Below are positions 1 through 64,000 of a stretch of 64,000 nt of DNA, one piece after another; positions within the stretch are counted from its first letter, which is position 1, and each line of letters starts with the position of its first letter. The stretch covers positions 5,146,001 to 5,210,000 of the forward strand of contig OX359191.1 in NCBI GenBank assembly GCA_947172415.1. The letters are read 5' to 3'. This DNA comes from Chondrosia reniformis. Its lineage: Eukaryota; Porifera; Demospongiae; Chondrillida; Chondrillidae. The position numbers and the translations under genes are program-made. The notes below the pieces were generated by a model. The model was not told where the DNA came from. It did no database searches and worked only from the letters and a program-made list of their open reading frames with translations.

Positions 1-1955
1 CAGATCACAGGAGGTATGGGAAAGATATAGGACTCTTAGAAATGAGGTAAATTGCAAAGTTAGACAGGCCAAGGTGCTCCACTTCTCTACTATCTGTCAG
101 GAGCTCAAGAAACAACCCAGACTGGCTTGGAAGAGGCTGAACTCTGCCTTAGGTCACAGAAAGGGAACAGCTGTGAGCCCCCTTGACTGTAACGGTGAGA
201 CCCTAACAGATAAACCTGTAATTACCAACAAGCTCGTCGACCTTTTTACTCTCCTACCTGCTCGCATGCCTGCCGTTCATTCGATCAGCCTATCCTCCGC
301 CCCCACTATTTTTCTTTCTCTGAGTTGAGGGAGTAGTAGGATGTCTTCAAGAAGTTAACTTCCTTGGATACTGGCAAGGCAACTGGTCCAGACAGAATCT
401 CGGCTAGGCTTCTTCACATGGTTGTACCCACAATTTAACGAAAATTTACACTCTGAACAATTCCCCTCTGAGTGGAAGAATGCAAACATTACTCCTATAC
501 CCAAATCTGGAGTTAAGAAAGACATAAATAACCTTTGACCCATTTCAGTTCTACCCGTTATAGTTGAATTCTTTGTCACCAAGCAACTCTGTGAGTATCT
601 GGAGTCGAACCAATCTCCTGAATGTTGCCCAATCTGGTTTTCAATCAAACCGCTACACCCAAGATGTCTTATTGAAATGCATTGCTGACTGAAAAACGGC
701 TCTAGATGATGGAATGATTGTTGGTACTGTAATGATTGATTTGTCTAAGGCTTTTGACTCTATAGACCATTCCTTTCTTTTGAAGAAACTCGAAACTCTT
801 GGAATCCGAAAGAAGGAACAGATTTGGTTTGAAAACTACCTGAAAGGAAGGAGGAAAGACTTGTCAGCAACACTTACTCTGAATGGAGAAGTGTAGCAAC
901 AGGTGTACCTCATGGGTCCATTTTGGGACCACTCCTTTTCTTGGTTTTGTGAATGCCCAGTGTTGTTAAACACAGCAAAATCAACCTCTATGCAGCCAGC
1001 CACCGTGATCCAGCTGTTGTTGGTATCATGTTAGAAGAAGATCTTAGAGACATTGGTGAGTGGATAGATGGAAATAGAATGCAGATGAATGTGGCCAAAA
1101 CTCAGCTGATGGTCATGTGTGGCCACAAAAAGAAGCATCTGGAGAACCAAGTTGAAGTGTGTATTGGGGAAGCCTAGCTATGGAGCAGGATTCTGTTAAA
1201 TATTTCGGTGTTACTGTAGATAAATACATAAGTTGGAAGCCGCGCGCATTGCTAATGTATGAAGAACAGGCTTGGGAAAAATTGCTGCTATCAGGAGGGC
1301 TGGCGTCTATCTTCCTAGGCAAGTCAGGAAAATGTTTTTACTTACCTTTTGTCATCTCCATCTGAACTATTGCTCAGTGGTTTAGCACAATTTGTGGTAA
1401 CTAGCAGAGTTGAACGCATTCTGAACTATGCTCTCAGAATTATTCTAACGAAATCTCCAAGGAGTGACACCAAGGAGGTGTTCAGTCAATTGGGCCTTCC
1501 CACTCTTGAGCAAAGAAGACTTATTTTCACACTGCTGCAGTTCACAGATGCCTGTATGGTCATGTTTTGAGTATTTATCTCATAATTTTGTAACTAAAGA
1601 TTCTTTCTTCGCTGATTATCCAGCAATCAAAGGGGCTACCAACCTTTATCCAAGAATTCCCCATACTAATGCTAATTGATCAACTTTTGAATATTTTGGA
1701 GCTGAGCAATTTAACAGACTTCCAGATTACACATCAAATCCTTAAAGAACGAAGCTGCCTTCCAATAGGCATTATTTTCCTCATTCACCTAACTACTATA
1801 ACTTGACAATAACTTTTTAATAACCCAATTTGTCCCGCCATGTGTGCATGTTTTACATTGTATTAGTAAATCAGGACCTGCATGAAAAGCTGCAGCTATT
1901 ACAGATGCAGTATTTCCTGTTGCAAAATAAAATGAATGATGATGATGATGATAAT
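1..1955 (+). mobile_element. CR1/Jockey-like LINE, 5'-truncated, decayed reverse transcriptase
   Basis: This is the linker, reverse transcriptase and 3' end of a non-LTR retrotransposon, which would copy its own RNA into DNA at a nick. The first readable part (74-270) resembles the linker between endonuclease and RT. It is followed by an ATGPDRISARLL segment near 380 and by MIDLSKAFDSIDHSFLLKKL at about 729-790, the RT motif that holds the first catalytic aspartate. A KYFGVTVDKYISWK motif lies at 1199-1240, and a LNYALRIILTKSPRSDTKEV segment near 1420 is typical of the RT C-terminus. Frames change repeatedly and stops occur throughout, so it is dead. It ends in an (ATG)n tail at about 1929-1952, as CR1/RTE-like elements often do. 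The 5' end is outside the window. Confidence 0.85.
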
Positions 1956-2120
1956 ATCCATATAATGATCATTATACAGTGGAACCTCCAAATAACGAAC
2001 ATCGTTGGGACAATTTCTTTTTCCTTTATTTAGGAGGTTTTCTTTGAAGAGAGGTTTTGTGCAATTCTCGTTTTTACACAGAAATAATTATATTTACATG
2101 CACACATATAACTACAGTCC

Positions 2121-3733
2121 TTAATTTTGATTGAAAAAGTCATCTATAGTAGTCTCTCTGGCACAAACTGAATGCAACATTGCAACTCTCTCAATAAGGT
2201 TGCTGGTAGTAGTTGCTTCAGCAAAGTGTGAATGGCTCTCCAAAAAGTATTTGATGTCCTGCAGGGATTCTTCAGCTTGCTTATAATAGCTGATTTTAAG
2301 GGGTGGAGGTAAAAGATCAATTAAGGTCCTCATTTATCAGATTACTCATCTTCTATACAATCACTGTTCAGATTAGTCTGCTCATTGAGGTTTTCCAGAA
2401 GACTGTGATCCCACGATTCATCATTGTACTCAACGCAAGTAGGGACTTCATTATCTTCATTTATATATACCTCAGCAGAGCATTGTTCACTTGTGTCCAT
2501 TGTACTTGATATCAGCCTTTCAAGATCAATTCGTGAATCAACATCTTCAAAAGGGTCAGCTTCTACATCAACAGAGCTCACATCAAGCTGTTCAGTGAGA
2601 ATTCCAGCTTTCCTGAAGCATTTGGCTATTGTACCTGGTTGTACTTCCTTCCATGCCTGTGTTATCCAACAGATTGCTGTCAATATATTAATGGAGCCAG
2701 TTACTACAGATGCTGAGCTGCAGCTGTCAATTGAAGCCAGCACAAAACGGAGGAGAAGTCGACGGTAATGAATTTTGAAGTTTTGAATAACCCCCAGGTC
2801 TAATGGTTGCAATTTGGATGTTGTATTGGGTGAAATAAAAACTACTTTAATATTGCTGTATTTATCTTCAATGTCTTCAGGATGACAGCCGGCATTATCC
2901 ATCAAAGGCAATACCATTCTCTTTTGCAGGATCAATCTGCGATTAAAAGCGGACAATATCTTGTTTAAGATTTCACCTGTCATCCAGGCTTTTTTCTGGT
3001 GAAAATAATCTACTGGTAGTGAATTTGTTGCTACACCTTTAAAGCACCTAGGTGTTTGCGATGTCCAGATTACAATCGGATCTTCTTTATCTCCGGATGC
3101 ATTCACCAAAAGGCTACTGTCACTCTTTGCTTCGATTTTTTACCTCCTTTACACTTTTTTCCCTTTTCACCAAATCCTTTATCTGGAAGAGATCTCCAGA
3201 AACAACCAGTTTCATCTAAATTATAGATCTCCTCCTTTTTGTAGCCACTCAGGATCTCAGGTAGTCCCTCTTTCTATGAATCTACTGTGTCCCCCCGGAC
3301 ATCACCAGACTCCCCACAAATAGTAACCCTTTTGATGTTGTGTCGCTTCTTCCATTTTTCGAGCCACCATTTGTCCCTTTGAATTCTGATTTCCCGAACC
3401 TCACAGCAATTATTCTAGCCTTCTCCTTCAGTTGGGACCCATCAGGGTAAATATTCTTAGTGCAGCCTGGTAGGTACCATTTATATAATGCATCATTAAT
3501 CTCTGAGTATTCGGATGAACAGGTTCTTTTACCTATGTGATGTAAAGAACTTGATGCGTTAGACTCAAACATAGCCATGATGGAGTCCTTATTCTTCAGT
3601 ACTCTATAAATTTGCGTTTTGCCACAATTAAACTCATCACTATTGGCTGTACAAATGTACCATTAGTGTTTTTCTTAATACCGGCTACTTTTTCTTCTAA
3701 AGAAAGATGATGTCTGCTTTTTACTGCAGCCAT
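2121..3733 (-). pseudogene. Tigger/pogo transposase (DDE_1), frameshifted
   Basis: Cut-and-paste transposase of the pogo/Tigger group. The ATG is at 3733 (minus) and begins MAAVKSRHHLSLEEKV, a psq-type helix-turn-helix start. The frame then breaks near 3630. 3282-3578 continues the DNA-binding region, and about 3130-3270 reads NLDETGCFWRSLPDKGFG, the first catalytic Asp block. A one-base slip near 3108 leads into 2342-3109 (255 codons), which holds PLMDNAGCHPED (second Asp) and SKLQPLDLGVIQNFK (third Asp). A last slip near 2340 leads to the C-terminus 2121-2333, which ends in TTIDDFF, the usual Tigger tail. All three acidic residues are present, but at least three frame breaks inactivate it. 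Confidence 0.88.
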
Positions 3734-3930
3734 GACAACTTTAAGTAGTTACCCAAATGAAAAGACGTGCTAAGAACTTGCACTGAGCATGCGCATTTGG
3801 TTCTTGTGGTTTTGAAAAAAAAAAAAAGGTTAGATTAAGGCACCTAATAACTAAGTTATATGGCACAAGTACAGAATTGGCTGGGATAGGGAGTTACATG
3901 TATATTCTTATATCTTTCATAGGTATACAG

Positions 3931-4233
3931 TACAGACCAACAGTAACGCTTACACTCGCGAGATTCGAGCACGAGTCACTCAAAAACTCGAGTGGTATTA
4001 TACGTAGTTGAATAATTCAATAATAATTGTCTCAATTCCCGAGTGGTGCTTTTGAGGGGCTCTCGAGTATTTTCAAAAATACCCAAGAGCCCCTCGAAAT
4101 ATGTCCTTTTAACAGCAATATATAATTGTTAACACCTTTGATGCCCTAAGCACTCCTCGCTATATTCTCAATATGCTTACCACCACCACTCGCACTCGAA
4201 TCTCGTGAGTGTAAGCATTATTTTTGGTCTGTA
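3931..4233. mobile_element. MITE with about 40-bp terminal inverted repeats and an inner hairpin
   Basis: TACAGACCAACAGTAACGCT at 3931 is matched by an inverted copy ending TTATTTTTGGTCTGTA at 4233; similarity runs about 40 bp inward (CTTACACTC, GAGATTCGAG). The interior has a second hairpin at about 4052-4100: GAGGGGCTCTCGAGTATTTT against AATACCCAAGAGCCCCTC. There is no coding capacity. It sits between the Tigger transposase start and the HIRAN ORF, so it is either a later insertion or an internal regulatory palindrome of the host transposon. TA at both edges fits Tc1/mariner-type mobility. Confidence 0.75.
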
Positions 4234-4310
4234 CCATAAGCCATCGTATCTACGTACGTGTATACAATTTGTTTAACCATCATTTATATACTATTTTCGT
4301 CAAAAACAGT

Positions 4311-4706
4311 ATGGCCTCTCAGATACCCGGAAGTTCACTTAGTGTGACTGAAATACAGTCCTACTTTCGAGGATACCATGCATATGTAGATATCTGGACT
4401 CCATTGATTGGTGAAATGTTGCTTCTGAGAAGGGAGCCAAATAATCCCAAGGATAAATCAGCTGTTGTTGTTGTTAACGATGGCGAAGTTGTGGGTCACG
4501 TACCGTACAATATGTCCAATACAGTTTCGCAGATCCTGAAAAGAGACTGCAACAAGGTTTTTGCTGAAGTCACGGGTGAAAAGTTAAACAGAGGCGCTGG
4601 TAATGGCTTGGAAATTCTGTGTATTTACAGTTTCTATGGACCAGAACTCTATGTTAAGAAGCTCCAAGAAGTATTTGCTTCTTTAACTGTCAATAGACTG
4701 CTGTAG
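4311..4706 (+). CDS. HIRAN-domain protein, 131 aa, inside Tigger element
   Basis: An intact ORF. The start at 4311 (MASQIPGSS) is preferred over the in-frame ATG at 4224, which lies inside the neighbouring MITE. Residues 18-66 hold the HIRAN-like pattern YFRGYHAYVDIW, then GEMLLLRREPNNPKDKSAV and GEVVGHVP, followed by AEVTGEKLNRGAG and YSFYGPELYVKKL. HIRAN modules in HLTF and Rad5 bind 3' single-stranded DNA ends; stand-alone relatives of this type are frequent in invertebrate genomes with no assigned role. It is divergent from the transposase and within the same terminal repeats. It has no stop or frameshift although the transposase has several, which hints at later constraint. Its role in transposition is not known; this is inference only. 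Confidence 0.7.
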   Translation: MASQIPGSSLSVTEIQSYFRGYHAYVDIWTPLIGEMLLLRREPNNPKDKSAVVVVNDGEVVGHVPYNMSNTVSQILKRDCNKVFAEVTGEKLNRGAGNGLEILCIYSFYGPELYVKKLQEVFASLTVNRLL

Positions 4707-4943
4707 ATAGTAACTAAACCTTAATAATGTAACTTATTTCAATCATGAATTCCTTTTCTGTTAAATGGAGATCGAATTTACACTTTGGCAAGGGAGGTAC
4801 GTAAGTTAGTTTTTGAGAGGTTTCCACTATACGAAGGGTTCTTATGTACTAGTTTAATAGGAATTTCAGTCGGTGCTTTACTTTCGGGCCGTTGTAGCAG
4901 AGGTTTTCATTATTGGGAAGGTCTGTTTTTGGAGGTTCCACTG

Positions 4944-5589
4944 TATACACATCATGACCATAATATCCTTATATAATGACCATGATATCTATATCATGAT
5001 TTATTATATGCATAATTGATAATTGTGTGATGTCATGCACCAGTAGATGAAAAGGTCAAGTAGTATATAGTAAACTTCCTCCTCCCAACCATTTACAAAT
5101 GAATGACCTTATACTGAGCATCTCTTAATGCCCATGGCTTCTTTGGGAATGTGTAGTACATGTTACTAGAACATGTTTGTTTTATTGCTGTACAAGAGCC
5201 ATACTGTATTTAACTTCATTCTTGAGATATAAGGCATACTAACAATTTCATTTGCTGTACTAGATAATATTGTTTAATTAATGTTGTTTGTAATCTACCT
5301 ACATTCACAATATAAATCATCTCAAAGTTTATACATGGAGCAAATGTCATTGTAATAATTCTGGGTTCAACTGCATTTGTCATAAATTCAGTGTGAAAAA
5401 GGGACATGTATGCATGTAATTCTTAGTTCAACATACGTACATCCACAATTTTGGTAGCTTTGTAAATGATTGCACACAACCAGCAAAGCATTAAGATAAA
5501 TGACTTTACCATAATTACTTGATTCACTCAAAGGGTGCATCTGCAGTGCTTACTTTAAGATACCACATGGCTTGAAACTACTCCGTAGC
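4944..5589. other. Intronic/intergenic, no feature recognised
   Basis: AT-rich sequence without convincing exon, repeat end or ORF. It lies between the Tigger element and a decayed integrase fragment, presumably in an intron of the NCAPH2-like gene. Confidence 0.5.
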
Positions 5590-6090
5590 ACATTGATATG
5601 GCCTGATACTGTTGGCATAGGCAGCAGCATTGGTCCAAGATTGTTTCTTGGAGTAGTAGACGATAGTAGTCCCCTTGTTATTCTCAGTAGATAGTTTATG
5701 GTTGTTCCATGCAACCAAAAACTTACTCAGAATCTTATTCATTCTGGGCACAAAAATATACTACAAGTAATACATATCAGTTTCATTCAAGGGGTTCAAC
5801 GTTCCTTTGTGTTCTAGCTGATAGAATAAACATTGAAAATTTTCAGATAGTGACCTCCGGACATCATTCCACAAATACTCAATTCTCTCATTTTGAGTGG
5901 AGTTGCCAGTAATAACTGCTGAAGAAGACACTGGTGTTCATTGCGCATTAGTTGCCAAACATCCACATTCTCACCTCCAAGGTCTGTACGTACTTTGTCT
6001 GGCAGCCCATACTGTTGACTGTCTCTTTAAGACCATAAACTCCAAACATGGCTTACTGGTGCAACTTTTTGCAGGGAGTAAACACGAACT
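5590..6090 (-). pseudogene. IS3-like (IS3EU-type) integrase transposase, C-terminal fragment
   Basis: On the minus strand the reading QYGLPDKVRTDLGGENVDVW (about 6025-5965) is the second catalytic Asp block of an rve-type integrase. NSTQNERIEYLWNDVRRS (about 5910-5855) holds the third catalytic Glu. A C-terminal segment RMNKILSKFLVAWNNHKLST follows, with small frame shifts. It matches the C-terminal half of the transposase seen at 53128-54069, which itself stops just before the NERIE block. The N-terminal half is missing here. It is a dead fragment in an NCAPH2 intron. Confidence 0.75.
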
Positions 6091-6293
6091 ATGTGTCCAA
6101 AGCTACAGAGAACATTTTCAGCCAAAATTAAGAAAATGATCAATAATCTGTGTGGGTCTGTTTTTATAGTATGGCCACATTTTTATAACTTAGTGGTATA
6201 TTCATCTAAGCAATGCCAGGTACTCTCTGCTCATAACTAATAGACTAGTATGTTTTAAATTTTGCTAAGTTGCTATATCCCCTTTTTTACTAG

Positions 6294-9200
6294 GTTATCC
6301 ATTTAAAATTCCTAGCAAACCGAAAGGTTCAAGGAAGCACAAAGCTGTAGTTGATTTAAAAGCACCTGATGAGACACTGGTCAGTTTTATTCAGCAACAA
6401 TGTAAGTGGTAGCACAATATGAACTTAAGTGAGCAACTTACTCATATAAATGTATTCATATGTGTACATTGAGTGTACTAGCCCACTTAATTCAGATTTC
6501 TGGGCACAATGGGAAACTTTTGAATTATCAGGTAATTTGAATTGTATCAGTAAGTACGGTACAAGTCAAAAGTTACCTACAGTTTTCCGCAGTTTCCTTC
6601 AAACCGTGGATGCTGTAAACAGCAGTTGACCATACAGACTTCTAAAGATTTCTGCATATCCATCCGCAGAAATCTGTAGTGGTCTAAATGCAACTACGTA
6701 TCTATACGTTTATATTACAAATTAAACCAATTAACAAATGTGTTAAACCAATGTGAAAAAACTGTAAATCTAAGTGTACGTATGTACGTATCGTGTGTGC
6801 ATTCATAGAGGTTTCCTTAACAATATGATATACAATAGTTTTCAATAAATACAAATAATATGGAATGGTAGTCATATTGGTGGTTCAACTGTTTGCTTGA
6901 TCCATTCATGTACTGCCATACCATTTGTCATATCATGTCTCTTCACTGCTCCTTTATGCTCACTTATTCTCTTCTCTAGTGTTCTTTCAGTTTCTCCAAT
7001 AGAGACAGTTGCACATTCCTGTCTTTTTCCACTCTGGTTGGGGATTCTTTATTTATACGAGGGCTTTCCTTAGAGTTCCTTTTGATTTGAAGGTTATCTG
7101 GATACCAGGTTCCTTCACTTCCGCTCTATTCTCTCACTGATACCTTTCACATAGGGTAAGTGGAGGAACGTGGGGGTGGTCTGCTCCTGTTCATCTATTT
7201 GGGTGGGGATAGTGGCCGCTGGCGGAGGGGTTGGGCAGTTTCTGAGGCTACGTTTTGCCATCTGTTGGATAACCATTGGCGAGGAAGACTTGTTTCAGCT
7301 GGTTTCGTTCCTCAGTAGTTTAGTGGCATGGCAAACCTTTTTTGGCTCTGGTCCCCAGGCATTTGATGATGCCTGACTGGATGCTAGCATGGTGATGGGA
7401 GTTGTAGTTCACATACCTATCTGTATATGTCTTCTTGCGGAATATTTAGGTAGTTGCTGATGTTCCTTTCTACTCCACCAGTACATCAAGGAAGGCAATC
7501 TTTTTGTCATTTTCCACCTCCATGATAAATTGGATGGCCAGGTTTTGGGAGTTAAGGTGTTCCACGGATCGGCTGCTATGTGGCCAGATGGATAAGACAT
7601 CATCCATATATCTTATCCAGAAAGTGGGTCTCCGAAGGAAGGTCTCCAATGCTTGCCTCTCGAATGCCTCCATGTGGAGGTTGGCTACTAGTGTATCGAT
7701 AATCTATTGTGTTCCTAATTGTATACACATATAGGTACATTATCTATAATAATAATTTATTTATGAAAACTAATCCATTCCTTTTATAAACATACTCATT
7801 GTTTATATATATATATGTATAATGCTTCTCAATTGTTGTTGTTCACCACGGAAAACAGTGCGGGTAGAAGATACTCACTATTCGCTTGCTTTTCAGATGC
7901 AAACTGCTTTGAGAGCATTTCTCCAATATCAACTTGATTGGTTAGGGCAGCAGCAGCTGATATGTGGAAATCACAGGTTTCATGCTTGCTGAAGTTTCTA
8001 GTAGCATCTTTCCAGTTCGTGAAACTACTGACTGGCTCAGCTGTACCTGAATGTTTCACTTTCCCCATCTTTACACTGTCTTGCAGCAGATGAAACAGAA
8101 AGCACAGTTGAGTCCAACATCATAATGGATCCAAGAAAAATGGTTGAACCATGATACTTGGAAAGAATGACTTACTAGATTAGTTCTTCTGAAGGAATGG
8201 GGAGGGAACGACAGATGGTGAGGCTGGAAAGGCTTGTCAGGTACATTGTGCACTTCAGCAACGGAAACGACCGTATTTACGTCTACACCAAGTGTACTGC
8301 GACGGCCTGAAATATACATCCTGTGTAGAAACTTGTGTCAACTGAATCAATTTAAGCTCCACAAAATATTGTATTAGCTGCATACAAGGAAATATAAAAT
8401 GGTCCAATTGAACGATAATTTGAATTAAGCAAATTCGAAGTATGTGGGCTGCACTGTACATATTTGTATTATCTAATCAGCCACCTTCATTATGGTGACA
8501 AAGACAGTGGTGTAATGATTGCCTATAATTAGAATTCACCTATGCGTAAGTATCTCTGTACCTCCTTCCAGTCTATTCAGAGGTTGCTCTATTTCCTAAA
8601 GTAAGCTACAAGGTTCCAGTATATGCAGGTATGTACTTATTTACAATGCATGCTACTATGTTTTTCATTGTTCTAGAAATGTAAAAGATTTATAGTTTAT
8701 AGTTACCTGACTGCTCAAAGGATGGCCTATGCAAGACATTTTTCAGTATTTGAGATACATATACAAACGTGACCTACTTAGGATTAATAATAGAGCCTTT
8801 GAATCCCCCATTAGTTACACCTACCCTAAAGATTAAATGAACTATACCCATCTGAAGCCCAAGTTTTATTCCTGTTAGACATAAAAATTGTATATGCAAA
8901 TCCAAATTTCTAATCAAGGTGTGAGATAAGGAAAGGATTTTAAGTTTGAAATTATCAATTTCCACACCTAGATAGCTTATCCTAGTGCCTCAGCCTTATT
9001 TTTGTGTCTTCATTTTCCAAATTATATGATACCTCTAAATCTGTAATGAATTTATAAATTTTGTAGCTAGCAGTTATGATAGCAAAATCATTTAACAAAG
9101 ATACAAATACTTTCAAAATATGTACCTTTAGAAGCATTTAACAATTTATCTCCCGTCAGTCCTTTTAGTCTGACTAAACAACTTACGTAAGTTGTACATT

Positions 9201-12200
9201 TGCTTGGAGAGTGCCTTTTACTTAGTGCATGTCTAGATATAAAATTTATTCCTTAATCATAAACACTGAAGTAAGAATATACGTACATATGCAAACTTAC
9301 TTCTTGTAATACAATTGATTGACAGTCTTTATACAGTGCATTTTTAATTTGTTAGAGAGTGAATTAATGTTCTGGAAAGAGAGTAGAGTTAGAAAACGGC
9401 AGCAAAAAATTGTATCTTTGAAGCTTAATCAAGCAAAAAGAGTGCCTGTACAAGAAGATAAGCCTGAGGATGACAATGACTATGATACAGGACTTGATCA
9501 TGACCCTGAAAATGACTATGGTGCATCTGACGGTTAGTAGTCATGTACTGTATAAAGCTTTTCTTAAATTTGCAATCATTTCCTAAGTTGTTATGCCATT
9601 AATACATACTTATTTACCAATATAATAGCTGTATATGTTATGTATAGGGTAAAAGATTTACATGTGATGTTTTCACTAGGTGATGATTATGTACAAGAAA
9701 GAGTTGATGGAGTCCTAGCTAATGTTGTGGATCAAAGGGATACCATAGTGGAAAACATTATGGTATCTGAACCATTGTGTGAGGATATGTGTAATCTAGC
9801 ATTTTCATCCTAAGACCTGTTTTTTTATCCAACCATTTGGAATATTATAGTGTACCTGTGTATAATGGTTACAAGGCAAAATATAACTTACTGATAGTGT
9901 AAACAGTTTATAAAGCACTTTGATAGAGATATATACATGTACCTTTGTAGAAATTGCAGATATACGCAGTTATGTAACCGGACAGATGGCAGTCAATATT
10001 GAGTGCATATTTCGGTATACGAAGTGATAAGGGGTTAATGCTGTTAAAAGTAGGAATGGCAGTGTTCACTAGTACATCTGCAAAAAGTATCAAAACAAGA
10101 CAGTGACTGTATGATAAGGCTAATCATACAGACAGAAGTTGCACTGTAACTTAACCATACACTTCTGTGTTTGGGCACACCATTCCTCAGCTTAGTGTGC
10201 CCAAACACAGAAATGTATGGTTAAGTTACTCGAATTTTAGTTTATGCAACTTTTGTATGATTAGCCTTATCATACAGTCACTGTCTTTTTAGATGCTTTT
10301 GCAGAAGTACGTACTAGTGAACACTGCCATTCCTACTTTTAACAGCATTTATGTAAATGTTTTTTATTTACTTGTAGTCCCCCTTTTCTTGTTAAAATTA
10401 CTTGCTCTAATTAGTTTTGAAAGTTTTCTTGGCGAAAATCTTGAAGTAACGTCTCAGGCAAGAGAAATATACCAAAAACCATGATCTTTTATCTAAAAAT
10501 GGCAGCCAAGAAGACCACAAACTTGGTTTTTCACAATTAGCATGCTTCATGTAGAGCGTATTCGGACTTAGGGCTGTCTATTCCCTAGTTCAGAAATATT
10601 AATGATGATTTATAACTTGTACATACCCGCATAAGTTCGCATATTTGTGAAAGTCTATTAAATAAAAGAAGAAGATGAAAAAATTAATTTTGGAAATGGG
10701 CCTATTCCTGGTTAACCACTTTTTGAATGCTGTAGAGCATCGAAACATGTTTTGGCATTTAGAAAAAGTGTGCATGAATGCAAATAACCTAATTAGGGTT
10801 AAAATCGTTTTGTTGGTGATTTATAAGGTGCTACTTCATAATTCATTAGATAGGGTGGCCATGTTTTTTTGCAACCATTCCTGCTTAGAGATTATTATGA
10901 GTCTCAGCAAGACAATTTTTCTAATTAAACATTTCAACCTGAAGATCTTCATCAGCAATAAAGATCTTCGTTAGCAATACACTACGTACTTATGTAGATG
11001 TTTATACTCTACTAAACTATCAAATAGATCCAAAGATAGGTTTTTATGCCATTGGTAGAAATCTTTATCCTATAGGTATTTCACTGCAGTACTTACTACA
11101 TTGTTATAAATTAGGTATGGATGTTTCAATGGATTCCAAGTCTAGTTATATTCTTCAGAGTTATGAACAGTTGGTTAGGAATTATGTGGTGAGTCTTCAT
11201 CTTATGTACAGATGAATAAATTTAATTTTATTACAGTACTTTCAATTGGGTTAAATTGACAGTTAATTGTGAAACACCATGCTTTTTCTATGACTGATGT
11301 TTTCCTAACACTAAACATGAACTTATGTGTATTTCTATGAAAAAAGTTCCTCCTCACTTTAACTACCAAATTAAATAATATTACCTTTTGACTGGGTTGA
11401 CAATTTCAAGTACTTAGGCATCACAATCAATAAGAAGCTGTCTTGGTCTGGTAATGTTTTGGAGACATATTCAAAGGCTTTGGGTCTCATAATTTCTTTA
11501 GGAGAACCATGAGAAATTGCAACAGTGTTGCAAAGGACGGAGCATGTACGTACAGCCCTGGTACTTGAATATGCTGCTCCTGTGTGGTCTCCTAATGGGG
11601 CTAAAATTATTGAAATACTGGAAAGGAGCAGCCAGATGGGTTGCTAAAGACCATCGCTGGTCCTCTATGTATGTCGATCTCCTACAGAATTACCTTGGCC
11701 AATTTTATCTGATAAAAGCGGTTTCTTACTTGCTGTCAAACCTTCAAAAATCAGTAATGGTCTTGACTGTATTAGTTGTGGAAAATACTTTTTTGACGAA
11801 AGTTTCAAGACAGCATGATACGTATGTCTTTATACCTCACTCACGAGTAAATGCCTTCAGATATATCATACTCCATTAATTGTTCCTTTGTCTGGAATAA
11901 GTTATCAACACATACGTACATATATGTAGTAGAGGTATCATCAATAAAAATATTGAAACAGTGACTTATAACATCACTTCGGAACTAATATCTTTTTTCT
12001 TATGGAATTTCCTTGTCTTAATATTGTCTCATTATTCAATACATGGTTGACCAATCTTTTTAAAAATGGACCTACATATTTTATTTTGCCTGGGAGCATG
12101 TTTATAGGTACTTGCCTCCTCTGTAAGCTATTCCCTATTGGGATAAAATTATTTCAATTCAATTCAATTCAACATACAGAATTTTTCCCCTATTTTCTAA

Positions 12201-15200
12201 CTTAATTTATGATTGAAACTGTATAATTAAAATAAGTGTTTGTTTATCTGATAGGAGATTGCTTTGAACCAAGCCAAAACATATGCTCAAGAAACTGAAT
12301 TATCTAAAAGAGTTTCGGAATGGGACAGTAGAATTAGACCTCAGTTAATGGAGGAAGTATGTGTAGTGATCTAAGCCTTAATCTACAATAGTGCTGTCTC
12401 TGTGATATATGTATATTACAATAAAAACATATTAGCTATAACATTTAATTGCAAAATTGTTATATCAATCATTAGATTTAGGGTAGACTACTTGGTTTGC
12501 TGAAAATGTATGTACATGTACGTACGTATGTCAAGTTAGTCTATTATTGTATTCACACTCTTAGTAAAGTGTTTGACAACAAAACGGTTTATATGGATAA
12601 TTTAAGAGAGAGGCAGGAATGAAGCATTCTTGTAGTAACTGTTTAGTGCTAGATTGTACGTGGCTATGTACATCGGCTGTCCTGGGCTCAACTTCAAGGA
12701 ATTGCTATATATTTTGCACTTTCCTTCTTCATTCAACAATGGTCATGAATGATTCCATTGCCATGTTGATTTTTGTGACACTTGCCAAAACTACCTTCAC
12801 TATAGGTTCCACTGTGATGTACCTTTAAAAGTTATTAGGCAGCACTTAAGTATTACCTATGTTTGAAGACTGACAGACTCATCTTTGATACATACTGTAG
12901 ATATCTGTAAATTGAGCATACGTACGTATATGTACATAGAATATCAATCTGCCTAGTTACAGTATTTTTATGTCTTAATAGGAACGGCATCCTCCATTTG
13001 ATATTCATGCATATGGAGCAAAAGTCATTACAAATCTCAAGATGCATAATAAAGGTATCTGATGCCTACGTACATATATGTAGTTGACAATAACAGTATT
13101 ATAAGTAAAATAAAACCTTTGAAAAATTAAGTTAGAAGTAGGGATAGCCACTGTTGCAACAATGAATAACATACCTTGAAAAAGTATCAAAACAAGACAG
13201 TGATCATGAGAGATACAACTTACCATACAGAACTGGCTTATTGAAATTTTAACTATACATATCACTTCTTTGTTTAGTCGCAGCATGGATATCTGAAGTA
13301 GGGATAGTCTGATGTAGCCCAACCACTGTTCTTCCTCCACTTTTTGGTGGTCAGACTACATCAGACTCAAGTAGGGATGGTGCACCAAACATATAAGCCA
13401 TGGGTATGGATGAAGTAACTTAATTTCAGTATACTGTATGGTTAGCTGTATCTCTCATGACCACTATCTTGTTTCGATACTTTTTCCAGGTGTGCTATTC
13501 ATTGTTGCCATACTGACCAACCCTTCTTCTAACTTAATTTTTCTAATATGTTTATATATACCTGCTTTTCCTGTTATTATTACTTATTTGATTGTTGTTG
13601 AAAGTTTTCTTGGTGATAAGTCGAAATAACATCGCTGTCAAAGAGTAAAGAGCTTTGGTTTTTCAAGATTAAAATGCTTTGTGAAGAGTGCGTTCTAACT
13701 TAGGGTAGTCTATTCCCTACTTTGAAAAGATTAATGACAATTTAGAACTTAATAAAATAAGGATTTCAAAAGATGGTCCTTTCAAAAGTTACGATTTAGA
13801 ACTTGTATCTGCCGACATAACTTCGCATGTTTGTGCTAGTTCATTTGAAAAAAGGAGATGAAAGAGTGATTTATGGAATTAGACCCATTCCTGGTTAACC
13901 ACTTTGCTAACGATATAGAACATGAAAATAGCCTACATAAATGAGTACGAATGGTCGACTTAGTCACTAGAACCATAAATCAAATCGTTGTTATTTTCAA
14001 ACATGGTGGCTGTTTTTTTTCGGCCAACATTAATTAAGTAGTACGGTAGTACTTTATGATACAGCTGAGTATGGTTTCACTAGACGTTTGTATTAAGAGA
14101 AATTCAAACTTAAACTGTCATATTATGTTTAAATTAAGTACGTATATTCAAGACTTATTACTATTATTATTATAGGTAAGCCCTTTTAGCAAAAGCAGGG
14201 GACCATGAATAAATATGTGAAGTTAAATATTTTAGTTAAAAGTCAAAAATTAATAATTGCCTATAAAAATCATTTTGAGTCTTCTTTTAAATATTTGATC
14301 TCCAGCCTGACAACAAATTCCATTCCTGACTTGATTTTGCCATCCAGTTAGACTTTGGGATAGGCAATCAATTTCCCTAGCTCTCCTTGCACTCTTTCTA
14401 CCCAGCTCTTCCTGAATCCTGAAGCTTCCCGTCATACGGTACAAGTCGACCACAAGTTCCTTACGAAATTCCGCAGATTACCCGATACGAAATTCTGCAT
14501 TTATCCAAGCAGCAAGGTTTGACAGTCCGCGAATTGACTGAGGGTAGCCGTGGAACGTTCCGCAGGAGGCTCAAAAAGGATTTGGTCGAGCATCGGTAAT
14601 CACCGCACACGTTCGTGGATAGTATACTTATGATTATGGGCCCTTACGGTGGTCACAGGAAAGGTCAAGTATTGATAATGTTTTGTTAAACAAACAGTGT
14701 CAATCGCGAGAACATTTTTCATTAACTTTCATCTTTTATTTTTCCTTATACCTATGTATTTTAAGATTTTATTCTTTCATATACACTTTATATAAAAAGA
14801 ATTGTAATATACGTACAAATGGAATTGTGTTCGTACCTATACGCACTAATAAAACCTATTAAATCATGAATCAAGTCATACCGTCTCGAGAATTATGGTA
14901 ACTTCTTTCAACTTTAACTCCTCGGGTTCCTCGGATTCGTTTGATTAAGTTCCACAATCGTGCCTCGGTTTTCGAGCAGACACTCAAGGAATTCCCCAGC
15001 GGATTTCCTAGGATTTCGTCACAATTCCATAAGGAACTTGTGACATGTACTGTATATGCTGGACCCTCTTGCCTCCAATATTTTCTTATGGAAACCATCC
15101 TTAGCATCCTTCTATTTTTCAAAGTCATCCAACCAAGCCTCGATCAATCTCAACTTCTCAGATGGACAGTCCCATCTCTAACCTAAAATAGCCTCATACC

Positions 15201-18200
15201 TGCTGCCCTTTTGCACCCTCTCCAACCTCCAACCTCTGTGCATCACCATTACTGCACTCTATCCACAAAACACAGCAGCAGTCTATGGGGTGCCTTTTGT
15301 GTAAAAACATGACTGAAAACGCAACCTATCAAAATGGTGATATTTACATATATCAACTGATATTTATTATATATCAACTGATATTTAATGCATTTGTGGT
15401 CACACTATTTTCACATGGTGTCATGAACTGTGCATGTGACCATGCAAAAGTACTGCCAATCTAATTTAAAAATTATTACCCAGGGATATCCTCATATGAC
15501 ACATGTACTATCTTTTACCAAAAAATGGCTGAATCATCTCAAACCATTGGAAGCCCTTCTTTGAAGTTAGTGTTGAAGATATCAAGTATCTTAAGTCACT
15601 GAATTTTTCAAAATCAAAAATAGCAGAAATTCTTGGTATTAGTTGTAAGACACTATACAATAAAATTGCTCAATTAGCAACATCAGCACAAATGGATCCA
15701 AATTTAAAGACCTACACTGACATAACTGACAGAGAGCTAGATGATAAAATTAGAACTCTCAAGCAAGTACATTCCAATGATGGTGAGGTCATGATCACTG
15801 GTCACTTACTGTCTGAAGGAATATAGGTGCCACGAGCTAAGTTAAGAGCAAGTATTCATAGGGTTGACCCTGAAGGCACTGCACAGAGGCGAAGTATTGC
15901 AATTAAAAGACGAATATATCATGTGGCACATACCAATGGTGTATGGCATATAAATGGACACCATAAACTTATACGATGGTGTTTTGTAGTGTACAGAGGA
16001 ATTGTTGGATATTCAAGGACAATTACAAATGCAGTACCAATAACCAAGCTACTATACCTAAGTAGGAATTATATCTGTCCAAAGCCACAGCTACCTTTGA
16101 TGGTAAAGACCATGCTTTCAAGAAACACTTCTTAAGCAGTTAAATCTATGGGTAACCTCAGGCTGTTGGAACATGTTGAACTGCTAGGCAAGCAGTTCAT
16201 ACCTGTAAAGGATACATGTGACTTTGGATCAAAACCTAATGGGGGTTTGAGGAGCTGCCAATTGTAAAAGACAACACCTCATCTCTAAGCCTATATCAAT
16301 TTCCCCATTTCACAAGCAAACAAAAAGTTATAAAAATTTTGCATTATTTGCTCTTCTGCTGCTCTGATGTTGGAACCAGCTTTTGAAAAATGTGGCTCAA
16401 ACATATTCTGGATGATGTCAGCTGTCAATCTTGGCTTTTCCTGGGCAACCAGAAGTTTCCGTATCTCTTGTGGATGCATGGTTCTCAACAAGGGTTTGAA
16501 AATAAAGTGTTGATAGCAAGCCATTTCTGAATTGCACCAATTCAGCATGGGTGGCATAAAGTGAGAAGTGGTACCAGACTGCTTTGATGGCTGCTAGTCT
16601 GTTACTAAAAGACAGAGATGAGGTGAATCCACAATCAAAAATAAAAGAAAAATCTACTCTTTTCAGAAGTGCACTAGTCTGCATCTCATCTTCACATTGA
16701 TACAACTAAATATATAACCAGGGTTATATAGATTGACTATATATAGAATCATGCTAAACTGTTAAGTGCTTGCTTCTTTTACTTCTGTTAACTTTGCTTG
16801 AACTTCTGTATCTGGTAATCCTTTTAGCATCTCTTCAGGTTTGGTTTCTGTTAGGGAACCATGCGCAGGGAAATCGGCAGTGGCTTTGGAAAAATAGTGA
16901 GGTGCTTCTGAGCCATGAAGCAACCCCAAGGCAACCACAACAGCCAACTTCTCCTTAGTCAAAGATTGAATGTTATGATTAACTATTATTCCACAGTCAT
17001 TGGAGAGTTGTCTGAAATAGAGCTGAGGCCTTTGCCATGATGTATAGCATAGCCTAAAAAACTCGTTTGGGTCTGCCATCATCAACTGCTGGCTCTCCCG
17101 TGAACCTCGCCTTTAGGTTCCTTTGAGTGTGAAAGGTTGTCTTCCTTATGGTATGAATGGCATCGTCTAGCAGCGAATATTAATTCTTTGAATCTCCTAG
17201 TCCTCTGTAAAAGCCAGCCTAGCATGTGATCTCAAAATGCTAGGAAAGTCACAGGGAGCACATGTGACTTCTGAATTGCTCTATAAAGAGATAATATGAT
17301 TCAGAAATTGACTCTACTTTAAAATTTACTAACACCTATACCATGCACTTACTTGTCTAATAAACATTCATCCATAGAACTCTGTAGCTGCTCCTCTTGG
17401 GCAGCATTATCAAAAGAATCAGATACATCAGAAAGATCTTCTATTAAAAGGTCACAATATTCACTACATCGAATTTATAGTCACACAATTAAGTGTACAT
17501 AGATGGGGAATGCATGATAAATGCTCTAACCTTACTTGTAATTGTAGCACTCAGAGGACTGTTGTGGATGACTGGAGGAATATGACATTTCAGCAGTATC
17601 AGACCTCAAATCAATACTATCTGATTCAGGTTCTATTCCAGCCAATGTCACAATTTGTTCTGTTTCCCAGCTGCAGGTTTCTTCAGTTTCTCTAAAATTA
17701 TCAACCATGCCTGCAATCAGCATGCATTGCATTGCCATAGGATTAATCATAACATACAGGAATTGGAAGCCTTCTTCTTGTTCAGCGGTAATTTCTTCTA
17801 AAACCTTCTGTGCCCATATATATATATATGGACCCCCTACCAGCAAGCTTTAGCAACTTCCCGTACAGTCCAAACAAATGAGGCTGATGTTTTGGGTACT
17901 GTCAAACTCTTATTTCCACACCCAATGGGATTCAGTATAGTGAATGAAAAAGAAGCATCATCCCACATTGCCTTACTTCAGTTGCAGCTTCTTCTTGATT
18001 CATTTCTGAGGTCAAATGAATTTTTCCAATTAGGCCTGCTCTTGCTATGGATATTCTACTTTTGCCTATATATATGCATATATAAAGGTCAATAAGCAAG
18101 TAGTACATTAAGAGTGGCTGCTGTGTACATTTCATAGTATACCTCTTGGTATGGGAATTCATTGCCTTCTGAAACATAGTCCTTTGGCAGACATATGATA

Positions 18201-21200
18201 TTTTTATCCCACTCTTGTTCCTTGGGCTTCCCTGTTGACTGTTCCTGTTTTTTTCTTTCAAAAAAACTAGTGGGGAAGCTGAATTTTGGTTTTCTTTTCC
18301 TGGGATTATTCAGTAAACTGGCTGGTTGGTCAGATTCACTAGCTGCAGTTGGTCTGGATCTGCTGCTACTAGCAGCAAACTGCCTTGACAAAGCTTGAAA
18401 GATTTCACTAAGATTATTTGCTTCATCAATTTTATAAATTCAGAAACTGCTGACTACATAGGGCCTATGACCTGGTGCTCATTAAGATTTAATAGATTCA
18501 ATGCTTAACTTCTCTTGGTCATTTGCTCATCAGATGACTGTACATGGTCTTGTGGTAAATGACATCATCTTAACACCATTCATTGTGTGTGGCTTATATA
18601 GGAGTCTAGATGCAGCTGAAACATTGCTCAGTGTAGTGTCCTTTCTTCTGAATTGGTAAGACTTACCAACTTGCACAGAAAGGCTAAAGTAGATATGCAT
18701 CTTTTCCTTACTCTATCAATGTGCATCCCTCAATTCAGTTGCTTATCCACCACAACTCCAAAAAACTTCTTTCTGACAACTCTGCCAAACCTCATCATTC
18801 ATCCTAAACTCAACATTATCGGCCTCCCTCCTTCTACACCTCCTTGATAGGTCTGATGTTTAACCTCAGGTCATTGCTTTCACACCAAGATGACACTCTT
18901 TCCAAATCCCCATTAACTGTAGTAGTAAGCTTATCTATACATGAGATGAATAATAAATATTCGTATCATAGCATACTGCTACAGCTGCAAAGGACAGCTG
19001 GTAGGTCATTTATGAAAAGACTGAAAAGAAGATGCCCAAGAATTGAACCCTGTGGCATCCCAATCAGAAACAGCCTCACCAAGAATAACCCTCTGCCTAC
19101 GATCACACAAGTAATCCCTAAACCACAGCAATGCATCCCTCTTAAATTAGTTAGCTTCTCCATTAACAAGGGATGTCATATAGAATCAAAGCCCCTGGAT
19201 AGATCAATAAACACAGCTCCAACCACTTCATTCCTATCTAAACTAAGCCTCCAATCATCCATAGTCTTTAGCAAAATGTCCTGAGTACAATGTTTAAGCC
19301 TGAAACCAGACTGTTCTGCATGTCCTACTAACTTTTAACACTAAAATAGAGTACAGGTATTTGGGATTAAACAAACATTTGTAGATAAACGTGCACTATA
19401 GAATCATTGTCTAAAATCCTTTTTTACTTAATATTGTACAGTGGAACTTCGATTTTATGAACTAATTGGGGATTGACGTTGCCATAAAATCAAATTGTTC
19501 ATATAATCAAACAATGTAAGAATAGATACACATACATATGAGTAAACCATAAAAAAGGCATCATCTAGAGTGGTATCTTTTGCAGATTTCATGGTGCACC
19601 GCTTAGTTGAACTATTGCAGCTGTCTAATTTCAAAACAAACTGTTTCAATTTGACTTCATTACGCATAAAATCGACTTTCCTACCTCATATTTTTTGGAT
19701 AGTAATGTTACTGTAGCTCCTCTAGCCATTCGTTCACAAATATTCAGTTTTTTCCTCAAGTGTCAGCACCGTTTGCTTCCTTTTAGTAGTAGCCATTTTG
19801 GTATTATGCAACACTAAAAAACGTTTGGATAACTGACGGTTCGGTTAATCGACGTTCCTCTGTAATTTGTACAGAGAGTCTATTTCGATGGTAAACTGAA
19901 TTACATTTTGTATAACTACACTTCTTCTTCTATATGTGTTATCATTTTCTTGTTGAGGAGTATCATGCATTATAGGACGTTTGTCTAAACAGGCATCTAA
20001 ACATATGCGTGAATTGTGAATCCACCCTCTAAACTACAGTCTTCAGGAGTAACTTGATTAAATGTCCAATGCACTGATTGTAGTAGTTTTTGGCTTGTTT
20101 GCGATCTTTGAGGTCGAACTAGGGTTGGAACTTTGGCAAAGGATTCCTCTATTGGGTTCAAGACGGGAGAATACGGAGGTAAACATTTTGTTTATGATTG
20201 ACACCTTCGAAACAGTCTTTAACCATTGTTGTCTTATGAAAGTGCACGTTATCCATCACGAAATGATGGGAGCTATCTTCAAGGACAGCTGCAACTTCAC
20301 TTAAAAACAATTGAAAAGTCTCTTGATTGAAAGGTTGCAATTGCATTTTAAATCCAAGTAATCCATCCTTAGAAATGGCTACACGAAGAGATAAATTACC
20401 ACCATGTTGGGTAGGTAGGCAAATCGTACCTCAATGGCCACTTATGTTTCTGCCACGATGTTGTTTTGCATGTAGATTAAACCCACACTTATCACACCAT
20501 GACAAATTTCTCGTCCTGCAATTGAAACATCCACCTGGCGTAATCATATCTCCATGTTATAGTTTCAGGTGTGTTCCAGGATACTGGGACCTGATATAAG
20601 GTTTTCATTGTTATATACATTGTCCTTTTTTAAAAGATTGTGTATAGTTGAAAGCGGTATATCCTGAATGGTTGCAAATGTTGTGGAATCATCAGCAATT
20701 TTTCTTCTAATTTCCTCTAAGGTAACGTCATTTTGTTCCTGAGCCATGGTAACGACAGCCCTTTCCTGTTGTGTGGCTAACTTTCAAGGCTTTTTTCCTT
20801 TATGAATTGTTCCAATTCTACTAGTCTTCCTGAAGGTTTTCACGATGCTAGAGACAGTATGTTTATTTATTCCAAGAAGTTTAGCCAAGTCTGCTTGCTT
20901 CATACCCTTGTTGAACACATTTTCAATGACTTTCTCCCGAATTTCCAAACTAATTTTTGTGTATTTTCCTCTAGAACCTGAGCGTTGCACAGTTGCAGAC
21001 ATTTTTCGTAACAAACGTTAAAAAAGCAAGTGAAAAATCATCAATAGTAACTGGAAAAAACGTTAAACCAATCCAAGCGTCCGTTAAATCAATGTGAAAG
21101 AACATTAAACAAATAAAAAATGTGTTAGACCAATATGAAAAAAAACTGTAATAAATGTGTAGGTTGTTCAACAAATAAAGAATGGTTAGTTTGTAGTTGG

Positions 21201-24200
21201 GACAAAGCCACTTCTCATCCGTAGTCAACAGTAACAACATTGAACAACAGCTTCTTGGGCTATCACCCACTTCTTTTCAAAGGCGTCTGGATTGTTCCAA
21301 TAGGAGGGCAACACTTAAAACTGTATCCCCAAAAAGGTCTCCCTTGCCAGCTTGATTGCCAATGCTCCTATCTTACAATCAGTTTGTAGGCTGGTGTATT
21401 TGGCTAGAACTTCATCAGGTGTCTTAAGGTCCTTGGTGTTGATTGGAAGTTCATTTGAGTTTCCTTTAGGGTTCTAATATTTAGTGGTTTGACCATGAGA
21501 TCTACTGTGGTAGCATTAGTAATTGGAGTATGAACTGAGAATGATGTTTCACTGGTTTGAGGTGTACCCAGTAGCGGCGAATGGCAGGTAAGTAGATAGT
21601 CATCTACCTGTCTTGTCAAATAGTCCAGTTTTGTCATCATTGCATCATTACGTTTCACCAGGCATTCCAATGCATTTACCATGGCCTTGACTGCTACTGT
21701 TAGTTCTTCCAGGTTAGGATTTTATGATACAGAAACATCTGACTTCTTCACCTCCGGACCTTTTTCATCAATGTTAACTATGGACTCCAAATCATTCTTG
21801 TCCGCTTCAAGGACACTTGTACACTCTTCTGATTCATTGCTACCTGGTCCTATATCTATGGAATCCTGAATGTGTGCTGTGTCGGTTGCTGGCTGCTCAT
21901 GTTCTGAAACAAAGAGGATAGTGCCTGTCAATTCCTTTTTCCAATGTTAGCTGCCTTTGGCTTTTTTCTTTTCAATTTTGAAACTTTTTAGGTTTCTTGT
22001 TTCACATGACTTTGGTGTTTTAGTTGTGTTCACTGTTCCATTGCCATCAACCAGTGGGGCACATTTTGCTAGAGGAATTGGTACACCATCAAAGGCAGGA
22101 GTCTCAAAGGTTCGATCCAGAAAATCGTTTTCAAAATCTGACATTTAACTTTTTGTTCCTATAACAAATAGAAGCTCATAGTTAAGGGAAGTAAACCTAA
22201 TTACACAGTTTAACAATTCTATGTAAATGCAGTGGTTTTAATCTAGTATACCGTTAGATTTTAGATACAATTACTACCGCTAGCTAATTAGAATGTTTAC
22301 AAATAGCCACTACAACTCCATCGTATAGCTTCTTCGCAATCCTAACCTTGCATGGCTTCGAAACATTCAGAAATAGCGGTTCAACTAAGTTGTTCTTCTT
22401 AACTACAGAGACAAGGTCTTCATTAGGCCAGTATACTAAGACAAAATTGCCTGAAAAAGAATGCATATCATTAATAAATGTGCCGACACTAAATTAATTC
22501 AATTGGTGATCTCTCTCAAAGCGTTCTCTGAGATTTTATTGCCTGACCAGGTTTTTAGGGGGTTTGAGGGAGGGCATTTCTCCCCCCCCCCCCCCTCCTG
22601 AAAATAGTTTTGCCCCCCCCTTGAGCTTTAGTCTATTTTCACTTGAATTATTTAGGAAATTATTAATAATCAATACATGTGAATGGTTTTCATTGTCAAA
22701 CAGCAATATCTTCTAAGCTTTCTAATCCAGACATTCACATTCTGTTCAAGTTCTTCATCTGACAAGGACTCAGCGGATTCCAATGCAATTTTCATTTAAT
22801 ATGAAAGATTGACTTCTCCATGTCAATTTCTCAGACGAGACTTTATCATTTTCATATGGGAAAAAGAGCGCTCAACAGAGACAGTTCCATCAGGAATGGT
22901 TAGGCAAATATTAGCTAGGATGCTCAAGTTTGGAAACATCGCTATTGGAACATGTCAACACTTCAAAAGGTTTTCCAATCTGTGGGTAGATCTGAACTTG
23001 AAATGATGACTGGTGGCATTAGAAATTCATCCCCTACAACTCTTTCAGCTGAAAGCTCAGACCCATAATGCTCAAGGAGTACTTTAACTTGGTCTTCTCC
23101 ATATACGTACGTAGTACATATACGTATATAGTACAGTTTTTTAAAGAATTTGGAGTCTTCTTAGGATCAAAAATGCTGAAACAAAGCGGTTTTGGATATT
23201 TTCTTTCAATGTGGTGAAAAATGGCTCGGTTACTCGTCTCTGAAATGATGCTACATCATCACTGTTGAAGTTGATACTTACAGTATTAGCCATCTCCTCT
23301 TTCACTTCTTGCAAATCTAGCTCCTAATTAGCTGCAGGTTGAACTACATCTTCCAGAGTGCAGGGTAGCATCCATAAGGCTTGAGCTGGACAAATCCAAC
23401 TTCTCTGTTAGGAGACTCTTACTCAGCAGTGACGTAAACTCATCTTTCTACTTCACTTCGCACCACGAATTGACGAAGGGTTATTTTAAATTTACCGAAA
23501 AGTGTCTAATATTTAGTTTATTACATTGAAATATCAACACAAAGTGTCCGTTCATATAGAACTAAATACGGTACTTAGTTCTCAAACACATTCTAAAACC
23601 CGTCCGCTCTACCGTCCGTTCACCCGTCGAAAGTTCAGTTTTTGCTGATTTGTACCGTATGTTGTGCCATACACTAAGGTAGTACATGTTAAGTCTCTAG
23701 TGTTCATCAATATCAGCAAGGGTCATCCTCTGAATCACAGTCACTTGCAGCTCAGCTCTGATGTACTACTATACCTTCTCATCAAGATTTCCTAGAGTAA
23801 GAGGTATTCCTCTCCTCTTCTTAAGGAGTTGTGTGATCCCTTCTTCTGATCCAACTTTCTTCAGATCTACCTAATACTGTATCTTAAGTGCACTGTACTC
23901 TCTCCTAGAATTCGAAACTTCTTGGTAAAATGCTGCTGCGTTTCCACACTGAGCAGCATACTCGGCAATTTTTACTCTAGCTTCTGGTGTGAAGTGAGTA
24001 TACTTTTGCTTTCTCCCACTAGCTCCGTTTCTCTCCTCCTCCATTATTCTACATATTCTATATATTCTACATGGCATTGTTGACTTCTCTTGTTACAGCA
24101 TCTGGTTGCTTGACTATTTTACTTGTAGGAAAAGATTGCTTCTAAAAAACATAGCCATTTCTCTCGATTGTTGAATAGAACTAGAACCGCACGCAGCTGG

Positions 24201-27200
24201 CTGAGTATCCACGAATTATAATCTTTGTGTGTTTCACCGTGAGTCATGTGCGATCTTAATTAACGGGTGGATAAGAAATAGTTTCATAATAATGCAAAAG
24301 CCAGTTTACTCTCAATACAGTGGACCCTCACCAATCCAAATAGCGTTAATCCGAACCCTCACAAATCCTAATGACAAATAACTAATCTAACTAACTAATC
24401 ATACTGACCAATCAAATGCATGCTTGCTGTGTGACGTCACCGCCAGTGCCTGACATTTTGGCCTGACGCAGGCGATTCTAGGTTAAGTACATGTGATGGT
24501 GTCTATAACGAAGGCCAAGAGATCGCACAAGACCCTAACTGTCATTCAGAAGCTGAAGCTGCTTGACCAGATCAGAAAGAAATCCTATACTGTGCTCTGT
24601 GACGAGTATGGAATTGGACGGTCTACCGTCACGGACATCAAGAAACGTGAGTCTTCACTGTGGGAGTACAAGCAGAAAATGGCTGAGATGGGAATGAAGC
24701 GTGATGAAGCTGAGGAAGGATGAAGAACTAGAAATGGCGGTATTTTTATGGTTTAAGCAGAAACTATCACCAGGCTAATTTTGCTGGCAAAGGCTCGTGA
24801 GTTGCACAAGCGATTGAGCGAGGCACAAAGCGACAGAGACGACCAAGAGTTCACCACTTCTTCTGGCTGGATGTGGAGATTCTGCAAACATCAACTATCA
24901 GAAAGCTATCTTTGCAGGGGGAAAAACTGTCAGCAGACAAACTAGCTGCTGATCAATTCATCCCCAATTTCCAAGCCTTAATCAGGGATGGTGGCTACAG
25001 TCTCAACCAACTTATTAACTTTGACAAGACTGGCTTGTACTACAAACTCCTCCCTCAAACTTTCTTGGCTGCCCACTTTGAGAAGTCTGCTGATGGGCGC
25101 AAGACACAGAAGGAATGCGTCACTATCAATGCATGTTCAAATGCGACTGGCTAAACAAAGCTCCCTCCCTCTGCTGTTGATTGAGAAATCAAAGAAGCCG
25201 CAATGCTTCAAGCATGTTAGCCGTGCTTGCCTGTTTACAGACTGATTCCATCATCACTTTGTCCCTCGGGTACAAGAGAAACTGAGAGAGATGGATCTTG
25301 AACCCAAAGCTGTGCTCCTGCTTGATAACTGCTCTGCACATCCCAACGAAGAAGAGCTCATCTCCGCAGATGGAAAGGTTGTTGCCAAGTTCCTCCCTCC
25401 CAATGTTACATCTCTGATTCAGCCAATGGATCAAGGTGTTATGGTGTCCATCAAGCACTGGTACCTAAGGAAGATCCTCGAAGAGCTTGTCCTTCAAGAT
25501 GATGGTGGCACATAGGTCATTGACTTCTTGAAGGGAATCCACATTCTGAAAGTGTCAGAGATGATTGTAGCTTCCTGGAATGAGATCAAACCGAAGATAC
25601 TTCGGCTTTCTTGGAGGAAGATTCTTCCTCTAGAGGATGATGAAGACAGCCGAGGATCAGAAGAATCTGATGGTAACCCTTCTGTAGCTGAATTCCACTC
25701 TTATTTCCACATACTTGGGCAAGATATGAATGAGAGTGAGATTGACAAGTGGCTGCAGGCTGACACTAGTGACAGGGGTTATGAACATCTGAGCGATGCT
25801 GAAATCATTGCCGAGGCCATAGGCCATAGGCCTGCCCACATCTGATGCTGTCTCTTCTGATGATGAGACAGAGACAGTAGCCATGCAGGGAGTGGACTAC
25901 TCTTCTTCCTCCAGCTCTTCTTCAACTCCTTCTGTCACTCATGGAAATGCTTTTAAAAATGTTTGACAACTGCATGGCTTGGCTGCAGGAGCAGGATGAA
26001 ACGAATGCGTATAACCTATCTGTGTTACATGACCTACATGATTCACAGAAGATCAAGATAAAGAAAAAGACAAAGACTCCCAGGATCACTGATGAAGGGT
26101 GGAATTCCCAGAAACGGCTGTCTGACCCAGTGGAGAAGAAGATGAAAGAAGGAAGAAAAGACTCCTGTATCTTCATCTAAAGCTCTCTTTAGGTTTAGTT
26201 CCCCTATAGGCTCTTTTTACAGAATAGACATATAGCATGTAGGAAAATGGTATCTTAGATTTTTCATGAGCTCGCAGCAAAGAAGCGACTGAGCAGCTTT
26301 ACCCAGAAGTGTTTAACTGATTATTTCTCAGCTTAGCTTAGTTACGTATGTACTTTGTTGTCCTTATGTAGGTACTATATTCTCAATAATAATACATTTT
26401 ATAGGAATGTAGTGAAAATAAAATAAGTAACAATTGAAATGCAATAACTACAGTTAATGGAATGAATTAAATAATTGAAGAGCGTTGATAATTAAGACTA
26501 TATTTGTATTTGTAACATCATCTATAGAGCATTTTGTGAAACGTTTACTAATCCAAACACATTCAGTAATCTGAACACATTCCTGTAGCCTTGTGTACGA
26601 CGCTATTTGGATTGACGAGGGTCCACTGTAATAACATTAAGAAGACAGTTGCCTTAATTTCCCCCAATTACGATAATCATATTCTGATAATAAAGGCTGC
26701 ATGAATTTTATATACATTGTCTTCCTTAGGGGATATTTTTAGTCTGTGATGTTAATGATGCGTGATGTTTTATTTTATGCTACTTGTGTAATTTGATTTG
26801 CTGTTTGGCTATTGAAATTACAGATTGCTATAGCTATTTACATTTTCTTTTAGAAAGAGTGTTCTTTAATGAAATTGTGAAAAATCAAGATTGTTATGAG
26901 ATGTATCGTACATTTGCAGCCACACTACAGCTGGTAAGCCAGTTATTAAGCACATGGGTTTATGTATGACTTCATCTGAATATGCCTTGTTTTGGTGAAT
27001 TTGTTGGTTGTGTATATAGTATGTGATAGTTGTTAATGTTAAATGTTATGCCTTAACAAGCGTAACTTTTATTACAATGTACATCAATAAAAAAAAAAGT
27101 CAGACTTACGTAGTAGATTTGGTAATTTTCGAAAATTTAATGAACTTGTAACTGGCCATGTATGGAAAGCCTAATAGGTAATGCTTTTGAGTTATTTCAC

Positions 27201-27474
27201 TACTTTTACTAGAGCATAGTTGCTTGTTAAATGTAGTAACATTTACAATATTATTGCATACTTGTAGGTACAGTATGCATGTAAATATTTTATTGTATAT
27301 CATTTGCTTGTATAGGCTAACACCTATAATGTTACAATTGAGACAGAACGAGGTGAATCTGAGAGTGGTGACATTACTTCACTTCACCTTCTCTCTGACC
27401 AAATGATCTTTGAAGATTTAGCAAACTTTCGGGCTCCCTCAGTGAAGCAAGCAGAAGATGATGTTTTTAACTGA
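6294..27474 (+). CDS. NCAPH2: Condensin-2 complex subunit H2 (kleisin beta) homologue, C-terminal nine exons
   Basis: NCAPH2 is the kleisin of condensin II. It bridges the SMC2-SMC4 heads and recruits the HEAT subunits for chromosome compaction in the nucleus. Exons read by splice sites and phase: 6294-6401, 8572-8628, 9356-9532, 9680-9778, 11115-11188, 12255-12356, 12982-13054, 26854-26933, 27316-27474; phases agree throughout and give 309 residues to the TGA. Exons 5-7 read SYEQLVRNYV, ALNQAKTYAQETELSKRVSE and HPPFDIHAYG, which match the kleisin C-terminal part of NCAPH2. The last two read VKNQDCYEMYRTFAATLQL and ANTYNVTIETE, with an acidic stretch encoded in exon 3. The N-terminal half should lie left of the window. 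The intron 13055-26853 has been swollen by transposons. The ninth exon needs no frame repair, so the gene looks functional. Confidence 0.8.
6717..6777. repeat. Transposon-end-like repeat shared with 21105-21160
   Basis: The stretch containing ATGTGTTAAACCAATGTGAA followed by AAAAACTGTA reappears at about 21120-21153 (ATGTGTTAGACCAATATGAA), beside the IS630/mariner-type transposase. It probably is a solitary terminus or deleted copy of that element. Confidence 0.5.
6890..7690 (-). mobile_element. Penelope-like element fragment (RT end plus GIY-YIG)
   Basis: Minus-strand reading gives FWIRYMDDVLSIWPHSS (about 7635-7585), the YMDD active-site block of a Penelope-type reverse transcriptase, then KIAFLDVLVE near 7490. 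After a decayed linker it gives ATVSIGETERTLEKRISEHK (about 7000-6950) and AVKRHDMTNGMAVHEW, a GIY-YIG endonuclease segment. Penelope-like elements (PLEs) combine exactly these two modules. Several stops and frameshifts; 5' part absent. Located in an NCAPH2 intron. Confidence 0.8.
7805..7826. repeat. Short (TA)n run
   Basis: Simple AT repeat at the left edge of the hAT-like fragment; no further role visible. Confidence 0.7.
7829..8320 (-). pseudogene. hAT-like transposase N-terminal (TTF-type zinc finger) fragment
   Basis: The minus strand reads SFQVSWFNHFSWIHYDVGLN, then CAFCFICCKTV, and, after a frameshift near 8070, SFTNWKDATRNFSKHE and SAAAALTNQ. The W-x-HYD, CFxC and NWKDA..F.KHE pattern is that of the TTF-type zinc-finger start of ZMYM1/DUF4371-like hAT transposases. 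Only the N-terminal 150 or so residues remain. A C-terminal hAT fragment of possibly the same family lies at 22690-23320. Dead copy in an NCAPH2 intron. Confidence 0.7.
10029..10940. repeat. 0.9-kb repeat, copy 1, with a 300-bp snap-back palindrome
   Basis: 10036-10180 and 10197-10348 are inverted copies of each other: GCTGTTAAAAGTAGGAATGG on one side, CCATTCCTACTTTTAACAGC on the other, with TGATAAGGCTAATCATACAG and TGTGCCCAAACACAG also mirrored. A non-palindromic tail follows to about 10940 (GAAAGTTTTCTTGG, CTATTCCCTA, CCTATTCCTGGTTAACCACT). The whole unit is repeated in diverged form at 13128-14030 and its first arm at 48719-48905. It is non-coding and probably a non-autonomous DNA element. 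It lies in an NCAPH2 intron. Confidence 0.75.
10920..10966 (-). ncRNA. Hammerhead-like motif (degenerate), PLE-derived
   Basis: On the minus strand TTGCTGATGAAGATCTTCAG is followed by GTTGAAATGTTTAATTAG. The CTGATGA and GAAA core boxes have the spacing of a hammerhead ribozyme around a weak stem II. No cleavage triplet paired to stem III is evident, so activity is unlikely. The same sequence ends the Penelope-like element near 62290-62330. Confidence 0.45.
11380..12175 (+). mobile_element. CR1/Jockey-like LINE 3' fragment
   Basis: Reads NFKYLGITINKKLSW (about 11400-11450), then VRTALVLEYAAPVWSPNGAK and IIEILERSSQ (about 11540-11630), the C-terminal part of a CR1/Jockey-type RT ORF. Stops and shifts follow. 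It ends near 12172 in a short (AATTC)n tail, as in the microsatellite-like 3' ends of this group. It is inserted between two NCAPH2 exons in sense orientation. Confidence 0.8.
13128..14030. repeat. 0.9-kb palindromic repeat, copy 2
   Basis: Diverged copy of 10029-10940. The palindrome arms start TTAAGTTAGAAGTAGGGATA near 13128 and close with the mirrored CTTCTAACTTAATTTT near 13545. The shared landmarks are AAAAGTATCAAAACAAGACA, TTGAAAGTTTTCTTGG, GTCTATTCCCTAC and CCATTCCTGGTTAACCACTT. The central loop differs from copy 1 and has its own inner inverted pair, AGTCTGATGTAG with CTACATCAGACT, around 13307-13361. No coding content. It sits at the start of the 13.8-kb NCAPH2 intron. Confidence 0.7.
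14040..15280. other. Intron sequence, no assignable feature
   Basis: No exon or recognised transposon. Minus-strand open stretches at 14250-14453 and 14871-15180 (for example KLRLIEAWLDDFEK near 15150) do not match a family I can name and may be relics. Confidence 0.4.
15281..16140 (+). pseudogene. IS3-like (IS3EU-type) transposase, N-terminal two thirds, inactivated
   Basis: An rve-type integrase that would cut and join transposon DNA. The reading EDIKYLKSLNFSKSKIAEIL then GISCKTLYNKI (about 15577-15665) is its helix-turn-helix. ITDRELDDKIRTLKQ follows, then a stop at 15823, then 15827-16033 with LRASIHRVDPEGTAQRR and NGVWHINGHHKLIRW. The last motif aligns with NSLWHIDGHHKLIRW at 53128-54069, so the first catalytic Asp has become Asn. 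Together with the in-frame stop this makes it inactive. TATGGGGTGCC at about 15281 resembles the terminus TATGGAGCGCC of the intact-ended copy and may be the left end. It is convergent with a HECT-like gene, as in the other copy. Confidence 0.8.
16290..18391 (-). pseudogene. HECT-like protein of IS3EU-type transposon, spliced or broken
   Basis: Minus-strand blocks in order: 18391-18100 MSRQFAASSSRSRPTAASE then a basic Ser/Pro region and LNNPRKRKPKF; about 17850-17540 ending in an acidic Ser-rich region; 17460-17360 SFDNAAQEEQLQSSMDE; 17085-16762 ADPNEFFRLCYTSW and NIQSLTKEKLAVVVALGLLH; 16705-16291 FIFDCGFTSSLSF, SLYATHAELVQFRNG, then a frameshift to FSKAGSNIRAAEEQIMQNF, ending FACEMGKLI. The order and the FxxxF-GSN-x2-AEE ending match HECT-like C-termini of G2E3-like transposon proteins. 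The HECT active-site Cys is not evident. Part of the gaps may be introns. It faces the transposase at 15281-16140 tail to tail. Confidence 0.6.
18640..19325 (-). mobile_element. CR1/Jockey-like LINE reverse transcriptase fragment
   Basis: Minus-strand reading in shifting frames: SGFRLKHCTQDILLKTMDDW (about 19310-19250), VVGAVFIDLSRGFDSI (about 19225-19180, first RT Asp block), ALLWFRDYLCDRRQRVI, and GMPQGSILGHLLFSLFINDL (19065-19005, the PQGS-LGPLLF block). It resembles the LINE at 1-1955 and may be of the same family. Heavily mutated; neither end is clear. Confidence 0.8.
19439..19862 (-). mobile_element. Internally deleted Tigger element (MITE)
   Basis: CAGTGGAACTTCGATTTTAT begins at 19439 and its imperfect inverted copy (ATCGACGTTCCTCTG) ends at 19862, with TA on both sides. 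The minus strand keeps the first transposase codons, MATTKRKQTVLTLEEK, then ERMARGATVTLLSKKYEVGK in a shifted frame. After a large deletion it goes straight to the C-terminal tail KDTTLDDAFF. Only 424 bp remain, showing how a Tigger shrinks to a MITE. Confidence 0.8.
20070..21014 (-). pseudogene. IS630/Tc1-mariner-type transposase (DDE_3), broken
   Basis: The start at 21014 reads SGSRGKYTKISLEIREKVIE, NVFNKGMKQADLAKLLGINK and HTVSSIVKTF, a helix-turn-helix DNA-binding domain. After a stop, 20747-20565 reads EEIRRKIADDSTTFATIQDI then PLSTIHNLLKK. The catalytic region 20420-20160 includes GGNLSLRVAISKDGLLGF and HHFVMDNVHFHKTTMVKD, where MDN holds the second catalytic Asp of IS630 enzymes. The third catalytic block is not found to the left. 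Stops at 20784 and near 20565 break it. The adjoining stretch near 21120-21153 matches 6717-6777 and may be the element's end. Confidence 0.78.
21215..22443 (-). pseudogene. BEN-like domain gene or pseudogene nested in NCAPH2 intron
   Basis: Minus-strand pieces: an exon-like block from 22443 (after a TTTTTCAG acceptor) reading NFVLVYWPNEDLVSVVKKNN and KVRIAKKLYDGVVVAI; 22144-21947 MSDFENDFLDRTFETPAFDG with a Lys-rich end; 21931-21404 an acidic Ser/Thr-rich linker with LDYLTRQVDDYLL. After a frameshift, 21440-21215 reads LKTPDEVLAKYTSLQTDCKI, ALAIKLARETF, a stop, and YWNNPDAFEKKWVIAQEAV. The last parts resemble a BEN-like domain found in many invertebrate proteins, which in BEN proteins binds DNA or partners in chromatin. 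The middle of the domain is missing and a stop is in frame, so this is probably a pseudogene. Confidence 0.5.
22585..22620. repeat. Poly-C tracts
   Basis: Two C-runs interrupted by TCCTGAAAATAGTTTTG; low complexity just left of the hAT-like fragment, likely unstable. Confidence 0.8.
22640..23460 (-). pseudogene. hAT-like transposase C-terminal dimerisation fragment
   Basis: Minus-strand reading (about 22930-22750) gives IPDGTVSVERSFSHMKMIKS, then RLRN and LESAESLSDEELEQN. The pattern V-S-x-ERSFS-M-IK-LRN is the hAT C-terminal dimerisation domain (usually CERSFS; the Cys is Val here). Upstream (23300-22950) is degenerate, with SETSNRAIFHHI near 23235. It complements the N-terminal hAT piece at 7829-8320. 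Dead fragment. Confidence 0.7.
23790..24077 (-). pseudogene. Pogo-like transposase N-terminal fragment
   Basis: Minus-strand reading from 24077: RKQKYTHFTPEARVKIAEYA, AQCGNAAAFYQE, then EEGITQLLKKRRGIPLTLG and NLDEKV. This matches the N-terminal DNA-binding region of a pogo-related transposase family common in cnidarians and sponges (KYT-FTPE-RAKI.., KKRGRPL-LG). No catalytic domain follows. Short relic next to the Tigger element. Confidence 0.6.
24318..26628 (+). mobile_element. Tigger/JRK-like DNA transposon with both ends
   Basis: CAGTGGACCCTCACCAATCC starts at 24318 and its inverted copy (GACGAGGGTCCACTG) ends at 26628, both flanked by TA. The interior encodes one broken transposase on the + strand, in the same direction as NCAPH2. 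Segment 26178-26266, in its 3' untranslated part, reappears inverted inside another transposon at 52955-53042. Confidence 0.9.
24493..26178 (+). pseudogene. Tigger/JRK-like transposase (DDE_1), broken
   Basis: The start at 24493 reads AKRSHKTLTVIQKLKLLDQI and YGIGRSTVTDIKKRES, a CENP-B/psq helix-turn-helix. After frame breaks near 24723 and 24870: LSADKLAADQFIPNFQAL and LINFDKTGLYYKLLP, the first catalytic block with Asp kept but the usual Glu changed to Lys. 25291-25515 reads AVLLLDNCSAHPNEEEL (second Asp) and NVTSLIQPMDQGV (third Asp). After a stop at 25513, the C-terminal region follows with a Glu/Asp-rich tail and, in another frame, FDNCMAWLQEQDET (25965-26007). At least four breaks; all three acidic residues survive. 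Confidence 0.88.
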
Positions 27475-29768
27475 TTATTATAAACAAATTAACTTGCTGA
27501 AAGTATTATCTAAGTAAACTTTCTTATTAATACACTCTTAAGATAAAAATATGCAACAAAATACAAATACTGTATCTAGGTGTAACCTTTTAAATAGATT
27601 AAATAATTTAAGAAACCCCCGAGCAGCGAGCAGCTCATTACATCCTTGTTAAATCAAGGGGCCTGGTAACTCTCTTTAAACACTGCAAGTTTATTGTTGC
27701 CATCATTTGTATGTACTGTTACTTGCTTACTCCCTGATTGTCTACATGAGTCATGCACTTGTGTAACAAGTTAATTGTTTTCTAGTTCCAGAAACTAATA
27801 AGTAGCGTTCTAGTTGACCAATTGTTTTAACAGCTGTGTCAGGCTGTCTTTATCATGACCATAGCTGACTAAATGTCACACAGTCTTTTTCTATATGTAT
27901 TTACCATTCTCCTGAAAATGTAGATTATTGATACTTCAGAATCTGTGAATGTATTCAACCTAACACTCAAATTTGTTGCCAGTACTTCCTCAGAGACAAT
28001 ATTAATACTACTTTTCTTTTCTTACATGGGTAATAATATATACATTTGCAATTTGTGTAATACATGGCTGTAGATTATTCATAGTACGTATTATCTAAGA
28101 AACGTACTGAGTTTAAAAGGAAGTTATAATGAAATCAAGATATGTTGCTCTGGGCTATAATTCAAATTGCTTGGGTGAATCAATGGTCTCTAATTCCTGT
28201 ATGTCTCTCTGGCTGAAGTACAGAGAGGCCATGTAATGCTAACACTATATGGTGAAAAATATCCATAGCATGCTATCTTTATGGGAGAACACTGTATACC
28301 CAAATGTAGATATTGAATCGTGAAAGATCTAATTAACACCTGAAAGGTTCATCATCATGGCTTTTGCACTCAATGAAATAAGTTTAACATGGCAAACCCC
28401 AGTCATGCACCCTTTAATTCATACAGCTAATTGGTAAAATGTGTAACCATAAACTTTCTTAGATATCTTGATATAAATATATAAATTCAATTCATCTCAA
28501 CTGACATTTGTTGTATTATGCAGGCAGTTCTTCCTCTAACAAAATGCACTTTATATGTAAAGTTTAACCAGTATTCATGCAGAGTGAAGTACATTTCCAA
28601 TTTATTGTTTGTGTATATGTATAATGTATATACCAGCCTGTTGATTCCTAGTTGGGGAAACTGTACAATTAATAAAATTTACTGCATGCTATTTTGCAAC
28701 TACATATATATACTGAAACAAATAATCACCTTTACTATATATACCTTTGCTTATGGATCCTTCAACAACACAATGCAATTGATTACCTTAAAATTCAGTT
28801 TTGGAATGAATCAGAAAGCTAACAATTGTAACATTGCAGTGTAATAATTTTCCCATTTCCTTCAAGGAATGAAATCTTACAGTGTTACATGTATATGGCT
28901 TTAACAGTAGCCTTCATCTTCAACAAAGGTTTTAAGGATTCTGGGAGGATACTGAACAATACTTTTCCTTTAGTATGACTTGTAGGCGTGTACAAGGTAC
29001 AACAAAATTTCCTTCTGTACTTGGCATAAGTTATAAGGATTTACTTCCTCTTAACCATCACCAAGTTATCTTTTCTATCTTGTGGTCTCTTAGTATGACT
29101 GTCACAGTTAAAGCTCTATATGTATCTAAATGTATGCACATTTATCTGTATTTGCTGTGTATTTAATCTGTCATTCTTTCATCATTTTTTATAAACTTTT
29201 TTCCAAACATCCCTATAGAACTTAGAGATTACTCCCTCACCTCAATCCATTTTTTCATCTCAGATACAAACCTGTTCAGCCATACCTGTTGACTGTGACT
29301 ATATTTAATGCCACTCGTATTTCATTTGAACGTATTTGTGTGTATTATGATCGATAAGTATGACAGATTCGATCACTCAATTGAATGACATTGTTAAAAT
29401 TGAAAAGTTCACAGAAATGGCGGACTAGACAGTTACCGCCTCCCTACGTAATTTACTGGCGGATAGCGAAGCCTCCCAGTTACTTGTTAACATGACCTAA
29501 CCAAGGTTACGTGGAGTAGAATAAACTTTGGTGAAGCTGCAAAAGTGAAACCCGATTCTTCGGTTTAAATAGCCTGGGATACACGAGGTGTTTCATTCGA
29601 AATTCTCGCGCTTGTTTCTTGTTGGTCTAGAATGGTGGATTGCTGGCCTCTAATAAAGTAACCATTGGGAAGACGCTTATTGTACCCTCCCACCGATAAA
29701 GAAAGTCGTTATCTCTTCTCATTTCATCGAAAGATTTCTTCCTTCTGTATTTAACACAAGGGAGCTTA
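27475..29768. other. Intergenic spacer between NCAPH2-like and TRAF-like genes
   Basis: Holds the presumed 3' untranslated part of the first gene and the promoter/5' leader of the second. AT-rich up to about 29380, then a less AT-rich stretch (29420-29768, with ATGGCGG at 29420) just before the RING start codon, compatible with a promoter. No other ORF or repeat was recognised. Confidence 0.5.
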
Positions 29769-32700
29769 ATGGAAGGGTATGATGCCAAATTCGATCCGCC
29801 GCTTGAGAAACGCCTCGAGTGCCCTATTTGTCTTCTGGCTCAGAAGGATCCCTTGCAGACGCCCTGTGGCCATCGCTTCTGCGGAACCTGTATCGTCCGA
29901 GCCATCAAGTAAGTCGGTCGTACGTAGAAAAATGTGTTTAATTAAGAGTAAATCAGTCTACGATAGATGGTACAAGTCTATGGCATTGTGTAACGGCCTT
30001 CTGTCGCTTATTCAGGCCAAGGGTTCAATAGTGGTTGACGTCCCTAGTTACTTGGATATCTGCCTAGCCCATTAATGTGACCATCCTGTGGTCTATAAAG
30101 TACATCCCCAGTAATTTCGTTGGGATCTCTTGGCTTACCTGTAGAATTTAGTGTTTTCATTATTTAGCTGTAGACGGTGGAAGCTGTTTATTGTCTGTAA
30201 GTATGTGTATAATTATGTAGGTACATACTTGTGTTTATGAGTATGTACATTTTTTGGATGTACATTTTTTGTATGGACATTCTTAAGCATTCATTCTCAT
30301 TGGTTCAGTCATGGTGGGCATTGATGAGTCAATATGAAAGTTATTGAATGTTAAACATACATTTTCAGAGGCCTCACAATTGTGTTACATAAATTTCAAC
30401 AATGTTTACTTTAGGTGGTTTCCCTTTGCTAGATTAGTGATACCATACTGACTGTACCTGAAGGTTGCTATAGTGACATGCACCTATCTTTAGGTCACCC
30501 CCTCTATTTGTCCTTGGCAGTCATTGGCAAATTCAGCAATTTAACATATACATTTATACCTTTGACATAATTGGATTTGTCCTGATTCCTTACTCATTAC
30601 TTGTTAGTTGAGATAAGCAGCTTTACTACCTTGGAGTGAACTGAATCTTGTGACTTTGTTGTGTTCTGTCTAATGAAAAGAGAAACTTTGCACCACTGAA
30701 TGACTGTTATCTTCTGTTAGGCTTTTATAAGAGGTTGTACCACTTGATCAAGTCATATATTGAGTAGCTGATTTTTTGGACTACTAATTTTTCCTATTTA
30801 TAGACATCAGTGAATGGTCTGTCCACAACTTGATTGTGATCAGCCAAACAATATGCATACATATACATTACATACTACAGAAATGGATAGCTAAATACTT
30901 TCTATGGCTCCATGAAGGATTGTGTGCTCAAGTGAGTTTTTAAATGGAGGATAAATATCAAACGTGAAACACACTGAGGCTATACTCATTTAAATATACA
31001 CTTACGATGACCAGGTGTTTATATATGTATTGATAAATCTACAGTGAAAATATTGTACCTAAAGCCACAGTACAGCAGCACGTTCTGTTTGTAGTTATCA
31101 GTAATTCTGTATCTATACTGCATTAAATGTATGTGAAACCTGTATAAACACATACAAAGGTACTCAAATCATCAGCACATGAGATGATAAATGTACGTAT
31201 GCTTGGATTTGCAATTTGTCACACTTACCAGGAGATGCTAATTCTCCTCATAAAACTTTTGATGTGTACTTAAAGTCATCTATTGATTGTGGTAGAATTA
31301 ATTAATCGATTTTGTTCTCTCCAAACCATCTTCTAAGTTTGACTCAAAATGCTGTTAGCATGATTTACGATTAATATCAATATTTTAGTCAAATTTTTGT
31401 TTTACCTGAATTGTGCATTTCTGTATATATAATGACTATATATTACAGAATTAAGTGATATATTAGTTTTGCCATTACAGATAGTACTCCTAAGTGTATT
31501 TACTGTGGTTACGCTCACAGAATATATCGCTTGATTTTAGCTTAATCTGCAAAGTTTAAGAAGTCTAGACTGTGTTGATTACTCAGATATGTGAGTTATT
31601 GTTAGACATAGATGATTTTGAAAAAGTACTTCTCCATCAGAGAGCAAATGGTCAAATCTGATGTGCCAGCAATGTCAAGTTCTTTCAACTATGATGTACA
31701 TATCAATAATGTGTCCTATTAAAATTACCTCTTTAGTGTGCTAAATGTCGGAGTAGCGAAAGCTGTTATGTACGTATGAAACAAAAGTAATGACTTTTAG
31801 AGTGCAATTTGTCTTCCTTATTTTCTTCTTAAATATAGAAAATAGGTATTCCAAGCACTGAGTGTGTTACTGTTGCTACCTGATAACCCCCAAGGGGTGC
31901 TTGTATTTAATGGCTCTGGAACCACTCAAGTGTTTATTCTTTACTGCTATAGAGTATACTTAATATGTTTTGCTGGCTAAGTCTTGTTGTTTTCTACAGA
32001 CCAATTAGTATGTGTTCTTTCAGCATTACATGAATATGCTTTAAATTTTTAATTTGTATAAGAACAGATTGGTATTTTGTAAATTTTAAGATTTAGGCTG
32101 AACTTGCTCAAACTGGTATGGACAGTTGATAGTCTTCTTAGAATGAATTGGTACTGGTAACATCACATCCGCTCTAACAATGCCACCTATAAGAGATTGC
32201 ACAGTTGGCTACAGCTACATTCATTGTGTGGTCTCCTATCACTTTCTCTATTAAAAGTGTGGACTTCTTCCACCTTGCATTATGTTAGGTGTTGCTTGTT
32301 CCCTGAAAAACTATTAAGAAATCTGCCTTCAATAGTTTATTAACTATGTTTTGTTTGTATGAAGAAATTCTTGTTTGTAATCCTTATTCAATATATCCCC
32401 TAATTTGCTATGGGGTAAGTTGCAGACATTTTTTTACAACTTGCAATTTGTGTTTAATATTTTCAAAGTTTGTTGAATATGACAGTGTATAACAGTCCAT
32501 CATGGGTGAGTGGGTAAGGACCAACATATTCATATTATAGCAGAGATTTTCAATTGGGTTATTGACACCTAATGTTTTTATTTCTTTAGGCAATAGTTGA
32601 AGTATAAACTTTTATTCCATAGTTAGAAAGTGATTTAGTTTCATACATGAGAACTAGAATGATGTACATTTGATTAGAATTGTCCTTATACTGAACAAAT

Positions 32701-35700
32701 GAGTGTTCTTTAGTAGTTAAAGCCATTGTTACAGTTTTGAGATATGCACCTGTGTTTTGAACTATGAATTAATAAGGATTGTATTGGCTGCAGCTGCATG
32801 GTAGTGGGATATACATATAGCACACTATTAAGTGTATTTTACTTAGTTTTGTGAATTTTTGAAGATACAAAGAGCCTGCTGCAGTGGCAATATACATATG
32901 TGTTTATCCTATATACATGTAAATTTGAATTTGATTCTTACAAGTTCCCTTACTAGTATGCTCTTAAGCAGGAGTAACAGCTTGGGGTATATAGCTGTCT
33001 ACTGCCCTCTGCTTCAGGGTACTTTAGGTGAAGACTCCCTGAGTTACTACATCCACTGTGAGCTGCCCACATTAGCAAAATGTATGGCTTTGCTTATGTC
33101 CTATCACTTGGTTCAATGAAGCTAATTTTTGCTGTGTTGAGGAAAGTTGTAGTTAGATGGCTGTTCTTAATGAATAGTATCCATCTATAAAGCTTAACAA
33201 ATTAAGACAAAGCCTTCTGACTGATGACAGTTGGCAAGCTTGAAAATGGTTCATTGTACAGGGAGGCCACAAAATGGCTTCTCAATTAGACAGCCTGAAA
33301 TATAAATTTGATATTTCTTTGTTCCCTGCCCACATTGTTATCCTGTGGAATATGTTACATTATCCATATCCTACAGTATATCTTAAAGGGCTTCCAGTGG
33401 TTGAGAGTGAAATGCATATTTGAAAGGCTGAATGTATTGCCAGCCTTTTGTATAGGTATCATTTTCTTTCTATATCACATTGACATTAGTTTATATGCAG
33501 TGTTTAATATGTACGTAGATGTAGAATAAAGTGTTCCTTCATGTTCAAGGTCATGTACGTACACCTTCAGCTGTAAATACTTTTGAGGCCAATTTTGTTC
33601 ATAGCAATTCTGAATGTAAAATGAATGTATTCATACTATATACACATGTATCAATTTGTTTCAGATTTGAGTTGCTTTATTATGTTATAGCAGCAGTCGA
33701 ATCTTTTAATTCATGCATTATGCTCTAATTCGAATGCTTACAGCCTCTGAAATGGTCAAATGTATTGTTTAAGAGTTAATTTAAATATTATGACTAGTCT
33801 GAGCTTTCCTGCTTGGCACTATTCAGTATGAAATTTCACTGTATGTATCAGACATTCATTTTGGGCACAGTCTACGCATTTGTCATATTTTAGTGTCCGT
33901 TGTGTTACAGAAGGTACTTTTGAAACCTTTCCATACTGTCAAATACCTATCCAGTATCTGTGGCACCAGTGAAAAGTATATGCATTCATCTGTATGATTG
34001 AATGCATATTTTGTGTATTGGGTTTCTGTGGTGTTTGTATGTGTGTACATATGTATGTGATGTGTAACATAGTATGAAGAGAATGTCCACTTTCATGTAG
34101 TTGACAACCTATGAAAGCTCTAAGTATTTGTGTGAAGGCATTGACAGTAGTATACTGTGGAAATATTTATCAGTTCACTTTCTCTGGTAGACACCATTTC
34201 ATGTTTTTCAGATGTTTAACTTTAGCATTTGAAAGTGTCTGGGCTGTAGTATTACCCACTTTACCACAACTTTATTGTTTGGTCAGATAATGACTGGTGT
34301 TGCTGTACTCAAACAAGATGATGTATATCATTTAGACAGTGTGGTCTTATGTCATATTATGGTTGACTTTTGAGGTAACACCAACATTTTTGGGTAGCTA
34401 GCTAGCTTTTAGCCCCAACACTGGGATATATTCCATCCTAATGGTTTATGTATAATAGGATCCCAATTTCTTCTACCTGTGACTGGCTTTCTGTAATGTG
34501 ATTTTTGAATCTTTTATAAAAAGAACTCCCAAAAGGTTGTGCAAAAAGTAAATATTTCAAACTGTTTGATCCAGTGAATATGTTCCATGATCACAGGATT
34601 TTTTCAAATAGGCCAATGATACTTTGTAAATGTCTGTTTTCGTTATAAATGGCACCCTTGGGAATGTTCAGCCATTAATTAGGTACGTACGTACATATGT
34701 ATATAAAAGTAGTAATGTTTGGGTATTCCTTTGAATGTACTCTATACAGGTTTTGGCTTGAATCTGTGCAAATCCAATTTACCAGAGTTAGAGATACTGA
34801 GTTTGATTTTACTCTATTTATGTGTTTAGGATAAGGTAGGGGTGATTTTGAAAATGTCACCTGTATTTGGCATTGTTCCTCCAGTGACACTAACACCTTC
34901 CAATGAGAGTTCTGAGTTCTAAATACACCTCCACATTACCTTCATTTAGAAATCTTAGAATTGTCCTATCTGAAAATTACCAATATGCCTACACATGTAG
35001 GTGGAAACCTTGAGTTAGATTTTCTTAGCCCTGCAATGATTAATGATAGTATCACTGGTGCCCAGAGATACTGCATTATTTATGCTAAAGAACCAGAGTT
35101 ACAAGTATTTATGCTTGGATATGCTGCTGGGACCCCTCAGTTTTTAGTGAAAGTGATATTTGTGGGAACTCATTTTGTTTTGCAATGCAGTTGTTTATAC
35201 GTACATGTATAGTGTACCCATGTTGGGCATGGCTATGATGACAGCTAAGGCTAGTTAAATGTAGTATTCATGGAAAAGAATTTAATATATAGTGTATACA
35301 TTATAGTAAACTGTGGAATCCAGTATTATACAAACAGATTTAATTGTACATTTTGTATATACATATGTAAGTTTGTTAGCATCTTGAGAAACTTTAGGCA
35401 AACAGTCTGAAGAGGGCTGGAGTCTGCAGCTGTTGTTGAATAGATTGGGCATGTGTCTCTTACCACTGAAACATAACAGTTCAGATAATCCCTCCTCCTT
35501 TGCTGGAGGAGTGAAATGAAAGGGTTTCTTCCAGAGCCACTCCTATGGCTTCTGGCTATGAATATGTTTAAACTGCTGGGGCTTTCCTATGAATATCATT
35601 TAGTTGTCATGACAACTCAAATGAAAAAACATTAGTGAAATGGCTTCCTAATGAATGTAATTTGCCAATATTTTGTGGTGTGTCAGGAGTCAATGCAGGA

Positions 35701-38700
35701 TGGTAGGTGTGTTGCCTATTGGCAAGTTTACAGCTTTAGGGGAGAAACAGTTTACTTAAGCTGTACCCTGGTAGTCATTTACAGTGATGTCAGCTAGTCT
35801 AGTTGGCTCAGACACTGGGATATATGTATGTGGAGTAGGTGCTTATTTACACTCAAGACTGTTTGTTTCCACTAGTGCAAACTAGCTACAGCTGTTTGGT
35901 TGATGGCATCATGTTGCCATCCTACCAAGCTTACAATGTCAGAATGTCTTTATAGTACACAAGTGACAAAGTTAAGAATATTAATGTTAACTGTATAGTG
36001 TGCCTGCAATAACTCTTTAGCATATACGTACACTTTAAAACTGTAATTTACAGATATACGTATGTACGTAGTTAATAACTTTATAGCTACTATAATGTGT
36101 TTATGCTCATAGGCTTCACTTCCCAAGCAAGTAGGTTTTCCTGGCTGACTTTTTAGTTTCCCAGTTATGCTTCATGGCAAATGATGCATTTTCAGTTAGT
36201 GGAACTAGGACAGCCATTAATAGTTGAAACTGGAATCATTGAACTGATTTTGTCTAGCTTTCTGTCTGATAAGACTACTTATTCTACTAAATCCATTCAA
36301 AGGTCTGGTTGAAATTAAAAGGTATATTGGAATCTGAATGTGTTGCAGTTCCAAGGGTTCCTCTTGTGTAAGGTGCTACTACATGCTGTAGCTAGTAGAC
36401 ATTTCCTTACCTAGTGATTACCTTGGAAGTCATTTTTTTAGGGGTTCAGTTCCTTTGTTTCTCTTCTGCAAAGAGTGTTACTTTAATGTTCTGTGTTCAC
36501 TCTTGTACAATGTAGTGAAACTGCTCCAAGGTGTCCAGTGGATAATCAGAAGTGCACGCTCAATCAGGTCAGTAGCTAAAACTATGTTTTATTGACTATT
36601 GTGAATCTATTTATGTTTCATAAATGCAGCTCTGTATTTACTGCATTTGATGTTTTCAGCAATTACTACTGATTTTCATTCAAACAAATTTGAATATTTT
36701 GGCCGATTTAGCAGAATTCTTAACAATAATAATGTATATGAGAACACTGAGTAGTAGCCCCTTTGTATACATTATGGATTGACTTAGCCAAGCATTTATA
36801 ATTCTATGTGTAGCTTTTTCCTGACAATTATGCCAAGCGTGAAGTTCTTTCTTTGACTGTGAAGTGCAATGGTGACACTGAAGGTTGTACTTGGAGAGGA
36901 GAGCTGAGATACTTGAAGGTTATTTTTGATGTAATTTTACTGAGTAACATATGTAAATATCTCATCTTCTTTTTTCAGTTCTTTGGTTAGACAGCTGTCT
37001 TTAGTCCAATGTAAATATCCTATTATTGGAGTATTTTTGTATTACGTACTGTATTATACCCAACCTATGTAAAGTACATTTTTGCTTGTAGTAGTACAGA
37101 TGTATATACCTACACATGTAGACTGTTTGTGCACAATAACTGTCTCTCAGCCAATGGTGTCGATTAATGTGTCCACAGGAATTTAGAATATTCTATTGAA
37201 AAGTTCAGTCTTTCCTCTTGCTAACAGATCAGCCATTGATAAATACATTAAGTTATTCAAATTTATGTACAACCTAGTAATCTAGCATCTACCCACACTT
37301 ATCATGATATCTTTAATGTGGTCACAAAGAATTTATTGCATTACATATTAATATACACTTGATCATATTACTAAGGTGTATTATGCATCATGTAGAAAGT
37401 GGCATTCTTAGAAGGTTAAATTTTGGAAACTTGACTTTGAATGTATATTTTCTATATCACTGTATCAACAGAAATGGTCTTTCCTTCTTATATTATACTG
37501 AAAGGGTAACCTCTTATTTTCTGTAGCACTATCAGTTTTTTTGGCTGCGTTTAGTGCCTACTGAATCCTACGTATGTACTGTACATACTTCTTCATTACT
37601 TGCAGTTTTTTAGGATTAATTGCACTTTGGCTAACCTGCATGGCTACTATCCACCTTCAAGGTGTAGAAATTTAATTTCTCAGTTGAATGGAAGCCTGTG
37701 ATATCTGTTTACTTTAGTGAATCTGTTTGTTCTCCATAATGATATTCATAAGTCTGAAACCTTATTTTTTGGGAACTTCCTCTATTTTGTTGTGCATATG
37801 TGTATTATACATCTTTCATGCTGAATATCTACATATAATTATTACACTATTCATTAGCTATTCATTGAACCAGATTTTAATTGTTGCTTTGGCTACTACA
37901 AATATCAATCAGTTAATTTTGTTACAACTTATTATGTACAAGTGGGTATGATCTAGATGTATGCAAAATGTATCAGACCAAATAAAAATGGTTGATATAA
38001 TACTCAGCAGAATATGAGTATTTGTTGTTGCTTTTGTAGAAAGCTTGTGTGATATATTTGCTAGAGTGACTCATGGTCCATTCCTTTAGAAGTAACACAA
38101 ACTTGTAGTTAAGCCTGGTGTAGTCCATTTAATTTGAAACTCTTGAAACCTTTGAATGAAGAATTATTGAAATATCCTTTAATTAGAAGATCTGTGAGTA
38201 AAAGTGGACTTAACAACAACAATATGAAAGAGTTTTCTGCATTTTGGGGCACTCAGTATTCACAGCTGGTTAGGCATTGTAACCACACTTTGTAGTTTGT
38301 CAACAGTAGGTAACCCAATGCATTCTACATTTGTAGGTACTGTCTAGTATGTCCAGCACCTGCTTCAGTTTTCTTGCAAGGTGATCTGTCTTTCATATAT
38401 CAATAGGTGATATGTTACTTTAATGGCTTCCTTATTTCACTTTATTGGAAGACCAGTTTGTGTAGGGGCTGGTCTTAGCCTGCCAATCTGTCTGTGCAGT
38501 AATCCCTACAGCTGTCACCTTGTGAATGGCTACCATAACAAGTGGAATGATTGGGTATTACTGGGTTTAGGATACTATATACTTATTAAATGAACCATTA
38601 AGTAGTAGCAAACTGCTACTCAGCACTGGTGTTCATGGTTGAAGTGCAACTATCTCCTTGCACAGTATTTATACCCGATCCATGATGCCTTCATATAGGG

Positions 38701-41700
38701 CAACTGTTAGGGCTTCAGGCAATTGTTACGGATCTATATACGTACATTAAGCTTGGGGATGTTACATTACTTAATGGTTGTATTGCAATGAGTATATTTG
38801 GCACAATATTGTGCAGATTCACAGTGCCTTGCATTTTCCTACTCTGTACACAGTGGGTTTGAATCCTAGGTAGTGATATTCTGTCATTAGTTGTATGGTG
38901 ACTGATTGGGAGGCTTCTTGGGGGTTTTGTTAAAAGTATTGATGAGACATTGTTTAGATATGCACACAAATGAATGTGTACTATGTGTGCTGCTACATGT
39001 AGCAAGGCCTCTTTGTACAAAGGGAAATTGGTATGCCTATTGGGAAAGGGATGGCTTAAAATAGCTCAAGAAGTGATAAGATTTATCCTTTCTATTCATT
39101 ATCTGCTTGTAGAGTGAAGTGAAGGGTGGTTACCTGTGGTCTCTGTGGTTGGTAGCTATTCAGTACTTACAATGTGATAGGTGTTTTTGTAAGGCTGAAC
39201 ACTTCTTATTACAAAGTAGCTAATTTAATGTGTAATGGTGATGTTGTTCATTGTTAGCTAAGTAACTTCTAGAGTGCAGCTGTATTCTTTTGGTGGTAAA
39301 TTGATTTATTTAAAATGTACCTTTAATGATGTGATATATGCTGCATTTATTGTAACATTTTAAGGAACTATTGAGTTTGTGTAAAATATTTCAAGTTATA
39401 GGCTTTTTGTGTCATTTATTATACCATATTTTAATTGTTTCTGTTGTATATGAAACCTGACCTTAAGTTTCATCATTATTCACCCTTTAAAAGGGAAGAA
39501 GTATTAGAAGGAAACGATTGCTATGGATTAAGTGGATTAAGTCCAAGACTGTTTTAGCCACCACATCTCATCGCTAATCTACGATTGCCAGTTTCTTCCT
39601 TCTTTTACAATATCATTACATAGCTGTAATTCTGCTTAAATTGACTTAGCTTGATCAGCTGCACACAAGTTAGTTGGGTATCCTGGCCCATTCCCTGTCA
39701 CTAGCAGTTTATATACTATGTATTGATAATAGGAATAGTGTGTGTGTGCATGAATGTACATCTTTACTATTTTTTGCAGGGTCACATTAGGGAATGTGAA
39801 CATGCTGTAGCTCCATGTCCAAATGGATGTGATTTCAGTGGTCACCACAAAGCTGTGGTTGACCATTTGATAATATGCCCCAACAAGCTCAAACCATGTA
39901 CTTACTGTAGAGTTCTTTTTAGTAAAGATAAAGCACAGGTTAGACAAGCATAATTTCCTATTTATTACATTTTTCAACACCACAATTAGCTAAAGATTGT
40001 ATCACATATTCATTATAAAATGTCAGAGTCATACCTGAGGAAGTCTTACTGTTGTGTCAATCTTTATTGTCTAGCTGTGTTTCTTTCTCAGGTACACAAA
40101 CCTAATTGTTCTCATTATACTCCATCTAATGAAGAAATCGGGATATTTCAGAAAGTGAGTTATTGGACTACTTAAATATGTACAGAAGGATTTTATTACA
40201 TGGGAGAAATAGTACTTTTGTGGCTGAGCTCAGTTGGCATTTTATTAAATGCCTTTGTACTAACTTCATAAAGCAAGTAAATTATCTAGCCATAGTGAAA
40301 TAGATAACTGATTAAGAGCTACTGTAAGAGAATAAGAATATTAGCAAGAAACAAAGCAACTTGTGATTGATGACTTCATAAAGGCAGTGCTTGCATGATT
40401 GGATAATGTTTGTACCTTATCTTTGAAACAAGATTTACTTTACTAAAATATATGATTAATGCACAAATCTTTTAATATATCTCAATAAGCCTCTCCAGTC
40501 CTGCAATGTACATATGTATGGTTATTTGGTAAAGAGTAGTGCTCACTGCATTCATGATGTACGTAGTTGATTCATCATTTAAGCTAACTGCAACAAGTTC
40601 AAGTATTTGGAGGTTTCAACCCATGTGTCTTCATTAGTAATAGTGATCCATTTAACTAGCAGTTGTAATCTATCTCCTCATTATTGCTGATGAAGACCCA
40701 CAGGTTGACAAATCCAAATCCTTGCATTTTGTTGCAGATCAAAACAACTAGATGTAGTTGGTTATGTAGGTGAATGCATACATATACATGTTTATGTCAG
40801 TTTTCCATGTTATTGCTTATGTGTTATGTATGCCTGAATGTCTGTTGTAGTGAGGTACGTATGTAGTCCCTAAGTTTATTACAAGGGTGCATCTTTTAAT
40901 AAGGGATATGCCTTAATGCCCTAAGTACTGATACTGGGTGTAGATATCTGTGAGTGTGAAATTTGCTGTGTAATTTTGAAAATTAACACGCCTTGGCTTG
41001 TATATGTAATCCGAATGTGTATCTGGTATGTACGTATGTACGTAATGTAATGTATCTATACTTCATGTCATAACTGTTCTGTTACTGTTGCATGTTGTTG
41101 CCTCTGTAGAGAAAGGAATTGCTGAAATGGTGTGGGAAGATGACCTGGACAGTCAAGGGTAGTGTTAGGGAGATGTTTGGGTGTCTTACTCAACCTGATG
41201 ATGATGAAGAACTATATCACTTGTAAGTGCTTTTTCCCATGTGTACCCCTGTATTTATTATTTTCAATTGATATATATATATATACAGATCTTCACAATG
41301 TATGTATTTCCACCATAGTAGTTCTTTCTAAACATGATTTAGAAATATGGTTTGAAATTCTCTACGCTCATTCAACCTACTATATATGTCTCCATTATTC
41401 TGGCTTAGCCTACATATATATATTTATACTAAAGTCATCACTCTGTCCTCTGTAAAAGTTAGATTTCTGTATGTGTGTGACTTCTGTATTGTGTGTAGAA
41501 CTAATGAATATATGCATACAACTTGTACTTTGGAATCTTATGTATATGTACATACGTATACTGTACATACGTATGTTCATAGGCACACTGTAAGTAATGT
41601 TGAGACATGTACCCTATTACTGACACATTTCTTGTATTGATTAAAAATAGCATTTACGATGGTTTTGCTATTGAATATAAAGGTTTCAACCATATATACT

Positions 41701-44700
41701 GTATAGTCAGTATTGGATGTGTCTGTCTTACAGGCTTTTAGAGGCCTGTACCTATATGGTATAAGTTACAAATAATGTTTTTGTTGATGTTAGCAATCCA
41801 TTAAATGGAGTTTGGTCTACAGCTTCATCCTATAATCCTGTATGGTTTGATTTTGGAAGGGTTCTATAATGTTCCCTCTGTTTAAGGTCACCTAAGGACC
41901 TTTATTCTTACTGTTAGTGTCTTCTATCTGTATATTGGACGGCTTAAGCAGCTTTTAATGAAACATCAGGTAACTAAGGACCCACATAAATGAGTGGTTT
42001 TTGTACTTTTTGGACTTCTAGTGTTAACCTGAAATAGTGTCTGCCTACTCAAAGTGGACCTTTATTGGTGTAGCCTTGACCTTTGTTCTAAACCAGCTGG
42101 ATAGAATTCCTACAGGAAACTTTCTTCATTGTGTACGTATGTGTACTTGATTAGGAAGTTGTTTGTAATTTTGCTTCTCTGTAGTTGTACTGCCCACTGG
42201 AATGGTACCCTCAGTCTCATTCCGCTTCTGGAAGAACACTCAAAAGTGTTCTTCAGTATAATCAACTTGAAACAACAGAGCAGAGCACACATGTTCTATC
42301 ACCCAACTGAGAAAGATTTTGCATCACATCAGTTTGAGAACAGTATCAGATGCAGTGTGGTCAGTTATGGCAAGGGTTATAATATGCACATATATGGTGA
42401 CTCCACATGGTCCTTGTCCAGTGCGGCCACTTTATAGGGAGCCCTGTAATATTAATTTACTGTCAACAAAAATTATAGTCAAACATTTTAGTTGTAGTGA
42501 CTAGCTATTAATAAGAATCAACTTTAGTCACAGAAGGTGGTCAAAGTTGGATTCTCTAGTAGAAGGGGGCACCTTTTTTCTCTTAATGTCCTCAAGCTGA
42601 AGATCTCTGTATCAGTGGCTATATACATACATGCATTTGTCATATAATGAAAGCCACATGTGAGTAGTACTTTTCCTTTGTGTAGAGTGCTTTTGTATGT
42701 CCAGTTGCTCATAACACTCCTGTACCTGGGCCAAACTGGATTATACTGACATGGAACTCCTCAAAAAGAAGAATATCAGTCAACCTTGTGGAAATCAGAG
42801 TAAGTACTAGTTGATCGTTTCATGCTACTACATATGTCATTTAATTATTAGCTACTGTAGTATTGTAAGTTATTTGCTCACCAACTGGTCCTAAGTCCTA
42901 AGTCTTTGAATTGTAGGCCTTGAGGAGAAGTCTCTACTTAGATCATTTCTCTAATATTTTTACTATATAGTACTATTGTTAAGTTTTATATGGTAAATTT
43001 TTAAAGTTCACCTAAAAATAATAATAAATAATCTTCTCTTTCATTCTGCAGGGATATGTCTTGAAGCAGTTGCTGGTAAGATTAATAATTCAGTTATTGT
43101 AAAGATGATGTCATAATGGTTATACCTACGTATGTACATATCTCAGTAGTAGTTTTACAAGTGGTGAATATCCTTTTCATTTTAATCATTAGAGTAAACT
43201 TAAAGAACGTCAAACCAGGCAGACTCGTCATATTGGATCATCTTCACATCATCATCGCCACCATCTACCCATAGTACACCAGGCAGCTAGGCTACAAGTA
43301 CCCCGACCTACAAGGCCCCCCATTGCAAATAGGATTCTACCATATTCTTATGCCCCTGTGACACTGGAGACATTGGACCCCAATTTGCCTCTCCCCTTGC
43401 AATCCACTCTTCCTCCATTCTGTACCCTGCCTGCTGGCTCAGCAGCTCCTGGTGGATCCTTTTTCACTTTCCCATCTACACCTTCACAATTCTTTCCTTC
43501 ACACTGGCACCCTCTAGGACCAGTTCCACAATGTTGTATCTTCAAGCAGATTACTACACCTGGTCAGGGATCACTGCCTCCCAACCCCTATACACTTCCT
43601 AATCCAATTACTGTCCCGCCCGTTACTTTAACATCTCAGATTCCTCAGGACATACCAGGACCAAGCAGCAGCTCTGTAATACAGCATATACAGCAACCAC
43701 AACACTCAGTGGAATTGGGTCATATTGCTAACAGTAGTAGACAAGTGCGTCAAAATCAAAGTACCAATGAAGATCAACCCAGCTCCTCCACTAATACTAG
43801 ATATATTACAAGGGAGATGTCACCTTCTCGCTCTCTGTTGCATGCTCTTAGGGGTATCAGACTTCTCTCTGGTTCTTCTTCCAACTCCAATTCTCCTTTG
43901 TTGTCTCCCATCTCATCATCGTCATCATACTCAGCAAATCAGAGTGTTGGCTCACCAAGCAGTGAAGAGTGGTCCTCTGGGAGCGAGGCCAGTAATAGCC
44001 CAATAAATGACTACCATGAGGAACCTCAAGCTGACCGGGTTCAAAGAAGTGACTCCTCACAAGCTGCAAGAGGCATGAGCTTGGAGGAAATACAGCGACA
44101 GATGAGGAGGAGCCGCAGTGGCAACTTTTACCTCTCTAGTAACAATATTCCTTCACCATTGGATGCCTTAGCTAATGCTTCTACCCTGCTGGAGAACCGA
44201 CCACATATCAATCAAATACCTGAAGGTGAGCCATGGATGAATGAATCTCATCACACCCATGGAACACTCCCTGTATTATCTGGTCAGCTTGAAGAACAAC
44301 TTCCAGCTGTGCACCCACATCAATTTGCTGTCATTGATGCTGTACCAGAGATTCAGTCTAGCTACATCGGCATGGCTCCACAGCCATCCCACCCACTTGC
44401 CCTCCCCCATAACGGAACATATATCTCTCCTTGGCCTCAAACTACTACGTCTGAGTTTTACAGGCAGTATAATAGTAAGTCAAGCCTTACAATATTTAGA
44501 AGACTTCCTAAGTTAGACTTACTATTGTTTAGAAAGGCATCTCTGAATCAATGCTATTGTTTCACATGTTTTTTGCATACTTTGTTTTGATAATTCATGA
44601 GTATCAGTAGTGATGTAGTTTATGTGTATACTGTTTGTTATGTATGTCTGTATATTATATGTATATGTAGTATGTATCTGGTAGTTATTGGCTATAACAT

Positions 44701-44742
44701 ATCTTGTCTTTGATATGAATTTAATTTTTTTGCAGACTGACA
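29769..44742 (+). CDS. RING and TRAF-type zinc-finger protein (TRAF6-like N-terminus)
   Basis: Probable E3 ubiquitin ligase/signalling adaptor. Exons: 29769-29908, 36516-36567, 36814-36918, 39780-39938, 40092-40154, 41110-41222, 42185-42359, 42686-42799, 43052-43075, 43193-44474, 44738-44742; all phases agree and give 743 codons plus a stop formed two bases into the last exon. RING ligands are C18, C21, C33, H35, C38, C41, C53, D56, the C3HC3D type of TRAF6. Residues 65-99 ([14 protein letters not shown] then [10 protein letters not shown]) and 100-165 ([25 protein letters not shown]) are TRAF-type zinc fingers. Residues 174-315 are a beta-rich region I cannot place; no MATH/TRAF-C domain is recognised. 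Residues 316-742 are Pro/Ser-rich and probably disordered, starting with His repeats. The intron after the RING half is 6.6 kb and almost repeat-free. Confidence 0.82.
30100..36500. other. Large first intron of the TRAF-like gene
   Basis: 6.4 kb without recognised coding exons or transposon ends. The sequence is TG-rich on the + strand, with scattered TACGTA/GTACGTAC motifs (for example 34681-34700). The lack of decayed transposons contrasts with the NCAPH2 intron of 13.8 kb. Confidence 0.5.
36925..39770. other. Intron between first and second TRAF zinc-finger exons
   Basis: No exon or mobile element recognised. Reading LRYLK directly into GHIRECEHA across this intron reproduces the continuous TRAF zinc-finger pattern, so no exon is expected here. 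Confidence 0.55.
40600..40726. repeat. Inverted pair of hammerhead-like/PLE terminal motifs
   Basis: AGGTTTCAACCCATGTGTCT with TCATTAGTAATAGTGA (about 40611-40647) is the imperfect inverted copy of TCATTATTGCTGATGAAGAC with CCACAGGTTGACAAATCC (about 40678-40715). The right arm on the + strand has CTGATGA but GACA where GAAA is expected, and so is not an intact ribozyme core. It resembles the 3' motif of the Penelope-like element at 62280-64000. It lies in an intron of the TRAF-like gene. Confidence 0.55.
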
Positions 44743-45095
44743 TTTCTTTGGTCTCCTCTGGAGTAATGTATTCGCAAGATTGGAAATCCAATTTGTTCAA
44801 ATACTTTTAAGACACAATGAACAGGAACTGAGTCAACAACCTTTAGTATTAATAACTTATGCTTATGTTTATGTTTATGATAATATATTTGGTTACGTAG
44901 TACTTCAGTACTACTACTTTTACTGATTATTAATATTAACTGGATTATTTGTAGCTGTTTCTGTGGACATGTTTATCTATGTTTTCATTGTTATGGAATT
45001 TTTTAGTTAAGTAGTACACGTACATTCCTCTTCGAGTCTTGCATTTCTGTTCTGGTTTTGGGCTGTATTGCCTATCTATACTCTGAACATATACA
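44743..45095 (+). other. Probable 3' untranslated region of the TRAF-like gene
   Basis: Follows the stop codon. AT-rich, no ORF. A clear polyadenylation signal was not pinned down; an AATAAA-type hexamer appears only further on (about 45895). Confidence 0.35.
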
Positions 45096-45097
45096 AA

Positions 45098-45150
45098 TCC
45101 TAAAGCCAATCTTAAAGCATCAATGTCATCATCGCTTTAAGATCGGCTTT
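45098..45150. repeat. Strong stem-loop
   Basis: CTAAAGCCAATCTTAAAGC and GCTTTAAGATCGGCTTTAG are inverted copies (one mismatch) around a loop of about 15 nt. Located 150 bp upstream of the hammerhead ribozyme, possibly part of the same retroelement relic. Confidence 0.7.
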
Positions 45151-45295
45151 AGATCTTAAACTTCCCCTATTTTTTCCATATTAGTGGTCAGCCACACTTT
45201 TGGCTGTATCCCTTATCTGCTGATAAGGAAACCACAAGCTTTCTTGCTTCTGGGAGTACTTATTAGCTGACTAGCCACTCGAATTTCCATCGTAT

Positions 45296-45340
45296 GCCAT
45301 ACTGATGAGTCCTAATAAGGACGAAACAGCTGTCTATGGC
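45296..45340 (+). ncRNA. Hammerhead ribozyme (type I-like), canonical core
   Basis: All conserved parts are present in order. Stem I GCCATA (45296-45301) pairs perfectly with TATGGC (45335-45340). CTGATGA lies at 45302-45308. Stem II is GTCC/GGAC (45309-45312, 45319-45322) with loop TAATAA. GAAA is at 45323-45326. A very short stem III, CAGCTG, leads to the cleavage triplet GTC (45332-45334). Outer flanks TAGCCACT (45272-45279) and AGTGGCTA (45357-45364) could extend stem I beyond an internal loop. A minimal stem III is typical of hammerheads from Penelope-like elements and retrozymes, which work best as dimers. Self-cleavage would occur after 45334. No RT lies directly alongside. Confidence 0.88.
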
Positions 45341-45906
45341 TCGACCATCTTTTTTAAGTGGCTAAGGGGAGACTCTGGTTCCCATTAAGTGAACTTCGGT
45401 TCCGCCCATTAGCTCATTGCGTTCCTCAGGGGACATGAGTGAACAGGGGTAATACTCAGAGTTAAATGATGATGACGACATGCTAATTTTTGTTTTAGAA
45501 CTGTGATTAAGCCACTATAGAATCTACAAAAATAGTTTCTCTTTCAGAAAAGTTCTTCATATACATAATACAATTATTGCGAGAGTTTAAATATAAAGTT
45601 CGTGTATGGAGAGTGTAGCACAGACACATGCAATGATGTACAGAATTGGCCAGTGAAAGTTTTGTCTGGGCCCATGCAGTCAGCATTTAAGTATGTTTAT
45701 CTAAATGTCATCCTTAAGCACCAAATTTACAGTTGAATCATCTACGTATATAATCATCATATGAATTATTATTTAAAATACACTGACATTTAATTTAGTG
45801 TGTTAATGGAATTACATCTCTTTTCCATTATTTTAATTGTCAATGGATTCCAAGAGGTACTTTTTATTAATAGTTGTTGTCTTTGAAAAGTTGAAATAAA
45901 TAATAC

Positions 45907-48355
45907 ATGCATGTATTAATAGTACTTATTGGATTTACCTGTAAGAATGAGATTGCTAGAACTGTTAACTTAGCTTTAATTGTTGCCATTGTGTTGCTGA
46001 ATATGATCTCCAGTGCTGTGGTACAGAAAGTACACTATCATAGCTACAGTGATCAGCCCTGTCAAAAGTATTCATATTGTAATATGACTGATGAAATAGT
46101 TAGAGCTATTTTTGCTGATGAAGAAAGCTATCAAAGGTTAATTGAGATATAAGTTTTTACCCTTTCAATCATGTTAAGCCACAGTTTGTGCTTTTCATTT
46201 TCTTTATGAACAGGACAGCAATCAACAAAGAGGTTTGCATTGACAAGGAACCCTATGTAGGAATGATATTTGAATTAAATGAAGTTAAGAATGTCTATGG
46301 AGCTATATATGTGGTAGTCATCTACTACAAATACAGTAATTTCGAATGTGATAATCACTGAGATGGCCCTATTTATTCCTCTTGGGCTTAATATATGGAA
46401 GAAAATCTAATTATATTTGACTACAATGCTGTATGTGTATCTGTCTCTTATCTTACACCACCAAATGGAGATAATTCCTAAATTAATGAGAATCTCTTGC
46501 CTGTAGTTCTGCTAGTGAGTATATGTATTTAATATACAGTATAACCCCGCCGCATATTCTGTCCCCAAAGTTACGATCAACCGGGAAATTGTTTTCAGTT
46601 TGAGTGGCCATTTTTTACACGTTACTTGCAGTGCAACGTTATAGATTCAGATGTATTACACATGGCTTGCAAAACTGTGTACACATATATTATTTTTGCC
46701 TAACTTATATACTATACTTAAGGGAATGTTTCACTTCATACAATATGCACGACAAAGCTCTAGAATAGTCATAATATGCATGCTGGTATAGGTTACTCTA
46801 TATCCTCTCAATAATCATGTAGTATTATAGAATGTATATTATATCAATTGATAAAACGCTATGTATACATAAATATATATTTTCTTCTTGTATATCTACT
46901 TATCATGTAGTTGAAAGAGGCAGTCAAAAGAAGAAAAATTGACCATGTAGCTATAGCATACAGTAGGACCCTGGGTTTTGCTTGTGGAATTGAATCTAAT
47001 GACAACAGGTTTTTCTACTGTGGCTGCATTCCCTATCCCAATCCAAGGAAAGCTCCTATTCCTATAAATGAAATTTTTACAATAGTGCTAATCTTGGTTT
47101 GGCCTCTTGCCATAGCAATTATTTTTGTTATTAACAGAGCAAGAGAAACGATTGTGCATAAAATTATTACTGGGGGTTCTGGAATATCTACTTTCAGTTT
47201 AACATGGGCTGTAGTTATATTTTCTATACTACTATTTATATACATGTTAGTTCATGATGGAACAGTGGCTGCAACACTTCTTGTTTCAGAAATTAATTGT
47301 CATAAATCCAAAGAACCGTTTTATGATACTCAGTATTATGAAAATACTGAGAACTGTATTATCCAACCCTCAAGCCACAACCACCTATGGATACCAAGGG
47401 TGTAGTTTACCTTATTCCTTGCTCTGATTGTTCTGCAGTCTACATTGGTAAAACAGGAAAGACACTGAAAGTGAGATTGGCAGAACACAGGCGAGCAGTC
47501 AGAATGGGGGATGTGAACAATGGTAGAGCTGTTCACTCCCGCTGAGGGTCACATGACAGGAAGTGGAAATGGTGGGAAAAATCCTCTATAAATAGAGGGG
47601 ATTTTTCCACTCAACCATCAGTCACTGAAGAAGATCCCCAGGGTCGAAACATTTGACAAAGAAACGAAAACAAACGGCATTTTTAAATGCTCAAAAGTCG
47701 AAGGATGTACCATCCCAAAGATAAATAGAAAGAAGTTGTACCAAAATTTGGTATTAGTATCCCTTTCGCATTACTTATAGGACTTGTGTTGGCATTTGTT
47801 GTTTCAATCTCTTCAGTGATCCCAAATGAAACTATAGCAGTGCCAAAAGTAATGTACATCATTTGCTCTTTATAGTTACACTGAAATATTTTCTAAAAAT
47901 GCATTGAATAGGACTCTGATGAAACTTGGCATTTGGGTATTACAGTTGTTGGTCTTTCTGCATATCATTTACCAGCCATGGTCTTTACATTGTTTGCAGA
48001 TCCTACATTCATCTTAGCATCTGTAATCTTTTTTTCTGCTTCAGCATTTAATACTCTTGCAGCAATTAATCCTAAGTATAGACCAAGTTTTTGTTTCAGA
48101 CAGTGAAGTGTCAATCACTGTCAAATATGGATTCAGGCAATGTCACTTATGGCTTTGTTGTTTATTAGTATAGCAACGTTTCTGATAAGTATTCACTGCC
48201 TTCTCCTGTTGGATGTCCGTCTACCTATACGAAAGAGCATCAACTTTTCATGGCTAATTTTTGTTTTGGCAACAATAATGATTCCATATCTTATTTTCAT
48301 TGTAAGGAATATATTGAGCAAGTACATTAATCTTGTGTACTCTGGAAGCAGTTGA
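45907..48355 (+). pseudogene. Multi-pass membrane protein gene, interrupted by Penelope-like insertion
   Basis: Exon-like pieces: about 45946-46138, starting with a hydrophobic signal-like segment (LALIVAIVLLNMISSAVV) and continuing QPCQKYSYCNMTDEIVRAIF; 46214-46361 (TAINKEVCIDKEPYVGMIFE); 46911-47340 with GFACGIESNDNRFFYCGC and two membrane segments (FTIVLILVWPLAIAIIFVI; LTWAVVIFSILLFIYML); 47755-47850 (IPFALLIGLVLAFVVSI, VIPNETIAVPK); 47913-48106 (WHLGITVVGLSAYHLPAMV and ASVIFFSASAFNTLAAI); 48140-48355 with two more segments. The 47755-48106 part resembles TM5-TM6 of class C (GABA-B-like) receptors; the rest I cannot place. A GIY-YIG fragment interrupts it at 47390-47700, so it is probably dead or wrongly spliced. 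Confidence 0.4.
47390..47700 (+). mobile_element. Penelope-like element 3' fragment (GIY-YIG and hammerhead-like end)
   Basis: Reads GVVYLIPCSDCSAVYIGKTG then KTLKVRLAEHRRAVRMGDV and NNGRAVH (about 47399-47540), the GIY-YIG nuclease of Penelope-like elements with Y and G-K-T-G intact. The frame stops after the histidine. About 100 bp downstream, CTGAAGA (47625-47631), stem II GATCC/GGGTC and GAAA (47646-47649) form a hammerhead-like core (position 7 of the core tolerates A), but no proper NUH cleavage site follows. No RT part remains: a 5'-truncated insertion into the membrane-protein gene. Confidence 0.82.
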
Positions 48356-48542
48356 GACTTGGTTAACACATTCAGCAAGGCAATGTTGCAAAAGCATCAT
48401 TTAGTTTGTGCAGAGAAACAATAGTGACACATTTTGCTAATCATAGTCTTTCACACAACTGTACATGTTCCTGTGTTTTCCTCAACTCATAACTGCTATA
48501 CATGGTTTACATTTAAATTGACAATATCTGTTATATGCATCC

Positions 48543-48589
48543 ATGCATATACGTACATGTATATATATATACATGTACGTATATATATG
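48543..48589. repeat. Near-perfect AT-rich palindrome
   Basis: GCATATACGTACATGTATAT and ATATACATGTACGTATATAT are mirrored around position 48566. Probably an unstable cruciform-forming simple sequence; it contains the TACGTA motif frequent in this window. Confidence 0.75.
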
Positions 48590-48718
48590 CAAGAGCAGAT
48601 ATAAACTTGGTCATAATAAAAGTAATACTTGATTAAATGCTAGTTCAGAATCTATATCATCATTAATTTTCAAGGCTATCATATACAAGTAAATAAAAAC
48701 ATTTACAAAAATGATGTT

Positions 48719-48905
48719 AGAAGTAGCTACATAGGAAAGGTAGTGTTCACTAATACATCTGCAAAAAGTATCGAAACAAGACACTGATTATATGATAAGG
48801 CTAATCATACAGTAGTTGCATATATACTGAAATTTAAGTAACTTAATCATACACTTTTGTGTTTTGGGCGCACTAACTTAAAGTAGGAATGGTGTGCCCA
48901 AACAC
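48719..48905. repeat. 0.9-kb palindromic repeat, copy 3, first arm only
   Basis: AGTGTTCACTAATACATCTG, AAAAGTATCGAAACAAGACA and ATGATAAGGCTAATCATACA follow the order of 10055-10130. It breaks off right after GTGTGCCCAAACACAG, where an unrelated non-LTR fragment begins. This marks a later insertion or deletion at the loop of the palindrome. Confidence 0.7.
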
Positions 48906-49690
48906 AGTGAGAGACTCTATTTTCTATTTCCCTACACGCTACCTCCGGGTCCAAAAAAGAGGAGGACATAGGAGGAGTCTGGCTTCCTATGTTAATGTAG
49001 CTATTAAGGAGGAAAACGACCCCCCACCCATCACCACCATGGCCAATCGCCCTCAAATGTGTCAGTCAAGACCCTGGCGACCTGAGTGGCAGCCAAACTG
49101 GAAGAGGGTGATTTTAAGGGCGTGCTCCGGAATGCAAGCTCTGTGGAGTCCTTAATTTGCTCCTGATATTGCCCAAATATTGGCCGCCATCAGTAGCAAG
49201 CACCTGCCTCCCCACCCAAACTCCAGCATGCCACTGAAACCGGTAGACCATCCACCATGTTTATATGTGTCTAGTGAGGAGGTGTCCAGAGCCATCAAGA
49301 CCTTCCTTAGTGGTTCAGCAAGGGGCCCTGATTACCTTCAGCCGCAACATCTCAAGGATATGATCTGTTGCTGTTATGTCTGTTATGCTCCCCGCCTCCT
49401 GAGAGCTCTCACTGCCTTCATCAATCTGGTTCTTGAGGGAAAGAACACACCTACTGCATGCCCTTACTTCTTTGGGGCATCTCTGATTGCTCTTCAATAG
49501 ACAGATGGGGGGTGAGGCCTATTGCGGTAGGATGTACACTCCGGCGCTTGGCAGCCAAATGTGCAGGGGCCCGGGTCATGGAGGCCATGGGGGACCTTTT
49601 GGCACCCTTCCAGCTTGGTTGTGGGACCCCGCGCTTGGTGCCAAGGTAGCAGTTCATTCTGCTAATACATTCCTCCACTCTTCTCCTTAT
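48906..49690 (+). mobile_element. Non-LTR retrotransposon reverse transcriptase fragment
   Basis: Reads VSSEEVSRAIKTFLSGSARG then PDYLQPQHLKDMI (about 49268-49360), LTAFINLVLEGKNTP and FFGASLIAL (about 49408-49497). After a stop/frameshift it reads GVRPIAVGCTLRRLAAKCAG then LLAPFQLGCGTPR (about 49507-49640). This is the N-terminal part of a widespread RT family (GG-PDGL-PQHL, KKPGGVRPIAVG) that is distinct from the CR1-like copies in this window. The catalytic YxDD region is missing. It is flanked on the left by the broken palindromic repeat. Confidence 0.82.
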
Positions 49691-49699
49691 TCCTCCAGT

Positions 49700-51400
49700 A
49701 TATGGCAGCTATATGGCAGCAAATATCAGTCGCAGTGCAACGGGGTAATACTGCAGCAGAAGAGCCAAGCTAGTTACCTCAGCTGCTCCAGCTTGTCTGG
49801 CAAGATAGGACATATTGTTTTGGTAGATTTAGTTTTTTCAGTCGTAGTTTACATTGTTAGTTTAATTTATCATTATATAATATTAATATTATATAATTAA
49901 TTAACACTTCAAACATTATAATTGCTTATGACATTGTAAATTATGTACTCCATTATTATTATTGTATTCTAAAGTTAATAATTATTGAATTGATAGTTAC
50001 TAATTGATAATCAGTAAATAGTACACTGAGTATCATACAAAAACACAAGAGATTCAGTTTATATTTGATTGCAAAGACATGGCACACCCTGACTGCTTTA
50101 GAACCCACTAATTTCTGGTTAGACTTCTCCCCAGATTATATTCACCACCCAGTCATCCACTATTCATCTACTGTTAATGACACTCCATTTGTTACTCTAC
50201 ACTGTAGCCGAAATAACTGAATCTCCCATTTTGTATGTGCCTCTGATGAGGAAGTTGCTACATTTGTTTATATATATATGTATTTAAGATACACCTAAAT
50301 GTTAACTGCTAGACAACAGTATATACAATAAACCATATGAATTTACTATATTTTATATACGGGGACATTTAAGTAGCTAAAGTTTAAAAGAGCATTGTAA
50401 ATTTATGTACTGTACAATGATCATTCAACTCACTCACTTGTACATTTCAATCTCAAAAATACTGATGTTACCTGCAGAAAATATACAGAACAAAGAATAC
50501 ACTTGAATAGTAACATCAATAATGGTTATAGCTATTATTTTTTAATCTTCTACAGGTATATTTCAACAATATCTACGTTGATGGTAGATGTGTACATATT
50601 AGTCCAGAAAATATTCAGGGATATACAAAGGAGCCAATTATAAATCATTAATGAGAACTTGTTGTAGCAGATGTTTTGACCAAATACAAGTGGAGACAGG
50701 TTGGATTGTCCATGAACCTGTAAGTAACAAGTGGGCATATCACTTTACCTCTTGGATAACAGTTCTGTCACTCTTTTGGCTTAAATCTTACGAGGAGAAT
50801 AAGGGATTATATCTAGGTTCCATGTTAAATCTATGATGAAAAAGGTTGATTTACATGTACATACATACCCCTTGGGAGGTCCCATGTATGAAAGAGGTTC
50901 CGCTGTATATATGATGGCTGCATTCTTGTCAGAAAAATAGTAAAAATGCAGCGGGTGAATTCTAAAAAACAGAATTGACTTTATCATTCGGTAGACATCT
51001 CTGCAAGTCCCAAATCCAGCCTACACTATGACCACATGGAGGGACATATACATCATATTAGCAAGAGGAAACACAATGAATGGCCGTGTTTTCCCCAGGA
51101 TTCAAATAACCAGGTGCCCCTCCTGGTTACAATTTGGCAAAAGGCAAAAAGTTTAGTGTTCAAAAAGCTAGAGTTCGAACTTCGAAATTTTAGCTAATGA
51201 CACACAAACTATGGTATATCGCAATGAAAACGAGCCGATATATACGGCCATGTGTAATGTCTATTGACCATTAGCGCTTGGGATTCGGTACATAGCTTAC
51301 CAATTGTGGTTGTGAAGTTATTTGGTGAATTTAACAAATCAGTAGCACTGTAAAAAACTGGTGTGACGATCAGACACAAAATGCAAATCACACTATTACA
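49700..51400. other. Intergenic, no assignable gene
   Basis: AT-rich spacer with no exon, transposon end or long ORF that I can support. ATGTACATACATACC near 50860 and similar motifs are part of the general TACGTA/GTACAT background. Confidence 0.45.
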
Positions 51401-51426
51401 TTGGTAAGACGCTCACACCAGAAATC

Positions 51427-51507
51427 CCATCCTACTGATGAGCCGTGGTGTTGGGCGAAACAGGCTGCATAATTTTATAATACAACCTGTCCTAGGAATT
51501 GGATGTT
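51427..51507 (+). ncRNA. Hammerhead-like ribozyme, near-canonical
   Basis: CTGATGA (51435-51441), stem II GCC/GGC (51442-51444, 51454-51456), GAAA (51457-51460), and a five-pair stem III made of ACAGG (51460-51464) and CCTGT (51486-51490) with a 21-nt loop, ending in the triplet GTC (51489-51491). Stem I can form from CATCC with GGATG (51501-51505) or CCTA with TAGG, but the base just after the cleavage site (C, 51492) would be mismatched or bulged. That single flaw leaves activity uncertain. No PLE or retrotransposon coding sequence adjoins it. Confidence 0.6.
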
Positions 51508-51509
51508 GA

Positions 51510-52070
51510 TACTTATATACAAGCCATTTAATGAATGAAAGCTACCGACAAACTAGTCCACATAAACAGCCTAAGAGTGGCCTTCGTTAAATTAATCATA
51601 TCTCAGTCTTAGACTATGCTGTGAATGCAAATCTTTATGATTATAAATGATGACAAATGATTATAGCTTTTCCCTATCAGGGTAGCTTCAATTCTACATT
51701 TGACAGTCTAAAATGACCGATATACAATCGGTATAGCAAGCTACAATCTTGAGATGAAACACTGAATTGGTGAGTCACAAGCACATTCAACACCACTCAT
51801 ATTGTAACAATATACCCGAATCAGCGTTCTCCTGCATCGTACTCCCATCACAATCATGCCCGTTGGTCATGATTGTGATAAGGAAAGTACATATTGCAGT
51901 GATTTCTGTACATTTTTTCCCATACATCCCGGAGACCGTATTCACAATATAAAGACATACTTGATTCTTTTGGGTACTTGCTGTGATCCAGTGTGGCTGT
52001 CTCCACCATCACACACAAGGCCAGAATCTGCCATTTTGTGGAGGTACGTAGCTCTATAAATAGATATCTG
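51510..52070. other. Intergenic, nothing recognised
   Basis: No ORF or repeat with support; ends at the Harbinger-like element. Confidence 0.45.
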
Positions 52071-52370
52071 CAATTTATACCGTTTTCATACGGCCACTCG
52101 TAAACTGGGTTCGATCCGGGTTGGGTCGAACCCGGGTTTAGCTCTAGCCCGGGTTCGACTCAATTCTCGTTCATACTGTCTATCGAATGATTATCGATAT
52201 TTGCTCAGTACGTGTATATGGAGCGCCAAAGTGGACAAAAACGAAGATCGATGTCGATGTCGATATCTAAGAGCGATGTCGATATCGTCCATCGATAGTC
52301 GGTGTCGACTGCTTCGGTGTGGACAGTCGATCGTCTGTAATACCTGTTCTTCTTTACCAGCTGTTAAGAA

Positions 52371-52497
52371 ATGGCGGGAGACAAAGTACAACAGGCTATT
52401 GATATTCTCATACCGCTTCTCGGTCAGCGTGAGGCTGGAGAAAGCTCCAATTCAGGGTCAATAAACAGTGAACCACGCCAAAGAGGTATAAAAAAAG
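52371..52497 (+). pseudogene. First-exon remnant of the element's second (HECT-type) protein
   Basis: After a TTACCAG sequence, ATG at 52371 reads MAGDKVQQAIDILIPLLGQR then EAGESSNSGSINSEPRQRGI, just inside the left terminal repeat. The composition (short helix then Ser-rich) resembles starts of HECT-like proteins borne by IS3EU-like transposons, as does 18391-16290. Nothing downstream continues it. The link to HECT is inferred from position and style only. Confidence 0.35.
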
Positions 52498-52954
52498 TTA
52501 GGCCAAGCAGCTGCAGGCTAATTTGATTTGCGATTCAGTGTTTCGTGCTACTACATGGAAATCTCAAAAACTAAACCCCTAGTACCGTGTTACGTAACTG
52601 CGCGAACATCTTTTTCTACGGGTTCATCGTTATATTATATATTGCGCCCATGACGTTGACGTTTTTGTACTGTTCAGTATAAGGTAAATATACACTTTAA
52701 AACTATTCACATGCACTCCTTGGATATTGAAGGCAATTGAAGGCCCTAATTGACAATATATACAATATCGAATATTATAATGTGAATGCTATATAACATG
52801 AAGTATCTGTCCGGATGGACGGTTGCAGCAATGAAGTGTACATAATTATAATTACTGGTGTATACAAACTGTTATGCATAGGTATATGGTGAGAGATAGG
52901 CCAAATATAATTGTATGGCATCATGGCAAAATTTAAAAACTCATGCAGTGGACA

Positions 52955-53042
52955 TGAAAAATCTAAGATACCATTTTCCTACATGCTATATGCCTATTCT
53001 GTAAAAAGAGCCTATAGGGGAACTAAACCTAAAGAGAGCTTA
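52955..53042 (-). repeat. Inverted copy of Tigger 3' segment (matches 26178-26266)
   Basis: ATGAAAAATCTAAGATACCA, TTTTCCTACATGCTATATGC and CCTATAGGGGAACTAAACCT reproduce, in reverse complement, the sequence after the stop of the Tigger transposase at 24318-26628. It abuts the truncated end of the IS3EU-like transposase, so Tigger sequence replaced its 3' part. Confidence 0.8.
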
Positions 53043-53127
53043 CATGGTGTCTGTGAATGCTGACATCAAGTGGTAGCTACAAGTATATTTGTCCATCTGA
53101 TCATGTATGGGGAGATATAGGCACATA

Positions 53128-54069
53128 TTATACAGTTTGATTGTGTACACTCCTCCCAGTGATACAACTTCTTCGGCCAGGACCACGTTCTGGGTGATTA
53201 AGCATGAATTCTGACACCCTGACATTCTCACCTCTTCGATCACATCTTACTCTTGAGGGTAATCCATTCCTTCTAACAGCATCTAGAAAGCACAACAGCA
53301 CTGTATCAGCAAGATTATTTGTGGAAGCTCTAAGGTACACAGGTAATCTTGAGTATCCATCGATTCCTCCATGAATGACAACACGCCACCTGATTAACTT
53401 ATGGTGACCATCAATATGCCACAAACTGTTTGGCATGCAAACATGGTATTGCCTCCGATGAAGAGCCTGTCTGAATCGTGTCTGTACCCCTCTAGGATCA
53501 ACTCTTAAAAGGCTATCCCTGACCCTGGAACGCTGTATCTTCAGTCCTAACCCCCTCAGATATCCGTCAAGTGACCTCTCACCTGAGTTTGGGCGTGTGT
53601 CAACATACCGTCTTGTAATGGTGTCAAGGTCTGTGTCACTGAGCATACTAAACTCAGCATCCTCTTGCAAACCGTACTGAAGAATTCTCCTTCTGATTGT
53701 TCGTGGAGACACTTGTAACATTTTTGCTATTTCAACATTGGAAAAATGGAGCTCTAACAGAGTCACCAACTGTTCCTCACTAATTGGAATTTGTGGACGT
53801 CCTTTGATATGTTGGCGATAGCTCTCATCCATGTGGTTTCGAATGGCTTTAACCATATCAAAAATAGCCTGCACAATCACCTCGCCACCTGGTAGTTGCA
53901 TGAGTCCTTCTACTGTTACAATATCCCTAAGAATCAGCTCTGCTTGTAACAGCAAAGTTCCTTCCATGTCTTCAGATAGGATCTCAATTTCTCTGATAGC
54001 TTCTTCCACTTCCAGAAAAAAATCATTTAGCTCTTGATTGTTACCATCTTGCCAGGTAGCTGCTGCCAT
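53128..54069 (-). pseudogene. IS3EU-like transposase (rve integrase), 3'-truncated, 313-codon ORF
   Basis: Open from 54069 (MAAATWQDGNNQELNDFFLE). Residues 110-140 carry a helix-turn-helix (LLELHFSNVEIAKMLQVSPR then TIRRRI). The integrase core begins near residue 205 with NSLWHIDGHHKLIRW (first catalytic Asp) and GGIDGYSRLPVYLRAS, then SRVRCDRRGENVRV (second Asp). The frame stops at SVHNQTV, exactly where related copies continue NERIE with the catalytic Glu (compare about 5900, minus). So the best-preserved copy lacks its third catalytic residue. Sequence right after the stop runs into DNA shared with a Tigger element. The long open frame suggests recent origin. Confidence 0.85.
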
Positions 54070-54281
54070 TTTAGTAAAACTAAAATGGCATTATGTATAT
54101 TTTATCGTCTACATAGACATCAACTGTCCACACCGAAGATTGACTGTCGACACCGACTATCAATGGACGACATCGACATCGCTCTTAGATATCGACATCG
54201 ACATCGATCTTCGTTTTTGTCCACTTTGGCGCTCCATACGTGTACAATATGGAATACGACGAATGTTTCCTATTATTATTT

Positions 54282-54670
54282 TAGCAGGAGTCCTGCAACT
54301 TAGAAGACGACGCAGACAACGACAACAGTGGCAGCGATCGCTAAGGTAAAGGGCAAGAAGACGACTTGAAGAATTTCGAAATAATCAAGAAAGAACTGCA
54401 GCTGCCTTTCTAGTCGTAGTATCTTGGTACTATTACGAAGCGAACATTACTCGACGTAGCATTAGTAGTGGATTAAGGTCTCAAACATTTTGGAGAACAG
54501 TTGCTGCAGGTTGGCATGATCCCGAATGGAAGAAGAATTTTCGTATAAGTAAAATGACTTTTAGCGTTTGTGTCAACTATTAAAGGGAACGTTAGATCAT
54601 CACAATCCCATTGGAAGGACATTGTCAGTTAAAGAGCGCATAGCTATAACCTTTAAACGATTATCCGCCA
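54282..54670 (+). pseudogene. Harbinger nuclease N-terminal remnant
   Basis: Reads VLQLRRRRRQRQQWQRSLR, then in other frames SQTFWRTVAAGWHDPEWKKN and FRISKMTF, LCQLLKGTLDHHNP and LSVKERIAITFKRLSAI. The W-x2-NFR-SK-TF and ISV-RIAITL-RLA patterns are those found at the start of PIF/Harbinger DDE nucleases. The sequence ends where the Ginger-like insertion lies; no catalytic part remains. Confidence 0.65.
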
Positions 54671-54703
54671 TCTTAACTCGGATCTAACTCGCTTTTAACC
54701 GGT

Positions 54704-55449
54704 GTCACAGTAAATTCTATCCCCCCTAAATTTTATCCCCCCGGATAAAGTATCCTAGGATAAAATATCCCCCTGGGATACTTTATCCTAGGAAAATTTA
54801 TCCTACCCTAGGAAATTATATCCTACTCTAGGATAGTATATCCTAGGATATTTTATCTGGGGGATGAAATATACTAGGATAGTTTATCCTAATCATTTGT
54901 CATATATGAATGTTTATTATTAATAAATAAGTACAAAATACTTAATAAAATACATAATCTGTTTTTCGAAATAGAACAACGTTTCGTTCATCAAATTTCT
55001 CGGCCTGCTGTCTCAACGCTCTCTTATCGTTAGCTGTGAATCCGTCAGGATATTCGGGTCGATTTTCCTTGCTTCCGTGGATATAGTAAACGAGTGCTTG
55101 GCATCTCTCCTCTGATAGTATCGTCGATGTCATTGTAGATCGGTTATTAAACTGTTACGGACGAAAATGCAACGGTTTTTATAGACATTTTCGGCGCTTT
55201 TCTATTTTGTCACTTTCCTATTGGCTGAAAATCCTAAAATCGTATCCCTTTTTCAGCCCAAGGTTCCTTCTTATGTATCTAAAGGATTTCGTGATGATAC
55301 GCTTAAATCGTAGAGTATTAGATAAATTATCCTAGGGTAGGATAAATTATCCTAGGGTAGGATAAAATTTCCTAGTTTCGTTTATCCGCCGGGATAGTTT
55401 ATACTATCCGGGCAGATAAAATACACGGGGGATAAAATATCCTGTGACA
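54704..55449 (-). mobile_element. Ginger-like non-autonomous element with TATCCTAGG array
   Basis: TGTCACAG (54704) and CTGTGACA (ending 55449) are perfect inverted ends, flanked by CCGG on both sides (54700-54703, 55450-55453). Both subterminal regions are made of repeated ATCCTAGG/GGATAAA palindromes. The middle codes, minus strand 55133-54942, for 63 residues reading SEERCQALVYYIHGSKENRP then YPDGFTANDKRALRQQAEKF. This resembles the lead-in to the zinc-binding domain of Ginger/Gypsy-type integrases (YP-G-KR-LR--A--F). Inserted in the Harbinger element. Family assignment is tentative. Confidence 0.65.
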
Positions 55450-55576
55450 CCGGGTCGAACCCTACTACGGAGTAGGGTTCGACACAGTTTCTTAACTCAG
55501 GTTCGACCCGGTTTAAAATTATCGTATGAAGGATTAACCCGGGCGGTTTATGAGTGGCCGTATGAAAACGGTATTA

Positions 55577-57165
55577 GAAGTATCCTTATAAGGAAGGCAC
55601 GTGATACAAAAGAGCACGCTGGTTTTAGAAGTAGCGACTTTGCAGCTAGCTATTACTGTGCATTCTCTGCCTCTGTTATCTTGTAGTTCAAGCTCGAGCC
55701 ATTTAGAAAATGGATAGCAGAAATGAAAGGGAAAGGCAAGGGCAAAAAGAAACCTACTGCAACTTCACGTATGTTATCTACCTGAAAGTTTGCTAAACTT
55801 GAGATATATTATTAGCTAAGCGTTTTTCCTTTTTCACTATGCTGTTCAGTTTCAGAGGCCACTTTAGTACCTCAGAATTATTTTTCAACGATACAATTGA
55901 TTTCGAAGGAAAAGCAAGCCTTTATCAGGGCCGGAGCCAGCTCTTTTTAAGTGGGGAGGCCAATGAGGCTTCTGGTCCTATATCTCATACAATTATCCCT
56001 ATGAGCTAATCTGGTGATTGGAATCACTTCATTCTCCAGCTCTATGACCTTCAAACTGCTTAGCTATGTGACACTGTAGCTATCACTCACTTGCACTACA
56101 TGCCTTAAAGTGCCTAGCTCAAATAGACCTGTATACATACAATATATAGCTGCTACATCCGAGTCAGATAGTTAAACAGAGCTTGAACAGAATTATTACA
56201 TAAATACAAGCTACAAACAACAAAAACGTGTGCACATGCACCTGCATGCATGTGGTAAATTTGTATATTTCCTATATTTTACTGTATAAACAAAAACATA
56301 TTACTTAAAGTTACTAAATGTCCCTAATCTGTCCTTTCTGCCCATAACAAATTCTCTGCCAGTCTGAAGCATCATAGGACCAATTCGCTGCATGGGCCAT
56401 AGTGATACTGTGTACGAGCGCGGAAACGTCCGAGAAGGCGTGGTGACATGTTTTACAGTCACAAAATGAGTATGGGACCCAGTTTGGGCGCATGTAGGTC
56501 TGGTAACGAAACACGTACGCGTCGATGACGTCATTAGAAAATGGAGGTCGGTAAAGTCTGACTACATACAGCGTTGATTGCAACAAAATGCTCGAGCGGT
56601 TCAAGCCTTAAAGGTATAAACAGTTAGGTATTGATGCAAAATTTTGTTATGACCAAAAAAGTGGGGCGGCTGCATGTACTGCATTTTCTGTAGTACATTG
56701 GGTTTTCTCCAATCGTGGGATAAATCGTCAAAAGGTATGGCACAACCAAGTTGTAATTTGTATTAACTAAACTACTTAAAAATGGTAAAGCAGAATCTTT
56801 GCCTTCTAAGAGCAACTTACCAGGTCCGGAGGAAGCTCAAATGAGGTAGGGCTAAGGGCCATGTATACCTTTGCCCAATTTTGTACATGGGGTAAATGCT
56901 GCATCTAGTACATTTTGTAGTTTCACCCCTTTCTACCTGACCACACTGAATCTTGGCCCGTCATGCTACTGTTTCAATTTCAATATTTCACTTGGCAAAC
57001 AATCTATTCAAAGGTTGAGTGGCCATGCAGAGGCCAGACAACGCCTAACTAGACCTGTCGAGCAGAGATCTCAGAAAACCTTAGATGCTCCTAGAAGTAA
57101 GAATGTTTTACCTTCGGTTTTCTTCAAATGTTGTAGCGTGTCCTTTTTCTGACCATTTAGTGATG
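55577..57165. other. Intergenic, one possible exon
   Basis: 55687-55768 is framed by a TTATCTTGTAG acceptor and GTATGT donor and reads FKLEPFRKWIAEMKGKGKGK, Lys-rich. It has no partner exon and is weak. The rest (including a minus-strand open stretch at 56314-56604) shows no family I recognise. Confidence 0.3.
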
Positions 57166-57167
57166 TT

Positions 57168-57352
57168 ATAATCGTTACCTTAAGAGGGCATTTAGACTAT
57201 CTATCTAACTTGCGTCTTTATGGATATTCAGAACAAGGACACGATACAGCGATTGAAGAAAACCAGTAAATCTAGAATAACTGATGCTATACTTATTTTA
57301 TTTCTTATATCGTAATTATCCGCCTTAAGAGGGCATGTTAGACTATCTATTT
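57168..57352. repeat. Local direct repeat pair
   Basis: CCTTAAGAGGGCATTTAGAC (57178) recurs as CCTTAAGAGGGCATGTTAGA (57323), with the flanking ACTATCTAT also shared. About 145 bp apart; a duplicated target or a decayed tandem unit. Confidence 0.6.
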
Positions 57353-57403
57353 AAATGTAGATTAACTTGTAACATTTAGATGAATACAAGGTTTTAGCGT
57401 GAC

Positions 57404-58871
57404 GTTTTTCTGAACAGATTGTAATGTGGGAATTGGAGGCTGTGGTTCCGAGCTGACAAGAGGATGGGTATTGTCCAGTTCAACCCCCCCGACGGAGCAG
57501 GGTGCTTAGCCCTTCATGTGGCATCCTGTGGCTAAATCAGCCTCACTGCCAGTATGGGCTAACCCCCGTCTGGCAGTTTCACTGGGTTACGTTGCGTCAC
57601 GAGAATGAAAATTTTCAAGACAGGCTGTGGCCTAGGTGCACCAGTGGTGAAGAAAACCCTGGGTCAACCAGAATAGGTGATTCCACTGGTGCCTCAGAGG
57701 TAGATGTACCTGAATGAAATAGCCCTTCTTCGGTCCCCGTGCTGGGCCAACCAGCCTTCTGGATCGAGGAAATGGCTAGGGCACTAATCGATTGCTATGA
57801 GCGATCTGAACCCAAAAGAGGTGGCTATCAGAAGCGTTTAGAGCGGGAATGGCTGAGCAAATACCCACATTTGCCTCAGACCGTCAAACCCTTGCCTGCC
57901 AAGCCAAAAGGAACTTGGTAGGAGACGGAGTACTGCAAGTAACGGGTAGCCGAGATTTATATTTGGTTAATGATGCACCGCAAGGTGCCTCTAGAAGGAG
58001 AAGGATCCAAGGGGTGATCTGGAACCTTCAGAGGGATAATATCCTCATGGAGCTTTACCGAGAAAGTAAGCCCATGGAAAAGGGGTATGCTGAGCGGTTG
58101 TACCAGGCTTGGAATGCTGCAATGCCAGACCATAAAACCACAAAGGTAGCGCTAACTGCAAGAGTTAGTAGAATCCGAAGAGGTCAAGGTATCTCGAGAC
58201 TAAACCTTGTGGAACCTGACTCTCATGGTGTAGCCACCCTAACTGGGACTGTGGTGGAAGGTGTGGGAGCCCAGGGGCAGGAAGAGCTTCACAAAGTTCA
58301 GGCTGGGACTGAACAAAATGGTGAGCTATTTACAGGCCTTGTTGAAACTCCTACACATTATCATCCCAGTCCCAGGACAAGTGGCAATGATCATCTGATG
58401 CAACTTTTAGGCAAAGCAAAAGATGCCTGTCTCCGAAAGAAACCTGGAGATTTCTCTGATAGAAAACCCTGTGGGGCGGTGCGGTTCAACCATGTTGATA
58501 TGACACTGCTTCAGGAGGCCAATGATTGGGAGGAGAAGTAGTAGCAGGAAGGCCCTAGTTTGGCCTGGCACCTGAACTGCCTGGTCTACTCTGTTGCTAT
58601 GGCTGTGAGGGGAAAAACAACCTATGAATTGCAGCCATGCAAACAGGGAAGGAAATTAGACAATCATAAGGGTAGTAAGAGACAGGAAGGTCACATAAGT
58701 GACAGGAAGGCCAAGGGCCTTAGGTTTAGAAGACTGCTTGCCTGGTTGGATGTGGAAATAGCGTGTCAACAGAATAATAATCCTATGACCAAACGTCAGA
58801 AAGTACTCCGAAGAAAGCTTAGGAGGGAGTTCCATTCATTAAACCTGTTTTTCTGAACAGATTGTAACGTG
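57404..58871 (+). mobile_element. Non-LTR retrotransposon N-terminal region bracketed by a 25-bp direct repeat
   Basis: GTTTTTCTGAACAGATTGTA at 57404-57423 (25 bp with one mismatch in total) recurs at 58847-58871. Between them is a GC-rich leader (57430-57720) and coding pieces. The repeats look like a long target-site duplication or recombination junction. The RT, endonuclease and 3' tail are absent, so the insertion is deleted at its 3' end. Confidence 0.7.
57739..58856 (+). pseudogene. Retrotransposon N-terminal protein with two Myb-like repeats
   Basis: 57772-57890 reads EMARALIDCYERSEPKRGGY then QKRLEREWLSKYPHL; 58010-58190 reads QRDNILMELYRESKPMEKGY, AERLYQAWNAAMPDH and ARVSRIRRGQGISRLNLVE. 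These are two copies of a Myb/SANT-like domain (W-x-E-x2-L-x4-Y-x-SxPxxxGY) found at the N-terminus of some invertebrate non-LTR polyproteins, likely for nucleic-acid binding. 57849-58541 is open for 230 codons. After a stop, 58700-58856 reads LRFRRLLAWLDVEIACQQNN and KRQKVLRRKLRREFHSL, a basic segment. Frame changes at about 57920 and 58541. Confidence 0.6.
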
Positions 58872-58879
58872 TTCTAATT

Positions 58880-59105
58880 TACATGCCTTGAGATAAATTA
58901 TGTACTTTGGATTTGCCATCATTTGTACAGTGGTGGCTTTGAAAAAAAGTCATTTTTATGTAATTTCTAGTTTCTATGATCTGATCTGTATTACCAATAT
59001 TCTCAAATTGACTTTTCTATTGTGCACAACATTATTTCAAGTCCAGTCACGGATGGGTAATGTTGGGCCCAGTGAAAGAATACTTTTTGGGAATGCCACA
59101 CTGAA
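58880..59105. other. Spacer, nothing recognised
   Basis: No repeat or gene recognised. Confidence 0.4.
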
Positions 59106-59109
59106 AAAA

Positions 59110-59250
59110 GTTTGGTGTCCGTGGCACACTAAATTTGGTGTGCTCTGCTTGTCCCAATACGGACACATTTATTGGTGTGCTAGACACACTTAAAATGTAT
59201 GATGTGCTATGCACACTTATTATGTATGGTGTGCATTGCACACTTTAAAG
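59110..59250. repeat. Array of short GTGTGC...GCACAC palindromes
   Basis: Four to five units spaced about 27-38 bp: GGTGTCCGTGGCACACT, GGTGTGCTCTGC, GGTGTGCTAGACACACTT, ATGTGCTATGCACACTT, GGTGTGCATTGCACACTT. Each unit is itself a hairpin. No coding. Confidence 0.7.
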
Positions 59251-59850
59251 AAGTGTGAGTGGTTGACTTAAGTTGGAAATTGGACAATACAATATTTATA
59301 TACATATAAGCATATAGGTACACAAAAAATACTGTTCAGTCTGTAGTGATAAATAAGTTAAGTGCAGTAATAAAATGTTTAGTACTAGATGATGCTCTGT
59401 CAGCATTTGATGTGCAAAACAAAACTTCTGGTAGGAAAAATATTAATACAGCCTCTAACATAACAAATATTGAATACAAAATATGCTTATAAAAGACTAA
59501 GTGGTATCTCCTCTACTCTAATCTCCCCGATAGTTATAGAGTCTACAACTAGAAAAAAACGGTTCTGGCTCTGGCAATCTACCTGTGCACAGCACATACA
59601 GCTGCAGCTGCCTCCTCTTATCCACTGTATTTTACAGGGTGCCTAGAAAAGTAGCCACTGGCTAAAGGCTTTCCCTGTTTAAATAAGCTTACCAAACCAA
59701 ACCAAACACAATTTCTTCAAGATTGGTTGCACCCTGTATGTATGGAAGGTATTAAAATGAGGTTGGTTTTCATGTGTGCACAAATGTATGTAAATTGCAA
59801 CCAAGCATGCGGCATGCAGTGTATCATGGGTTAGGCATGCCCATGTATAC

Positions 59851-62174
59851 CTCTGTAAAGTACAAAACTTTATCATGGCTGGCCTTGTGTCTAGTGTCAG
59901 GAAGCAGGTATGGCAGAGCAGCAAAAGCTATCACGGGGTTGTCTGCTGTGTAAAATAAGAGAAAGGTACAGTTTATGGTTTTCCCATGCATTTCTCCAAT
60001 AGACCCATCTCTGAGACATGATTTACCGCTTTCTTGGTCTTCTTGTAGAACATCCCTTAAACGGCTGTTATGCTTGGCATCCAGCTTTACCTGGGCAAGA
60101 ATCTTCCTCACTGCATTCTGCCACTTGCCTTGAGCAGTTACAATCCATGTTGTATCTGACAAAAGCCTCTGCATCTCATTCAGCAGCTATTAATGGAAAG
60201 CATACAGTGATATATGTAACAAAAAGTGTGGCGGAAGAAGGCATGCAGTGTGGTATGCGAGAATATGAAAGTGTAAGTGTCATGGGAGATAACATGAGAA
60301 TGCATTTGAGGTGCGCTTGGAGAGTATATAAATGAGGTGCGCTGGGAGAGAATGTTAGGTGCAGTGGGAGAGAATGTAAGTTGTGATGGGAAAGAAAGCT
60401 AGTGTGCTAGGAGAGATAAACATGAGCTGCGCATGGTGAGAGAGAAACTATATGTGAGGTATAATGGGGGAGAACGTGAGGGTGTGGTGGGTAGATAGCA
60501 TTAGGACGTTCATGCAGTGTTGTCATGATTAAATAAAGTTTTTAATGTAAAGGTGTGGTGCTAGTCCAGCAGTGTTGCATGCATAGAGACCACGTATGTG
60601 CCTTATGTTTCCTGATTGAGAAGGGGGACCTACTCCTGCTGAATGGCCTGATTATACTGGACAGCGGATACCACACCTATACTCATAAACTGGAATTAAA
60701 TTAATATTGATCCCAATTTTTATTAACTTTTGTAAGACACCACCACACACCTCCCTGTATTTCTGCCCCGTTTCTCTTTACCCATGCACGCTGTACTTAT
60801 GTCTCACAAGACCTATCATTGTCTGTCTGCTTCCTGTATATATTAATACAGTAGAGCCTGCATCTGTATCATGCATTTATAATAATGAAGGCAACCAAAA
60901 GTTGCTGAAATTTCTAAGCGTGAAACAGTTACATGTCGGCTAGCGATTGCGAACGAGATCAAAGCATGAACCCTTGTCACCATGCACTCAAGAATTTACA
61001 GCAATGAGGTGCAGTGTAATAAAATGTGAGGTGTGCTTGGAGAGCATGAAGTGTGCTGGGAGAGAGCATGAAGTGTGCTGGGAGAGAGCATGAAGTGTGG
61101 TAGCAAAGAGTGTTAAGTACGCTATGAGTGCATGAGTGTGACGTGTGGTGGGAAAGAGTGTGGAAGTGTGGTAGAAGAGAATGCGATTGTGCTGGGAGAG
61201 TGTGAAGTGTGGTGGGAGAGAGTGCAGTGTAAATGTAGACGTGAGGTGCTGTTTGAGAGGACATGAGGTGGGCCAGCAAGCTTCCTGCGATATGCATTAT
61301 ATTATGATGTATATGGTCAGGGTTATTCAGGAAGGGATACTTCTGGAACACATCTGTAATCGTGTGGTTGTTTTGCAGCAGGTCTGCCCTTCTCAGTGCA
61401 AATGAGGAAGACATCAATTCCTCCACAATTGGTGTGTTGGGAAGCTGTTTCTTGTGTTCTGTTTGCAAGACTTTTGTGTATCTTGCAAATGACACTTCAT
61501 CTTCACCTAAGAATGTAGGTATATATATCCTGTATTCACTCTAATACTCATGAAAACTACAACGCATTTGCTGGCCACCAATGTTCATATTCAGTAGTCA
61601 CCTGATAGGCATGCATATAGTATGTCAAATTCTCCTAGTATACTTCTTTCTTTTGAAGTCATGTGCAATCCATGAAATCCGACAGAAAAACAGAAATCTC
61701 AAGGAAATCTTTGAGATATCAAATTCCATAGACTATTTCAAACAGTACAGCTAACTCCACAAATTTTGCTTAGTACATATTTTTCAGTCAGACGTTGCAC
61801 TGTTACAATTCTAAATTGGCAACTCAATTGCAAAAGGGAAAGTGGCAGTACGAATTTTTTAAGTGATTATTTTACCAAGCTATTAAGCCAAATAAGCATG
61901 TAGAAAATGCAACATATATTTAGCTTGTATAATCCAAGACAGTGTTGCTTTATGGTTGCATGCATATTTTATGTAGTTATATTTTTATACAGCTAAGAAC
62001 ATACATACCTGAAGGAACAGTGGGTGCAGAAAGCAGTACAACACCACGGGCACCTGGCAACTCTGGCTTCTCAGTACAAGCTTCTGTTCTGTGACAGCCA
62101 CTCGTATTATGCTTTTTGGCCTTGTCTCTTCTAAATTCTCTGAATGCATTTTTCAAAGACACGACAATGGCTCC
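59851..62174 (-). CDS. Unrecognised spliced gene, partial model
   Basis: Minus-strand exons with consistent splice sites: 62174-62009 (VVSLKNAFREFRRDKAKKHN, ends GARGVVLLSAPTVPSG), from 61506 to about 61295 (EDEVSFARYTKVLQTEHKKQ then VEELMSSSFALRRADLLQNN and VFQKYPFLNNPDH), 60186-60027 (LLNEMQRLLSDTTWIVTAQG, KILAQVKLDAKHNSRLRDVL), 59945-59851 (DNPVIAFAALPYLLPDTRHK). The phases agree where a donor is visible; the donor of the second exon is not. The RR-x-LL-x(8)-VF-KYPFL pattern is shared with uncharacterised metazoan proteins that I cannot name. The 5' end may lie to the right. A minisatellite fills the intron between the second and third exons. Confidence 0.45.
60240..60490 (+). repeat. Degenerate minisatellite, block 1
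   Basis: Variants of GTGCGCTGGGAGAGAATGT recur with a period of about 23-28 bp (for example near 60310, 60335, 60360). Same unit as 61005-61270. Confidence 0.75.
61005..61270 (+). repeat. Minisatellite, block 2
   Basis: AAGTGTGCTGGGAGAGAGCA units of about 22-24 bp, with two perfect neighbours near 61049-61095 and variants on both sides. It forces an artificial His/Ser/Thr-rich open frame on the minus strand that should not be taken as protein. Confidence 0.8.
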
Positions 62175-62279
62175 CTGCATGTGTGCATGCATGCAAGCTA
62201 TGGAGTAGCATTTTAATTGTGCAAATGACAGACATATACTACTGTTGGTTAATTAATGATTATTGAGCTACAGCAACAG

Positions 62280-64000
62280 GAATATTCTTTAGAATTAAAC
62301 ATTTCAACCCTAAGGTCTTCATCAGCAATAATGAAAGGAAGAGCACAAGTGTGTTTAAATAGATGTTGGGTGGCAGGTGGTGAGTGATGATGTAATAGTG
62401 AATTGCGCCAAATATTAATTAGGATGAAAAGAATAAAATAAGGTGGTAGTGTTAATTAATTAAGTATGTCCTTCCAAATGGGATCCACATTCATTCCTAA
62501 GTCCATGTTCATGCAAGGTGTTTTCTGTATTAGTATAGCCTCCTTGATCTTTCTTCTGATTTTGTGTTGTTCTTCCTGTAAAACCTTAGCATTCTCCAAT
62601 GATATGTCATGCAAGGTTTCTTTAACATGTACAGCTAGAGAGTTGTTAGTGTCAATTCTGTTTTATGTTCCTTCATCCTGTCAATGAGGGTCTTACATGT
62701 TCACCAATGTACACTTGTCCGCATCTGCAAGGTATTTCATAAATGACTCTTGTATCCTGAGTCTCTGGTGTCTTTATCCTTGTCATTATGGAGCAAAGCG
62801 TGTTAGTTGCCTTGTGTCGGATTCTCACCTCCAGTGTTCTGCAAACTCTTTGTAGGGTTTCACTTAAACCTTTGATGTAAGGTAAGCAGAGGACAAGTTG
62901 TCCTTTTTTAGTCAGATCATCATTCCATCTTTTCTTCTTCTTTAGTGTTCTTCTTACAAGTCCTTCTGGGTAACCATTTGTAATGAAGGTGGTTCTGATG
63001 TCTTCCAGTTCTCTTTGTAGTGATTATCCTTTGCATAGGTATTCAGCCCTTTTTTGAGGCATAAGATGATGCCAATCTTCGTGGACGGATGGTGATTACA
63101 ATTGTAGTGAATGTAGCTATCGGTATGTGTAGGCTTTCTGAACACACTGGTGTGGATTTGTTTTGAAACTCTTCCGACCGAGACATCTAAGAAAGGTTAT
63201 TGTCCTTGTGTTTTCCTCCTACAGTGTGAATTTGATGTTGTCCCTAATTGAGTTGAGATGTTCGAGAAAACCTTTCAGTTGTTCTTTACCATGTCCCCAT
63301 ATTACGAAGGTTTCATCCACATACCTTAGCCATATAGTTGGTTTCTTAGTGGTAGAGTTGATTGCTAGGTTCTCAAAATATTCCATATAAATGTTAGCAA
63401 CTACTTGGGACAGGAGGGGACCCATGGCAGCCCCTTCAGTTTTTTGGTAGAAATTATCCCCAAATTTAAAGAAAGTTGTGGTAAGGCACTTCTTCAGTAA
63501 GTCAGTAATTATGTCGGGTGGTAGGTTTGTTCTCTCCACAAGAGTTGTGCATTTGTGTAGTAAATCCGAAACAATGCTGATGGCTTCATTGATTGGTGCA
63601 TCAAAGCTAACCATTCTATCATTAGGCTCAGTCCTGGTGTCCCTGAGTAACTGTACAAAGTGGATGGAGTTACGTACAGTATGACATGACTTACCAGCAA
63701 GGGGGAGAGAATCTTTGTTAATTCTTTCACCAGGCTCTAAGTGGGGGAATTTGCAGAAGACATAATGGGTCTTAGCGGTCTGTCTACCTTGTGGATCTTT
63801 GGTAACCCATAGATACGTGGTGGTTGGCAATGGAATGGTGCTAGTTTTAGTCTAGTCTCCATATCCATTAGTCCTTTCTGTTCAATTGGCTTCATAGTTT
63901 GGTTGATCTCTCTTTCAATTTTGACTTGTGGATTTTTCTTTTTTCTTGATAGGTGTCATCTTTGAGTAGATTCTCCATTTTGATGTGGTATTCTGTAGTA
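62280..64000 (-). mobile_element. Penelope-like element, RT and GIY-YIG, 5' end outside window
   Basis: Minus strand. 63830-63219 is open for 203 codons: SLPLAGKSCHTVRNSIHFVQ, FFKFGDNFYQKTEGAAMGPL, SQVVANIYMEYFENLA and IWLRYVDETFVIWGHG, the RT active-site region with YVDE in place of YVDD. In other frames SFLDVSVGRVSKQIHTSVFR and KPTHTDSYIHYNCNHHPSTK follow (63190-63060). At about 62760-62700 VIYEIPCRCGQVYIGEHV is the GIY-YIG start, and at about 62660-62470 NSLAVHVKETLHDISLENAK and MNMDLGMNVDPIW its C-terminus. It ends in a hammerhead-like motif at 62290-62335. The second catalytic Asp to Glu change and frameshifts make it inactive. Confidence 0.88.
62290..62335 (-). ncRNA. Hammerhead-like motif at 3' side of Penelope-like element
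   Basis: Minus strand: ATTGCTGATGAAGACCTTAG then GGTTGAAATGTTTAATTC. CTGATGA and GAAA are in place around stem II GACC/GGTT, but no GTC-like triplet closes stem III. Hammerhead motifs are known from the terminal repeats of Penelope-like elements; the position about 150 bp past the GIY-YIG stop agrees. Probably inactive here. Confidence 0.5.

What the first reader, a model, noticed from the sequence alone, without database searches (positions are those of the whole stretch)
45272..45364. Canonical hammerhead ribozyme in an animal intergenic region
Seen: perfect core (CTGATGA, GAAA, GTC), perfect 6-bp stem I, 4-bp stem II and a minimal CAGCTG stem III, plus an 8-bp outer pairing TAGCCACT/AGTGGCTA. 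Known: such short-stem-III hammerheads occur in Penelope-like elements and retrozymes that give circular RNAs. There is no RT next to it, so it may be a retrozyme remnant or an independent ribozyme just past the TRAF-like gene.
Basis: partly seen in the sequence, partly recalled or inferred. Interest (0 to 1): 0.85.

Follow-up and report, generated by a model that had tools for sequence, protein, structure and literature searches.

The report
Ribozyme element with Penelope-type integration marks
This is one copy of a small non-coding mobile element (a retrozyme) that carries a self-cutting RNA; the way its sister copies sit in the genome looks like the work of Penelope-type reverse transcriptases, which bears on the open question of how such elements move.

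Summary
The hammerhead is real: Rfam RF00163 at 45296-45340, above its gathering score. It lies in a ~354-bp non-coding unit with 40 other full-length matches at 91-95% identity in this 117-Mb genome. The exact core pattern matches 244 times against 7 for the reversed pattern. Stems covary. In a circularised unit stems I and II form with probability 0.96-1.0; stem III does not. This is a metazoan non-LTR retrozyme. The window copy is a solo unit.

The new part is how copies sit. In 44 insertions, 65 of 72 outer ends fall at two unit positions ~57 nt apart; all 28 two-armed inserts are head-to-head, 19 with one end of each type. 22 of 44 score as flanked by target duplications, against 36 of 1892 mismatched flank pairs. 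A second family repeats this. It is the published Penelope (PLE) signature: head-to-head arms, short duplications, optional tail. PLEs here are mostly head-to-head too; the 150 best other RT matches show no opposite-strand neighbours within 15 kb. Retrozymes here were most likely integrated by PLE machinery; a circular template is plausible, unproven.

The parts
45100..45478 (+). Whole retrozyme copy: very short inverted arm plus one unit
   Evidence: Mapping on a natural unit from L010 (locus L042 is this place)
45100..45133 (-). Short inverted arm (unit u30 back to about u351), overlapping the plus arm by about 10 bases of palindromic sequence
   Evidence: 26 of 30 identical on the minus strand at 45100-45129; 34-bp piece at 88%
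45123..45478 (+). One retrozyme unit, about 354 bp, plus-strand arm
   Evidence: 335 of 356 identical to the L010 unit; 49 genome matches to a 171-bp query
45296..45340 (+). Type I hammerhead ribozyme with intact core
   Evidence: Rfam RF00163, 37.1 bits
45334..45335 (+). Predicted self-cleavage point, after C of GTC
   Evidence: Position in the motif; rule recalled, cleavage not tested
45272..45364 (+). Outer stem that encloses the hammerhead: 45272-45279 with 45357-45364
   Evidence: Sequence; paired in the circular fold of the unit
45170..45190 (+). T-type end site of the family (u48-68, most at u50-59): where the longer of the two kinds of outer end stop in other copies
   Evidence: 28 of 72 outer ends
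45468..45478 (+). M-type end site (u345 to u9 across the unit joint): right end of this copy
   Evidence: 37 of 72 outer ends

Best explanation
The feature is a solo copy of a metazoan non-LTR retrozyme. Likely cycle: tandem copies are transcribed, the hammerhead cuts the RNA into ~354-nt monomers, host ligase closes them, and the folded RNA is taken up by the reverse transcriptase/GIY-YIG endonuclease of the Penelope-like elements of the same genome. That protein cuts both target strands and starts cDNA at two fixed internal sites of the RNA about 57 nt apart (M near u353, T near u56), usually one on each target end; the two cDNAs are joined head to head and short target duplications remain. 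Shown here: ribozyme motif and covariation, the family, the two end sites, the head-to-head order, the target duplications, and PLEs of the same genome with the same order. Inferred: self-cleavage, circle formation, and that the PLE protein did it.
For: Rfam hit and covariation; family size; 65 of 72 outer ends at two sites and 28 of 28 two-armed inserts head-to-head, 19 with one M and one T end, 19 of 21 where both ends are classed, p = 8e-5 against free mixing; flank duplications 22 of 44 against 36 of 1892 mismatched flank pairs; family 2: 14 of 14 divergent, 12 of 14 with one M and one T end; ribozyme neighbours within 1 kb: 18 divergent, 0 convergent, 19 same strand among 193 listed places; a PLE with RVT_1 and GIY-YIG, its 61 RT matches giving 10 divergent, 0 convergent, 1 same-strand neighbours within 6 kb; 150 best RVT_1 matches: no opposite-strand neighbours within 15 kb. 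Published PLE anatomy.
Against: No hammerhead was found in the ten GIY-YIG loci scanned and no sequence is shared between them and the retrozyme units. Whether this PLE family has the two end sites and tail was not seen: its 3' end is single-valued with the query used, 46 of 47 matches at 391-394, the other being the query's own place. By that 3' end its neighbours are 11 divergent but also 2 convergent and 2 same strand. PLE target duplications were not measured. LINEs are present too. 7 of 72 ends fit neither site, and the site windows were set after inspection. The window copy has an untypical left end (u30) and no duplication. In vitro a lizard PLE used uncut RNA and did not need its ribozyme.
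Confidence: 0.78

Rival explanations
1. Same PLE machinery, but the template is a linear multimer (uncut tandem transcript) and not a circle; the ribozyme serves processing only.
For: Arms of two or more units exist (L010, L014, L021, L035). A lizard PLE uses unprocessed RNA in vitro (PMC11167929). Preferred stops near u50 could be pauses at structure or bound protein.
Against: Arm stops cluster at the two start sites (16 of 72 in u45-58, 14 of 72 in u335-1) and several inserts sum to about one unit (L030, L037) or run about one circuit (L041, L071), as one circle with two starts would give. Neither is proof.
Confidence: 0.4
2. Retrozyme moved by a LINE; inverted copies come from ordinary twin priming.
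For: LINE endonuclease matches exist (95) and LINEs also leave target duplications (recalled).
Against: Twin priming should leave one outer end variable (recalled); here both outer ends sit at the two fixed sites in 21 of 28 two-armed inserts. The 150 best RVT_1 matches have no opposite-strand neighbours within 15 kb; LINE endonuclease has 1 divergent pair at 5.5 kb and one more at 7.4 kb, though that domain lies far from the 3' end (recalled).
Confidence: 0.08
3. Head-to-head copies arose later, by recombination or inversion inside satellite-like arrays.
For: Some loci are duplicated (L011/L018) and some insertions lie in minisatellite arrays (10 of 44).
Against: Duplications flank whole two-armed compounds (15 of the 28 score 10 or more), and convergent pairs, equally expected by inversion, are absent among listed ribozymes within 1 kb (0 of 37 neighbour pairs).
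Confidence: 0.04
4. A single ribozyme kept for a host role, independent of any mobile element.
For: Intact core and stems in this copy.
Against: It is one of a large dispersed family with integration marks.
Confidence: 0.03

Closest known systems
Metazoan non-LTR retrozymes (Cervera and de la Pena 2020, PMC7229834; abstract and sections 13, 14, 17 read)
   Same: Non-coding units of 170-400 nt with a canonical type I hammerhead, tandem copies, target duplications in some, folded RNA in which the ribozyme can form
   Different: In that paper's main text the words inverted, sponge, Porifera and 'target site' do not occur; head-to-head two-site inserts are not described in the sections read; the RT is left open with PLEs as strong candidate
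Penelope-like elements (Arkhipova et al. 2013, PMC3846280, passages; Frangieh et al. 2024, PMC11167929, parts 1 and 2 of 4)
   Same: Head-to-head inverted copies, 8-10 bp duplications in the rotifer, optional tail at one of the inverted 3' ends, reverse transcription started at two adjacent internal sites
   Different: PLEs encode RT and GIY-YIG, and their hammerheads are minimal variants; this unit is non-coding with a fuller ribozyme and a spacing of about 57 nt between end sites against 30-40
Plant LTR retrozymes (Cervera et al. 2016, PMC4918200; search listing only, features from PMC7229834 section 13)
   Same: Non-autonomous elements with hammerheads and RNA circles
   Different: Type III hammerheads in LTRs, 4-bp duplications, mobilised by Gypsy-type machinery
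Schistosoma W-elements with type I hammerheads (PMC8490949, passages only)
   Same: Satellite-like repeats with hammerheads, hints of target duplications
   Different: No PLE or head-to-head anatomy in the passages seen

Membership tests
Hammerhead ribozyme type I (RF00163) | Covariance-model score at or above gathering | tested here: met
   37.1 against 34 bits
Hammerhead ribozyme type I (RF00163) | Self-cleavage after GTC | not testable with these tools
   Needs RNA in the tube; core intact
Metazoan non-LTR retrozyme | Short non-coding repeats of 150-450 bp with type I hammerhead, in tandem copies | tested here: met
   Unit ~354 bp; same-strand neighbours 352-364 bp apart
Metazoan non-LTR retrozyme | Dispersed copies with target duplications larger than 4 bp, when present | tested here: met
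   22 of 44 score 10 or more against 36 of 1892; the window copy itself shows none
Metazoan non-LTR retrozyme | Linear and circular RNA in the host | not testable with these tools
   No RNA data at hand
Element integrated by PLE machinery | Head-to-head inverted arms | tested here: met
   28 of 28 two-armed family 1 inserts; 14 of 14 family 2 clusters
Element integrated by PLE machinery | Two 3' end sites, tail on one of the two ends | tested here: met
   65 of 72 ends; 19 of 28 with one of each; windows set after inspection; family 2: 12 of 14
Element integrated by PLE machinery | A PLE of the same genome with the same end sites, tail and duplications | tested here: inconclusive
   Head-to-head order found; tail not visible with the query used; duplications not measured
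Penelope-like element | Encodes RT and GIY-YIG endonuclease | tested here: not met
   The unit is ~354 bp with no room for these; none is in the frames checked near it

The most novel reading that the evidence does not exclude
Retrozyme RNA circles are copied directly by a PLE protein, perhaps a dimer, that starts two cDNAs at two fixed sites of one circle, one on each target end, each running until it meets the other's start or its own. Genomic copies would then record the circular template, and animal retrozymes would be to Penelope elements what SINEs are to LINEs.
Probability: 0.42. Interest if true: 0.78.

Novelty: new member of a known kind. Interest (0 to 1): 0.58.

Why it matters
Which enzyme moves animal retrozymes has been left open; the defining paper names PLEs as a strong candidate on co-occurrence (PMC7229834 section 17). 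Copies in this genome carry the specific integration anatomy of PLEs, in two families and with same-genome controls. That makes two questions directly testable, which RT and whether the RNA circle is the template, and gives a simple genomic test for other animals.

Tried and rejected
Second ribozyme in the window: none at gathering level in 64 kb; a permissive scan of 42000-49000 gave this hammerhead and other matches all below their gathering scores, mostly microRNA models at a simple repeat. Hammerhead in PLE loci: none at E up to 1 in ten GIY-YIG loci; no shared sequence with the retrozyme units. A C-run/T-run motif seen by eye at the ends of families 1 and 2 was not found in the ten loci. 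Preference for the (TACTAGTTGTATG)n minisatellite: 10 of 44 insertions lie in it, but coverage is the same near (11.8%) and far (11.8%) from the inserts, so no local preference is shown; the window holds almost none. LINE endonuclease as orientation control is weak, so the 150 best RVT_1 matches were used too; these are the scored 150 of 1688 candidates and may be more thinly spread than the PLEs. Cleaved linear monomers as templates: 0 of 72 arm stops within 10 nt of the cut, chance 0.015; disfavoured, weakly. Two minimal hammerheads were not followed. Rows dropped before counts: L018 (duplicate of L011), a 73% fragment in L009 about 525 bp beyond the insert on the other strand, four further diverged pieces in L037, L044 and L047 (family 2), and loci that overlap a counted insertion.

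Full report
Observation. Rfam's Hammerhead_1 model hits 45296-45340 on the plus strand with 37.1 bits (gathering score 34; E 1.1e-5), the only gathering-level match in 64 kb. The predicted cut lies between 45334 and 45335 (rule recalled).

Family. A 171-bp query finds 49 matches, 41 of them (the window copy included) covering the query end to end or nearly so at 91-95% identity for the other 40; counts are lower bounds because only the best candidates are scored. RF00163 gives 65 matches, 51 over its cut-off. The pattern CTGANGAGN{8,24}CGAAACN{2,8}GTC occurs 244 times against 7 for the pattern read backwards (100 places listed). By the core there are at least three groups: family 1 (GTCC/GGAC; the window), family 2 (GCCC/GGGC with loops such as TAAAGA; L044 and L047) and family 3 (GCCC/GGGC with loop AAATGA; 182 places within two mismatches against 0 reversed, 100 listed; some of these may belong to family 2). 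A family 2 query has 57 matches.

Ribozyme constraint. On 31 distinct 45-nt ribozymes from fetched loci (families 1 and 2; one row, from L034, is a truncated copy), 93.8% of cells pair against 21.7-38.4% in slid structures. Three pairs change on both sides (5 of 500 shuffles reach this) and 6 cells do (0 of 500). Against this, further pair types do not exceed shuffles (7 against 7.7), and some copies have broken pairs, as decaying copies would. In 20 distinct core strings typed, the second stem II pair is C-G in 12 and T-A in 8. A core change from G to A in L011/L018, L025, L032 and L033 falls at a CpG; I read it as CpG decay. Folded as a circle, the window unit has -112.8 kcal/mol, z -4.8 against 60 dinucleotide shuffles, and the L010 unit z -6.0; stems I and II form with probability 0.96-1.0, stem III with 0.

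Anatomy. Family 1 insertions were mapped on one natural unit used as a circle. They come from all 34 regions, chosen from the places, and from 30 loci; duplicates, overlapping loci and family 2 removed, this leaves 44 insertions. Sixteen have one arm and 28 have two, in all 28 minus before plus, that is head-to-head. Outer ends number 72: 37 at M (u345 to u9), 28 at T (u48-68), 7 elsewhere. Two-armed inserts are 19 M/T, 1 M/M, 1 T/T, 5 M/other and 2 T/other. Where both ends are classed, 19 of 21 are mixed, p = 8e-5 against free mixing. The windows were set after inspection, ends are BLAST edges good to a few bases, and the sample is the best-matching copies.

Target duplications. With a score of matches minus three per mismatch, 22 of 44 left/right flank pairs reach 10, against 36 of 1892 pairs taken from different loci; 15 of the 22 are two-armed. 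Six of the 22 (L013, L022, L024, L026, L054, L055) lie in simple or minisatellite repeats or are set back from the edge and may be spurious. Clear cases such as L009, L021, L030, L034 and L053 abut whole compounds, so both arms entered together. The window copy shows none.

Family 2. From the coordinates, 57 matches fall in 37 clusters. Fourteen have two arms: 14 of 14 divergent, 12 with one end near query 228-235 and one near 167-182, 2 with one unclassed end. The 23 one-armed clusters end 15 T, 7 M, 1 other. The query ends at 235, so the far class is partly set by the query, and the near class lies beside a repetitive stretch that could break alignments.

Orientation genome-wide. Places listed pool to 193. 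Neighbours within 1 kb: 18 divergent, 0 convergent, 19 same strand (one of these joins two families); up to 5 kb there are 19 divergent and 2 convergent. A PLE whose frame carries RVT_1 and GIY-YIG has 61 matches, several with no stop inside; within 6 kb 10 divergent, 0 convergent, 1 same strand. By its 3' end, 46 of 47 matches stop at query 391-394, the other being the query's own place; neighbours within 6 kb are 11 divergent, 2 convergent, 2 same strand, both convergent ones lying between repeated compounds at one locus. Control: the 150 best RVT_1 matches give 0 opposite-strand and 5 same-strand neighbours within 15 kb. LINE endonuclease (95 matches): none within 3 kb, one divergent pair at 5.5 kb, another at 7.4 kb.

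Print. [quoted passage not shown] A purified lizard PLE protein cuts and extends both strands and starts at two adjacent internal RNA sites that bound the tail; ribozyme mutants still inserted (PMC11167929, parts 1 and 2 of 4). Animal retrozymes were proposed to be moved by PLEs on co-occurrence, hammerheads and tandem order (PMC7229834 section 17). I saw no report of this anatomy in retrozymes in six full-text searches and in what I opened of six papers (PMC7229834, PMC11167929, PMC3846280, PMC7761336, PMC8490949, PMC6155905); most subscription papers and preprints are outside that library.

Template. Arm stops cluster at the start sites: 16 of 72 in u45-58, 14 of 72 in u335-1, and 0 of 72 within 10 nt of the cut. 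One circle with two starts would give this, each cDNA stopping at the other's start (L030: 64 + 303 nt; L037: 54 + 309 nt) or after about one circuit (L041 and L071, 348 nt). So might pausing at structure or at bound protein on a longer RNA, and arms of two or more units exist. The single-armed stops at u349 lie in a GAT repeat and are imprecise. I hold the circular template at a little under even odds.

The window copy. One unit with a ~34-bp inverted arm, an M-type right end, an untypical left end (u30), no visible duplication, and an intact ribozyme. With one ribozyme a transcript would be cut once and could not release a circle by itself (inference). It is most likely an older, non-founder copy.

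Noticed in passing
G000:C5:2242259-2242290 and G000:C1:5642071-5642104 (outside the window): Two hammerhead cores with GAAACAAGTC, that is almost no stem III, like the minimal ribozymes reported for PLEs. No GIY-YIG match lies near them.
   Followed up: no
L081 1-3701 and L082 1-4001: Young PLE family with RVT_1 and GIY-YIG; near-identical copies, several frames without stops, head-to-head truncated copies beside one of them in a (TACTAGTTGTATG)n minisatellite.
   Followed up: partly
L011/L018, L025, L032, L033: Same core change G to A at the CpG of the hammerhead core in several insertions, probably methylation decay, which would kill the ribozyme.
   Followed up: no
window 53131-54090 (-): 320-aa frame with an integrase core match (rva_4, E 6.9e-44).
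   Followed up: no
window 48523-48604: Simple-repeat stretch that draws weak, below-threshold microRNA-model matches on both strands.
   Followed up: no
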